In this document: positions 1-64,000 of the stretch, piece after piece
How positions within the stretch are numbered: position 1 is the stretch's first letter
How the letters are laid out: each line of letters starts with the position of its first letter
Source: Bryopsis sp. KO-2023
Taxonomy: Eukaryota; Chlorophyta; Ulvophyceae; Bryopsidales; Bryopsidaceae
DNA length: 64,000 bases
Direction: 5' to 3'
Assembly: GCA_030272585.1 (NCBI GenBank)
Contig: BSYQ01000008.1
Location: 4,278,001 to 4,342,000 of the forward strand
The notes under the pieces: generated by a model
Database searches by the model: none
The model's input: only the letters and a program-made list of their open reading frames with translations
Told to the model about the DNA's origin: nothing
Program-made: the position numbers and the translations under genes

Positions 1-2601
1 CTCCATTCCACTCAGCATTGTTGCTCTATTTTAGTAATGAATGTGTGTGTTTCATCCCCTCGCGGAACCCTGAAGATTTTTTCTGTTTATCTTTCCCATC
101 AGGGGCATGTGGATGATTTTCCCCCAGAAAACTCTGGACTTCGCATTCATGGAAAATCAGTCACCAGTTGAGGGACTAAGTTGGCAGCAAGGCCGGAGTG
201 TGAGAAGAGGTGTCGCTCCAAGATTATAGCCCAAGTCAGACAGTTATTGGACATCGATCGTGGATTGGAAAGAGCTGTTCATGTTGGAAAGAAAATTTTC
301 ATTTTCGGAGGGTCCACAAACCTTGAATAAAAAAAGAAACAGAGGCCAAATTCATGAAGAACCCTGAATGATCGAAGAAAAATGCGATACCATCAGTGAA
401 GAATATGTGGGGATGGTATTTTGAGGCTTCGGGACCTGGATCTCCAGGAGAGTGCTGTCACCGCAGATTGGGGCATTTCAGTTTAGTTTCTGGAGGATAT
501 TTGTTCGATGTGGTTTTTGGGCTCTGATGTGTTGATCATTGAATCAGAGAGGATGGAAGGTTGAGTAAATGGTATCTCAATGGCTGAAAGGGTTATTTAG
601 GGGTGTTTGTGGCCAGATTGGTGGGTGTTGGGGCCAATTTGCTCAGATCTTGACCAGTATTGATGTTGTCACAAGTATGAGAAATAAGAAAAACGAATGG
701 CTATTTATGAAAGAGGGTATGTGTCGATTTGAACGCATTTGGGCGAAGGAAAAAAATGGGAGCAGCCATAACATTGTGCTTTAAATTCCTGCTGGAGAAC
801 TTGATGGAAATTTGGACAAATTCTGTTCGAGAAGAATCAGAAAGGGATTTTTTCAACCGGATTAAAATTGAATCTGGTAGCACCAGCATTGATGGGGTGA
901 TGTCCAGAATTTGGCACTCACATTTCTCTAAACATCTGGATTGCAAAGATGTACGTCAAGACGATGAATTACATGCATAACTTTCTCAATGCAGTTTTTT
1001 GATCCTTTTCGTCATGTGGGCCCCTGAGTGGAGCTGGTTTTCTCAATTAAAACGATTTTTTTCAAGGGAAAAAGTCAGATCAGAAGGAAGGTTATAGTTC
1101 AGATTTGATTAACAAGGGAGCTGAAGCTTTGGTGAGGAAAAATTCGAGATAAAGAGTGCTTGGCTTAATGTTTTCGTTTTTTTGAGCAGTTGAACAGAGT
1201 GAATGGCGGTGGTGTGATCTATTAAGTGGGGATTTTTTTGTATGGCTGGTTTGTTTGAGGGGGAAGGCTTCTTGCTTTGAAAAAGAAAAAGAGGGAAAAA
1301 AGGAATACTATTTATTTAGGGAGGATTCAAAAGATGTCGGAATTCCTGGAAAAGATATTGTATCGCCCTCCTGGATTTGTGGGTGTACTTTGTTTTTTCA
1401 TTCAAAAATAGTAAAATTAGAAAACCCACAAGGAATGGTCGTGATGTGGCAGTTTCTTTTAATATTTTTTAATGTGATGTCGAGATTCTTTTTTGATTGG
1501 TACTGTCTCCACACCATAACCAGGATCCTTTTGAGTGGAAACCGTAATCTCAGAAATACAACGTGCAGAGCCTGGTTGGCGGATCAGAGGCTTTGTTAAA
1601 AGAGAGGGGGGGGGGACGAACAGAATACAGGGTACTGGGGAAACAGGCTTGATTTCGGCTGCTCATTTTTATGACCCTGGCTAACCACTGGATGCCTTTC
1701 TCGAATTTCGTAAGGAAGATGTCAGGGTTTTTTGGTATTGTACGTCTGGAAGAAAAAAACGTATTTATGAATGCAGATTTGTTCCGCGAGTAAATAATTT
1801 CAGTGATTGCACCACCAGTCTGCAAACAAACAAGCGAAGATGTTTCCTGGCATCTTTTGCACAAGACAGGAGACGTTTATATTTGCACCTGACACTATCT
1901 AGGAACAAGTGTGGTGAGGTTATTTGGCTGATTTTGACGAAGTCAATCGATGTATATACATATTGGGTGTGTTAATAATAATTCGTCTCAATTATCGTTC
2001 CAAATCTCAAATATCTTGGAATATGTTTTGGATTATATTTGGACAACAACTTTTTGGGACTGTATTCATTAACATAACAAATATTTGTAAATACATTTAT
2101 CAAGATGAATCGACCTCATGGAGTTAAATTATACCAATCACTGGAAATAAAGATATGAAGTATCACAAGTTTGTTTCTTTGATTTGGAAAAAATGATGAT
2201 TGTGGAGAATTTTCAATTAGCACACTTTCTAATTTGTTTTGGGTGACAGAAAAATGAAAATCGATGTTAGTATAAGGGCAGTGATTGATAAAAAACACCA
2301 GCATTACAAAGCAATATCACCAATACAACCAGGCCAAGTCATTATTGATTGAATCCCAGCCAGGATTTAAAAAAAAAAAGAGCTGGATCACAAATGCTCT
2401 TTAATAAATTCACGAAACAGATTTTCTTTTTATTCCATTTGAACATTTCTCTACCAAAAAAAGAACCAAAATCTTTTCATCCACACACATCCCTTCTTTG
2501 GATGATTGAAGGGGTAAGGAAACTTTATTCCGTATTATTGCATGCATGTCATATGCATGTGGCAGATCAGAAAAATCATCTCTGCAGCTCATCAATTCAG
2601 C
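1..2601. other. no recognisable gene
   Basis: I see no exon chain with consistent splice phases and no protein motif on either strand. Open frames are short and interrupted by T-rich and A-rich runs. The right end probably contains the 3' untranslated region of the minus-strand glycoprotein gene that stops at 2602. A G10 run lies near 1605. A short gene with tiny exons could be missed here. Confidence 0.5.
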
Positions 2602-4487
2602 CTAAGGGTCCTGGGCAAAAGAATCAAGGGAGGTACCACTGCCCACACCGCCTCCATCAGAGGAAGCAGTGGCTCCGCTTTTGATTGTGTTGCTGGCAAG
2701 AGTGTTGGTTGAAGTGCTGGTGTCTGACGTGGTCGCCGATCCACTCACATTGGGACCATTTCCAGCAAATCCAGCTTTGGAGGCACCAATTGCAGTGCTC
2801 AACGAACCTTCGGCACAAAAGCAACTTCTTAAATCTCGCTGTAGATCCCCCAACAATTCTTATAAAAAATCCAGATGAACCCATATTACAAACCCTCAAG
2901 AAATCCAGATAAAATCATGCTTACCTGGGCCGACTACTTGGCCGAATGTGTTGGTGCTTGTGGAACCAACAGTTGGCCCAGAGCCACCCTGCACACTGGT
3001 TCCAAGAGTTGCTCCTCCTACAGCAAGAGGACTTGGCCCCTTCTGGGTGAAGGTGGTGGTGGATCCAGTTGAAGTGGTCACTCCAGATCCAGACTGGGAA
3101 CCAGCATCACCTTTGGTGATCGCAGTCGAAAGCACACCTGCACATCACACCAAAGATATGTCACCTAAATATGCAGGTAAAATTTGGGTGAAACTATTCA
3201 GGGACAACAGCAACTCATGTAGTTTTAGAAACAACGAAAAGCAGGTGGCTTGCCTGGAGTTGGGCTGCCCGGAGGAGCTGGAGCACCAGGAGTCAGGACA
3301 GGCAGCGATGGCACAGGAGGAGTGTTGATAGGAACAGGGGGAATTTGTGGCAGCACGGGAGGAACTGGAATTTGCAACTTTGGGGGCTTGACTGGAGGGA
3401 CAGGCGGCGTCGGGGTAGGCGAAGGAGGGGTAGGTGGCGATGGGGTGGGTGGCGACGGAGTGGGAGGAGATGGGGTAGGTGGCGAAGGGGTGGGTGGAGT
3501 GGGGGTAGGTGGCGACGGGGTCGGAGGAGATGGGGTAGGTGGCGACGGAGTGGGTGGAGTGGGGGTAGGTGGCGACGGGGTAGGAGGAGATGGGGTAGGT
3601 GGCGACGGGGTAGGAGGAGATGGGGTAGGTGGCGATGGGGTAGGAGGCGACGGGGTGGGAGGAGTTGGGGTGGGTGGCGAAGGGGTGGGTGGCGTGGGGG
3701 TAGGTGGCGACGGGGTAGGCGGCGTGGGGGTAGGTGGCGACGGGGTAGGTGGAGACGGGGTAGGCGGCGTGGGGGTGGGTGGAGATGGGGTGGGTGGGGA
3801 CGGAGTAGGCGGCGTGGGGGTAGGTGGTGAAGGGGTAGGTGGGGACGGGGTAGGTGGAGAGGGGGTAGGAGGCGATGGTGTAGGAGGCGTGGGGGTAGGT
3901 GGGGATGGAGTGGGCGGCGTTGGAGAAGGTGGCGTGGGGGAAGGAGGGGAACCGCCTGGAGGATTACTACCAGGAGGCTTCGGGAAACACCTGTTCATCA
4001 CACCAAAATCAATTCCGAAATCAAAAATCTCATTTCGTCTCATTTCGTTTCGTTCATGAACGTTTGATGATCATTACCTTCCTTGCCCGGGACCGGCACA
4101 AGTCAACTTGCCGTCGTTGCATTTCCTCCATGCGCAACATTTGTTGCCTTGAAATTTCCCGCACGCCGCTGTGAACGGAAACCACCAACAGAGATCAGAA
4201 CAGCAGTCACTATCAACACTGGAATTGACGTTAAAACAGCACCGAAACAGCCGAATCAATCCAACCCAACACCACACGCAAGGAGGTGAAACACAAACAA
4301 ATAAAACATGAGGAATCGAAGCCGAGGTCCAAAAGCTTAGGATTATCCCCATGTTGTTGAACGTCTTCTCTTCACGTCCAGGCAGCAACTTACGTTTCTC
4401 AACCAGCAAATCCCTTGCACAATCAACATTCACTGCCGCCAAACACAGCAACGCAACCAGCAGCGGGATCCGAATCTTGCACGCCAT
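2602..4487 (-). CDS. secreted hydroxyproline-rich (extensin/pherophorin-like) glycoprotein
   Basis: Likely an extracellular matrix or cell-wall glycoprotein. Five exons, read on the minus strand: 4487-4394, 4168-4078, 3990-3254, 3137-2925 and 2807-2602, giving 446 residues with all phases agreeing. The ATG at 4487 opens a signal peptide (residues 1 to about 24, hydrophobic core LLVALLCLAA, ending near VDCA). Exon 2 encodes a small Cys-rich segment (residues 33-61, pattern C-x6-CC-x4-C-x6-C). Exon 3 is almost entirely (S/T)PPTP repeats followed by other Pro-rich sequence, the classic substrate for prolyl hydroxylation and arabinosylation. Exons 4 and 5 encode Gly/Ser/Thr-rich tails that start alike (LSTAI). 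Intron 3 (3253-3138) has a GC donor (gcaagc) with an AG acceptor; the other three are GT-AG. The stop is TAG. It lies head-to-head with the BTB gene, 618 bp between start codons. Wall function is inferred from composition; the exact family is not certain. Confidence 0.8.
3411..3950. repeat. coding minisatellite, GGNGTNGGNGG-type units
   Basis: Degenerate 15/30-bp tandem units, on the + strand of the form GTAGGTGGCGANGGG, fill most of exon 3 of the hydroxyproline-rich glycoprotein. Read on the minus strand they encode SPPTP/TPPTP. The repeat also keeps the opposite strand open as a Gly/Val-rich frame, which I regard as an artefact of the repeat. Unit number is likely to vary between individuals. 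Confidence 0.85.
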
Positions 4488-5105
4488 TCTTTCCGGCTGA
4501 AATGGACACCGAGAGACAAAATATCTGTTTTCTACGCTCAGGCGTGAGGTGAATTGCTTGTCGCTGGTTGATGGTTTGTGTGCCGACTGCCGTTTTATGG
4601 GGGCCTTCCTTGCGCAGTACGCCGGGTGTCCTGTCGACTTTGGGGGCGATTCGAGATCGTACTGACGGCTCAACGCTAACAGGTCTTTTCATGTACAGAG
4701 AAGACAGGGCGTGATGCGATTGGCAGCGTTCTCTCCAGTACTCTTTTTTGTGATTCTTCTCTGTGTGGAATCTTTGTTGTTGTTGCTGCTGTTTTTGTGG
4801 ATACTGCGATATTGTTTGTGAAAACTTACACGCGATAAGTTTCGTTCCCTTGCCATTCTGTGAACCCAATAGAAACACCTTCTCGATTTTGAACTTGAAA
4901 CGTTGGGGAAAAGACAAAATATGACCTTTCAGGTGGCCAAGTTGCCAGGTTCAGTCACCACGTTGGCAAAACCCAAATGCTGAGCTGTTCCACATATACT
5001 GGGAAGGAGCAGGTTGGGCTTCCACAGGGGTGAGTGGCTGGTGCCAATCACTGGTGGAGGTCAAACGCAGACCCAAACGAGCAAGCAGTCTCTTACGCGG
5101 ACACA
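4488..5105. promoter_or_regulatory. divergent intergenic region between glycoprotein and BTB genes
   Basis: This 618-bp gap between two oppositely oriented ATGs must hold both 5' leaders and promoters. It includes a short CAA/CAG-like repeat around 4773-4798. I recognise no TATA box or defined element, so shared regulation is inference from arrangement only. Confidence 0.35.
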
Positions 5106-6177
5106 ATGACTACTTCGTTCGACAACATGTAAGATGTGCTGCAAAAGTCAGGGAAGTCGGGTTTTTTTGTTGTTGCGTTGTTTGTTTATTAGTTCGATAT
5201 TCTGTAACAAATTCGAAAAAGAAGGGAAGGGAATCCCATCCAGATGCGGGTGTTTGTCACTTGGTTATTCGTAGCCTTGTCGTGTCGGCTGAAGAGTGTT
5301 TTGGGAAAAGAAAGCACTGAATCGACGTTCTCTGCCCTGCAGCGAATCGTTTTCGTACACAGAGGGTTGGAGAAAGGAATTCCACAAAATTGCGGATGTC
5401 GAGCTGGTGGTTGAGGGGTCCGTGTTGGTAGCGCATTCGCAATTCTTGTGCCAATCGGAAATCTTTTCCGGTGCCATTCTCGACACAACCAACGAAGGGG
5501 GGGGCAAGGTGCGGATCGAGGCGGTGTTCGCTGGTGTGACAGTTAAAGAGTTGGATTCCTTCCTTGCACACCTGTATGGTGTGCCAAAGACAGTCTATCC
5601 AGGAGAGCTGGGGGAATCACAAAAAGTCATCAACGTAGCGATCAAGTGTGGATTTGATGGGGTGGCGAAACGAGTATTGAACAATTTGACGAAGGCTTCG
5701 CCAGGTCAAAAAGGAAACGACCTGTTGGGAGCTTTTAGAGCTAAGATGGGGATTCCTTTCATCCGAACTGAAATAAACCTGACCATCATTCAGGAGTGGG
5801 TGAAAATTTACAATGTGATGCCCCATCACGGTCTGGAGGATGCGTTGTCCGAATTTTTGGCTGAGAATTATAGCCTTCTTACTGATACGAATGTGGGGTT
5901 TGGTGATTTCCCAGGCGACCAACTCGTTGAACTTCAAAACATGGTGACAGTAAACAATAGGCTGATGAAAAAAATTCTCGATCTGGTTTGCTCCACGTTG
6001 AAGGTGTGGGAAAGCTCCAGTTGTGATCTTTCCGTTACGTGCTCCCAATGTAAACGCGAAACGCAGCACGAATTGCCGTCTATGTTGAACTGGAAATGCC
6101 CAGCGGGGTGTTTTAAGAAGAGTGGGAATCATTCTACATTTGTAGAAGTCGTGAAGAGAAGACGACTGAATGATTGA
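5106..6177 (+). CDS. BTB/POZ domain protein
   Basis: Two exons, 5106-5128 and 5343-6177, give 285 residues. The short first exon is chosen because its phase-2 end joins exon 2 in frame across a clean gtaaga...ctgcag intron and supplies a natural ATG. Residues about 15-110 show the BTB core: a strand DVELVVEG, then VLVAHSQFLCQSEIFSGAI (the usual 'H..vL...S..F...') and further helices. The middle is helical without a family I can name. The C-terminus has a possible zinc-binding cysteine set (CSQC, later CPAGC) before a basic end (KRRRLND). BTB proteins commonly act as dimerising adaptors for CUL3 ubiquitin ligases or in transcription; which applies here is not shown by the sequence. Confidence 0.8.
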
Positions 6178-7473
6178 GGGGATGGTTTTTACTTAAACTA
6201 GTAATTACTTGGTTTTGAAAAAAAGACAACGAATGAAGGAAGGAAAGAGCAGTGGCTGACACCACCTAGTGCCCTTTTTTTTGCTTTTTTTGAGGGTAGA
6301 GGGGTATTTTTTTTCTTCGTTTGCTCGTGGGGCTGTACCATATTTGTGTTAGTGTTTTGTTTTTTGAAACCAGGATCTCTGGCTGAGGTGTCATTTGACA
6401 TGTGGCTTTTCAGGGGCCATCGAACTTGACATCGACTCTGGGGATCTTTGAACAATTTATATATTGAGTGCATGGTGTTTTTGGTGGAGGGTTTGAGCAT
6501 TTCTTGGGTGGTGGTTTTGGGGGGTTTTGGGGGGAGGGTTGGCTTCTACGTTCATATATGTAATTGAAAAGAAAATGGGGTGCTTGGCTAATGAAGGAAT
6601 GACAAAATCTCTGTGTTACTATGAGCATTGGAGTCCTAATAAGGGAAAAGAAAAAACACTTGTTTCACATGGCGACGAAATCCCTGTTATAGGAATGACT
6701 GAAATTTCCAGAAGTTTTAATTGAGAGTGCAAACCAATTATTTGGGAAGCTAGTGGTGGTCGATTTCCCTCTAAAAACCTCTGGAAACGACCTCGAAATA
6801 GAATCTGGGGGAGAAATTGTGGGGCTTGTACAAGTACAAAAACCTTTTTTCCGCCGCATTTACCTATATTGGAACGAATTCTTCGAACAAAGGGGAAAAA
6901 AGTGTTTTTTTTCGTCCATGAATGCAACATATGTTCTCCAGCAACAGGTTTTTGTTGCAAGGGGGGTTTGGTTTTGGTTAGCTGACAGAAAATCTTCAAA
7001 GGAAGGGTGCCCTTCCACCCAGCAAATCACCACTGGGAAAAAGTACAATGTTGCATTCATTGATGGATTAGCAATTGCGTACAGGTCATCCACACGATGG
7101 ACGGGAAGCGTTGGACAGCATCGTTACCGACCGTTGCTGCCTGGTGACAGCCCGAATCCCAACGAATTAAAAACTGTGGTCGTGGCTTTTTTTCTTCATA
7201 TGGCAAATAGCGCTTTAAGTTATTGAAACTGTTAGCTCAGAGGCTAGGAGGTAAAACAACAGCTTGGCTGGCTCAGGATCGTTCGAAGAAAATATTCGAA
7301 AAACGGTGGCGGCGGCGGCGGTGATCTGCGAAAAGCATGAAGGTACAGCCCTGATTACAGCCGCTCCAAGTTTTTTCCCCCCGCAAGCTCTTTTCCAATG
7401 TTGAGAAAAACAGCGCTCATTTCGCTGCCATGCCATTTCACAAGACCTGCAAAGAAACAAGATTGTCGTTGAT
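6178..7473. other. intergenic, no gene recognised
   Basis: Holds the BTB 3' region and the pseudokinase 5' region. Open frames around 6527-7226 (+) lack motifs and splice support. A (GGC)n run on the + strand lies at about 7303-7321. Confidence 0.5.
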
Positions 7474-10400
7474 ATGGAGTCGCGTCTCGGCGTGGGCTAT
7501 GGATTTATTCTGTTGGGTTATCGATGCGATCTTTGGCTGGTGTTTCAGATGGAAGGGGATGGAGCGAGTCCAAAGTCTCCATGTGGTGGCGGCGGCGGCG
7601 GGTCTGACGACGATAACACCAAATTAGCTGTGGTGGAACCGAAACCCAACCAGCCCCGCCACAACAATGACGAGGGTATGCGCTCCAAGAATCCTCAATT
7701 TCCCGATCACGGGGGGGGGGGGTCGTGCTGCTCAAATATAGCGAATAAAATTGATCGGAAACCCACCCACCCACCCGACTTTGTGTGTGTGTCGTTTCTG
7801 CTGCGCAGCCTTGAAAGAAGTGGAGAAACGGCTTTCGAAGGATTTGCTTGAGCGGTACACTCTGCAAGACATCGTTTTGACGATTCGCGGCCAAGTTCAG
7901 TGTATCCGTGCCGTCGAAGATAAGACGGGGGACACGGTGCTGTTGAAGGTTTCCCTGACGCCAACCGGTGCTCAGATATTGAATCGAGAAGGGGAAATGA
8001 TGGACGAGGTGGACATTACGAACACTCTGGAGCTGATCGAAGATCCAGGTAACAGTTCATTAGCCTGATTGGTCCACCAGGGGTTCCAGATTTATTTTTC
8101 GATTATCTTTGTCCTGCTTTTTCATTGTTTATATTGGAAGATTGAATGAAGGACAGTGATGTGGTTTGTTTCAGGAAATCATTTGGTTATGGAATGGCCA
8201 GAGCGTGGAAACTTGGAAGATTACCTAGAGAAGGGACCCCTAGACATTGAAGAGGTTGGAATAATTTCTTCTTTTCACTGTACACAGGTTTTCCATTCCT
8301 GTTAAGTGCTCTGTCTCTGTTTCTTGGACCCTTTCCTCCCCTGAAAACCCAGTAGACAACTAGCAACACAATGTGTTCTAAAATGTTCCATGAACAAGAA
8401 ACCCACTTTCTTTGTAATGGAAGAGAGGGGGGGGCTATTTTTAGCTTCTATTCTTTCATGAATTACGTAAATAGATTTTGATATTCTCTGAAATATATAG
8501 AGACAGGTCCTGGTTTTGGTTTGGTATACTGCCCGTCACATTATGGAAACACATTACCCCCCCCCCCCCCCCCCCAAAAAAAAAAAAAAAAAAGTAGAAA
8601 AAGTAGAAAAAAAGAAAATGAGGTTTCTTTGATATGAACAGATCATACAGTGTCCATGAATCTGAATCTATTGGGAAATTTCTTCTAGGTCCGTGAAATT
8701 GCAGGGGACATATTCAGGGCCCTGAATGATCTACACCAGAATGGCTACGTTCATGAAGATGTGAGGCCTGTGCATATCTGGCTGACTGATGATGGTGCAA
8801 AGCTGACGGGATATGGGTTGAGAAGAGCCACAGATTCCACTTCTGCCAGGCATTGGTAGGTTGACCCAGGATGGCTTCTATTTAGGTCCATTTATGATAT
8901 ATTCTTCCAGAGGTTGGATTTCACTGTTGCATTTTGGATATTTCTGATGGCAGGAAGTTCTGGCCACGGTTGGTTGGTTGACATAGTTTGCTTAATTTTC
9001 TTTACAAAGAATAGTCAAAACTGTGCCCTCCTCTGGTACTATTACCATTATTTACCCTATTGTCAATTGCCATGTTTTTTATATTTCCTTCTACCCTGTC
9101 TGACTGTGCTTGCAAATATATATGTTGGTGGATGGTTCGCAGGGCACCAGAGTTGAGGTTTGACGATGGTACATTGCCAGTGCATTCAGTCGACATGTGG
9201 GCAATGGGCGTCCTGATGCTAGAAATGCTAACAGGGGAGCATGTCTTTCCCGAAGAAGGTACTTTCACCAAGTCACAAAAAAAAACGAGACTGTGTTCAT
9301 GCTGTGCTAATATGCTCTCTCGCATTTACATTATGGTTAGTGTAAAAATTCAGTACAAAATTTTACAGTATTGATGTTGCACTCATTCAACTTTTGAAAG
9401 TGTATTAATTTATAATGGGCGTTTCAGATGATGATCGGCATAAAATGCACAAGAGGCTGAGGGATCCATTCAAGCTTGCTGCATTCGTTTCCAATCAGCT
9501 GGAGGAATTTGAGGATGAAGATGAGGAAGACATGGCTGCACTGGAAAGACTGTTGGCAAGACTGTTGGACAACACCCCATCCAAGCGTAGCACAGCCAGG
9601 GGAGCCCTGCAGGCAGGATTTTTTTTTCTCCCTCCTTTGTTTTTTATATATCCTCCTTTGCTTTTTATATGCCATCTTTTCTTTTTGCATTTTTGCCATG
9701 TTTATTTGACAAGAAACGTATCCGCAATGTTGATCACGCAAAAAAAGAGAGAGAGAGAGAGAGACTGTGTGTGTGTGTGTGTGTGTGTGAGATTCTTTCA
9801 ATCAGAAACCAATGAATTGTGCAAAATGAGTGTGTGTCCAATTGGTGTTTGTTTTACAGAAATGTTCATACAGACAATGAGTGTCCAATGGGTGTGTTTT
9901 TTTCCAGACTGCGTTTATTTCCCCTCAGCTGTATCGAAGAAGTCGACGGAGAGGAAGCAGGAAGCGGAAGGCTAGGCGTGATAGGGTCGATAATGATGAT
10001 GATTCGGTGGAGAGGAAAAGGGGTTCCCCAAAACGTGACAGAAACGGTTTGTACTCCAATAGAAATGGAAACAGAAGAAATGCAAATGATAGCAGGAATG
10101 TGAGAAGAAAGGTAATTCACTCATTGATTAGTTTTAATTAGTCCTAAAATGAACTCCAATATATAAAAAAAGCAATGGCAAAAAAAAAAACCCAAGAAAA
10201 CAATGAAAGAATTGATTTGGTAGGGAATCCGACTTATGAAGCCTTACCTTTCACTGATCAGTTTTGATTCAAAAAAGAGAACTCCAGGCTAATAATATTT
10301 TTAAAAAAGACTAATAATAATAATAGACTAATTTATTAAGAGAAATTGAAACAGAGTGATAAAGTTTGTGGTATTAAGTTCTTTTTTCATATTAAAAAGA

Positions 10401-10514
10401 ACCTCAGCATTTCCTGAAGAGAGAAATTCTGGCAGTTTTCATTTGTATTGCACTGGATGCTTTGTACCTCACTGTGTGTTTCTTTTTTTTTTCTTTTTCT
10501 TTTTGCAGGTGTAA
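7474..10514 (+). CDS. protein kinase-fold protein, predicted pseudokinase
   Basis: Eight exons: 7474-7675, 7809-8048, 8175-8254, 8689-8855, 9143-9258, 9428-9612, 9908-10111 and 10509-10514, giving 399 residues with all phases consistent. The last exon is only a Val codon plus TAA. After a Gly/Asp-rich N-terminus, residues about 84-335 follow the kinase order: VLLKV with the beta-3 Lys114; hinge-like LVMEWPERGNLEDYL; a catalytic-loop equivalent H196-E-D198-V-R-P-V-H203; APE at 231-233; and VDMWAMG with Asp247. The DFG position reads T-G-Y-G (214-217), so the Mg-binding Asp is absent. The loop Asn is His and the loop Lys is Arg, so catalysis is doubtful. The C-terminal tail (about 340-399) is Arg/Ser/Lys-rich and could be a nuclear signal. 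Intron 6 (9613-9907) uses a GC donor, which restores the family-typical helix after ARGALQ. The start ATG is likely but a more upstream exon cannot be excluded. Confidence 0.78.
8557..8593. repeat. poly(C)-poly(A) tract in an intron
   Basis: C19 directly followed by A18 in intron 3 of the pseudokinase gene. Similar C-run/A-run junctions occur at 16721-16741 and in an APC1 intron at 23919-23948. Long C runs in other APC1 introns lie at 29355-29375, 30658-30672 and 33512-33526. Confidence 0.9.
9747..9789. repeat. (GA)n(TG)n microsatellite
   Basis: A run of GA repeats passes straight into a run of TG repeats inside the GC-AG intron of the pseudokinase gene. Likely length-polymorphic; no function inferred. 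Confidence 0.9.
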
Positions 10515-10984
10515 TTTAATTTAGGGAGGGGTTCCGCGATCAAGAATGTCACCTCCAATGGGCTCAAGTGTACAATACATATATAAATATATCTATACAG
10601 AGAGAGAAAATAGTGTACAATATATATAGACATAATAGAGAGAGAATGGTGGAGTTTGAAAGTGCTTATATTGAAAGTACCTATTTTCAAATCTTGTGAT
10701 TTTATAATTATTTTTTTTCAAGAGGGTTTCTATGTGAATAGTTTCACCTCGATGTAAAAATATTTGATTTTGAAACTGTGCACGATTCTGATCGAAGAAT
10801 CAAATGAAAAAACATTGAGAAAGGGTGGGGAAGCTTAAAGCTTTAAAGCTGGCGGCTGGAAGTACAGCAACAGGAGCTTGACCTGCTTGTGATGATGGTC
10901 TGTTGAATTGGGGAAAACGAGAAGGTTACAAAAGACCAACAAACAACCGAGTGTTCACCCTATATCCTAAAACTGGCATACTAT

Positions 10985-11998
10985 AGATCCGATCACGATC
11001 AGATCGGTCTCCGATCAACCGGGAGACCGATCATGATCGTGATCGGCCGATCACCGATCTGATCGGTCGCCGATCAGACCTGCCAGGGCCGATCATCGAT
11101 CAGGATCGGCCGATCATCGATCAGATCGGTCGCCCCACCTGATCGGCAGTTTTTGATCGGCCTGATCGTGGTCGGCCGATCAAAAACTGCCGATCAGGTG
11201 CCGACGGGGTCCGACGCTTGATCGAGATCGTGATCGGGATCGTATTATCCGATCAGATCGGTATCATGATCAATTGATTCCGATCATGATCGGTCCCATA
11301 ATCAATTGATCGGTCAATTGATCGGTTTACGAAAATGCCCACAAGTCACCACCCGAAGGTGTTTCTGGAGGTGTAAGGACTCGAACCTAGGACCTCACTG
11401 ACTGGAATCAAGCAAATCAACGCTTGGACCACTCTGTGCCACGATCACTAGGTCCTCCGTGTTATTATATACCTCAGTTTGTCGGACTGACTGATCAGGT
11501 ATATAATGACACGGAGCACACTCTAACCGTAGCTCAGAGTGGTCTAAGCGTTGATTTGCTTGATTCCAGTCAGCGAGGTCCTAGGTTCGAATCCTTACAC
11601 CTCCAGAAACACCTTCGGGTGGTGACTTGTGGGTATTTTCGTAAACCGATCAATTGACCGATCAATTGATTATGGGACCGATCATGATCGGAATCTTAAA
11701 TTAAATTCCGATCAATTGATCCATGGCCGATCATGGTCGGAGCTGATCGGATCAACGGCCGATCAATCGGCGTTTCACCGATCTTGATCGACCGATCACG
11801 TGCCGACAGGTCGCGACGCTTGATCGTGATCGTGGTCGTGATCGGAGCTGCCGATCAGATCGATAATCGGAAGCCCGATCCCGATCACGATCAGGCTTTG
11901 ATCGGCCGACCACGATCATCGATCAGGTTTTAATCGGCCGATCACGATCACGATCATCGATCATGATCGGTAAAAAAAAAAAAAAAAAAAACCGATCA
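10985..11998. repeat. GATC-palindrome-rich repeat block
   Basis: The tetramer GATC occurs about once every ten bases. I count roughly 34 between 10985 and 11330, against about one per 256 expected at random. The copies are mostly nested in self-complementary words such as CCGATCATGATCGG and GATCGGCCGATC. A motif gtgccgac..g.cgacgcttgatcg occurs in the same orientation on both sides of the foldback element, near 11199-11225 and 11800-11826. The block ends at an A20 run (about 11970-11990). No coding potential is seen. It could be a satellite or the terminal parts of a mobile element. Confidence 0.85.
11276..11695. mobile_element. foldback (inverted-repeat) element with tRNA-like arms
   Basis: Two near-identical inverted arms of about 200 bp (11276-11473 and 11497-11695) flank a spacer of about 23 bp. 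Read outward, each arm carries a pol III-type promoter pair. In the right arm there is an A-box-like TAGCTCAGAGTGG at 11530-11542 and a B-box GGTTCGAATCC at 11584-11594, spaced as in a tRNA and most like a tRNA-Leu body. The acceptor stem does not pair (the 3' part ACACCTCC has no 5' partner), so this is tRNA-derived rather than a functional tRNA. The left arm has GGTTCGAGTCC on the minus strand. I infer a SINE inserted or duplicated head-to-head. Tested alternatives are given in the findings. Confidence 0.65.
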
Positions 11999-13230
11999 TT
12001 TTTAGAATCATGTGGAACGAGATCGTGTCAGGTCAGATCAGTGAAACGACCTGTCCTGACATCGAAAATGGACGGCCGATCATTTCCGATCACGTCCATA
12101 GTATGAAAACTGGTGGACAGATCTGTACTACAAACCCAGATCTGTACTATAAAGCCTCACTTCGATTGGGTCGTTATAACAGGTCACAAAAAACACATAA
12201 ACCTGTTCAGAAGCACAACTCTGGCCGTCCGCACGTCTCGTTAAACTCCAAGTTCCTATTGAATAGAAATCTTGTCAAGGAATTCCAAGGTATTCGAATA
12301 CCCTTCTCGAGAAGGGGAGCTCCCCTCCTTGACCACCACTATCGTTTTAGGTAGAGAAGCGTCACAAGAATCCTCATCATCAACAGTGACGCTGCCAGAT
12401 ATGTGCAAATATGTGCAATCCACTCCTGTTGTTACAGACCTTGCTCAGCGGAAGCCTCAGAACACAAACAAGCAAAACATAAATTGTGGAGTGTTGGACC
12501 CGAATAAACACAAGTTCGGGTAGACAGACATAGGGACATCACATCAACTAATAGCCACATCTGGCGGTAACTTCTAATGAGCGCCAGATCATGAGATTGA
12601 CTCAGAGAGAGGATTTGTATCGATTGAATTGACTTGTCGGGAGAGGAGAGATTCTCCGTGACATCTGGGGTTTTACGTTAGAAGTACGAGGTATGAGTAA
12701 GCGGAGAGAGTTGAGTGAGTCGGGAAGGAAATGCTGTGAACGAGAGTTCGGAGTTGTCTTTTTGTTGTAAGACGTTTGATACGGAAAACTTGGTTTTCCA
12801 GAAACAACAGGAGGAGAATCGCAAATGAACAACACAAGCCAAATATATTTTTTGGAGACCCTGACCGACGGGAAAACTGAATTGATTGATGGTGGAATTA
12901 AATAACAATAACAATGATTACATGTTGCCTGAGGAGCCACTCTGCTGCTGATACCAAACAATCACCTCATCAAATCCGAAGAGATATCGGGAAAATCTTT
13001 GTTAGAACGGGCAGGGGGGGGGGGACCTCGAGGACCTCTACAGATCTGTAGAATCTGGTTTCAAGGGAAAACGGAATCCCGATTTTACGAGCGATTTTGA
13101 AGCCGTTTCAGCGGTCCGTTACAACGGGAGTGGGCTGTGCTGGCAAATCAAGATCCATTCTCACAGAGATGACGAATGACTGTCCGACTGTGTGCAAAAT
13201 CTGACACCTGTCTTGCATGCATTTTAATGT
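11999..13230. other. intergenic, possible degenerate repeat; no gene recognised
   Basis: The left part continues weak GATC motifs. Around 12302-12325 two perfect palindromes overlap (CCTTCTCGAGAAGG and GGGGAGCTCCCC). AATAAACACAAG near 12504 resembles a polyadenylation context, but no LTR pair or coding domain is seen. A G12 run is at about 13012-13024. Confidence 0.45.
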
Positions 13231-15971
13231 ATGGGAGCTTTCCACACCAAAAAACACAGCCCGCACAACTTCCCTCTCATCCCGTCGTCGTTCACAAATG
13301 CCGTGACAGTCCGGCCCTATTCTCGGCATGAAAACATGCAAGAAAACCAAGGTGCACTTTTTCGAATCAGCGCCTCTGACGCGCAACCCAGCGGCTTCAC
13401 CACCACTTTTCGGAAATTCTCGGAGCGATTGATCTTTCGTTACAGACGTACCCCCAGCGGAAAAACGGAGGATGATGTCGTTTCACGCATGGAAATACTT
13501 CCGGACAAAACCGCCAAATACATATTCAGGGGGATATATGTGGGGGTGTTCATGAGCTTGCTGTTGCTCGTGAGTCAGGTGGTGATGAAAAGCAAAGGGG
13601 TGTTCAAAGACGGGCAGGCCTCCTTGAGAGTGGGGATCCCAAATTTGATCGTTGGAGGCATTTGCATGGTGACTCTTTTGAGCACTTTGGGTCGATATTC
13701 CTGGAGGTGGGTGAGTGCTCCTAGGAAAGAAAGGGGGGGGGGGAGGGTGCTTTGACACACAGAGTTTCTTTCATCGACTTTTCGTAAATGAACCAAATGA
13801 AAGGCTGCATGTCGATCAATCGATTCCAAAAAAATGCCCAGCATCGTCGAGATATGGAGCACTGATCAACGATGAGCTTTCCACTTAAAAAAAAACACTT
13901 GAAAAGATGCTAAGTAGTTTGAAGGAGGGGTTCTTTGACTTTTACTGAAGTAAACTGGAATTTGCACAGGGTGAATGAATCGAAATTTGAGGGTCAATGG
14001 AGCTTACGAAGAAGGCGGTGGACTTATCTTCAAATGGCAGAACTGTCGGCACAGTGCCTCAATTCGATATTCTTTGTCATTCCAAACATACTGCTAGTGA
14101 CGCACGGCGAACTTGAGGTTCGCAGTGGCCCCATCAGCATCCTGATGTTTCTGAGGTTCACCATGTGGAACACGATCTTCTTTCTCTTCGTCCTACAAGC
14201 CAGAGTTTTGACTCTGTGGGTGGATGGGGAAAACCGGCCCCTGGCTGAGGAAGATGGTATTCTGCTGGATGCACCTTGGAGCAGCCACTGGTTTCTGGTG
14301 TTGTTTTGGCTGGCATTCGAGGCTTGCTTCATTGTGGGGGCAGCGTCCCTCTACAGCACCTTCGAAATAACCAAGAAATTGACGGAGTTCGGCACGCTGT
14401 GTGGGAATGCGCGTACCAGGGTGGTCATAACTTTGGTGATCTTGTTGAGCTTCATGATTTACGAGGCCAGCGTGCTGTATTACATACGCACCTGCTTTTC
14501 CCAGCTGAAAAGGAAGCCGTACAACACCTTCCGGTGGATACATATCAAATTGAGGTGTCATCTCATCCAGGTTTTGGTGGTGGGCGGTTTTGTGATTCTG
14601 ACCTTCTTTTCCCTGGCCATGGTTCGACTTCGAGACTGCCATGGCACAATGCTGGTGTTTTTCGGAATCGTCCCTGGCCAACTCGCCATGACTTGTTTGA
14701 GCGTGGCGAATGCATATCTGATGATGCCTGTCAAAATGGGGAAGAATGTGTTCAACATTCGACATTCGATTGTCTGGAGGGAGAAAGACATGCAAGCTGA
14801 ACGTGCCAGCTGTGTATTTCCCAAGTGCAAGCTGTCGTCTTTTTGTTTCGAAACAGCCCTCAAGCTGTGGTACTTCAGTTTGCTTGCATATCGGGTTCAG
14901 TCAGAGAACGACGAAATCACGGTCGAGGTGGCAAAGAAACTGTACGAGCTGGACCACCATGAGGTTGTCATTCCGGAGGGTGGGGAAATCGTGGTGGTGA
15001 TTTGCTGGAGCTGCACGTCCAGTAAGATCGTGGTTTCGTTCAGAGGTACCGACAGCGCCGAAAACGTTCTGTCTGACTTGAGGGCTTGGCGTAAGGTTCA
15101 CCCCCCAGCAAGGTTATTCCTGGGCAATCGACCGCTAGTGCACAATGGGTTTCTCGACATTTGGGAGGATGGGGGGCTCAAGCACATAGTGTTGAACAGA
15201 GTGATTCAGATTGTCCACGATGAGAGGTTCCACAAGCACTCCAGTCATTTGATGTTCACCGGCCATTCAATGGGTGGCGCTCTAGCAGTGCTGGCGGCTG
15301 CTGATGTTGTCCGATACTGTGGGGTTCAGGGAAAAAACGTGACTTGCCACACTTTCGGAGCTCCTCGGATCGGAAACATGGCTTTCGTACGAGAATACAA
15401 TTTGGCGATTCGGGACACGTGGCAAATCGTCAATGGCAATGACGTGGTCCCCACGATGCCGAAATTTGGGCCGTTGTTTGCCCATGTCGGGAAAAGAGTG
15501 ATAATCAATCGCTCCGGAGACATAATTCTGAACCCCCTGTTCATCGAGAGCAAGCTGAACCGTTTTTTTCAGTTTTTCCGAGCCTCCAATTCGGTGGGAT
15601 GTCACATGATGAGGAGCTACAAGAAGTCTCTGATTGCAATCGGTCGAGCTCAGTTCATAAAGAGGAAGGGGCTCCCGGGGGGGATGCGTGCGGTTCAAAC
15701 TTTGATGGACGATTCCGAAGGTGGTGTTTTTAAATTAGCTTTCGGAGTTCAGCGGTCGCGGATGATTGACTTGCACAATCTGGGCACTTTCGCTTGGAAA
15801 AATATCGATAAAAAGGCTACCATCAATTGGAGTGAAAAAAGCTCAGAGGGATCTCAGCGCTCTGCTGAAAGTGAAGACGATATTTTCCATTCCTGTGATA
15901 CGGATATTTTCCATTCCTGTGAGGTGGAGAACAGTCCGGATAATGCTGAGGATGTCGACCCCCCTGTATAG
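13231..15971 (+). CDS. multi-pass membrane class 3 (fungal-type) lipase
   Basis: Two exons, 13231-13706 and 13970-15971, encode 825 residues; the donor ag|gtgggtgag gives phase 2, matching exon 2. About eight hydrophobic spans precede the catalytic domain (for example 98-119 and 134-154, then six more up to about residue 410). The lipase domain has the nucleophile elbow GHSMGG with Ser592, an acid Asp650 in NGNDVVPTMP and His704 in VGCHMM, in the order and spacing of alpha/beta-hydrolase lipase_3 enzymes. Membrane spans followed by lipase_3 recall diacylglycerol lipases, so hydrolysis of membrane glycerolipids is the likely role; the exact substrate is not shown. An acidic tail contains a short repeat, DIFHSC.DTDIFHSC, near residues 798-812. 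A second in-frame ATG at 13336 could be the true start. Confidence 0.85.
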
Positions 15972-17894
15972 AAAATCAATATATGTTTCAAGAAAAATTA
16001 GTGGGAAGGTTTGGTAGGGTTGCACGTTTCAAAACTGTCATCCCTTGCTGAACCTTCAATTTATAATTTATGCTACTGTGGATAGGAGGCAAATCAATGG
16101 AGTTTCGTTAGTGTGCTTTGTGTTTTTTGCCTTTTTCGGCAAATTTTTTTTTTTTTTTTTGCCAACGGGGGCTAGACACCTCCACACAGCTCAAGATGTG
16201 AGTGCTGTAAAGCTCCGTCATTCTTATTCTTAATTTCTGGTGCAACAAGGCGGACCAAATTCCAGTCCACAGGAAGAGCGCAAAAAATGCACCTTCTCGA
16301 GGCGAATTTTGAAAAAAAAAACTGTTTGAACTGGGCTTTTTATTATTATTCTTAGTTATGGTGCTGCATTATCATTCTTTGGGTTTGGAACTGGATATAT
16401 TAGTGTTGTAGACTGTAAGCAGTTTAGATGCATGTTATGACTGGTAGGAAAACTGGGACATTCCTTGGTGAACTTCTTGCTAATTTTCCCTTTTTTTTGG
16501 GGGGTGGGGGATTGCGTTTTCTTGTAATGAGCACTTTGGCATGGACCGTCGGGTCTGGTTAGCCCTGCACAGCAGAATGTGTGGAAAGAATGACATGACT
16601 AGCTAATGTGCACAGATCATTGCTTACTCGGTTGCACCCAATCCACTCAATCAATTTAGAACTCAAAAGGTAAATTTTGCTGTGCTTTGCTTTGCTTTGT
16701 TCTGTTTTGTTTTTTTAGTGCCCCCCCCCCAAAAAAAAAAAGAAAAGATTTCGGCCCCACAAAGTGACCCTAAATTTGGCCATTTCATCTTGTCGTGGCC
16801 TTTTTGAGGCCCCAACTTGTCCGAGAAAATTAGAATGTGGCCCCAACTTCAAAAATACAAATTAATTGTTTTTAACAAGCTTTTTTTTTGTGGAATCTCG
16901 ATTGATTTCCTGGATGTGGCCCTTCTGTGGCCCCAAAATTTGCCGTTCTATTTTTTTTGTTGGCCACAATGGGCAAAAAGGGTCACAATGAGCCAAAAAA
17001 AAAGACTGATAACATCTAATCGTAATCATGGCATTGTTCTACACCCAGTACATGCGCTACACAAATCAGGCCTGTTGATCCGCCCGAGCAGCCCATCAAT
17101 TTTATTCAAGGATTCTGACAGACAGAGAAAAAATCTCGGGTTGCAAAGTGGGAGAGCCAAGACGTCACCGAAGATCTATACAGGAAGCGCGGGGCGATCA
17201 GCCACCAATACCTGGAGCACCCGTCGTTTATTTTCTCGAACCTTGGTGGAAAAAACGGGGGGCTTGAGGAATGGAGACCCCAGTGCGCGGCGGTCAGTCG
17301 CACTCTACGACGCACCTACAAATTCCACAGAAACCGGTCCTGGCTCTGAAGGAATTCATCGCCTGCGGGGAAACGATCTGCAGGAAGGACTGCGAGGAAA
17401 GACAGGTGCTTCGTGGTGGGGGGAAGGAGAAATAGATGTCGACGGACGACTTTCCGAACACTTTGTCGATATTCTGTATACGTAAGGGGCGACTTCCGTG
17501 AGGTTCTGCAACGCAACCGCAGTCAGACTGGGACCCGTCGCGGGAAGTCGATATCCATCTGCGAGACGTTTTGATCGTTGTGCGACGTTTTTTGAGGTCG
17601 AATGACGTCTTCAGGCTGTGGTGGCGCTCTTTTTCTTTCGCCGACACTCGTCTTTTGGTTTCTTGAGAAAGAATTTGCCGATCAGGTGCAAGGAGACCCT
17701 CTTGTTCAGGATTCGACTCACTTTTTTCCCCTTTTTTTTTTTTAATGTTTTTTTTTTTTTTTTTTTAATTGCAAAGGTAAATTTCAGTTAAGAAAAGCAA
17801 GCCAATGTAATTAGTTACTCAGGTTTTTATTAATTAGGAATTGTTATTTTTAGTATAAACCTGAAGTCTGAAGGCTCGATTTTGTTTTTACAAG
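15972..17894. other. intergenic region plus unresolved 5' end of APC1
   Basis: 16.0-17.0 kb contains T runs, a C10A11 tract (16721-16741) and scattered GGCCCC motifs. Before the first secure APC1 exon there are two candidate first exons. One is 17602-17685 (ATG, ending phase 0 at cag|gtgcaa, compatible with exon 17895). The other is 17436-17481 (ATG to tac|gtaagg), whose phase does not fit directly. A 47-codon open stretch starts at 17523 after a plausible acceptor. I could not decide among them. Confidence 0.4.
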
Positions 17895-20800
17895 GTTAAA
17901 TATGATCGGACGAAAGCCAGCGTAACGCTGTATGGAGGAGGGTCTTTGGTGCTGGGCAAGGATTCAGCGGACGAAGAATTATTCGTTTATGAGAACAGGT
18001 TCGAAAAATCGCAGCTCACTTCGTTGCAATTTTTTGGCAATTTTTGCCAGTGTGTTTCAGCATGACTGTTGGGATTTTATGCGAATTTCTCTTTCAATCG
18101 GTTTTAAAAAAGGTTTTCTTTTTATTGGATGGAGCATGTGGAATATTTCGTTGCTTAGGAATCCGTGCATTGGCGGGTCTGCTTGACGATTCTGCAATCT
18201 GTGTTGAAATGTTTTTTGTTTTATTTTTTCCCTAATAAAGTGTAATTTGGAGTGCTGGAGGGGTGCTGAGGAAAAAATTCAGTTTCGATTCGACGGTCCA
18301 CAAGGTAAAAAACCAAACAGATTCAGCGAAAAAGAAGAGCTGAGAATTTAACAGCCAAGAAATCCACTCCGCGAAGAAAAGCCCCTCTGCAACAACTGCT
18401 CAGCAGTCCTTGATTCACTCTCTTTGCACAGCATGCAAATTTTTGCATTTAGACATGTTTCTTGAAAATCTGCCAAACCTGATTGGCCCATGTACATTTC
18501 CATCCATGTGTTCGTCCTGATACACTCACGAAAGGTGAAATGTATTTAATTAACTATTTTTTCTCTCGTTGTTTTTAGGCCTGTTGGTGCCGATTTGATT
18601 GTGAAGAGGATGAGCGGGTTCTGTGTGTTTTGGAGCAAAATATGGTGTCAGTGTACAGACTGTCTGGGGAGCTAGTCACTTCGCCGTTTTCTCAAAAATA
18701 TTTCGACATGTGGCCGCTGCCGTCAGGACTCATATTGGAGGTCAGTTTTTTTTTCTTTTTTATTAGTTTATTTAGTGGGATATTTCACTGTTTTTTCCCC
18801 TTGCATTTTTTGTACCAATAGATACATCTTATATTATTTCAATTAAAAAAAAAGAAAAAAATTGTATTTTTTGTACATTGAAAAACACCCCCCCCCACAC
18901 GCACCAAATATGACTAACGGTGCTGGAAGCATTATTTCTAACCTCATTGTAAAGCATCGTCTTGATAGGAAAAGGGGCTTTTTTTTTTTTTTTGGTTTTG
19001 ATGAAGGAAATACGTTTTGTTTGTTTGTTTTTTTTTGGATATAAAAAAAAGTAACATTTGTTTTAAACAGGGGAGAGGATTGACTTTCGGATTCATGGCG
19101 AGTCCGATAGATAATTTGCACCCTGTGCTGACGGCCGGTCGAAATCTTCATGAATTCTTTTTTCTGGAAGGGGAAAAAATAATTTGGTCCAGCAAGGAGG
19201 CCCCTTACATCGTCACACACCGTGATCAGGTAATATTATTTCACTCAAATTCAGATTTGTCAAAACTTGCTGACTTTTTTTATATAATAAAACAGTTTAA
19301 AAATATTTAAATGAAGTTTAGTATGAAATAAAATTATTTTTACAAGATTAATACAAAGTATAATACAAAGTATTGCATGATGTGATTTATTTTTTATGTG
19401 ATTTATTTTTTATGTCATTTCAACTGTCAAATTTTGTCGGAAGTGTTTCAGAGAATTTTCTAAAATCGACTCAAAAAGGGCGTATGATATGCATCTTTTT
19501 TTTTTGCATTTGTTTTCTCAAATTGGAAAAAGGCGTCAGATTTTTTTGTTTTTTATTTGTAGGAATTTCATCGGGTTGCAGTCTGGCAGTGCGTAAATAT
19601 GAGGACAAGTCAAATTCCTGTGGACTACTTGGAAATGACTCCGGGGCTGCCATTGGACCCCAAGGCGACTCCAAGTTTTATTTCAGAAAAAAACATGGCT
19701 ACTGCCACGAGGTACATGCCAATATCAATGACCAGAAAATGTATTATTCTTTTTTTTTTTCTGTCACATTTTTTCTTCTTGGAAATAAAAAGAGAAAACA
19801 AAAATTTCACGGTTTTTGGAGGGTTCAATTTAATTTTTTAATTCTTTCTTTTTTATTTTTTATTTTGAAAATGTATTTTTTTTAGAATATTACCATGCTG
19901 ATGCCAAAAATGAAAAATAATAGATTTAAAAAAAAAATAAAAATTCTCTTCTTTGATTTAACAAATATTATGCATCCAGCTGAGAGCCCTGTGTAGCCTC
20001 TCCATCAAATGCAAACGAGTTTGAAAGCTTTTTTTCCCTTTTTTTTTTGGCCAGATCGAAGGCTAGGTTATCAAATGGAGCGCTTTCTCCGGCAGTGTTT
20101 TCCCATTTGCCCACTGATGGCAGCTTGGGCCCATTTCTTGGAAAATCATCGAAACGAATTCCTTTGCCTAGTGCGTTTCCGATTTTCCATGCCATCGAAG
20201 AAGACCAGCTGCTTGATGGTGAGTTTCCCCAATCTGAAAAACACCCGAAAAAAAAAAAATATTCGTAGCTATGTGGGTCTGTAAATTTTTGATTTGCTGA
20301 AGGCAAAACGAAGATTTACGAATGGTTGCACCACAAAAACATACTTTTTTTAATATAGTTTTTTGTTTGTTTTTAGAGGAGGTCCCTGTCCAGGTTTGCA
20401 TGGCATCAACTGGTTCTGGAGAACTGGTTATCGCAATTCTATGCGAAAAATCATGGACTTTGCGAATGTTCAAATTGAACAGGTGGGATGAAATAAAAAA
20501 CGAAGGATAGAAATTTCCCTTAGTGTATTTCTCCAAACACAGCAACAACATATTTTTTTTTTTGTGTGTGTGTGTGTCCCTAATATTTATATATAAAATA
20601 ACAATGCTTCGAAACAAAATTCTCTGAAATTCTCAGAAAACGAACCTCACCGTTAGTGTTCCTCTTTTTTGTTTCGTTTTGGATTTTTATACAATTTTTT
20701 TTCAGATAGAGAGGTAGGGTTGCTCCACAACTTGTACTCAAACAGAAAAATTTTTGTTTTGTAATTTGTTTTTATCAAGCTCGGCTCAGTGCTTTCCTGC

Positions 20801-23800
20801 TACCCATCCTAACAATATAATAAATATATGAAGCGGTTTGAAGGGATTCCCCCAAAAACAAATTCCAACAAAAACAAATTTCCAACCTGTTCATTGAACC
20901 TCCCTTTTTTTTTCCCTCCTCACAGCAAAAAGAGGGGTGCGAAAAATCCCTCGCAAATCCAAGGGATTATGAGCGTCAGTGCAGTGAGCCCTTTTGCAAA
21001 AGTGGGGACTTCTAGTGGCGACATGCATTCTCGCCGACTGCTTGTTCTGACAAACGAGTGGGAAATCCAGATACTCAAAGGTCAGCAGGCCCTCCCCTCT
21101 GTATTGAATTTCGATATTATAAGGGAAGCTTCCAGGAAGCTTCCGAAGGTTTGATATGTATACTTGTGGATTAACCTCTGGATGGGGACAGAGGAACCCC
21201 CCCCCTCTTTCCTTTATATGTATATTTCGGGGAGAAGAGTCAACCTGTAACACATTTCCATGAACGGGCCGCACTCGGCCTTTTTGGCTTTGTGGAAACA
21301 ACTTTTAATTTCAAAAGAATACAAAATATAGTTTGTATATATGTGTATATGTGTATACATACTTCCCACAAACATTTTTCCTTTTTGATTGTGGCACTGA
21401 TTTATTTATTTTGCTTTTCTTGGTGCCTTTTTTTGGGATTTATGATGTATTGAAAAAAAACGACAGATGGGGTTGCATTCTGTGCAATAAAACAGCCCAC
21501 TTTGGCGCGAATGCCAGAGAGTGACGATCCAAATGTAATGGAAACTCCAAAGCGAAGACAAGGTGACATTTTTGCTCATATTTTATAAACAAGCTGATCC
21601 CCTGCATTAAAACAATACAAAAGCCAAAAAAATAAAAAAGTAAAAAAAAATTGTGGCTCAGAGTAGAGGTATTTTCTTCGTTTTTTCTAATATCTTTTTT
21701 TTTTTTTTTCCTCGGTGAGGTGGGTTTTTTGGATGCATAATACAATATTTCCGCTCTTTAAAAAATCTGTGACATAAAATTCTTCTTTTAGACTAATGTA
21801 TTTTTCTTTTCTTTTTTCCTTCTTCCTTCTGAATCCCCTGCCTCATTTCAGAAAGTTTCTTTGAGCTTGAAGTGAGGCAGCGTCCGGTGAGGCTTTTGAA
21901 GGATGCTGTTGGAGACCGAGTTTCGTTCGTTCTGAAAAACGGGGCGGTTTATCGCTGCTCCATCAATTTGTCTCCTTCCTACCCATTGCCTGGCATTGCC
22001 ATGGATGCGTTGAATCCTTGCCTAGGGGAGGAAGAATTTTGGGTGTTTTTCCAAGATTGGTTGAGGCAAAAGGGTGAGTGGGAAATTCGATCCACCGACC
22101 GACGTAATTTTTGAGATCAAGTTTCTTGGGACTTCTTCTTTCAAAGTTCCCAAAACTTTCTCTCTTTTTCTTTTTCTCCCTATTTTTTAAATAGTTGATA
22201 GAATGGAGTGATGTGTGCATTTTTTTTCTCTATATAAAAATATTGAAGCATTGAAAGTCGGATGAAAGTGTGGCGTGTATCAGAAGAAATGTGACAATTG
22301 TTTTCTTATATATGTATATATATATATTTTATTATTATTTATTATTTTTTTTTCACTCTATCAATTGCCACCAAGCTATGTATTGCTTCTCCAAAAAATT
22401 TCTTTTGCTTGGAAAAAAAAACCCCCAAAAAGATATAGAGCTGTCGTTATTTTTTTTTAATTTTTTAGCACAGTAGAGATATTTTCTCTTCTGCTTCAAA
22501 ACGAATTTCACAATTTTTTTTTTCAAATTTTTTTTTGGGCAAATCGTTTTTTCCCAGACACGGCAAGAAATGACGAAGAGAGGGACTGGGATGGATATTG
22601 CACTGTTTTCCACAACAGGATGGGCAGAATGAGAAGGGGGGAATCGGTGCCAGATGTTTTTACGCCCTTTCGTGGGCGAAGGAGTATGCCATGTGCCGAG
22701 AAGAACGCTTACATGACGCCCTACAGGGCCCAGCGTTACAGCGAAGCCAACGCCGGGCAATCCACTCTCTCGAGAGTGTCTCAAGATGAAGCAGATTGGA
22801 GGGATATACAAGAGGTGGCGAAACAGAGAGAGATATATATATTTAACATTTGATTAAGAATTGTAGTGTTTAGCTTTCACTCTGTTGTTTTTGTTTACCC
22901 CATCCCACTTTTTGGGGTTTTTTTTGGGTTTTTTTAAATCATCCTGTTTTTGCTTTTTTGCCTTTGACATGATTGTTTTCTTTCTTTTTCCCTTCGTGTA
23001 TTTCCTTCAGTTTCCCTTTGTGTTTTTGTTTCTGTTCGCTCTTTTGTTTTTGTTTCTTTTGGAAGTTCCCCGTTGACTGTGGAATTTAATGTAATATTAT
23101 TTTTGTTGCTTTTTTTTGGAAGAGATTCGAATATCGACAACTCCACAGAAAGTATAGCTGTTTTTCGGCACCAGCTAAGCCAAACAGGACTTATTTGGAT
23201 GGTAAAATCTGTGAACACATATCTATTTCTATGGGGTTTTTTTGGTTTTTTCTTTGTTTGCTGTTTCTTTCTGTTGTCTTTCTGAAAAAAAAACAAAAAA
23301 CAACATATTGTGTGCTTTTTCAGTTGTATCAATATATCTGGATTTATTTTTCACTGCAAAATAGAAATGAATCTTTCAGTTCCCTCAATGATTTTTCTCT
23401 CTCAATACAATAACAAACAAAAACTGAATTCTTTTTTTGTCCCTTTTTTTTCTCTCATGCTGCCAAAAAAAAAAAGAGATCGAGATTCAGTTCGACAGTT
23501 TTTTTTTTTTTTGCACTCTTTCATTGATATGAAAACTGACCTTATATTTCCCCTCATTTTTTTTTGTTAAGGTGTTTTTGGAATGCTGAGAAACGAGGGG
23601 CATCTATGGGAATGCTTGCAAACGCTGCACGCTGTCTATGAGGAGTTCAAACTGGATATGACAACATGGATTTTGCTGTCAAAATTTGGAAAGGCAAGTC
23701 GAAAACCCATTTGTTGCCATCTAGGGGGACTCCTTACGTATACACTCGTTTTGTTATCTTTGTCAGCTACATTTTATGCATTTTATTTTATTGTATTATT

Positions 23801-26800
23801 GTTACGTTTTTTTTGTTTTTTTTCATGTACACGTATTATTTATTTTTACTTTTACTTTTTTTCTTAACGGGTGTGTCTTCAGGAGGTATTCTATTCAGAA
23901 GTTTCCACTTTCACAAATCCCCCCCCCCCCAAAAAAAAAAAAAAAAAATGAATAAAAAAAATGAATAAATGTATAATACATGTACATGAAACAAAAAAGG
24001 TGAATTTAATTTGTGATTTTTTACTTTTTTTTCTTTTCTCTCACTGTTTGGGATTCAGTTTCTGGATACGTTTTATGGTTGCAGTTTCTGACGGCCCTGG
24101 CTGTTCATGTGGGTGCGGACAAATACATTGATCATTACGCCAGAGACATCGGGGTGGATGCGATTCGGCAAATGGGAATTCGATTCCCTTTTGACGAATC
24201 GAAACTTTGTCTGATTTCGGATAGCCCCAGGCCGACTGACATCCACAGAGCACTCCTCGCCACGCTCACTGGTAACACTCAGTGCACTGGGATGATTTTC
24301 AGTGTCCAGGGAAAAATAAAAGTAATATTGTTTTAATAATATACTCAGAGTGTGTGTGTGTGTGTTTTTCAGTTTTACAGCTTTTTTTTATGGTACTTTC
24401 ATCCCCCCCAAACAAAAAAGTAAAAAATAAAATAAGAGTGAAAAACCATAAGAATATACCGTTTTGAATTTTTGTTTCCTGAGTTTCATGCATTGTCCCA
24501 CCTAAAGTACTGGTTTCAAGTGCAGCCGATTTTTTGTAAGGGGGGTGAAAACATTCATAGCGTATTTTTATCTGATGTGTGGTTTATCAAACAGAAAAAA
24601 AGTTTCATGCACATCTCCGTTTTCTTTAAATTTAAAAATATCGAGGGAGGGGGGAAAAAAGGGCCAGTTTTTTCCTTTTTTTAATTGAACAGGGAAGGGC
24701 AGTTCACCGTGGCTCAGTGGCAGGGGACTTCTGGAATCGTCGACCTCTGCCCATCTCCTCCAAATTTATCAAAGGCTTTTCGAAATCGGCAAGGAATGCG
24801 GCGAGCCGTTTGTGGAAGCAGGAGAAGGTGCACAGTAATGAAACAAAAATAAAAAAAAATAGCACAGAGTTTTCGACACACCATTTCAAGACATTCTGCG
24901 GGCAAGGAAATGATGCCGTTTTGAAACAGTTTAAAAAAAGTCACCTTTGCACGAATGCATTCTTCAACGATTGTATTGATTTTAAATTTCAAATTTTTAT
25001 TTTTATTTTTTTAATTTCAGATTTTATCAGGAAGGAGTGTGAGCATGTTGTGAACCTCCTCGTGGAACGAAAGTGGGATTTGCGGAAACTGGAGTCTTTG
25101 CCGTTTGGACTTGCGTTGCCCATCAGAGAAGCCATCCACAGATGCAAGGAGAAACCTCCAACGGGTAACCAGAAATAAAACTAATAAAAAAAAGCAATCA
25201 GCAGTTCCCGGTTCTACATACTTTTTGCCTTTTTTTTTGTTTTGTTCCACTTCTGTTAAACTGGCGTGAAGCAACAATCTTTTTCAACTTTTTTTTTAAT
25301 TTGGAAATTAAAATCAAGGTGCTCTCTGGGAAATGTTACCCAACTGATGAAAATGTCGGAATTTGTTTTTCGTTGTTTCGTTTTATTTAATATATATGTT
25401 TTATTTATTTATTATTTTTTCCGGCAAACAGGTTGGTCAATGGAGGCGTATGCTTTGATCGGGCGAGATGATATCGTGGCCACCCTGATGGGGAAATCGG
25501 GAATGATGGCCGATTCAGGCATTTGCACTTCTTTCGGCTCGGCCACCAATCGCAGGGCTTCCATAGCCTCGGTGCATACGCCCGGTGGCCCGTACACCTC
25601 CTTGGCTTCTGGTCAGCCCGCCACTGAAGTCTCAAGGTAAATTTGACAGATCAAGAAAAAAGTGCAACTGCAAAAAACAAGATCGTTTGATATTGCTTTA
25701 AAAAAAAATTTAAAACTGATTTTCTTAGTCCCTTTGATGCAAATCAGATGCTGTCAGGTAGTCTTTTTGATCCGATGTCAAAATGAAAAAACAGGAAGCT
25801 TCTTGTCATCTCAGTATTTTTTTTTATATTTGTCAAGTGAATTCTGGCTTCTTTTTTTTTTTCTTGACGTGGGTATGGCAGATTTCCGGTGCGTTTGCCG
25901 TATAATTGCCAGTTTTGGATTCCTACTGCTGATGTGAATGAGATGGAAAATGATGGCATCAAGAATGGGGACCTGGAAAATACGACGACATCGCCCAAAG
26001 ACGACGATGGACTGGAGGAGGTCATCACCAGCATTGGGGCCCTGAGATTCGGAAAGGATGCACGCTTACGGGAGGTATTTAATCTATATATCTTTCTGTG
26101 TGTGTGTATAAAATCAAAATCAAACATGGGGGGCAAACAGAAATTGCCCAACACCTTCCACAAGCAAAAAATAAGGACAAAAAAAAAAACAGCGCTATTA
26201 CCATGACTAAATTTTGCTTTATTTTTTTATTTTTGGTGTTTTTTTTCTTAAAGAAGAAATAGTGTCTGAAAAAAATAAAAAAATAGGAAATTTGCTTTTT
26301 GATTCGATTATTCAGCCCATGGCTGTTTCCCTGTTTTTCCCCACACTCACAGATTCGGAAGCTGCTCTGCTCAGCGACACTCGCTCAACTGGGTTCGGAG
26401 TCGGAGTCAGACGATGCTGGGCCGGAGGTGCACCAGCGGTATCAAGTCAGACTGATGGCCCTTGCGTTGCGAACCATGGCATTGCCAGTTGGAAGGGGCG
26501 CCTTCGTTCTGGGAACCGTTCAATTGCAGCCAGCAGAGGATTTGAACATCTCGGAGCTGTGCCTCAATGGGAGAATCCCTGGAAGACCGACGATCATCAA
26601 ACTGGAGCTCAATAATCAGCAGCCGCCGACAGGTCTGACATAGGAACAGGTTGGAAAAATAAGACCTTTTTTTTTGCTGTTTCTTTAATCGCCTATTTTG
26701 GTCGATTTTGGGGTTCACTGTGGTTTTTCAAGTTTAATCGTTTTTTTCTATATTTAATACTCAGCTGTGCATCTTGTTTTTATACTTTTTTCAACCACTA

Positions 26801-29800
26801 ATAATTGTAGTTTTTCGATTTTTTAGTGCGTGTTTTTTTTTCCTAGGAGATGGAGGGGCCCAGGCAGATTTGACCGCATGGCCGGAGTTCCATAACGGAG
26901 CTGCTTCTGGGTTGGTTCTGAGGCAAAGGGGGTCCGACCTCTGTCGATCATGGCTCAACTCCAATACCAACCAACCTCCAAGTTTCGAAAGAGCTGGTGT
27001 CATTTTGGCCCTTGGCCTCACAGGTGTTTGGAACAATTATAATGATGCTAAAAGAAAAAACCAACAGCAGTGGCGGTTTTTCAAGGATTCTTGTTTTCGC
27101 TCCATTCCGTTGCATTTACAGTCTTTCTCAAATATCGAAGATAAGTTTGTGTTTTTCAAATTTTTTTTTTCCCGCTTTTTCAGTCTTTGTTAAATATGAA
27201 GGTTGAGAGTGTGTTTGTTTGAATATATTTTTTCTCTGTGGAGAATTTTCCCAGTTTTCCCAACCACAGAGTTTTTTTGTTTTTTTGTTTTCTTGGTAGG
27301 GCATTTGGATCAGCTGACAAATCCCAATGCCACTCGGTACTTGGGGATGCAGCATACAGCCACTACGATTGCGTTGCTGATCGGTTTGGGGGCCTCCAAA
27401 ATTGGGACCATGGATGCTAAAGCCAACACCATCATGTTCCTGCATTTACCCCACCGAATCCCACAGAACATTCCAGAAGTGGAGCCCCCTTCCCACATGC
27501 AGGTTCGATGTTTTGACCAGTTTCTGAGAGTATATATACAGATAGAGATTTATACAAAGACAAAAAAAAATCTATGTATATAGACCATCTGACCCTGTGT
27601 CAGACCAATTTCTTCAATGTCGAAAAAACTGCCTGTTTTGGAAACCGAGCATGCTTTAAAACGACGGAAGTTTGGAAAATTTGCTGAGGTTACTGATGCC
27701 CTGTTCCTACTAGGCTGCAAACTTGATGGCTCTGGGCCTGCTGTACAAAGGCACCTCCCACCGAATGATGACGGCGTTAATGCTGGAGGAAATCGGTCGA
27801 CGGCCAGGGAAAAACACCACCATAGATTTTGGATGCGGCTTCGTCCAAGGTGGGGTGACCACCGACAGGGAGGGGTATGCGTTGGCCGCTGGGTTCGCCC
27901 TTGGTCTGATCAATTTGGGAATGGGGGGCCAAGGCTGTGGAATCGACGACATGCAAATCGAAGACACGTTAAGGTGTGTGTGTCTGTATGTCGTACATCT
28001 GACCCCCAACTGCCAAGCCTGAATCGTTTTATTCGGCTGAGTACACAATTGCAATTACCCATTTTTCCTGATTTATCGACCTCCATTGTTGGAAGGAAAC
28101 CAGCTAACCAAAAAACAGCGAAAAAGTGAAATGTGGTTGAATTTTTTTGGTGGGTTTTTATTGGGGTGTGTGTGGCCAGATACTTCATGGTGGGTGGAAA
28201 CAATCCTCAACCAAGTGTGAGGCGAATCCAGTCGACGCCGGTCGCTCCTCCGGGACTGGATGGCCTTTTGGGACCTGGAGGGACCCCGTGGGATATAGAG
28301 TTGAGGGATATGGAAATGGTGGAGGGTGTGCCGGGCACCGACCAGCTTTCGAATCACAATACGAACAGAGGCCCCGACGGAGACCACGCTCAGGTGATTT
28401 TTTAGATGAGATAATTGGATAATTCAGGGTAGTTTTGACCAGAAAAATGTTTGTGAAAAAAAAGGGATATCTGTTGAATATATGGGAGTGGAGGGAGGGG
28501 TGTGACAAAATGATAAAGGGGGAAAAATAAAAAGGAACAAAAAAATTAAAAAAATTACAAGTAGGTCAAATTCACCCTGTTGCAACAACATACATGAGTG
28601 AATCTTTCCCCCCCAAAGAAAAAAAATAAAAGTTTCTCTGCTGTTTTCCATGGATAAGGTTGTGCTGGAGGGGGAAATGGTGAATTTGGACGTGACTTCG
28701 CCTGCGGCCACCATGGCCTTGGCGCTGATGTACATTCGGAGCAACAACGAAGACATTGCCATGAAATTCAAAATTCCGGAATCCCCCTTCATGCTGGATT
28801 GGGTCGGTCCCGATTTCATCATGTTGCGAGTGTTGGGCCGATCTTTGGTTCTGTGGGATGCCATTGAGCCGACCCCAGAGTGGATCCAGGTGAGTCGATC
28901 TTTTTTCAGTTATTTTTTTTCTTGATTCTCAAGGTATGCATGTACCAAAAATGGATTCAAGTGTTTCTTGTTTCTTGTTTTTTTTTGTTTTTTTTTTTCT
29001 TCATTCGAAATTTTCTCGTCGCTTTCGCGAGTGGAGTTTCTTAGTTTCTTTGTTTTTGTTTTTGAATGATGGGGAGCGAGTTTTTTTGATTTTTTGATTT
29101 TCTGTATTCGTTCATAAGGCGCAACTTCCTGGATTCATGTCCGGAGATTTGGATAGTTATTTCACCATAGATGGAAATGGGGCAGATAAAGGGGCAGACA
29201 AAGAAGTCATTGCGCAAGCGCACATGAATGCTGTGGCAGGTATTCCAAGGGGGCTGAAATTCGCGATTTTCAAAACTTGGTTGTATTTGGAATCCCTATT
29301 CCAGGCTTTGATCCCGGAATGTTAGAAAAGCCAAACAGCGAGAAAATGCCTCAACCCCCCCCCCCCCCCCCCCCCAAGGGAAAAAAATGTGAATATTTGA
29401 AAAAAGATACTTAAAATACTAAATATACATATATTTATATACGTATTTTTTATTAGCCCACTGGTTATCTCGGTTTGAGCTTGAGTGGCCATACAAACGT
29501 ATAATTTTTGTTCATTTTTCTTCTCAAATTGACAATTAAAAAAAAAATGTAGGTGCATGCCTGGCGATGGGTTTGAAATATGCTGGGACGGCAGACGGAT
29601 CTGCAAGGGCCACCTTGCACGATTTCGTGTTGAAATTTTTGAAACTGAAAAAGGAAGTGCCAGACAGTTCGGCAGGGGCCGACGTGACTTATGGAAAAAT
29701 CGACAAGCAAGCGTTGCAGACGGTTTGCGATGTTTGTGCGTTGGCACTCAGTGTGGTGATGGCTGGAACAGGTCCGTGTTGCTTGCTGCTTTTTTTTTCT

Positions 29801-32800
29801 TTCACCCCAGGAGAAATAAATAGACCAAATAAATAGATGTATGTATTAAACAACGGAGACAAAATTCACAGAAAAAACACACAAAAAACACACACAAAAA
29901 AAAAATCACAAGAAAAAGGCCTGTATGATGCAGAAGAGAAATGCATTTACATGTGTTGCTTCGAAATCATATCGCACAGTTTTTCCGAAATACACTCATT
30001 ACTAATCGGACCAAGGCTGGAATGTTCCTTGAGCCCGGCCACTGCTTAAACAACCGATTTTCCTTTTTTTTTTAATGAACATTTTCCTTGACACTTTTCT
30101 TTGATAATTATTATATATTTATTTTTTGGGCAATATATATCAGGCCATCTTCCGACATTCCGACTGTTGAGGGCCTTACGCATGCGGCTGCAGCCCGGAT
30201 CCAACTCGAACACCGGTCCAAACACTGGCAGTGCGGGTGGCCTGAGATATGGAAATCACATGGCCATCGGAATGGCCCTGGGGTTCTTATTTTTGGGAGG
30301 AGGTTACAAATCGTTCAGGACGGATAACTTGGCGGTGGCTTCCTTGCTCATATCTCTGTTTCCGAAATTCCCCCAGAACACCATGGACCAGCGCTGTCAT
30401 TTGCAGGTAGCACTTGATTTGCACTTTTTTTTCTGATTTAAGCCTTTGTGGGAGATAATCCTTTTTGTGTAAAAATGAAAACCCCTTAGGGTTTTGCAAC
30501 ACTGCTTTCGATCGGCCGGTTGTCGAAAATCCTGCAAAAGTGATTCTTTTCGTGCTGTCGTTTGTTAACTCCTAACAATTCCTAATTTGTATTTAATTCC
30601 TAATTGGTTTTCGATGTTGAAGTTTTTTTGGCCTATTTTCAATCTTTTGGGCGGTATCCCCCCCCCCCCCCCAATTTTGATTTATCTTTAATTTCTCAAG
30701 TGTTCTTTTTTTTTGGATGGTTTTGAAATCGTAGGCCTTCAGACACATGTACGTGTTGGCCTCGGAATCCCGTGCGATCGCTTGCATAGATGTCGACACG
30801 GGGGAGAGTGTTTCGGTTCCCTTAAGGGTCAAGTTGAAAGTCGACAGCTGTTTGAGGCCCACCCCTGACGACTCCAAACCCCCCAAGGAAGACCCACAAA
30901 ACTCGAACTCAGATATAATGCCAGTCCACTTTGGGTCCAGCCTGGATGCAGTGCTGGCCGATGTAGGAACTCCATTTGGTCAACGGGAACACCACTCGAG
31001 ACGCGGAGCAGGGATGGAGATCATCATGGAAACGCCCTGTCTGCTTCCGGAACATACTGAGGTAAGCAGTGTCATTGATTTGGTTATGGTTCGTTTGTTT
31101 TTTTTTTGGCATCTTTTCAAATTGCCAGAAGCCTCATGTGGCCCGTTCACTGTGTGCAATAAGTTGTACGGGTTTATAACTTAAATTGGGCTTCTTTTTT
31201 TTCCGGTCCAGTTTTTAAACTCCTCCCTTTCATAATTTGTTGATCAAATTAAATTAAATTTGTTCGTTTTCTGGAGAACTCCTCGGTGTATGTGTTCCCC
31301 CAACCGAAAAAAAAATGGAAAAAACTGTGAAATATATATTTTTTTCTTTGTTTTTTTTTTCCCTGTAGGTCCAATCGATTCAGGTTATAGGTCCAAGGTA
31401 CTGGTTCCAAGTGGTGGATGGAAGCGCCGCCTCCGCATTGACCCAAGTCTACAGTCAGCTCCAGATTTTCGTGAAAAAGAAATCGGGGATGCTGTCGTAC
31501 ACCCAGGATCCTCTGGGAGTAAAAACCCTGCTTTCGACGGCGTTCCATCAATCCATGGTGATGCCCAGTCCGCAGGGGGGATACGACCTGGTGAATTTGT
31601 GTGCTACCTATTCCACCAATTTGTCGATTATGGGTTTCGCAAGATTTTTCTGCTTAACAGGTGGGTTCCCCCTCTCCATCAACAAACGATATTTGACTTA
31701 GGAAATGTGTTTATATATTAATGTATAATTTAAAAAAAAAATAAACATCCACATATACGTCCATGTATTGTGCTTTTAGACCCCCCTTTTTTGGGGTCTG
31801 TTCACGTTCTTTCTTCCAGATTGTTTCTTAATTTTGTGTTGCGGCTTGCCTTTATTACAGTTTTTCCTTGCTATGTGTATTTAATTCTGGAGTCCCTTGG
31901 TCAGTAGTGTTACATTCCATTTGTTTTTTTTTGTAACCAAAGGGGGAAAAGAAAACACCAATTAGTGAATTAAAAAAAAGGACATTCAAATGCATTCAAG
32001 TGAGGGAAATACTTTCTCAAAAAAAAAAGAAAAAATGAATCTATTTGAACTCGATCGTGTTTTGTTTTTTTTTGAATTATTTTCCCCTTTTTTTCCCTTC
32101 CAGATTCAGACAACCCAGGGCATTCGAAAGGCACACACAGATTCAAATTGTTTTGCCGGGAAGTCCTGTATGATTGCATAACTCTGGAAAAGCCAGAAAT
32201 GCTGATGACCCACGTGTATTTGCACTCTCTGGTCCATGGGGCTGCCGTCGATACGAAAGACAGTGGATGCCCACAATTCAAGGCGCTCATTGTCGGTCAG
32301 TGGAAAAACTATCAACAAAAAATCCATATTTTGATTAGTATTTTTCCTCATTTTTAATTATTATTTCGATTGTTATTAAATTCAATGATTTAATAAAATA
32401 AAATATTCAAAACACTAGAAATTACTAAAATAAAACTGAACAATAAATAAAAATTATGCATGCCAATGCTTGTTTTTTTGGCTAGGACCATCACTTGATT
32501 TTTTTATTATTTTATTACAATTTTTAAATTACTATTCTTAATATTATTTTTAAATCTTTATTTGAAGTTGTTTTGACTTCGTCTGACTTTCACTTTTTTT
32601 CTGGTAAAAAAAGTGAAAAGACACACTTACAGGGGGGGGTTTGGAAGGAAACCCATTATCTTAAGGAAAATGTTGAGATTTGTTGGTAAAAAAAATGACT
32701 GTTTTTGATATTGCAGAGGGTGGTATGACTGTTGGCCTGTGGAATCTGAAATTTTGTCGAGAACTGTACAAGAGTCAATTCGGCAGGGCTCTGCTGCAGA

Positions 32801-33878
32801 CAACAACAGACGACGACAGGTGCTACCTAATGTTCATTTATTCTTGCTTTCTGGATATAATTAATGAAACATGAATTTTTTATTTGATCAGCTGTGTAGT
32901 GAGGAGAAGTTCTTTTTTTAATCTCTATTTTAAGTACGATAAAGGCTTTTTGCCCTTCTTGTTTCAATGCCATTTGTTAAATTAACTGTTATTATTATTA
33001 TTATTAAAACATATGTTTATTTTTGTAAACAATTGCGTGTGCAGCCAAAAACACATGTCCGTAAGCGGGCTGCACTCAACCTTTCGGCCGTGTGCAAAAT
33101 AATTTCAATTTGGAAAAAAATACTGATGGTGTTTTCTTTCTTTCTTTTTTTTTGAAAAAATGCATTGTGTTGATGGTAGTCTGGATCATGAGGGGGCGTT
33201 GATATCTCCTGCGTTGTTGAATGACCTTTGGGCCAAAACGCAGCAGACATGGGACAATTTGGATTTCACCACGACCTTGCTGCGGCATTTCCTGGAAACG
33301 GGAGAATGGAGCGATTCAAGTATGGTGCCAAACCAAGTGCCTCATTTATTTAAAGAAAAAAAAAATGTTGAAAAAAAAATGTTTGAAAAACTGATACCTG
33401 CCAAAACTCAAGCGCTTCGCTGGAACGGCACTGTTCTGTTTTCAAAATTAACATTGTGTTTTTTTTATTTATTTAGTTAGTTATTTTTTCTATTTTCAGT
33501 CTTCCCCCGTTCCCCCCCCCCCCCCCAAGTTGATGTCAATGGAATGCCTAATCCAATACAATTTTACCCCTTTTTTAGCACCGTTGATTGATTCATTTTT
33601 ATTGTTTTTCGAATTGACCAGACTCCAACAGATCCCCAGCAGACATGGCGGAAATTCTGTTCGGGGCCTTCTTGGCAATGAACGACATCCCGTCACATTC
33701 CGAACTCAGGCTTATGATCGAAAAAACAAAGGGATTGTTTGGGGAATCCAAACTCCGAACTCTCCTTCCCAAATTCCTTTATCGAATTGCCGGAATTTCA
33801 GGATGGGGTGCTGAGGCGTTGGCAGAATCTTGGATGGAAGGGGCAATGAATGAGGAAGGGGCAATGGATGAGTTGTAG
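17895..33878 (+). CDS. APC1: anaphase-promoting complex subunit 1 (5' end incomplete)
   Basis: APC1 is the large scaffold of the APC/C E3 ubiquitin ligase that drives mitotic exit. I resolved 32 exons with agreeing phases: 17895-17998, 18241-18304, 18579-18740, 19071-19229, 19563-19711, 20055-20218, 20377-20482, 20926-21080, 21852-22073, 22558-22814, 23123-23201, 23572-23693, 24085-24271, 24693-24827, 25021-25164, 25432-25636, 25882-26074, 26353-26632, 26847-27023, 27300-27502, 27714-27973, 28180-28393, 28659-28889, 29119-29239, 29553-29771, 30144-30406, 30735-31061, 31369-31660, 32104-32295, 32717-32819, 33180-33319, 33622-33878 (TAG). They total about 1,961 residues plus an unresolved N-terminus, close to the human protein's size. 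The N-terminal WD40-like part has VIWSAGG and CWCRF. The middle has LPFGLALPIREAI and ALIGRDD. The C-terminal half carries proteasome/cyclosome repeats such as GLLYKGTSHR, REGYALAAGFALGL, GLKYAGT and GFLFLGGG, followed by PDFIMLRV and AFRHMYVLA. These words match land-plant APC1 as I recall it. One intron (23694-24084) has a GC donor, gcaagt. Exon 23123-23201 is the least certain. Confidence 0.92.
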
Positions 33879-33883
33879 GAGAG

Positions 33884-34043
33884 GGAGGAGGGAGGGGGGG
33901 GGTTCGCATGGGGGGAGGGGGTGTGGAGGGTAGAAAACTGGAAAAGAAAAAAAAATATATATAGGAGGGGGGAGGGGGGGGGTTCGCATGGGGGGAGGGG
34001 GTGTAGAGGGTAGAAAACTGGAAAAGAAAAAAAAAATATATAT
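33884..34043. repeat. 80-bp tandem duplication after APC1
   Basis: Two adjacent copies offset by 80 bp (33884-33963 and 33964-34043) share GGTTCGCATGGGGGGAGGGG and a purine-rich remainder ending in A/AT runs. They begin just after the APC1 stop codon, so they may lie in the 3' UTR. Confidence 0.85.
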
Positions 34044-34902
34044 ATATACATGTAGAGAATTGGGAAAAAGAAAATTTATATGAATGCAGAGACTTTGATG
34101 GTTTCGAGAACTGGGTTCGATTCCCAGCAAGGTCGCAAAAGGGAAAAGATTCGAGAAGAACACTATTTATTTATTTATTTTTAATTAATTATTTTTTTTG
34201 GCGTTGAATAATTTGCACCTATTGTTTGTTCCCTACTGTTTTTAACACCTCCATGCAGTCGCAGTTCTTGATCAGGTCTGAAAAATGGTGGATTGCAGAT
34301 AGCTGGAAGAAGCGTCAAGAAAGTTGAAAACTGATCTAATTCTTATTTGATTGGAAGAATAGTGGTGTTGATCGTTTTCCAGATGGCCTGCTGCTGCAAA
34401 ACATAGACAGCATGGCACCATATCTGATCGGATAGCTGAGAAAAACCCAGAAATGTTGGAAGACCCATGTATTTTTGCATGCATGTCAATCGGGTCTGAC
34501 ATGCAACTATCAATATCCCTGAAATTTTCTTGTGGCAATACTATCATCCGATTGAAAATTACAAAAGAGGCTTCCAATCCTTCGACATAATTATTGGTTC
34601 AACACAAAAGGTTGAAAAAACCCGTTTTTTTTTTCCCTGAGTGCCTTTCTGCTAGAAAAGGGTGTGTCAGTATTCTGACGGTTTTGACTCAGGAGGAACC
34701 TGCTCCAAATCTTCTGAATTCGTTCGAACATGCTTTCTACAATTGTTCTAACGATTCGAACGCCGCGTGAACCGAAAATCTGGGTGAGGTCAGTGAAGTG
34801 AAGCCACCAGTCGCACCCGCGTCAAAGAACTGCTCATCCGCATTCGTGCAGCTTCCCCTCCCTTATGTCGACGAAAGTGCCCAACGCTTCCCAAAGTCGA
34901 CA
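34044..34902. other. intergenic, no gene recognised
   Basis: Contains a T-arm-like sequence (CTGGG TTCGATT CCCAG near 34112-34128) without the rest of a tRNA. The part before 34903 holds the 5' region of the HSPA12-like gene; no promoter motif is recognisable. Confidence 0.45.
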
Positions 34903-36690
34903 ATGGTCGTTTGCGCGGAAGAACCTGCGAAGTTCGGGGACCTGGTCGTTGCGATCGACTTGGGGACGTCACGAAGCGCGGTTGCGTATACCATCGTTGG
35001 GTACGATGACGAGCTGGTGAACGTGTTGAAACTCTCAGGGGCTTCATCTTTCGTCCATGGCGACTTCAAGACGTCCACGAGCGTGTTAATCGACAAAGGC
35101 GAGGTTCGTGCTTTTGGTTATGACGCCGAGCGGGCATTTGCTGAGGAGGAGCGACAGTCGAGCGAGGAATGGATGCTCTTCAAGTGGTTCAAGATGGCCC
35201 TGCACAAGCCTTTCGAGAGCGACCCTCTCGTGGAGTGCTTCGGCGGCGGCGCTGAATGGCGTCTATCCGAGATCTTGCGGAAGTGTCTCGAGTTCGTGAA
35301 AGCCGACGTCATGAAACAGCTATGGGACTCACGTGTCGTTCAGGACGAGGATGCTTGCAAACTGTTCTGGGTTTTGACGGTGCCTGCGATTTGGAGCGAC
35401 CACGCCAGATATGTGATGAGAACAGCAGCGCACAAAGCGGGCCTCATAGCTTCGGAACAGTCGCGCCATCTGTTTCTCGCTCTCGAGCCAGAGTGTGCCG
35501 CGGTCGCTTCTCAAGCGGATCGTTTCCAGTCGAGGCTATGGGACGAAGGGACGAGGTTTTTGATCGCGGACTGTGGGGGCGGGACGCTGGACATCACCTC
35601 GCACGAAGTGGTTCAGTCGTCACCTCTGAAGCTCAAAGAAATCACGCAACCTGTTGGGGGGCCCTTCGGATCGACGCTCGTCGATAAAAAGTTTCTGGAG
35701 TTTGTCCGAAACTTGATTGGCGAGGAAAACTTCGAGCGCTTGCAACGGCAAGAGCCTTCCGAGTATTTGGGGTTGGTGAAAGAGTGGGAAGAGCTCAAGG
35801 TGACGTTCAGCTTTGACAGAAGCAGGGATGAGTGGGCGAAAATCAATATGGTGAATGCTGTGATGGCGATGGGGTTGGAAGCGGAGTTTGGGTCGATGGT
35901 GGACGCCTGGAATGAGCGGAATCCAGACAAAGTCGTCAGAAAGCCGCCCACCAAAATCAAGCTCGCCCTCTCCTTCGACTTGATGGTGTCGTTTTTCGAG
36001 GATGCCGTCTCGAGTATCGTGGATGAAATCGAGGCGGCGGTCCGCGCTTGCTCGGGGCTGGAATATGTCGTGATGGCGGGCGGTTTCGCGAAGTGCGGTC
36101 TCCTCCATGCGAAGGTGCGGGAGCGATTTGCTGAGACGTCGGTGGATGTGGTGATCGCGACAGATCCAGACCTCTTGATCGTCAAGGGGGCTGCGATGCT
36201 GGGTGCCAGACCGACTGCAGCGATCATTTCCCGTAAAGCTCGATACACGTCCGGCATCTCTGCAACCACGGTGTACGATTCCAGCCAGGCGAATCACAGA
36301 AGCCATGAGGACAGGTCGTTTTCGCTGCACGGAGAAAAACGGCTGGAAATTTTCAAAGTGCATGTCAGGGTGGGGGACGATATCGACGAGAGCGATCTGA
36401 AAAGGAATCCCTATGGACCGCTGTACGATGAGCAGGAAAGCTGCAAAATTTCCGTTTTGATTACGAAGGAGAGGGATGTTTTTCATCCGGGGGAGGAGGG
36501 AGTGGAAGAGCTGGCTTCCGCTGACGTCCCGTTCGACATGGATTTGCCGTTCGAAGATCGCAAGGTTTGGGTTAAGTTTTCATTTGGAGGGACGGAAGTG
36601 CGGTGTGTTATATATGATGCTACGGGCGATAGAGAAATCGGATCGGTGCCGATCAATGTTAATTTCATCAAGAGAGATTCCCACGAATAA
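34903..36690 (+). CDS. HSPA12-like Hsp70-family ATPase
   Basis: A single uninterrupted frame of 595 residues. I start at ATG 34903 (context acaATGG), not at the in-frame GTG further upstream. The actin/Hsp70 ATPase signatures are in order: phosphate-1 loop VVAIDLGTSRSAVAY (residues 15-29, Asp19), phosphate-2 loop ADCGGGTLD (222-230) and the adenosine motif VVMAGGF (about 389-395). A canonical substrate-binding domain and an EEVD end are absent. This and the divergent loops place it with HSPA12/atypical Hsp70 proteins rather than classic chaperones. It is the only long gene here without introns, and it is visibly richer in G+C than the intron-laden APC1 region next door. That fits a retrogene or a transferred gene, but also simple intron loss. 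Function in chaperoning or signalling is unknown. Confidence 0.85.
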   Translation: MVVCAEEPAKFGDLVVAIDLGTSRSAVAYTIVGYDDELVNVLKLSGASSFVHGDFKTSTSVLIDKGEVRAFGYDAERAFAEEERQSSEEWMLFKWFKMALHKPFESDPLVECFGGGAEWRLSEILRKCLEFVKADVMKQLWDSRVVQDEDACKLFWVLTVPAIWSDHARYVMRTAAHKAGLIASEQSRHLFLALEPECAAVASQADRFQSRLWDEGTRFLIADCGGGTLDITSHEVVQSSPLKLKEITQPVGGPFGSTLVDKKFLEFVRNLIGEENFERLQRQEPSEYLGLVKEWEELKVTFSFDRSRDEWAKINMVNAVMAMGLEAEFGSMVDAWNERNPDKVVRKPPTKIKLALSFDLMVSFFEDAVSSIVDEIEAAVRACSGLEYVVMAGGFAKCGLLHAKVRERFAETSVDVVIATDPDLLIVKGAAMLGARPTAAIISRKARYTSGISATTVYDSSQANHRSHEDRSFSLHGEKRLEIFKVHVRVGDDIDESDLKRNPYGPLYDEQESCKISVLITKERDVFHPGEEGVEELASADVPFDMDLPFEDRKVWVKFSFGGTEVRCVIYDATGDREIGSVPINVNFIKRDSHE

Positions 36691-38919
36691 TCCCCATGTC
36701 TGACATTTGCCCAGTAGTAGTTTTCAGGTCCGGATCGATAGCACCATGTGTTTTAGTAGGCAGTTGGTCGCTTTGGAGGCATTTTAGTATTCTACTGTTT
36801 TTTTGGGATTGTTTTAGGCCGATTGTAGTGTGGGGTAGTTCCCTTGTACGATTTTTATTTGTCCAAGCATCAATGTAAAATTGATCATGAATTTCGTAGC
36901 ATCCAATTGAGATTTCACTGCGAAAAGCAAACTTACAGGAGTCCCCCCCTCATCGACAGTTTGATCGTCGCGCAGTAAAAAAACCCACAATCTGGAAAAA
37001 CGACCATCACTATGAAGCACTGCTTGCAAACCTGTATGCTGCCCTTGATTGGCTTTCGTCTGTTTTCTGTGTCCAGGGGGCCCTTTCACTCCACACTGCT
37101 CGAAACGACATGGCCAGGTGTGAACAGTCAGTCATCCAGTCATTTTCAAATTCTTCACTAATTTTAATGCATTTTAAGTTAGCATTATCCCTCTTTGGAG
37201 CAAAAGGTGATAAATCCAAAGCAAGGAGTTTTTGTTTTCTTAAAACCATGGGAAAAACATGGTGAGGGGCATCCAGTAGAATGAAAGACAAAACTGGAAT
37301 GCCCAATAATGTCCCCAGCTCCTCAACCAACCACAGAAACTCGCACTGTGATCGATTGGACCCTTTCAATATATATATTATATATATATATTGTCGACAC
37401 TGTTGCAGTGTCTGACAAGGAGATCGTCGTAGTTTTTTTTGGGGGGGTCTCTTTTACAAGACTGCTATGCAGCAGAAATCACAATAAACCTGGGTGGTGT
37501 TGTGGAAAACCCTGTGGGTGTTGGTTTTTTTATCAAGAGGGTTGAACAACCCTCTTGGTCCAGCACTCTCTTCCTTCTATAAAACATCCCAAGCAAGAAT
37601 CCCAACATGCACCTGTTTTACAAAAGATTTATTGATAGGACGGATCCCCTATTGATTTAAAAAAAATAATGATTTAAAGAAAGCTACATATATTTTTTTT
37701 TGATAAAATATATCCATGCCGATTTGCCTATAATATAGAGAAAGGGGCAAACCACCAGAGAGAGATACAGAGGAGAGTGGTTGTAGAGAAAAAATAAATA
37801 ATAAAAATAAATAAATAATGCACTATTTAGTTTGATCAGATTTTTTTTTTCTAGAATATCCCTGAGCTCAAAATCCCTCAGAGTCCAATAAGACGAAAAC
37901 AATGCCAAGGTAACGGTGACCACAGTCACACTTTCTTCCCTGTCACACTCTTATCATCACACTTTTCTGATGAAATATCCTTCATGTTACACACAACAGG
38001 AAACCACCCCAATGTCTCAAACCCCCTCCTCCTTTCCCTTCCCCCCACACTCCCCATTAATACCCACAAAAAAGCCAAATACTTCCCAATTTTTTTAACC
38101 CTTGTTCAGTTTTTTGTATACCCCACGGAAGGAAAAAAAGAAAAGAAACGAATAAAAAAAAGAAACCCACCAAAATGCCGACTCCAATAAGAAAGAAGAG
38201 CAAAATTGACTCCTGCCCTGCTTTGAGATATATTCCCAAACCTGAAAATCCATGAATCTTTTTTTTTTCCTTTAAAATGGAATAAGAGGATGCCCGTCAA
38301 ACTTCACCCTTTTTCAAGTGCCTTTCCCCCTCGATTTTACACCCAAAATTTCTTCCTCCTTTTTTTTTCCTTAAAAAACAAGAAGAGACGGGAGGAGAGA
38401 GAAGAAGAAGAAGAAGAAAATAAATAAAAATGCGAGTATTTTTTTTTCCCCCTCCGGCTACGAATCTTTGTAAAAAAAAATAAATACAAACTTGGGGTTG
38501 ATATCGAAACTTTTCTTTTCAACAGGAACCATATTATCTCTCAGCTCGATGTCCCTTAATATTCTCACTTTTCACCTCAATTCTCTGTTCAGCGTTTTAT
38601 CTTTTATCTCTTTTTTCTCCCAAACAACTGTTTCACGAAATCTAAGCCGGATATTTTCTTTAATATCGTAAAAGTATGTACCCCCACATATACATCGAAG
38701 AAAAGCAGGTTGCGCAAATATAATATTTTTCTTCATTCTCCCCCATATTCGATCTCACTCACTCCTTTCCAACAGTTAAGAATAGCTTCTTTTTTTTTCC
38801 TTCGTATCCCCATATTCATTTTTTTATTTCGAAGTTCGCTCCTTCTTATGCAACCCCACCCCCCCCCTCCTCCCTCCTTTTTCCCCAATGCTTGCGAATT
38901 TTTGTTTCGCCAACTATCT
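36691..38919. other. intergenic between convergent genes; one strong hairpin
   Basis: Holds the 3' ends of the HSPA12-like (+) and bZIP (-) genes. I find no gene. A perfect 11-bp stem with an AA loop lies at 37534-37557 (CAAGAGGGTTG / CAACCCTCTTG), and an AT microsatellite at about 37368-37391. The rest is A/T-rich with purine runs. Confidence 0.5.
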
Positions 38920-40882
38920 TCACCAATCTTTCCAATCGACCATATCTAAATCTTGATTTTGCGTTCCGAAATCCCACATCAATTCACAACTACCCCCATC
39001 TTCGAAAGCCAACATGGCATTCGGAGCATCGAAAGGACATTGAGGTGGTACCGCCGGTACCACCACCACTTTGCTGGGGGGTTCCTCCCCGGCATTACTA
39101 GCGACAGGGTCGACTATTGGGGAAGCCGTAACGCTTGCGTTCGTTGGGCAATGATACTGTATTATCTCCATGGAAGAATTATCCAGAGAAGAATTGAGTG
39201 TCGACGTGTTGGCTGACCCTGAGTTTGAACCCTGGTGCATGCAAAGCTTTTCCTTTTCTGCAGTCAAAGTGTTGATGATCGAATCTGTCTCTCTGACTTG
39301 GCTGTAAAGTGCCTGAATCCACAAAATAGATGATTTGCGTGGGTGTCTCGGTAAAGATAACATAAGCTTTCAAAAAGCGCCAGCAAGCAGGTTAACACAA
39401 CTTGAAGGAAAAAAACATAATAATGATAAAAATTTATATATATAGATGAATGTATATATAAAGAAAACACGGTGATGGTACCTCAGCACGAGCTTCCAGG
39501 GATATTTTCTCTTTTTCTAACCCCAATTTGCATTCCTCCAGAATTCTTTCCTCAAAAACCATCGCTTCGTGCTGACACAAGTACGTGTCATGCTGAATTT
39601 TGATCCCGGCAGCTTCCTTCTTTTGTTTCTCTTTCGATCTTGCTGCTGATTTTCTGAAACATTGACTCTTTTCAGGGGGAGGAATAAGCACATATATGGG
39701 TAAAATAAGGATAACCTTTCAAATATGGGTTCCGTTTCTCTCCCCGGCTTTGATTTGCTTTCAGGCGATATGAGATGGCGCCCGGAGCACTTGTAGCTAC
39801 CTGTTCGCAACAATTCTTCTGGCTTTTTTGGGGTCGATGTTTGGATCGATGCGAGGGTCTGACGCAGGCCTTCGTCCTCCTTTCCCTTTTCGTTTTTTCC
39901 CGTTTTTCATCATGAAATTACCGGAGGATTGTAACAAATGCAACAGGAGTTGCTCTTTGTTCGCCCCGAGCCGGTGGACAGCATTTGCCACAGATTCCAC
40001 CTCGATGAGTTGACTCAGAGCATCCTGAGTACCTGAAAACAGCCCGTCGTTCAGCATCCCTTGTATTCCAGGATTCCTCTCTCAACCTCAACAATCCAAT
40101 GATACTCCATCTTACAAACTGAACAATTTTGATGTGTGTGGGGGGCATGGGACATGCATCCCAGTTTCCACAGCGAACTTGGGGGTGATAATATGATACA
40201 TAATGGGGTGATTTTCTGGTTAGATCAGTGGGGTTCCCCTCACATCCAGTGTCGTCGATCAATCGAGGCAGCAGTTCGTTCAATGCCCCAGACAAAAGTG
40301 ACCCCGATTCGAGAATCTGCCCGCTGCAATCTGTCCCCCCATTGGAACCCACAGACGGGGTGCCTTCTGGCATAGTAAAGTCACACTCTTCCATTCGCAC
40401 CTCGCCCCCACCCAGCCCTTGCGATAATGTTCGGATGTCCCGGTAATTACCACCATCTCCTTCGATAATGACGTTATTCGTGATGTCTGCCAGATTAACT
40501 ATGGAATCCTTTATTGGAGAAGGCTGGACCTCCAAGGGAGTCACTGTGTTGGGGTCTTGACTCGGGCTGCTGGGATTGGAGGGCTCCAGATAGCTGGGAG
40601 TGATGTTTTCACATATTCCTTGCAACCTGTGGGTGTCACTGTCGAGCGAGTGGGAGGTGATCTGTGGAAACGCAGGCCAATTCTTGTTTATTGGGTTGTT
40701 TCAGATGAAATTCGGTCAAGTTTTCCCCCTTCGAAAACGGAAAAGTCGACAACGCAAAGGGGGGGGATTTGATTACACTTCTGACGCAATAATGGGGGTG
40801 AATCGGAAGAACCTACCCAAGAGACCTCGAAGCTAGCGTTTGCTTGGAAACCAATGTCGCGAGCGTCCTGAAACCCCTCCAT
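38920..40882 (-). CDS. bZIP transcription factor, plant group I-like
   Basis: Five exons on the minus strand, 40882-40817, 40661-40244, 40032-39801, 39653-39482 and 39312-38920, encode 426 residues with all phases matching. The intron after residue 238 falls inside the basic region: exon 3 ends ...KKARRIVAN and exon 4 continues R/K-SAARSKEKQKK, so Asn238 and Lys246 form the N-x7-K signature. Most bZIPs have Arg at that place; Lys is characteristic of plant group I (VIP1/RSG/PosF21), as is the preceding acidic/Pro stretch with DPKKARR. A long helical region follows (residues about 250-325) with heptad Leu/Ile but several breaks, so the zipper is divergent. The N-terminal 200 residues are acidic and Ser/Thr/Pro-rich, and the C-terminal 80 are Pro/acidic-rich, fitting activation regions. 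Likely a homo- or heterodimeric nuclear DNA-binding protein. Confidence 0.85.
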
Positions 40883-42782
40883 AGGTCCCACCTCGCCCTG
40901 TTCCAAAGCACCATACCTCGTAAGCGGTTAAGATCCCAGCCGATCGGAATAAAGACGCACGAATAAACCCTAAAACTCCATGCGGAGCGCGGCGCGATGG
41001 CGCTCGCGAGAACGCAAGAGCGTGAGTTTCCCGTGGAACCCGTGTCCTAACACGTGCAGGGGTGTGTTTTGAACGATACGGATCCCAGCCGTATTTGGAA
41101 ACACAAGGGTCGCAAACGAAGTTCGGATCACGACAACAGCTAAACACTCCATACTTCCGACAGACAAAGGAGATCAAGAAGCTAGACCGCAACTCGAAGG
41201 CGTTTGTTGTCTTTTTTTCGTCGCGACCGTGAACACTGAGACTGAAGGATAGATGCAAGCAAAAGCAAGACGGTCGATCACGAAAGACGTCTTGTCGTCA
41301 AGAACGCAGTGGGTTTCCGCCACGCGTTCGCGTCGCGAAAAGAACTTCCTCTTCCTATCGTTCTGCGTTGGCTCCCAAAGCCAACGAGCAGGGAACTAAG
41401 AAAAAAACGAAAAAAAACACACACGCAGCGTAACTGAACAGGCGTGGATCGAATTGAACGGGATGCATGAAATGCATGGAAGTTCGCTGGGACGTCTTGT
41501 GTTGACGAGAACGCACATCTCGAACGAAAGCCGTTCGTTCCGTCAACACGACCTGGGTGATAAGATATTCAACGATCCAAAAAACCCTGTGCTGAAGGGC
41601 TCGCTCCTGAACAGCGAAGCTGCACCCGAGTGGCATATAGAATAGTCGTTTGTTCTTCTCAGACATGGGGGGACATGGTTGGTTGGGGGGGTGGGGGGGT
41701 GCATCGCAGCTCACCGCAAGCTCCTCTCGCTGCGAACGACCAAACGAATCTCTGTCGCTAGTGAGCGCAGTGGTATTTCGAAAGCCGCTGTTCTGTGCCA
41801 AGGATGTCAAACACATCCACGGCGACTAACCGCAAGCCTGTCCGATTTTTTGGTTCCTTTTTTTCCTTGGAATGGGATCCCTGCCCCACTCCGTATGAAT
41901 TTTGACCTTGACGGAGTGTAATGTGGGCCTTGGTTGTTTGCAGATGATTACTCATGCATCCACAGAGCTCGTTGGCCAGTAGTGAAAAGAGGGTCGGGCG
42001 GGCATCCCACAATGGTTCAGAATTGACGGTTAGACCCGTTCGCATGACTGTCCACCAAGTTGATTGAACTGAATGAGCGAGCGTAACGCTTGATCGATGA
42101 CGTTTCTTTTCGATCCATTCCACCCATACAATTTCAAAAAATCTGTATGTATATATATTTATATATATATATATAAAGAACCCCCACCAAACCAACAGAA
42201 CACGAAAACTAAATTACAGTCGCACTGCATCAAAGGTCACTACAAGATGTCACAGGAGAGATGGGCAGCACCCACCCCAATCAGTTCTTGATCCCACTGC
42301 CTCCTGCCCAGTAGTGCCAAGCAATTCATCAAATGTCTTCTTCTCGTTCACCCAAATGCATGAACTCATTCCATCCTCTCAAAGAAACCTTTTCCCCCAC
42401 AAAAATCCCTCCATGCAATCAAAAACAGAACAGACCAGAAAAAGGAAAATTGGTCCACAAATGTGATTTTACACAGAAGTCTGCTTATTCCAGAAGGGAA
42501 ATCCCCCCCCCCCCCCCTCTCAAAACCCAATAGCAAAAAAAACCAAAAAAAAAAGCGAAAACCCCACCACCACTGCACCCAACAAACTATGTCCATCCAG
42601 AAAATTGAATAAAAAAAAACAAAGAAAGCGCTTCTTCTCACCCCCCTCTCCTCCCCATTAGAAAATTTAAAATAAAAGGGAAAAAAACCCCTTGCATGTG
42701 CACAGTCACCGACGTAATGTTTGAAACAAAAACTGAGCGGTGTGTCCTTTTTCAGTTCATTTTTTTTTCTTTCTTGCAGCTT
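40883..42782. other. intergenic, no gene recognised
   Basis: Contains the bZIP promoter/5' UTR side (40.9-41.8 kb, relatively G+C rich) and the 3' side of the EGLN gene. A minus-strand open stretch at 41355-41816 has no motif or splice support. A C15 run (42503-42517) and an AT microsatellite (about 42147-42175) are present. Confidence 0.45.
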
Positions 42783-45404
42783 TCATTGATACCAAGCCGT
42801 CACGGCGACCCTATCGTTATGCGATGGCATTACAGCGTGATCCACGGCCCCGCTCAAAAACATCACCAGTCTGCCAGCAACCGGAAGAATTTCCAACACC
42901 ATGTCCCCCCCCACCTCCACCCACTCGATGCCAGTCCTAGCATTGTCATGGTCCCGACTGGCCACCGACAAATCATCTATGCTGCTGACATCGTACTGCC
43001 CATCATGCACCCCAATCTCAGCCATTACCGAACTGGTGGTCGACTTAGGAACCGACATCCCAGGGTCGATTCCATCCGACCGCAAAGACCCACAATCGCT
43101 GTCTGACACCGAGATATCCAGCTCTGACATCGGAACAGGATGGCCCCCCTCCGAATGCGGAGGCCTCGGAGACTCATGCAAGCGCATGTGATGGTCGTAT
43201 TGCCGGTGTCCGTTCAGGGAAGCTGTTTGGGTTCTCAAGACGGCCGAAGCGGGGGGGATGTTGAAAGTGACTGTGCCGTGGCCGTTGTGATGGGGGGTGG
43301 GTTGTGTTGTGGGGATGTCGTTGGGGCCCAAAGGCTCCATCGTTCGGCGTCTGTGTTCGATGTGAGCGGCGTGGTTGACTCGGCTGTTCTTCCGAGGAGG
43401 CCACAATCTCAGGGCACCCCCATCACCCGCCTTCCATTCAGGGTTCATGTAGGCAATCGCAGTGATCTGCACCGACACCACCAGAACCAGGGTTATTTCA
43501 TATTCCCTTCCAATGGAAGTCCCTCTTCTCAAAGAAAAGAGTTCTATATGTCAAGAAAAGAGTCATATATATATATATATATATATATAACTCAAGCCCC
43601 CCCTTCTCTTCCTTTTTCAAAGATATAAATCCGTACAATTCGTCAGAAATAACAGAAAGAAGGAAACCAGAACGCAGAACACATCTCCCTTTTTCCAAAA
43701 AAAAATGGCTTCCCGTGAGATTCTGGTACCTTGTGTTCAAAAGACAGCAAAGTTAACATATTAAACAGAACCTATACCGAATCTCTCGCAAACCACGATA
43801 AACAACTGAACTGTAGAACTCACCCTCCGCTGGTTCTGCTCATTTCCATCGTCGGGAAATGCATCCCTGTGCTTTGCATATTTTGTTCCATGCCCTGGGT
43901 AGCAAGCCAACTGATACTCCGCCGTTTGGACCTTCAATTTGGTGAATTCTGCCAAGTCTTCCTGGAGCTCCTGAAAAGCTACTGCAAGCGCCCCGAATGC
44001 CGGCGTGACCATCGGGGGCTTACCCAAATGCAACCAAAGTATGGAGTCCCCCCTGGCACCTGTCGCTTGAAAACTCGAATGACCCATTTTCGAAGCTTCC
44101 GCCAATCGACCTGAATTTCCCCAACCCCAAAAAATTCAGGTTAAGAATAGATCCGTTTCGGATGGATTCGATATTTGCTCCACTGTATTCGATGAGATTT
44201 CGTAATTTTTTGTCTGTATTTTCCATAAATACATAAATAAAATAAAATAAAAAAACAAAACGAAAGCCACTACATTTTGACCAAATGTAAATGAAAGTAT
44301 TTTAGATTTTCTTTGAACCTAGAACAAAAAAAGACGTGCTTGCAGAAATGATATGAAGCAATTTGTCAGCCCATGTTGCTTTGCTGTCTTTGTTTCCCCT
44401 GAAAATACCAGGAAAAAACCAAAAATAAAACAAACTGAGCATACAACTAAATACAAAACAAGACTAATATCAGCATCGATACAGACATACATACTACTAC
44501 CGGTCCTAACTAAAAATATTGAAATTAGTCATGCTCCCCACCTCTCTGTTTCAGCCTGAGAGTCTCTGCTCGAATCAAAGTGGCCACTTCTCTGGACACG
44601 AAATTATCGAGAACAATGTAACCATGCTGTTTGAATTCCTCCACGTGGGTGATGTTAAGCCTTTTCAGGCAAATCGGGTTACTGACTTTTCGATAAAACA
44701 ATCGGGAGCACACCTTTGAGAAAAGAAGAAAAAAAATTACTAAAAAGAAGAATTTGAAAACAAACTGTAACACAAAAAAATACAAATCCGGGACAGTCGG
44801 AATTTAAAATATATATAAAAAAATCAGTGTTCTATACTGATGACTCATTTTTTCAGCAATGCCTTCAAATGAACAGATAATAGATATTGCCCTGCAAGTA
44901 CCAACCCCCTCCGAAAAAGTAAAAATAAATAAATACATTAAAAAAAATAAAAATAGCCCCTCTCCAAAAAAAAATGAATAAATAAGGACAGGTCACTTTC
45001 AAATAAAGGTTCATGGTTTGCAGAGAAGTTCAACATGACAGGTATTTTTCTTTCTTTTTTTTTTGCCCTCTCTTCTCGACGCAGTTTTTCCACGCAAGAA
45101 AGTCCAGCACCTGAAAAGGGTCCTCCTGAGAATCCAACATCCGCATGACTTCCTCCTCCGTCACTTCCACGACCTCTTCTTCCTCCTCTTCCTCGGGAAA
45201 AGTGCCCAACTCTTCGAAGTCTTTCTCTTTCCTGGCAGCGTCCTCGAGGTCGATCGTCAGTGCAGCGATGCGCGACGAGAGGGACGCTGTCGTCGCCACG
45301 GTCGACGACGTAGTCGACACGTTGCTGTGCCAATCCCCCACGTCGTCATCAATGGCGCTCCCGCGGAGGGCCGCAGCCAACTCGCGCGTTCGCGGAGACC
45401 TCAT
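42783..45404 (-). CDS. EGLN/PHD-type prolyl 4-hydroxylase (2OG-Fe(II) dioxygenase) with large insertion
   Basis: Four minus-strand exons, 45404-45111, 44713-44542, 44110-43824 and 43466-42783, give 478 residues with all phases agreeing and a TGA stop. After an acidic N-terminus, ITHVEEFKQHGYIVLDNF opens the dioxygenase domain. RGD (175-177) and ACYPGHGTKY (224-233) precede the iron ligands H236-x-D238. GGALRLWPP (to 275) matches the EGLN strand GGILRIFPEG. The distal His461 (in VDHAVMPS) and 2OG-binding Arg470 (NDRVAVTAWY) close the fold. So all four key residues are present and activity is expected: hydroxylation of prolyl or related substrates using O2 and 2-oxoglutarate. Unusually, about 164 low-complexity residues (276-439, rich in His, Ser, Pro, Asp) interrupt the double-stranded beta-helix between those strands. 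From RGD to ACYPG the length equals human EGLN1 as I recall it (54 residues), which argues that the in-frame 42-nt gt...ag stretch at 44023-43982 is coding. Confidence 0.85.
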
Positions 45405-46022
45405 CTAACGAACCTTGCACTCGAGAGTGAAACTCTCTTTCCCTGGGGCCAACTTTACTTCCCTAGGGCAATTCTTTGGGTTTTCTTCCGGACAAAGTCG
45501 AAAAAACAACTGCTGAAGCCGCAGCCGAACAACGGAGTCGTCGTCGAACTGCGTGGCGATCGAGTGCTCAACGGAGCGGAAATCCTTCCCTTCTACGCCG
45601 CGTAATTCCGGGATCCGTCCTTCTCGGGAAGAACTCGACGATGACAGACACGGAGTCTTTTTCTTTATCCTTTTTGCAAAAGCACCCCTCTCGAAACACA
45701 GAGCTGAAGAAGCTTTCACTGAAGGACCTCTGCCAACAAAAAAAAATAAACACTCCGAAAATTAAACCAAAAAGTTTCTCGTTTTCTTTTTTTCTCCGCG
45801 AAATTGCTTGCTGACGTCATCCAGGGGAGGCGAGCTGGAGATGCTATTTATAGATATGGCTGGCAGGAAGCTGCCCGCTACAACACCCTCTGGAAGCCGT
45901 TGGGCCTTTGGATTTGCGTATTCTGGCGTTGCTCCTGCTCGTCGCGGAAAGAAGTTTGCCTTTCGTAGGAAAAAACGCAAAAAAAGAACAAACACAGAAA
46001 CGTTCCTGAAAAGTATTGGTCG
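45405..46022. promoter_or_regulatory. divergent intergenic region between EGLN-like and UEV1 genes
   Basis: 618 bp separate the two start codons. Both 5' leaders and promoters must lie here. No TATA element is obvious. Co-regulation is an inference from head-to-head layout. Confidence 0.35.
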
Positions 46023-47723
46023 ATGTCAGGCGTCGTAGGTGCGATATTTCGTCTTCATCCACTGCCGTGTTTTTTTTCTTTTCCATCAACGCACCAGAGA
46101 GAATAAACGGACAGCCCCATGGCGTGCGAACGTTACCTTCTGTGTGTCCTTTTGTTCGAGCACCACCGTTGCGCGTTGAAGAAACTGTCGACGTTTGTCT
46201 TCCACGGGGGGATTTGTTTTTTTTTTCGTTTTTTATTTCAAATCGCGTTTGTTTGGTGAAATCAGTGCCAAGAAACTTTCGTCTTTTGGAGGAGTTGGAA
46301 CGTGGGGAGAAGGGCTTGGGCGATGGAACCGTTTCGTACGGAATGCAAGACCAAGAAGACCTCTACATGCGGCACTGGACGGGAACTATTATAGGCCCCG
46401 GAAGCGTAAGTTTTTCTTTCAACTCATGCTGCCCACCCCCCCCTCCTTATCCTCTGGACAAGGAAAATTCGAACTTCTATCTCAACTCTTTTCATCGGCG
46501 AAGCTGCTCTCCGATAACGCCTGTTTTGTTTTCTTTCTTGGCCATTTTCCACGAACACGGTTTCGTTCGATCGAGTTTCGAACGGGGATCTGAGGTGTGG
46601 TTTTTTGCCTGCGGCGTTTTTCATCTCGTTGTGGTTTTCTTTTCCCTCAGACCGTGCACGAGAGTCGAATCTATGAGTTAAACATCGAGTGTGGGATGAA
46701 CTACCCAGAACAGGTGAGGGAAAAAATCCTTTGAAAAAATAGATAACCCTATTGGTGGGGCTTCCATTTATTTTTCTGGAGCTTGTTTGCCAGACTTGAA
46801 AAAAGCAAAGTGGAAGTACCGATTGCTTGCACCAGCAAAAAAAACTCTCAACAGTTTTCGTGTTTCCTTTTCGAAATTTGGGTGCTGGCAACAACGAAAA
46901 TAAAAATAAATAATTTCACTTTCATTTCCTCATTTTTTTTTTATTTTTTTATTTTTTTTTGGTGGGGGGGGAAGTTCGATATAGTTCAGTGTTTGATGAG
47001 CCTTCGGAAACTCCTTGATGCAACCCCTTCCTTGTAGATTTTTTTTTTGGCAGTAGCACCAATCTAAACAGTATTGTTTTCTCTTCCACAATTATTTTTT
47101 ATTATTTATTTGTTTATTTTTTAAAGAAATTAATGTGTTAGAAATGGAAGTATGGCTGTGTGTGTGGCACAGGCTCCTGAAGTTCGATTCATGGTTAGAA
47201 TAAACATGAATTGTGTAATGCCCGATGGCAAGGTGAGTCGAAATTTCTGTTCAACAAAAACTGTGGGAACAGAAAAGAAATAATAACAATATTGCCAGTG
47301 GCAATATTAGCTGTCGAGAACCGTAATATTTTCAGGTTTTTTATATTTATTTTCATTTAAATTCTCTTCTGATCATTTGCAAGTCAAAAACTTAGATTTC
47401 AAGTTGTTGTGTTTTACACTTTTCTGTGTCACTTTTTTTTTTTTTTACACACGGAAAAAGAACAACTTTTTTTCAACAGTTTTTTTTTAGATTCTCTGTT
47501 ATTTCATGTTTTGTGATTACTCAGTCCTCGATTTCTTTATTTCTTTTTTACTTTATTTATTTGATGTATTTGATTATGACAGGTTAATCCTCAGCTGTTC
47601 CACGTTTTGAAAGACTGGCATCGAGAATACACAATGGAAAAATTATTGATCGAACTCAGAAGAGAAATGGCCAGCCCTCAAAATCGCAGACTTCCCCAAC
47701 CACCAGAAAATACCATGTATTGA
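46023..47723 (+). CDS. UEV1: ubiquitin-conjugating enzyme E2 variant (UEV1/MMS2)
   Basis: A catalytically inactive E2 partner that works with UBC13 to build Lys63-linked ubiquitin chains in DNA-damage tolerance and signalling. Five exons, 46023-46038, 46266-46405, 46651-46713, 47173-47232 and 47583-47723, give 139 residues, near the plant UEV1 length. The tiny first exon (ATG TCA GGC GTC GTA G) was chosen because its phase-1 end yields MSGVVVPRNF, matching the plant N-terminus. Following words are [52 protein letters not shown] and RRLPQPPE, all family hallmarks. The active-site Cys of true E2s is absent, as expected for UEVs. Intron 4 contains a perfect short hairpin (AATATTGCC AGT GGCAATATT, near 47289-47309). 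Confidence 0.93.
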
Positions 47724-49832
47724 TGTCAGCTGGTGTCAATATATATCTATATGGGAAAGGGGGAGCTCTTATACCAAAAAAAAAGGAAAAAGAAGAAAAA
47801 GAAATTGAAGGGTGCCAAAGGGAGAGAAAAAAAGAAAAGAAAAACACCCAAAAAACCACACACACATGCACGCAAAGAACCGTGAAATTTTTTCAATAGG
47901 GGAGAAAAAAAAAGTTGGGAAAGAGAAAATGATTTGGCACATTGTTAATTGGAGCAAAGCGTAGAGTATGTCTTTAAAAAAAAAACTGGGAAAGAGGGGT
48001 TTTGATTGGGGGGGGGCCGAAAAAAGAGCAGGGAAAGGAAACGCCCGCACATCCACCTTTTGAGAAAGAGAAGAAAGGGGGGGGGGTTGAACAGGAAGGT
48101 AGCTATTTGAGAAACGAAAAGCTATTCATGAAATATGGAGAGGGGATGGGAAAGCGAGTGTTTTAGCTTCCCATAAAAAAATCGCTCTCGACTGGCTAGT
48201 GGGGGGAAAAAAAACAGAAGTGGTTTTTGGAGGGGGGAGAGGTGTCGGTGTTGGTGGAAGTTTTATTTTGGTAAAAAAAGTTGGGATGTTTTGAGGGGGG
48301 GAGGGGGGGGAGGGTGCTCTTGGTTTGGGGAAAAAAAGGGGGTGGGGGTTTATCGAACTTGACCTATCATCCGAAATATTGAGTGTAAAGGTGGTTAGAA
48401 AGGTGTTGGATTGTGGGGGTGGAAAAAGATCGCCTGAACGACTGTATTTTCTCTTTCAGGTTGGGCAGGAGAACCCTTTCCCCGCTTTTTTTAGTCAGAT
48501 TATCGAGAAAAAGAGGGGTGTTGATTCGGGGTGCTTTTGTTGAGGTGGAAGAGAGGGCATAGTAAAATTTATCAACCCTGTTTTTTTTCCTGGGGTTTGT
48601 TTTTCTTTGATTTTGTGTTCCAGTTTTGAGAGCCCCCCCTTGTCCTTCTCCCTTTTTTCTTTTTTTTTTCTTTCTTACCCTCTCGATTCTGTGTGAAGGA
48701 TGATGGGACTGATCAAAGGTTTCCTTTTTAATCTTTGATAAATATTTTGATGGTCGGACAAAACAGAAAGGGAAATGAAAAAAAAAACAAAAAAAACGTA
48801 ACCTGTTCTTTTTTTTTCTGCTCACTAGGTGTTGAAGACTTGCCCCCTTCTTCCCCCTCCCCAAAAAAAAAGCAAACGAATATTCAGCAATTCTTTGGGG
48901 AATCTATTCTCTATTTCGCCTTTTTGTTCCATTTTCTTTTTTTTTTTCTGGGGGGGGAGTTCAGGTTTTCTTTAATGGATCGATGTCGATTTTCCTACCT
49001 CTGAAACGAAACGCAAAATTGAAAAAACGAAACTTGGTAGAGTTTTTCTCTTAGTTTCTTTGTGTTTCTTTTTAGGCGAAAGCGAAGATGTGAAGATGTG
49101 TGTGGGGGGGGGAATTTGAGTGGGTGTTTGAGTGGCTGAATTTGTGGGAAATGGGTGTTTTTTTTTCCTTTGTTTATTTGTGTAAGGTTTCAATGATCTC
49201 AACATGACAAATGCGTCAGACACTTAACGTTTTCTTTACCAAACTTATCAATTTTGACAGTTAAATTAGCCACGTTGGTTTTCCTGCCAGTACTTCTGAT
49301 GATTAAAATGGGGAAAACAACTTGGGATCAATAATGGTGCAAAGTCCCATTAGCGGTTGAAAAACTAATTGCTGATAAAATAGGACGGAGGCCTTGACAG
49401 TGAATGAACGAAAAGCTGTGTTGTTGTATGTTTTGTCACCCAAGCTGAGGGCAATTAGCTTCTAATGACTTCTGCTTGGGGTGGATTTCTTTGTTCCTTG
49501 GGTTTGGCCAATCCTAGATCAGGAATTTCATTCCCCCCCCCCCCCCCTCCTTTTTTTCCCTTTTTTTATGCTAATGGGGGACCTGGGCTGGTTGGAATAA
49601 GAGCTCTCAGAAAACTTTCTCTCAACTCCACCCCAATCCGCTGATCGACGCATGCATATATAGGTGCATCATGATGCATGATGATGTAAGAATATCACAC
49701 ACAAACAAAAACACGTTCCCTCGAACAAATAAAAAAAGTGTTACATGTCAGGTCATTATTTCGGAACAATTGCTAATCCAAGTGTTATTCTTCGGTGAGT
49801 CATGGTTATTCACCGAAGGCGGTGGATCCCAC
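47724..49832. other. intergenic, G- and T-run rich; no gene recognised
   Basis: Mostly G-rich and A/T-rich runs, including several GGGGGG tracts around 48013-48310 that could form G-quadruplexes, and a C15 run near 49533. A stretch at 48400-48550 looks open, but I find no conserved motif. It holds the 3' ends of UEV1 (+) and the coiled-coil gene (-). Confidence 0.45.
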
Positions 49833-50570
49833 TCAACAGAAGAGCAGGCGAGTCCACAGGCTGCGTGACGGCGGAGGGGTGGTTGGCGAGCGACCGAGTT
49901 CTGGGGCGGGGGTGTATGACGCGAGGATGTTATTTCCCCTCCTGAGAAACAGAAAAAGCGGCTGAAAAACGTAAGAGGGAAAGCACGCTCCACTGCCAGT
50001 ATCTGTCTGGCAACGCAAAGAGAAGAAATCTCGAAAACAGCCTCGTTCCGTCTCAAACAGCGAACACATAAGCGGTTCCGGAGTTGCTGCACATAACGAA
50101 ACCTCAACGAGAAACAATCGAAAGCAATGCCGTTCTCTCTCCACACAAAACCGACTGCCCTTTGTCTTGCGCACAACTCACCTCTCGGTCTCCACACCAA
50201 GGAGCCAAGCCCCTTCGTTGTTCCAGATTCTTTCTTCCTCCGGGAGCTCGGGCAAGCAGAGGAGTCTGCAAACCCATTTCCTGAAGCTGGACCGTGGGGG
50301 TTCCAGCTGGGCTCGAGCCGGTCGTAACCGGAAGAGGAACGCCTCCATCCGGGCGTGGCTCCCGTTCCCCTGCTGCCTCAGCGCGAGGAAAGCCCCCTCC
50401 AGAGCCTTATACCTCGACTTGAGGTGTTTTAACTCCCGCCGGAGTTGAAGTACCTCCACGGCGGGATCTGCGCGTAAGAAATTTGTTCACAAAACTTCCA
50501 CCTTGGCGTCGAACGAGACTCACGCTCAGCAAAATACACGAAGACAAAGCTCACCCCTTCCTTGCTGCAT
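49833..50570 (-). CDS. small coiled-coil protein of unknown family
   Basis: Three minus-strand exons, 50570-50555, 50467-50182 and 49941-49833, encode 136 residues. Phases (1 then 2) agree, donors gtgagc and gtgagt are strong, and acceptors end cgcag and tctcag. Residues about 8-40 (VEVLQLRRELKHLKSRY and on) have heptad-spaced Leu and many charges, typical of a short coiled coil. Then come a basic helix (about 50-75), an EEERIWNNEG stretch and a Pro/Thr-rich tail ending RSLWTRLLFC. The only in-frame ATG upstream of exon 2 is at 50570; an upstream coding exon cannot be excluded. I do not recognise the family. It is divergent from the ORG1-like gene, with a LINE inserted between them. Confidence 0.55.
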
Positions 50571-50934
50571 GTCGATGGCTTTTTGAGAACTGTGGGCAAA
50601 AGAGCGATAGGTTTTGCGGGCTCTTTCGTTTCCTTGCTCGTGTCGTGTGTTTTTGTATGTGGAACGTGTGACTGTAGCAGGTTGGATGACCAGTGTGTTG
50701 GTTATGGGATCAATTACCGTTAAGGATAATTGGTAGTTGTGTTTAGTTGAGGAAAACAGTTGAGCCGAATGTGGCAAGACTTAAGGGACTGGTCTGAAGC
50801 ACTTTGTAATTCTCTTGATACCCCTCACTTCGTAAGTGACAATCGTGTGAGTGAGTAATATCGTACAAACCTACTTTTAAATATATAAATCATGTGTTCT
50901 TCTGGGCCGCATACTGCGCAGGACAGTTAGCAGC
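50571..50934. promoter_or_regulatory. left half of an intergenic region split by the LINE
   Basis: Removing the LINE and one target-site copy joins this stretch to 55522-55865 and restores a gap of about 720 bp between the divergent coiled-coil (-) and ORG1-like (+) start codons. No specific promoter element is recognised. Which gene's promoter the LINE affects is not known. Confidence 0.35.
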
Positions 50935-50946
50935 GAAGGTGTGGGT
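50935..50946. repeat. LINE target-site duplication, left copy
   Basis: GAAGGTGTGGGT is present here and again directly after the poly(A) at 55510-55521, a perfect 12-bp match. Confidence 0.85.
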
Positions 50947-51169
50947 TTTCACCTTGCTCCACTCATCCAACATAGGGAGGACCCCAAAGATTCCAAAGGT
51001 TTTTTCCGCAACGATTCCGTCTGATTGCACCACTGATTCGGAACCTCTCTCCTGTTTGGTTGCTCCGCACGCTTTGTGTGAGGGTCCCTCTCTTTCTGCG
51101 CCGGCTTCACCCGTCCCTCTGTGGGTTAGGGAGTGTCATTCTTTCGTTTCTCCTTCGTCTGTTGTTTGT

Positions 51170-52096
51170 ATGAAAACTCCTCGGGGTCGTTCCGGCGGGG
51201 ACGATAGGGTTCCGCTTGGTGCAACCGCTGATCAGATGAAAAAGAAGAAGAAGGAAAGCGTTACGAATTATAATGCCCTGTTGGCGAACTTGCAATATGC
51301 CCCGTTGCGTTCTGGACCCAATACCTCCCCGCCTGATGGGGAAGGTGCGTTGCCGCAGTGTATGGAGGTCGATAGTGGTGCTGGTGTTGGCGGTTTGAGG
51401 GATAAATTTTTGGACAGCGTCCGGCAGTTTTTTCCGGATCGGGAAGGGGTGGATTCATTGGCAGCGACTTTGTTGGATGCCCTGGATTCTACTATCCGCC
51501 ACCATTTGTCAAAAACAGAGGACTTGATAACCCGGTTCTCACATCGTCTCCGTGTCCTGGAGGAGCAAGTTTCTAATTTGGAGGGGATCAATGACAGGCT
51601 GGAACAGCAACTCAAGAAAACCAATGTTGTCCTCCGTTGGTTGCCCGAGTCGCCAACGGAGTCCGAAGCCTCTTTGGGATCGTCTTTACAAGCGTTTTTC
51701 GACTCCTTATCTTCAGATGCCCCCAAAGTAGTGAAGGCTTATCGGATGGGAGCTCGAGCTGACGGATACAAGCGCCCCGTTTTGATTCAGTTTCAAAGCG
51801 AGGAGATGAAGATCGCGGCGTTGCGTCTTCGTCGTGCTAAACGTGATGTCCAAGCGTCAGACAGTACCAAGCCACCGGGGAATCGTCGCCTTCCAGAGGA
51901 CTTTTGGAAGGTTGATTGGTTTGCAGATTTAACTACGTCGCAACAAAATCGCAGGAAACAATCCCTCGATGTTTATCGGCGTGCTCGAGAAGCTGGTCTT
52001 ACGGTTCGTTGGCGTTTTGGATATCGTCTTCAATTTTCTGGTGAAGGCGATACATGGCATACCTCACTTTTTCCCACTTCTTTTTCTTCTCGCTAG
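51170..52096 (+). CDS. LINE ORF1 protein (coiled coil plus RRM-like nucleic-acid-binding domain)
   Basis: 308 residues from the first ATG inside the element; the frame stays open to the left, but that part crosses the target-site duplication into host DNA. The N-terminus is basic/low-complexity (MKKKKKE). Residues about 115-150 (RFSHRLRVLEEQVSNLEGIN and on) form a coiled coil for trimerisation. NVVLRWLPE followed by RPVLIQFQSEEMKIAALRLRRA is an RRM-like fold, and EAGLTVRWRFGYRLQF matches the C-terminal part of L1-type ORF1p. The role is RNA binding and chaperoning in the retrotransposition particle. It ends at UAG 52094-52096, with ORF2 following in the same frame. Confidence 0.85.
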   Translation: MKTPRGRSGGDDRVPLGATADQMKKKKKESVTNYNALLANLQYAPLRSGPNTSPPDGEGALPQCMEVDSGAGVGGLRDKFLDSVRQFFPDREGVDSLAATLLDALDSTIRHHLSKTEDLITRFSHRLRVLEEQVSNLEGINDRLEQQLKKTNVVLRWLPESPTESEASLGSSLQAFFDSLSSDAPKVVKAYRMGARADGYKRPVLIQFQSEEMKIAALRLRRAKRDVQASDSTKPPGNRRLPEDFWKVDWFADLTTSQQNRRKQSLDVYRRAREAGLTVRWRFGYRLQFSGEGDTWHTSLFPTSFSSR

Positions 52097-55000
52097 GATT
52101 CAAGCCATCATCCTCTGTTAAATTTGGTATGTTGGAACTGTCGTGGTTTTGTATCTTATAAGGAGCCATATTTGTTGCAGTTGATTTCTAATAATCATTT
52201 TGTTGCGCTGTCTGATATTGGGAATTTAGCTTCTCTACCATGTTTTGGTAATACACGTTTTTTTGGGATTGAGCGCTCTATTTCGGATCGAGGTGGAGGT
52301 GTAGGAGTGTACATTAAGCGATCGAAAGGTTTGAAAGTTTCTATGGATTCCACTTATTCTTCTCACTGGTTGATAGTTTTGAAGTGTATTTTTTATTCTT
52401 TTCATTTTTCGGTTTTGGCCATTTATGTCCCTCCAAGCTCGTCACCTTTTTGGGACATTTCTCTGTGGGACAGATTTCAGGAGGTTTTGACTGCTGTGTC
52501 AAGCAGTGCTCCAGTTATTTTAGTAGGGGACTTTAATTCGAGGATTGGCAAGGGAAACAGGTTTTACGGTGATTCTCTGGACTCATCGGTTTTTGTTCCC
52601 AATAGGCAGAATCGGGACACATGTATCAACCGGAACGGACGCCTATTGCTTCAATTGTGTGAGTCCTTCCAGTTGGTAGTTTTGAATGGGCGAGCTAGAG
52701 GTGATCAATCTGGAGGTTTTACTTTTGAAAATAATAGGGGGGATAAATCTACTATTGATTTTGTTATTGTTTCGCGTTCTATTTGGGGGTTATTGCCGAC
52801 CCTGTTTATCCCCACATTGGTTCCTTTTGAATCGGATCATCGACCGGTTAGGGTTTCTTTGTCGAATGTCCCGGTGGGCAGGGTTCGTTCTCAAAAGCCG
52901 AGGTGTTTTTGGAATGTGGCAATGTCGGGGTTTTTTCGTACTTCTTTTTCACGCCACACCCCTTCTTTACTAAGGGTGTTTTCGTCTTCCATGGATCTCG
53001 ATAGTATGGCGGATCAAATTCTTGCTGCCATTCGTTCTTCTATCCCAGCGTTTGCTTGGAAGATGCCTTCTCAAAGAATTTTTTCTCGATTTCAATGGTT
53101 CGATTCGGAATGTTATTCTCTTCGTGCGCGGGTTTGGCGGGCATATAGATCGGACAAGCATGGGTCTGAGTATAAACAGTTGAGGTCAAATTATCAAAAA
53201 TTGTGTTCAGGGAAAAAATCTGATTTTCAGAAGACATACGGGGATCGTTTGTTAGGCCTATATCATAGTGATCGTAAGGCGTTTTTTTCCCATTTTCGAC
53301 CAAAGTCTTTGGTTGAACCGGACTGGGTTTCTATGGACGATTGGGTCAGTTTTTATTCCTCTTTGTTTTCCCCTAAGGACCATGACTCCTCATGGTCTCT
53401 TAGTTCTTTTTTTGAGCATACTTCGGTGCAGGATACCAGTATTTTGGAGCATGCCATTACATTGGAGGAAGTGTTGGGGGCAATTATGCGGTTACGACGT
53501 CATGCAGCTCCAGGACTGGATGAGTTACCAACGGCCCTCTTTAAAGATGCCAAGGATTGTCTCATTGGGATTTTGGCAGGTTTTTACCAGGTGTGTTGGG
53601 ATCGTAAGCAATTCCCCAGGGGCTGGTTAACAGGGATTCTACGGCCTTTTTACAAGGGTAAGGGTAATCGTGCTGTCCCTGAATTTTACAGGCCCATAGT
53701 CCTGACGTCTCCTCTATATAAGATTTTTTCTTATATATTATTGGGTCGCATGGAGGTTGTAGATTGTCGTGTCGGTTTACGTTCAGATTTGCAGGCGGGA
53801 TTTCATGTAGATTTTTCTCCAAATGATCATCTTTTTCTTTTTTGGTTGTTTTGGTTTCATTCTAAGGACCAGCGTCTACCCTTTTTTATTTTATGGTTGG
53901 ATTTTCGAAAGGCGTACGATTCGGTGCAACATAGGCGTTTGTGGGAGACTCTTTATTGTTTTCGTTTTTCAAAAGCCTATGTGGAGATGTGGCAGTATTT
54001 ATACGAACATTCTTCTTTCGTTATAAAGGCATCAGTAGGGACTTCGGTACCGATACCTCTTCGGGCCGGGGTTTTACAAGGTTGTCCAGCAAGTCCTTCT
54101 TTATATAGTCTGTATCAGGAGCCACTCCAAGATTTATTGAACTCGAGGATTGCTGCTCCTTCCTTGGGTGGGGAGACCATTCCATGTATGATGTTTGCAG
54201 ATGATACGGGGATACCAGGACATTGTTGGTCTGGGGTAAAGGAAGTGTTGCAGGTTTTGATTGAATGGGAACAATATTCGGGAATTGGTTTAAATTTTTC
54301 CAAAACGATTCTGATGGTTTTTTTTCAGCAGCTTATGTCTTCTTCTTTTCATTTTCATGAGCATTCTATACCAATTTCAGAGGACCATACATATTTAGGA
54401 ATTCGGTTATCATCAAGTTCTCATCATCCTTTTTTGTCGCATATTGATTATGTTTTAGCACAGTGTCGGAAAGCAATGGGGTTTGTTTTGTCGCGTCTTT
54501 TTGCTCTGAAAATTGAGGATCCAAAAGTAGCACACAATCTTTTTAAGGTGTATGTTTTGGGCAGTATAGGATATGGGTTTCCTATTTGGGGTCCATTCCT
54601 AACAGTTTCTCAGTGGCGTTTGTTGGAAGCAATTCATCTCCAGTTTATGAGAAGTATCCTCCGTTTGCCTCGATATACGCCAAAGGAGGTTCTGTACGGG
54701 GAATTAGGGTGTTATCCATTAGAATTAGCACTTTGGTCGCAATTGTGCCGATATTGGAACAAGTTGGTTGGGTTATCAGTTGATCGATTGCATGGAAGAT
54801 TGTTTTGTTGGGGTTTTGATCAATATCACGCATCTCGATCTTCTTGGTTTGGGCGTATTTTGGGTTTTTTCAGACGGTTTTGGCCGGAGAAGATATTTTC
54901 TTCTACGATTTTGGTGGACATTTCGGAATTTCAGCGTCGTTATAAAGCTATGCATGCTGAACATGTTTTCGGTTCATCTGCATCTCGAGTTATATCTTGG

Positions 55001-55357
55001 TATCGGCATATTAAGTTTTCCCTCAGATTTGAACGGTATTTGACAACTTTAAAACCAACTTCTCTTCGGGTTTTCTTTACTCGTTTTCGTTGTGGTATTC
55101 ATTTCTTGGAAGTGGAAGTGGGACGATATAATGGTGTACCAAGGGAAAACAGGATTTGTCGGTTGTGTCGGTCCGCGGTGGAAGATGAACGGCATTTTCT
55201 TTTTGAATGTCCTTTTTATTCTTCCTTTCGTTCTTTGCATTCAGATGTTTTTCGATGGGCTAATCCCAAGGATCTTTTTAGTAGGGTGCCATCGGGCAAA
55301 TTAGCTTTAGTTATCAGCAAAATGGCTTCAATACGTTCAGCAGGTTTACAATCCTAA
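52097..55357 (+). CDS. LINE ORF2: AP endonuclease and reverse transcriptase
   Basis: The frame continues directly after the ORF1 UAG with no further stop; the region homologous to ORF2 begins at about 52124 (VCWNCRGF). There is no ATG before residue about 74 of this domain (ATG at 52343), past the first endonuclease motif, so translation probably needs UAG readthrough or non-AUG reinitiation. Endonuclease motifs are WNCRG, GDFN (about 52526), STIDFVIVS and SDHRPV (about 52833). Reverse transcriptase motifs are LDFRKAYDSV (about 53897), GVLQGCPASPSLYSLY and the active site MMFADD (about 54190-54204). A CCHC zinc knuckle, C-x2-C-x8-H-x4-C, lies at about 55157-55210. The stop is TAA. The product nicks target DNA and copies the element RNA there. 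Confidence 0.9.
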   Translation, partial: DSSHHPLLNLVCWNCRGFVSYKEPYLLQLISNNHFVALSDIGNLASLPCFGNTRFFGIERSISDRGGGVGVYIKRSKGLKVSMDSTYSSHWLIVLKCIFYSFHFSVLAIYVPPSSSPFWDISLWDRFQEVLTAVSSSAPVILVGDFNSRIGKGNRFYGDSLDSSVFVPNRQNRDTCINRNGRLLLQLCESFQLVVLNGRARGDQSGGFTFENNRGDKSTIDFVIVSRSIWGLLPTLFIPTLVPFESDHRPVRVSLSNVPVGRVRSQKPRCFWNVAMSGFFRTSFSRHTPSLLRVFSSSMDLDSMADQILAAIRSSIPAFAWKMPSQRIFSRFQWFDSECYSLRARVWRAYRSDKHGSEYKQLRSNYQKLCSGKKSDFQKTYGDRLLGLYHSDRKAFFSHFRPKSLVEPDWVSMDDWVSFYSSLFSPKDHDSSWSLSSFFEHTSVQDTSILEHAITLEEVLGAIMRLRRHAAPGLDELPTALFKDAKDCLIGILAGFYQVCWDRKQFPRGWLTGILRPFYKGKGNRAVPEFYRPIVLTSPLYKIFSYILLGRMEVVDCRVGLRSDLQAGFHVDFSPNDHLFLFWLFWFHSKDQRLPFFILWLDFRKAYDSVQHRRLWETLYCFRFSKAYVEMWQYLYEHSSFVIKASVGTSVPIPLRAGVLQGCPASPSLYSLYQEPLQDLLNSRIAAPSLGGETIPCMMFADDTGIPGHCWSGVKEVLQVLIEWEQYSGIGLNFSKTILMVFFQQLMSSSFHFHEHSIPISEDHTYLGIRLSSSSHHPFLSHIDYVLAQCRKAMGFVLSRLFALKIEDPKVAHNLFKVYVLGSIGYGFPIWGPFLTVSQWRLLEAIHLQFMRSILRLPRYTPKEVLYGELGCYPLELALWSQLCRYWNKLVGLSVDRLHGRLFCWGFDQYHASRSSWFGRILGFFRRFWPEKIFSSTILVDISEFQRRYKAMHAEHVFGSSASRVISWYRHIKFSLRFERYLTTLKPTSLRVFFTRFRCGIHFLEVEVGRYNGVPRENRICRLCRSAVEDERHFLFECPFYSSFRSLHSDVFRWANPKDLFSRVPSGKLALVISKMASIRSAGLQS

Positions 55358-55509
55358 GGTTTTTGTTTTGTTTTTGTTTTTTTTTTTTTTTTTTTCTCTT
55401 TCTTTTCTTTCCTTTTTGTCTTTGTTCCAGCATCATAGAGGGTGATGGCTCTCTTTTGCTGTGGGTTGTAATTATGATTATGATTAAAAAAAAAAAAAAA
55501 AAAAAAAAA

Positions 55510-55521
55510 GAAGGTGTGGGT
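55510..55521. repeat. LINE target-site duplication, right copy
   Basis: GAAGGTGTGGGT directly follows the A24 tail and matches 50935-50946 exactly. Confidence 0.85.
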
Positions 55522-55865
55522 GGCTGGGGTCTGACCAACTATCCGCTCCACCCCACCAGATCTTTTTGGTGGAACGCCGTTCTTTGCACCCTCCAGAAGC
55601 GTGCTTTTGTTTTGGTTATGGCGTTTTTTTGGATTACCCCTCATGTCCGCTACTGCCATAACCGCTACTCGTCAGACATAACCGCTTAAAGGCGACACCT
55701 TTTTTTGGATCCTGGGTGGATGGCAGCCAATCAGCTGAGGTTTGTGTTGAAGCATATTTGTGCGTAATTTTGTTTCCATTTTTTCCATCCCCCCTTTCTG
55801 GATGAGTCATGCTTCTGAAAGTCTTAAATCCATTGACAGATACACGACACCACACCAAACCCGCG
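55522..55865. promoter_or_regulatory. right half of the LINE-split intergenic region
   Basis: Upstream of the ORG1-like start codon; after the insertion its distal part lies next to the LINE poly(A) tail. No defined promoter motif recognised. Confidence 0.35.
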
Positions 55866-58800
55866 ATGGCTTCGTCGCGCTGTGCCCAGATTTTTTCGGG
55901 AGGGGCACAATTTTGCGGATCGAACCCCTTGAGGATCGTCAAGCGGCGGCGCTTGGCATCCACAGGGAAATCTCTCCGTCTGCAGATCGAAAATAAAATC
56001 TTCGACCCACAGGTGTTGTTGCCCGTTTCGCCACTCAAATCTGGGATTTTTTTTTTTGTATTAGTGTTGAGATGTTCACAGAAACGTTTTCTTTTTAACC
56101 AAGTTAGTCATGGACTGTGAATAAACCCTCCACCCTCAGCTAAAATCAGCCGATCCTGACCAGCCCCGATTCTCATTCTTTTTCCATTTGGGGATGGCCA
56201 CTCAGTTCTTTCTTTCAACCAAGCACAATGGTCGAAGAAATCGACCCCCCCCTCCTGTAATGCTTTTTTTTTTGAGTTTGACTTCACGAGTTAATGCTTG
56301 TTGGCTTCATGTGTTTTCTGCTGCCAGGATATTCGAATCGAGAAATCGTTGGGGGTCGTTGGGGTTTTAAATGTGTCGAGGTAAGCTATTCAAATTAATA
56401 TTTTCCTTTGCATGTGATAACTACTATTATTTTCTTCTATATATTTTTCTTATTTACTTTTTTCTTGATTTGGTTTTTGATTCTTTTTTTTTTCTGCGAG
56501 AAATTTTGCTATGGCCACAGAGATTGACTTTTTTTAATTGTGTGCTTGTCAAGTGTAATAATATTAATAATAATATTTTATTATTTTTTGGGGGGGGCTT
56601 CTTTCTTTGGTTTTATTAGTTTGCATGGACGAAATTTCATGCACAGTGAAAACGCAATCTTTCTTTCAGCAGCCCCTCTGAATTCCCCTCTGAATTGAAA
56701 GCCGTATGGGCTGAGTGGTTTTCTGAAGGCGATTTGTTTCAGTGGCAATGTGGGGGAAATAGCAGTCGAAGATAAGGCCGAGCTGCGGGCAAAACTGGAG
56801 GGGCTGGAGACCATGAGCCAAGACAGCGTTTTGGCTGAAGGTGTTCAGGTTCGGTTATACAGCGGGTACGCAACCAAATTAGTCATACTTATGAAACCAT
56901 TAAGCAAAAGTTGGAAGTGTTTCTTTCGAACCTCAAGCCATGCATTTGGGATGGACATAATTTTTTTTTTAGTTTTTTTTTCTGGGGGAGAGGGATCTAG
57001 AATTCTCTACTGGAAATTTAGTGTCAAGGTTTATTTATTTTTTCCAATAATAATTTTGGTGGGTTTTTGTCTATTCTCGGAAAAAGAAACCGATTGATTG
57101 TGCGTGGATGGCACCTTGTATGTACTACTTTGAACATATCCCTGTTTGTGAAAAAACCTGGCATGATCTTTTTGATTTTTTTTTTCAGTCGAGTTATCCG
57201 TGGCGAAAAGCAAGGTGCCAGGGTGGTTTTGAAAGCCTACCCCGGCTCCCTCGGTGCTGATGGAAAAACATGCGATGCTTTGGCAGCCAATGAACTTGCT
57301 GCCCATTGCGATCTTCAACCCCCTCGAGTGGGTTTTTTTTTGCTGCAACAAACAAGTTTCTTTTTCTATTCATTCTTTGTTGATATTTTGAAGGTGGAAT
57401 TTCGCATTTATAATAATTCTAGTAAGACTTAAGCTGTTGAAAGGAGAATTTTTTTCGTGCTTTATTTAAATGGGAAAACAATTGTTATTTTGTTTTATTT
57501 TGTTATTTTGTTACAATTGATATTTGATGGCCAGTTCCTTCGCTGTGCTGACCTCAGTTTTCTTCTATGGTTCAACTGTTTTGATTCATTTTTGCCATAC
57601 TTTTGAAAAGGTTTCAAATTTCATGCTGATCAAAATATGGGATCTTCCGTGGGTTTTCAATATTACATTGTTTGAATTATTGTGGGTGTTTTTTTTGTGT
57701 GTGGGTGTGTTTTTTCAACTTTTTGCAGTGCCGTGAATCTTGCAGTCAACTGTACAGTCTTCTTGGAGGATTCGAGTCGAAGACAGGGGAGCAGGTGGGA
57801 AAAAATAAAAAATAAAAAAGTAAATAAATAAATCAAAATCAAAATCAAAATCAATGGGACTATCCCATCTGTTTCATCTGGTTATGTTCGAACTTATTCG
57901 ATCTCCAGCTTTTTTAAACCTAATGCCCAGACACAAGACTGCAAAATAAATCCCACGAAAAACTGGGTTTGCATATGTCTAGCACTTCATCACCTCAGCG
58001 CCATTCTGCATAAAAATGAAGTGCTATTATGTTGCGCAGCAATAATAACATTATTTGTATTGCTGCGCAGTGGTTGGTTTTCCACAACGATGGGACCAAA
58101 ACGGCGGCTGCCTATGCCTCCAAAGCGGCAGTGGCCACACGAGATCGTTTGACCGTCGGCAGCAGCGATGTGTGGGATTCCTTGGACCCCCGCCGCTCCA
58201 TCCGCAAACGAGAAGTTTTCATCTTGAAAGTCCTGAAGCAAGCGATGGCCGCTTTGGCTTTCATGCACAGAAATGGGAGGTTGCATCAGAGCTTGGGCCC
58301 AAATTCACTCATGCTGACGACATTCGAGGTTGGGATGGAATTGGGAAAGGTTGCCCACCCACTCGGCTACGGGCTCTCATTCACTCCGAAAAAGTGCTTT
58401 TTGTATTGTTCAGTATGTTGTTCGGGGCGGTTTTTGCATCAGGGAAAGGATATATCTTTTACACATTCGAGACTGTCGTACAAAAATGTAGCTTTAAGAT
58501 GTAGAACAAAAGAGGTGGAAAAAATGTCATGGATGGGATGCTTTTGCATGGCTTTTGTTTTGTTATATTTCTGAGGGTGGAAAAACCTCAAAATCGTAGA
58601 GCCATATTTGTTGGAGGTTTCACGTTTTCTGACGGTGCCCTGAACGACAGGAACTCAAAGTCGTCGACTTGGAGGTTCGGTTGTGGGATTTGGCCTTTTC
58701 CGTGGACGTCTCGAACGAAGCCCTGTACGGCGGCGGCACGCTGGCAGAAATCTGGGATATGAGCACAGCCAACAAAACCGTGACCGAGAAGCCAGGGAGC

Positions 58801-59196
58801 TTTTTGACGGATGGCCTGTGGAAAAGAGCCAGAGACCGGGGGGCATGGTCAACCCCCGAACGGCGTGAATTCGGTTTCGCTGACGACGTGTATTCCGCGG
58901 GTTTGCTGTTTCTTTACATGGTGTTCGTGAGCTTGTGCGAACCCGGCAGCGTGGATGGCCCCACGATTCAGAGATTGGTGGAGGGCACGTTTCGATCTGA
59001 CGTTCGAGAGTTCAGGGAGTATTGCAGGGAGGAGGAGAACTGGTCGTTGGCCGTGAGGTTTTTGGATGCGGGGGAGGGGTCGGGGTGGGCACTGCTCGAG
59101 GCGATGCTGAACCCCGAATGGCGGGGACGCCCTTCGGCGGCGGCGTGCTTGAGTCACCCTTTTTTGACTGGGGAGGCGTTTGCGGACGGGTTGTGA
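55866..59196 (+). CDS. ORG1-like plastid kinase-fold protein, predicted pseudokinase
   Basis: Seven exons, 55866-56012, 56328-56380, 56743-56865, 57189-57327, 57729-57794, 58071-58328 and 58651-59196, encode 443 residues, all phases consistent. Residues 1 to about 45 (MASSRCAQIFSGG..., Ser/Arg-rich, few acids) look like a chloroplast transit peptide. The kinase fold follows: RVVLKAYP with Lys123, LLGGFES, and a catalytic-loop equivalent R-L-H248-Q-S250-L-G-P-N254 where the catalytic Asp is Ser. RLWDLAFSVD stands near the DFG position, and the C-lobe runs to LSHPFLTGE. The same HQSLGP loop and the C-lobe words AFGIADD-like/LLF.Y..FV occur in Arabidopsis ORG1 (OBP3-responsive gene 1) as I recall it. 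ORG1 also has a fibrillin/PAP domain, which is missing here. So a regulatory or scaffolding role in the plastid is more likely than phosphotransfer. The 3' splice site of intron 5 lies in a strong stem-loop. Confidence 0.82.
58033..58069 (+). promoter_or_regulatory. stem-loop containing a 3' splice site
   Basis: TGCGCAGCAATA (58033-58044) pairs perfectly with TATTGCTGCGCA (58058-58069) across a 13-nt loop. The acceptor AG of intron 5 in the ORG1-like gene (58069-58070) is at the end of the 3' strand. The 5' strand also contains gcag, a possible cryptic acceptor. Whether the structure regulates splicing is inference. Confidence 0.6.
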
Positions 59197-60076
59197 TGTC
59201 GTGTGTGGGGGGATTGCTCGTTGGTACTTTTTGTCAGTCTTACTTTTCCAGTCCTGTGGCCATCGCCCCTTGAAGAATACAACGAACAGAAATCCCCGAA
59301 AGATTATTTGGTGTGGTTTCCCTCCTCCCTCAAAAATCCCAACAGACCAAGTCTCATTCCTGGTTTTCTTCTTCTTTGTCTCTTTTCCCCAGTCTTTTCT
59401 GTTTGAGCTTTTTGCTTGTGTGCAGAATTGTATTGCTTGATCAGAGGAGCTGGGAAATCCCTTCCTACGAAGCAAGGAAGGCTTCTTTAAGATATCCTAA
59501 GTATAATTGTTCCTTGCAATAAGCTCATTCTCTCCGACCACACTATATCAGCTCCTTCAAGGCTTTTTTGACGCTTCGTTACTCTCTGTGTCGACGACTC
59601 CCTCCCTGTTGTCCTTTGTGCTTTCACTTGCGACGTGAAAGCAAGGAAATTCATCTTTGGGGGTTATCAGCATCCAAAATGATGCTGGCAATATTCGAAG
59701 TCTACTATTATTTAGTTTAGTATTGGCTTCTTTAAATTAAAAAAAAGAAAGGCGAAAAAAAGTATTCAAAAGAGTAAAAACCAAAAGGTAGCCATGAAAA
59801 TCGGAAAACCATGTCGGTTGCAAGGGGCTGCGAACATTAATGTTCTCAATATTGAGAACTTTGAAGACAATCCAGTTACGATGCAGTTGTTGAGTGAAGG
59901 TACTGTTTGTTAGTGTCCTTGCTGCTGGGTTTCTCATATCTGGATGACTGCCAGCAATATGCTCCCGAACGTCATCAGCCAGCAACTCAACATGTATATA
60001 TTCTCAGGTAACGCACCATTTCTCTGTCACTGGGTCATCCATATTTCGGGTCAAAGTGACGAAAACTCGAGCAAGC
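59197..60076. other. intergenic, no gene recognised
   Basis: 3' region of the ORG1-like gene and 5' region of the next gene. A perfect 18-bp palindrome, GTTCTCAATATTGAGAAC, is at 59842-59859, a possible dimer-binding site or chance. Confidence 0.5.
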
Positions 60077-62017
60077 ATGTGGTTTCGACTTGCTTTTGCA
60101 ACAGTCGCCGCAGGCTCAGCTTTGCTGATCGATCGCTGTCGGAGACGACGCAGCCCCCCCTCGCCTCCCGTTGGAACAGATTCTGACGTGGGCGACCGAG
60201 CGTTACGCGACGGTTACATCCGTCGCAGCGACGATGTCCCAGCGGACGTCCAAGCGATGCTCAGGGAGGAAAGCGAGGCGAGAACCAGAGCTCGTCTGCC
60301 AATGCAGCATTTGGGTCGGGGAAACAGGGGGCCACCCTTGCGACGGGATCCGCGGCGATTCCCCACATTTCGCCACGCCGATGCCGAAAACATCCCCCCA
60401 ACAAACACCATCATGCCCAGGGAAACTGAGCATCGACCCGAGAGAAGAATTGTCCATCGGCCAAGGAACAGACAGGTATAAAGCTTTGGTTGGGTTTCCC
60501 CCAGACGTCAAAATCCCAAGTGCTGATCAGTTGATTGAGTTTTCATCGTGCTCCTATTAGCCGCTTGGAGAAATCCAGCTTAACTGAGGCCAGCGTGGGA
60601 GGTCCCCCAAAAATCCTGCATGGATAGTCAGCCAGTGGTAAGTACAAATGAAAAGAAAAAAAACACTTCATAGAGCTTGGAGGAACCTTCCCACTGATGT
60701 AGTGCTTGGAAAGAGTGACATGCAAACTCAACGTTTACCTGCTTCGTCAATGAAAGCTCAGTTTTTCTTGTGTGTGTGTGGGGGGGGGGGAGAGTGTGGA
60801 GGGTTGATGTAATACTTCTTGCTGGAGAATAAAAGTACCATGTATAAAACTGGCTGAGCTATAAATGAGAGAACCTTTATGGTTCAATCAGTTTGAAAAC
60901 TGGACATTTAGTGAGAAAATTTTCACTGTAGAAATTTGACTGCATTTCGCAAATTTGCTGATGTCATTTTTTGGTTGTGTGTGTGTTTTTTTGTGGGACG
61001 CAGAACCTCCAAAAATATCACAGCAGGTGGATTGAAAACTTCTCGGATAGGGTCAACGATTTACGAGGTTCAGGTCTTTGGCCAGTGGTGGTTTGAACAT
61101 AAAGCTTTTAATCATGCGCTGGGCTGGATTGCATATCAAGAAGCTCGCAAGCAAATCCACCGTGATGGTGCAATCGAAGACCGGTAAGTGTTTTAAAAGT
61201 TCATTGGCTGTTATTTTCCATTGTTTTGGCTGCATGGATTGTTATGGTTTTTATTGCGAGGTTGTGGAATTCTTCCCCTGTATCCACAGAATTGGAGAAA
61301 AAAGAAAAGAGGGTTCGTTTCAATGTTTGGAAGCATCTTAACCGTTCCCTGGAATATATGAGAATTATTATGTGAATTTGTGAAGTGATGCATCCTGTGC
61401 CACTTGTTTTTCTGTTTTAGCTCTGGAGAAAATTTTGTTTAAACAGATTTCCCTCCTAGTGAAAAGAAATACCAGGAAGCTGCTCTTTCTCGAAGAAAAC
61501 GACGGGGGACGCACAGATGCAATCGGAGCTGGTCTGACCCCTGGCCTGAGAAGCTTTTGCAATATTTAAATCGGGCAGAAAAGAATGCAGGTCAGTATCA
61601 TTCGATGAATTTGTTGAAAACACCTCCTTTCACCAGAGCTATTTGAGGTTTTGTTATGCATTATCCAATTTCTCATTCAAAGAACCATTACAACAACTCT
61701 GGTTAAGAATGGAATTCCATCTGTTTCTTAGATGGTGTCCCATGGTCGGGTGTTGGTTAACCAGGTGTTGGCTTGGGTATAGCAATGACTAATCCTGATG
61801 TTATATGATTTATTCCCCTTTCTTATGGTTAGGCCTGCGTGTTGGAAGATTTGGCTCAACATTTGGTGTCCTCTGAGAGAGGCTGCAAAAAGAGACCCAC
61901 ATGGGAAGGAAACAAGAACTATATCAATGCTGGAGACAGTCACTATTTTCTGCAGCTAAGAAACACCAGAAGGAATGGCAGCCAGAGCGATACAGAGTGG
62001 GGGCAGATCCGTGTTGA
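60077..62017 (+). CDS. unknown basic protein with N-terminal hydrophobic segment
   Basis: Four exons, 60077-60475, 61004-61067, 61447-61590 and 61956-62017, encode 222 residues with agreeing phases (0, 1, 1) and a TGA stop. The N-terminus MWFRLAFATVAAGSALLI is a signal peptide, membrane anchor or organelle presequence, followed at once by RCRRRR. The remainder is strongly Arg/Pro-rich (residues 20-133). A helical, charged part follows (QKYHSRWIENFSDRVNDLR), then RRKRRGTHRCNRSW, DPWPEKLLQYLNRAEKN and KKHQKEWQPERYRVG. I do not recognise the family. The character (short, very basic, one anchor) would fit a mitochondrial or plastid inner-membrane or ribosome-associated protein, but that is speculative. 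Exon 1 is well supported; the later exons rest on phase and on protein-like composition. If exon 1 were not spliced, it would end two codons later at TAA. Confidence 0.55.
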
Positions 62018-63266
62018 AGGACACTGGCTATAAATTGCCATGCAGCCAAAAACGTAAACCCCAAAGTGTTGTCATATCGTCAGAGGGATTTTTAGCCTTG
62101 GTTGGGGGAGGAAGTTGCTGGCGTGGATCAAAGAAGTCTGACTGGTGAGGGAGATTCGGTGGAGAAATGGTTACGCAAGGGTCCAAGGAAGGGAAAAAAA
62201 ACATTATCGCCTTGCAAGTGGATTGGAAAATTTCAGGAGTTCAGCAGTGCAACAGATTTTTGCAGTCAAGCAGGATTCTTTGCACCAAGAGTTTAGCATG
62301 CTGGACTCAAACACCTTGGACAAACTGAGTTATCCAAGGTGTTGCAATTTTCTGGCATGATTTGAAGGGTTTTGGAACCTGACAAATACTAAAAAAGTAA
62401 GGAAAAAAGTGCTGCAACCAACACAGCCTCCGACAGAAACAGAGCGAGGACCAATTTTTCCGGCCCCCTATCTTGTGTTTCCTTTGATCTCACAAATTTT
62501 CTCTCGGTTGTATGGAATCATTGAAGTTTCCTAATACTCCTGTGTTTTCTTGGATGCTTCTGGTTCTGTTTTCATGGATGTGTTTGGTTGTGTTTGGAAA
62601 GATTGGAATCTGTTTGGAAAGAAAGCCAAGCTGCCAGGAGCTCCTTGGTGGTTGGTGTGAAAATCACTCAGTTGCAGCCAGGAGGCCCTTGGTGATTGGT
62701 GTGCAATTCACTCAGTTGCACCAGTACCCGCTTCCTTTTCAAAAACAACGAAAAAGCCACAACCCAAAGTGTGTAACCTACAGTCCTCAGGATCAGTCAG
62801 ACTGTGGGTGCAGCTCCAACCAGAAACCACCCAATCACCACCCATCTACTTTTCCAACCAGCTTGGAAAAGCTGGTTTTGGTTGCACCCAACAGTCTGAC
62901 TGGCTGATGTCCCCGACGTCCCTTTATGAAAATGGGCCCAAAACAATAACCCACCTTTTCCGGTTTTATTCATTTATTTATTTGTTTGTTTGTTTTCCCC
63001 GACTCGCCATCGCTGAAACATGAATGCCTCAACACCAACTGCTTGAATGCTCCCAGCCCACAACCACCAACATCGCAGGCTTATTTGTACAGAATGTAAC
63101 ATACTGGGTGCAAAAGTTTGTGCCTGGATCACTAAGTTGCAGAAATAGGAAAAACAAAACCCAAAAACATGTAGTGCAATGCTTAATAATCCTGACCCTA
63201 CAGCCCTTGATGAAAATATAAAAAACAACACTTGTTCATCCACTATTTTGTTCTTTTCACATAGTC
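62018..63266. other. intergenic, no gene recognised
   Basis: No coherent exons. Contains the 44-bp tandem duplication at 62633-62720 and a short inverted repeat AACCAGCTT/AAGCTGGTT near 62857-62878. Confidence 0.45.
62633..62720. repeat. 44-bp tandem duplication
   Basis: Two adjacent 44-bp copies (62633-62676 and 62677-62720), each starting GCCAGGAG and ending CACTCAGTTGCA, with a few substitutions. Confidence 0.85.
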
Positions 63267-63356
63267 TCAGCTAAACGAAGCAAGGAAGGCCTCATCACAT
63301 TGAGTTCTTGCACTCTTGTTGACACTGTCTGTCTCGGCACCCAAATCGAAGAGAAC
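63267..63356 (-). CDS. possible terminal exon of a minus-strand gene
   Basis: After a T-rich tract and a clean ttttttcag acceptor, 29 codons read VLFDLGAETDSVNKSARTQ... and end in a stop at 63267-63269. The composition looks protein-like, but no upstream exon could be fixed between 63357 and the window end. Treat as tentative. Confidence 0.3.
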   Translation of the reverse strand, partial: VLFDLGAETDSVNKSARTQCDEAFLASFS

Positions 63357-64000
63357 CTGAAAAAAAAGATGGAAAAATAGACAACAGATCAATGCACCGA
63401 ACAGGGTATTACATTTTTTTCTTTTTTTCCTGCAATCACAGGTGGAAAACAAGGTGAAAAAAAGATCCCCTGTTCTGACTGTGATTGAGCAGCGGCGTAA
63501 ATCATTAGTTTCGCACAGTCGATGGACTACATGGAGCTTTCTATCTTGATATTTGGGGGACGCATGTTGGCGTCTCCCAAATATATACCACAGGCGTTTG
63601 GTTGCATAGTATGCAATGCATACCCAAACCGTGAGAACTCGAGCGAGCTTCTCCAGAACAGGAAAGCGAGCGTTTTCCTGTCCCCCACACAACGGCTCCT
63701 CACACTCTCACCCACCCGACTCTTTGTTGGGGGGATTTTTTGGGGGGCGGCTTCCTTCCTCCATGTGTGCAATAACTCGAAACCACCCACTTATAGGGCC
63801 GAAATTAAACAGAAAAAACGCGCGTTCCAGCCGCTGCACCTTCGTGTGTTGAAAGGGGTCGCGCTCGAGGCCTCCATTTCAAAATCAACCCCCTGACACC
63901 CGCGTCTTGGCCGTGGCTGACTCCCGAGCGTCCAGGGCGTGCGCACCGCTGTATGTACATACCAAAAAAAAAGGATGAGTTTCTAAGTCACATCATGAGG
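63357..64000. other. unresolved; possible 5' exons of a minus-strand gene
   Basis: Open stretches exist on both strands (for example minus 63527-63790 and 63800-63880), but no ATG-to-donor combination could be linked by phase to the exon at 63267-63356. The sequence is richer in G+C after 63690, as the upstream regions of other genes here also tend to be. Confidence 0.3.

What the first reader, a model, noticed from the sequence alone, without database searches (positions are those of the whole stretch)
52040..52345. LINE ORF1 and ORF2 share one frame split by a single UAG, with no AUG for ORF2
From the ORF1 ATG (51170) to the ORF2 stop (55357) the frame has exactly one stop, UAG at 52094-52096. 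The nine codons between it and the endonuclease start are open. The first in-frame AUG after the UAG (52343) lies beyond the WNCRG endonuclease motif. Most LINEs express ORF2 by overlap, reinitiation or an IRES; this layout instead suggests UAG readthrough, giving an ORF1-ORF2 fusion as in some gag-pol systems. Host genes use UAG as a true stop (glycoprotein, lipase, APC1), so a recoded genetic code is not the explanation.
Basis: partly seen in the sequence, partly recalled or inferred. Interest (0 to 1): 0.72.

Follow-up and report, generated by a model that had tools for sequence, protein, structure and literature searches.

The report
LINE family with conserved UAG readthrough
A group of jumping genes in this genome carries its two proteins in one reading frame split by a single, conserved stop codon, which suggests that ribosomes sometimes read through that stop to make a fused protein, a trick known from retroviruses and not found described for this class of element in the papers searched.

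Summary
In detail: one internal stop, UAG at 52094, between the ORF1 ATG (51170) and the ORF2 stop (55357); the first later AUG (52343) lies past the WN endonuclease motif. In the window's family A, 8 of 8 other copies that reach the site keep UAG, frame and flanks. Four diverged families, B, C (32% amino-acid identity to A in ORF2), D and F, have the same layout. 39 of 39 counted junction rows carry TAG; the next base is G in all 21 read as DNA. WN follows after 12-14 codons without AUG. D and F have a stem-loop just 3' of the UAG; A, B and C show none. Two other bicistronic LINEs of the genome use frame overlap with an AUG. UAG is rare inside RVT_1 domains (1 of 150), so it is not a sense codon. 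Programmed UAG readthrough (type III context) is the best explanation, but there are no RNA or protein data, and three copies begin 3-15 nt after the UAG, unexplained. The window copy also has a private 27-bp deletion in ORF1.

The parts
50935..50946 (+). 5' target-site duplication GAAGGTGTGGGT
   Evidence: identical 12-mer at 55510-55521
50947..51169 (+). 5' UTR; 50947-50999 is not shared with 5 other full-length copies
51170..52096 (+). ORF1 (308 aa + UAG), L1-type ORF1p-like; this copy lacks 9 codons that all 8 other copies reaching the site have
   Evidence: a profile of 5 ORF1 sequences matches human LINE-1 ORF1p 2yko at E 1.8e-4
52049..52057 (+). remaining GATACATGG; site of the private 27-bp deletion near the ORF1 3' end
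52094..52096 (+). UAG between ORF1 and ORF2, followed by G; proposed programmed readthrough site
   Evidence: TAG in 39 of 39 counted junction rows in 5 families
52097..52132 (+). 12 codons between UAG and the WN motif, open, no AUG
52097..55357 (+). ORF2 (1086 aa), same frame as ORF1, endonuclease + reverse transcriptase
52133..52840 (+). AP-like endonuclease domain (Exo_endo_phos, residues 13-248)
   Evidence: Pfam E 2.4e-8
52343..52345 (+). first in-frame AUG after the UAG, inside the endonuclease domain
53681..54406 (+). reverse transcriptase domain (RVT_1, residues 529-770)
   Evidence: Pfam E 2.6e-18
55486..55509 (+). 3' A-tail (24 A) after ATGATTATGATT
55510..55521 (+). 3' target-site duplication

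Best explanation
This is a LINE (non-LTR retrotransposon) with L1-type ORF1 and an endonuclease-RT ORF2. Most ribosomes stop at the UAG and release ORF1p. A minority decode the UAG as an amino acid and continue in the same frame into ORF2, giving an ORF1-linker-ORF2 fusion in a low ratio, as gammaretroviruses do for Gag-Pol. The local context, UAG followed by G (GGG in three families, GAU in two), fits the type III readthrough class; in two families a stem-loop starting 4-7 nt after the UAG is the likely stimulator. Shown: conservation of UAG, frame and following G; a short gap without AUG; UAG rare inside RT domains of this genome. Partly shown: protein-like change of codons right after the UAG. 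Inferred: that readthrough occurs, its rate, the fusion protein, and a role for the stem-loop.
For: (1) TAG at the junction in 39 of 39 counted rows: A 9, B 1, C 9, D 14, F 6; a degenerate B-like fossil, L061, not counted, also keeps it. The next base is G in all 21 of these junctions that were read as DNA: A 9, B 1, C 2, D 3, F 6. (2) In all five families ORF1, UAG and ORF2 share a frame although the linker before the UAG differs in length between families and has in-frame indels within A and F. (3) UAG to WN is 12, 14, 12, 12, 12 codons in A, B, C, D, F; no Met before WN in any and no near-cognate codon shared by all (B has none of the seven checked). (4) F versus F2 copies: 6 synonymous and 0 nonsynonymous changed codons in the 38 after the UAG, one of the 6 lying before WN; D versus F, first 12 codons: 5 synonymous, 4 nonsynonymous; contrast, the family G spacer: 9 synonymous, 19 nonsynonymous. 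(5) The 60 nt 3' of the UAG in D and F fold more stably than nearly all synonymous-codon permutations (0.014 and 0.004 of 500 at least as stable); 9 of 9 stem pairs hold in 3 sequences, two pairs with changes on both sides. (6) Seven of the 9 A copies with the junction, the window's included, have an intact 1086-codon frame after the UAG, so UAG-bearing elements spread recently. (7) UAG-G, UAG-GGR and UAG-GGG with 3' structure are listed as type III sites in PMC3542737 (passages).
Against: No RNA, ribosome or protein data. A, B and C show no significant local structure after the UAG (z 0.58, 0.34, 1.19, 60 nt, fractions 0.38, 0.22, 0.22), and A and B have UAG-GAU rather than UAG-GGR. The structure signal in D weakens at 90 nt (0.086; F 0.008; with uniform synonymous draws 0.110 and 0.074), dinucleotide shuffles over 96 nt give z of only -1.06 and -1.71, and the within-column shuffle on the stem is not significant (108 of 500; 3 sequences, two of them close). 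Over all 38 codons D versus F has 20 nonsynonymous and 9 synonymous changed codons, and B versus its fossil 4 and 1 of 20, so protein constraint right after the UAG rests mainly on F versus F2 and on 12 codons of D versus F. The families share descent and one host, so they are not independent origins. Three copies, one each of A, D and F, begin 6, 15 and 3 nt after the UAG (L017, L060, L055); they may be chance 5' truncations or reverse-transcription stops, but they could also reflect an RNA that starts there. In the similar layout gag-UGA-pol of Candida Tca2 the junction alone did not direct readthrough in yeast (PMC2194720 abstract).
Confidence: 0.68

Rival explanations
1. Termination-reinitiation or AUG-independent initiation: ribosomes finish ORF1 at the UAG and restart close by at a non-AUG codon, giving separate ORF1p and ORF2p.
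For: Termination-reinitiation is proposed for mammalian L1 and shown for SART1, which needs structure downstream of its stop-start site (PMC5972666 passages); L1 tolerates replacement of its first ORF2 ATG by other sense codons (PMC1965478 passage). Near-cognate codons occur between UAG and WN in A, C, D and F.
Against: No AUG before WN in any of 5 families and no near-cognate codon shared by all; B has none of the seven checked. Reinitiation needs neither UAG rather than UAA or UGA, nor a following G, nor a shared frame, yet all three are kept.
Confidence: 0.15
2. Splicing: the UAG plus G is a 3' splice site (YAG|G, a consensus recalled), and a spliced mRNA joins an upstream start codon to ORF2 while unspliced RNA makes ORF1.
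For: It would explain both UAG and the following G. In family A the 30 nt ending 3 nt before the UAG are 27 of 30 pyrimidines.
Against: B, C, D and F lack that tract: 14, 16, 14 and 19 of 30. Only one GT[AG]AG donor-like site lies in window 51000-52096, at 51078 (other donor forms not tested). None of the 8 other A copies with sequence on both sides of the junction has a deletion ending at the UAG, as a spliced retrocopy would. Splicing does not require ORF1 and ORF2 to share a frame. Host splice sites were not examined.
Confidence: 0.07
3. A separate ORF2 RNA that starts or is cut near the junction, or ORF2 supplied in trans by copies without the stop.
For: Three copies begin 3-15 nt after the UAG. 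A junction promoter activity was found for Candida Tca2 (PMC2194720 abstract).
Against: Such an RNA would still lack an AUG upstream of WN. The three copies start at three different positions, and the A copies start at many other places along ORF2. No copy with a sense codon at the site was found among 39 counted junction rows.
Confidence: 0.07
4. UAG is a sense codon in this organism, so ORF1-ORF2 is one ordinary protein.
For: The frame is open when UAG is read.
Against: Only 1 of the 150 RVT_1 hits scored (of 1978 candidates, many of them close copies) has an internal TAG; a frame with a Lipase_3 domain in the window ends in TAG; in the 39 counted rows there is exactly one stop, the TAG.
Confidence: 0.02

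Closest known systems
Mammalian LINE-1 (L1)
   Same: Two ORFs; ORF1 profile matches LINE-1 ORF1p, ORF2 RT matches LINE-1 ORF2p; ORF2 expression is unconventional in both.
   Different: L1 ORFs are separated by a 63-nt spacer and termination-reinitiation is proposed (PMC5972666 passage). Here there is one in-frame UAG, no spacer and no AUG.
Gammaretrovirus Gag-UAG-Pol and Tombusviridae replicase readthrough (type III)
   Same: UAG, 3'-adjacent G (GGG in C, D, F), downstream enzyme ORF in the same frame, 3' stem-loop in D and F (class from PMC3542737 passages).
   Different: A LINE, not a virus or LTR element; a simple stem-loop in two families and no structure detected in the other three; no pseudoknot or distal pairing was looked for.
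SART1, and the AUGA-overlap LINE of this genome (L066)
   Same: Bicistronic LINE RNA.
   Different: They use an overlapping stop-start with an AUG (L066 from its translations); no AUG here.
Candida Tca2 gag-UGA-pol
   Same: Gag and Pol separated by a single stop.
   Different: LTR-bearing element, UGA; the junction alone was insufficient for readthrough in S. cerevisiae (abstract).

Membership tests
LINE / non-LTR retrotransposon, two-ORF L1-like | ORF2 with AP-like endonuclease and reverse transcriptase | tested here: met
   Exo_endo_phos 2.4e-8, RVT_1 2.6e-18; LINE-1 ORF2p RT 6.9e-13
LINE / non-LTR retrotransposon, two-ORF L1-like | L1-type ORF1p | tested here: met
   5-sequence profile matches 2yko at E 1.8e-4 over profile 153-326; the window ORF1 alone had no Pfam hit above cut-off
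LINE / non-LTR retrotransposon, two-ORF L1-like | 3' tail, target-site duplication, many 5'-truncated copies | tested here: met
   12-bp duplication and A24 tail in the window copy; graded 5' truncations
LINE / non-LTR retrotransposon, two-ORF L1-like | placement in the L1 clade by RT phylogeny | not tested
   no reference RT set or tree was made; R2 chains scored slightly better than L1
Type III stop-codon readthrough | UAG stop with 3'-adjacent G or purine-rich octanucleotide | tested here: met
   UAG-G in 5 of 5 families and in 21 of 21 junctions read as DNA
Type III stop-codon readthrough | stimulatory 3' RNA structure | tested here: inconclusive
   stem-loop in D and F; none significant in A, B, C; long-range pairing and pseudoknots not tested
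Type III stop-codon readthrough | measured readthrough product | not testable with these tools
   needs reporter, mass spectrometry or ribosome profiling
Stop-start coupled reinitiation (SART1 type) | AUG overlapping or close to the ORF1 stop in the ORF2 frame | tested here: not met
   no Met between UAG and WN in any of 5 families
Altered genetic code (UAG sense) | UAG inside conserved genes | tested here: not met
   1 of 150 scored RVT_1 hits with internal TAG; only this domain was tested

The most novel reading that the evidence does not exclude
A whole lineage of LINEs has replaced reinitiation by programmed UAG readthrough and makes a Gag-Pol-like ORF1-ORF2 fusion in a set ratio, a convergence with gammaretroviruses and tombusviruses not found reported for non-LTR elements in the papers searched.
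Probability: 0.65. Interest if true: 0.8.

Novelty: new variant of a known kind. Interest (0 to 1): 0.72.

Why it matters
How LINEs with two ORFs express ORF2 from one RNA was described as unknown for elements such as Zorro3 and L1 (PMC1965478 passage). A lineage in which sequence conservation singles out one stop codon as the control point makes the question directly testable with a reporter. If true, a non-LTR element physically ties its RNA-binding protein to its enzyme, which would bear on cis preference and on how Gag-Pol-like architectures arise.

Tried and rejected
Rejected: private mutation (39 of 39 counted rows keep TAG). Rejected: recoded UAG. Rows that nominally cross the junction without a TAG belong to three places, each read as DNA: C6:3368546 (C6:3368543) is a D copy whose homology begins 15 nt after the UAG (L060); C6:1168066 is an A copy that begins 6 nt after it (L017); C8:2666800 is the same copy as C8:2667369, which has a 14-nt insertion upstream and keeps the UAG. 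L055 (C6:3376081), an F copy read and absent, begins 3 nt after the UAG. Dropped before the count of 39: these rows, the degenerate B-like fossil C2:4282507 (L061; keeps the UAG but has other stops), matches lying wholly on one side of the junction, and repeat rows of the same copies found with another family's query. Only 21 of the 39 were read as DNA; the rest rest on the 'stops_inside' column.

Led nowhere: a viral-contig scan with ORF2 (nothing); an RVT_1 search for control LINEs (the hits look like LTR elements from their short domain spacing and long frames, recalled and not tested); local folds in A, B and C. The first DNA alignment mixed strands: only 3 of its 8 rows were in the right orientation, so the copies were re-read oriented. 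Family G (L068, L069) first looked like an in-frame UGA version; codon-change counts showed an unconstrained spacer with a shared in-frame Met, so it is used as a contrast. PF14529 matches other than the A and D families and the four read (L064-L067) were not examined. The near-cognate check covered CTG, GTG, TTG, ACG, ATA, ATC, ATT only. The host species was not identified.
Full report
Observation. The window copy is a LINE at about 50947-55509 with a 12-bp target-site duplication and a 24-A tail. ORF1 starts at 51170, UAG is at 52094-52096, and the same frame runs on to TAA at 55355-55357 with no other stop; the first in-frame AUG after the UAG is 52343. ORF2 has endonuclease and RT domains and matches R2 (5.2e-15) and human LINE-1 ORF2p (6.9e-13) among solved structures. 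A profile of five ORF1 sequences matches human LINE-1 ORF1p at 1.8e-4.

Other copies of the family. In the host genome (91 Mb, 28 contigs) 41 of the 44 rows match ORF2 at 95-100% identity; some copies appear in more than one row, and 43 of 490 candidates were scored, so this is a lower bound. All 8 other copies that reach the site have the same UAG and flanking bases, and one search gives 9 of 9 rows with exactly one TAG. The window copy differs by a private 27-bp deletion in ORF1. Seven of the 9, the window's included, have an intact 1086-codon frame after the UAG, so elements bearing the UAG have spread recently. Near-identical copies alone would prove little, so more distant families were sought.

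Other families. B (C6:3662336) and C (C3:857717, C12:1971824) match ORF2 at 32% amino-acid identity over nearly its full length. D and F were found through the B endonuclease; their endonuclease matches to A are 28-33% and 23-24%. In each family ORF1 is followed by one stop and then ORF2 in the same frame, and the stop is UAG. Contexts: A CGC-UAG-GAU; B ACA-UAG-GAU; C GCA-UAG-GGG; D GAA-UAG-GGG; F CAC/AAC-UAG-GGG. Junction-spanning searches report a TAG in every counted row: D 14, F 6, C 9, B 1, A 9, 39 of 39. Twenty-one of these were read as DNA and all have G next. In one D row a 14-nt insertion breaks the ORF1 frame but leaves the UAG and the start of ORF2. Rows that seemed to cross without a TAG came from three places: two copies that begin just after the UAG and one segment of that same D copy.

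Why the UAG matters. The gap from UAG to the WN motif is 12, 14, 12, 12 and 12 codons, with no Met and no near-cognate codon common to all. The Asn of WN is a catalytic residue of this endonuclease fold (recalled; in Zorro3 the N17A change in the endonuclease lowers retrotransposition, passage), so a start at the later AUG would be expected to lose it. Between F copies the 38 codons after the UAG carry 6 synonymous and no nonsynonymous changes, one of the six before WN; between D and F the first 12 carry 5 and 4, but all 38 carry 9 and 20; B and its fossil carry 1 and 4 in 20. This is moderate evidence that the stretch right after the stop is translated.

Controls in the same genome. Four other PF14529 LINEs were read over 801-951 nt: L066 has ORF2 starting at an AUGA overlap in another frame, L065 has ORF2 in another frame with AUGs, and L064 and L067 show no recognisable ORF1 in the stretch fetched. 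A distant relative (L068, L069; 24-25%) has an upstream frame that looks coding (8 synonymous, 1 nonsynonymous in 72 codons) ending in UGA, then about 107 codons without constraint (9 and 19) that include a shared in-frame Met, then the endonuclease. Its frames also agree, by chance or descent. So the tight in-frame UAG layout is not general to the LINEs read here.

RNA structure. D and F fold into a stem starting 7 and 4 nt after the UAG. With synonymous codons permuted, 0.014 and 0.004 of 500 sequences fold as well over 60 nt; over 90 nt the fractions are 0.086 and 0.008. The nine core pairs hold in three sequences, with changes on both sides at two pairs; sliding the partners by 1-3 columns leaves at most 59% of cells paired, but the within-column shuffle is not significant (108 of 500). 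A, B and C show nothing significant locally. A pseudoknot or distal pairing was not tested.

Code, splicing and internal starts. One of the 150 scored RVT_1 hits has an internal TAG, so UAG is not a sense codon. UAG plus G also resembles a 3' splice site, and family A has a pyrimidine tract before it; the other four families do not, and family A has one GT[AG]AG site upstream. Three copies, one each of A, D and F, begin 6, 15 and 3 nt after the UAG. They came to notice as exceptions, so their number cannot be weighed; they could be ordinary truncations, reverse-transcription stops near the stem, or copies of an RNA that starts there. This is unexplained and is told as evidence for the separate-RNA rival.

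Known systems. Type III readthrough sites are UAG with a 3' G or purine-rich octanucleotide and a 3' structure; Tombusviridae use UAG-GGR and gammaretroviruses UAG-G with a pseudoknot (PMC3542737, passages). Reinitiation is described for SART1 and proposed for L1 (PMC5972666, passages); Zorro3 needs its ORF2 ATG (PMC1965478, passages); HeT-A requires frameshifting, and for TART the step is unknown (PMC5009743, passages; part of that text is not held). Paper searches showed no LINE with ORF1 and ORF2 joined by stop-codon readthrough, judged from titles and abstract starts and, for five papers, from passages; some listings were capped (12 of 7,742, 12 of 17), and the library lacks most subscription journals and all bioRxiv preprints, so absence there is weak. 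Tca2 (abstract) warns that such a layout need not mean that the junction alone directs readthrough.

Verdict. The mechanism is inferred, not measured.

Noticed in passing
L017, L060, L055 (5' starts of the LINE copies): One copy each of families A, D and F begins 6, 15 and 3 nt after the UAG; chance truncation, reverse-transcription stop or an RNA starting there.
   Followed up: partly
window 50947-50999: The window copy carries about 53 nt at its 5' end that 5 other full-length copies lack; three of those share a different 5' stretch before a T-run.
   Followed up: no
window 55480-55509: The window copy ends in 24 A, while the 8 other copies whose 3' end was read end in an (ATTATG)n-type tail without a long A-run.
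   Followed up: no
window 52049-52057: Private 27-bp in-frame deletion between 9-bp direct repeats in ORF1 of the window copy.
   Followed up: yes
L017 3793-9786: This A copy is interrupted by about 6 kb of other sequence between window-equivalent positions 52808 and 52811.
   Followed up: no
L055, L056, L058, L059: Inserts or flanks seem to share a short repeated motif, perhaps a short dispersed repeat; one lies inside the endonuclease of a D copy and one in the ORF1 linker of an F copy (seen by eye).
   Followed up: no
L066 1-801: Another LINE with a CCHC-like ORF1 end and an AUGA stop-start overlap.
   Followed up: partly
window 3225-4070 (minus): Long Pro-Thr-Ser repeat reading frame.
   Followed up: no
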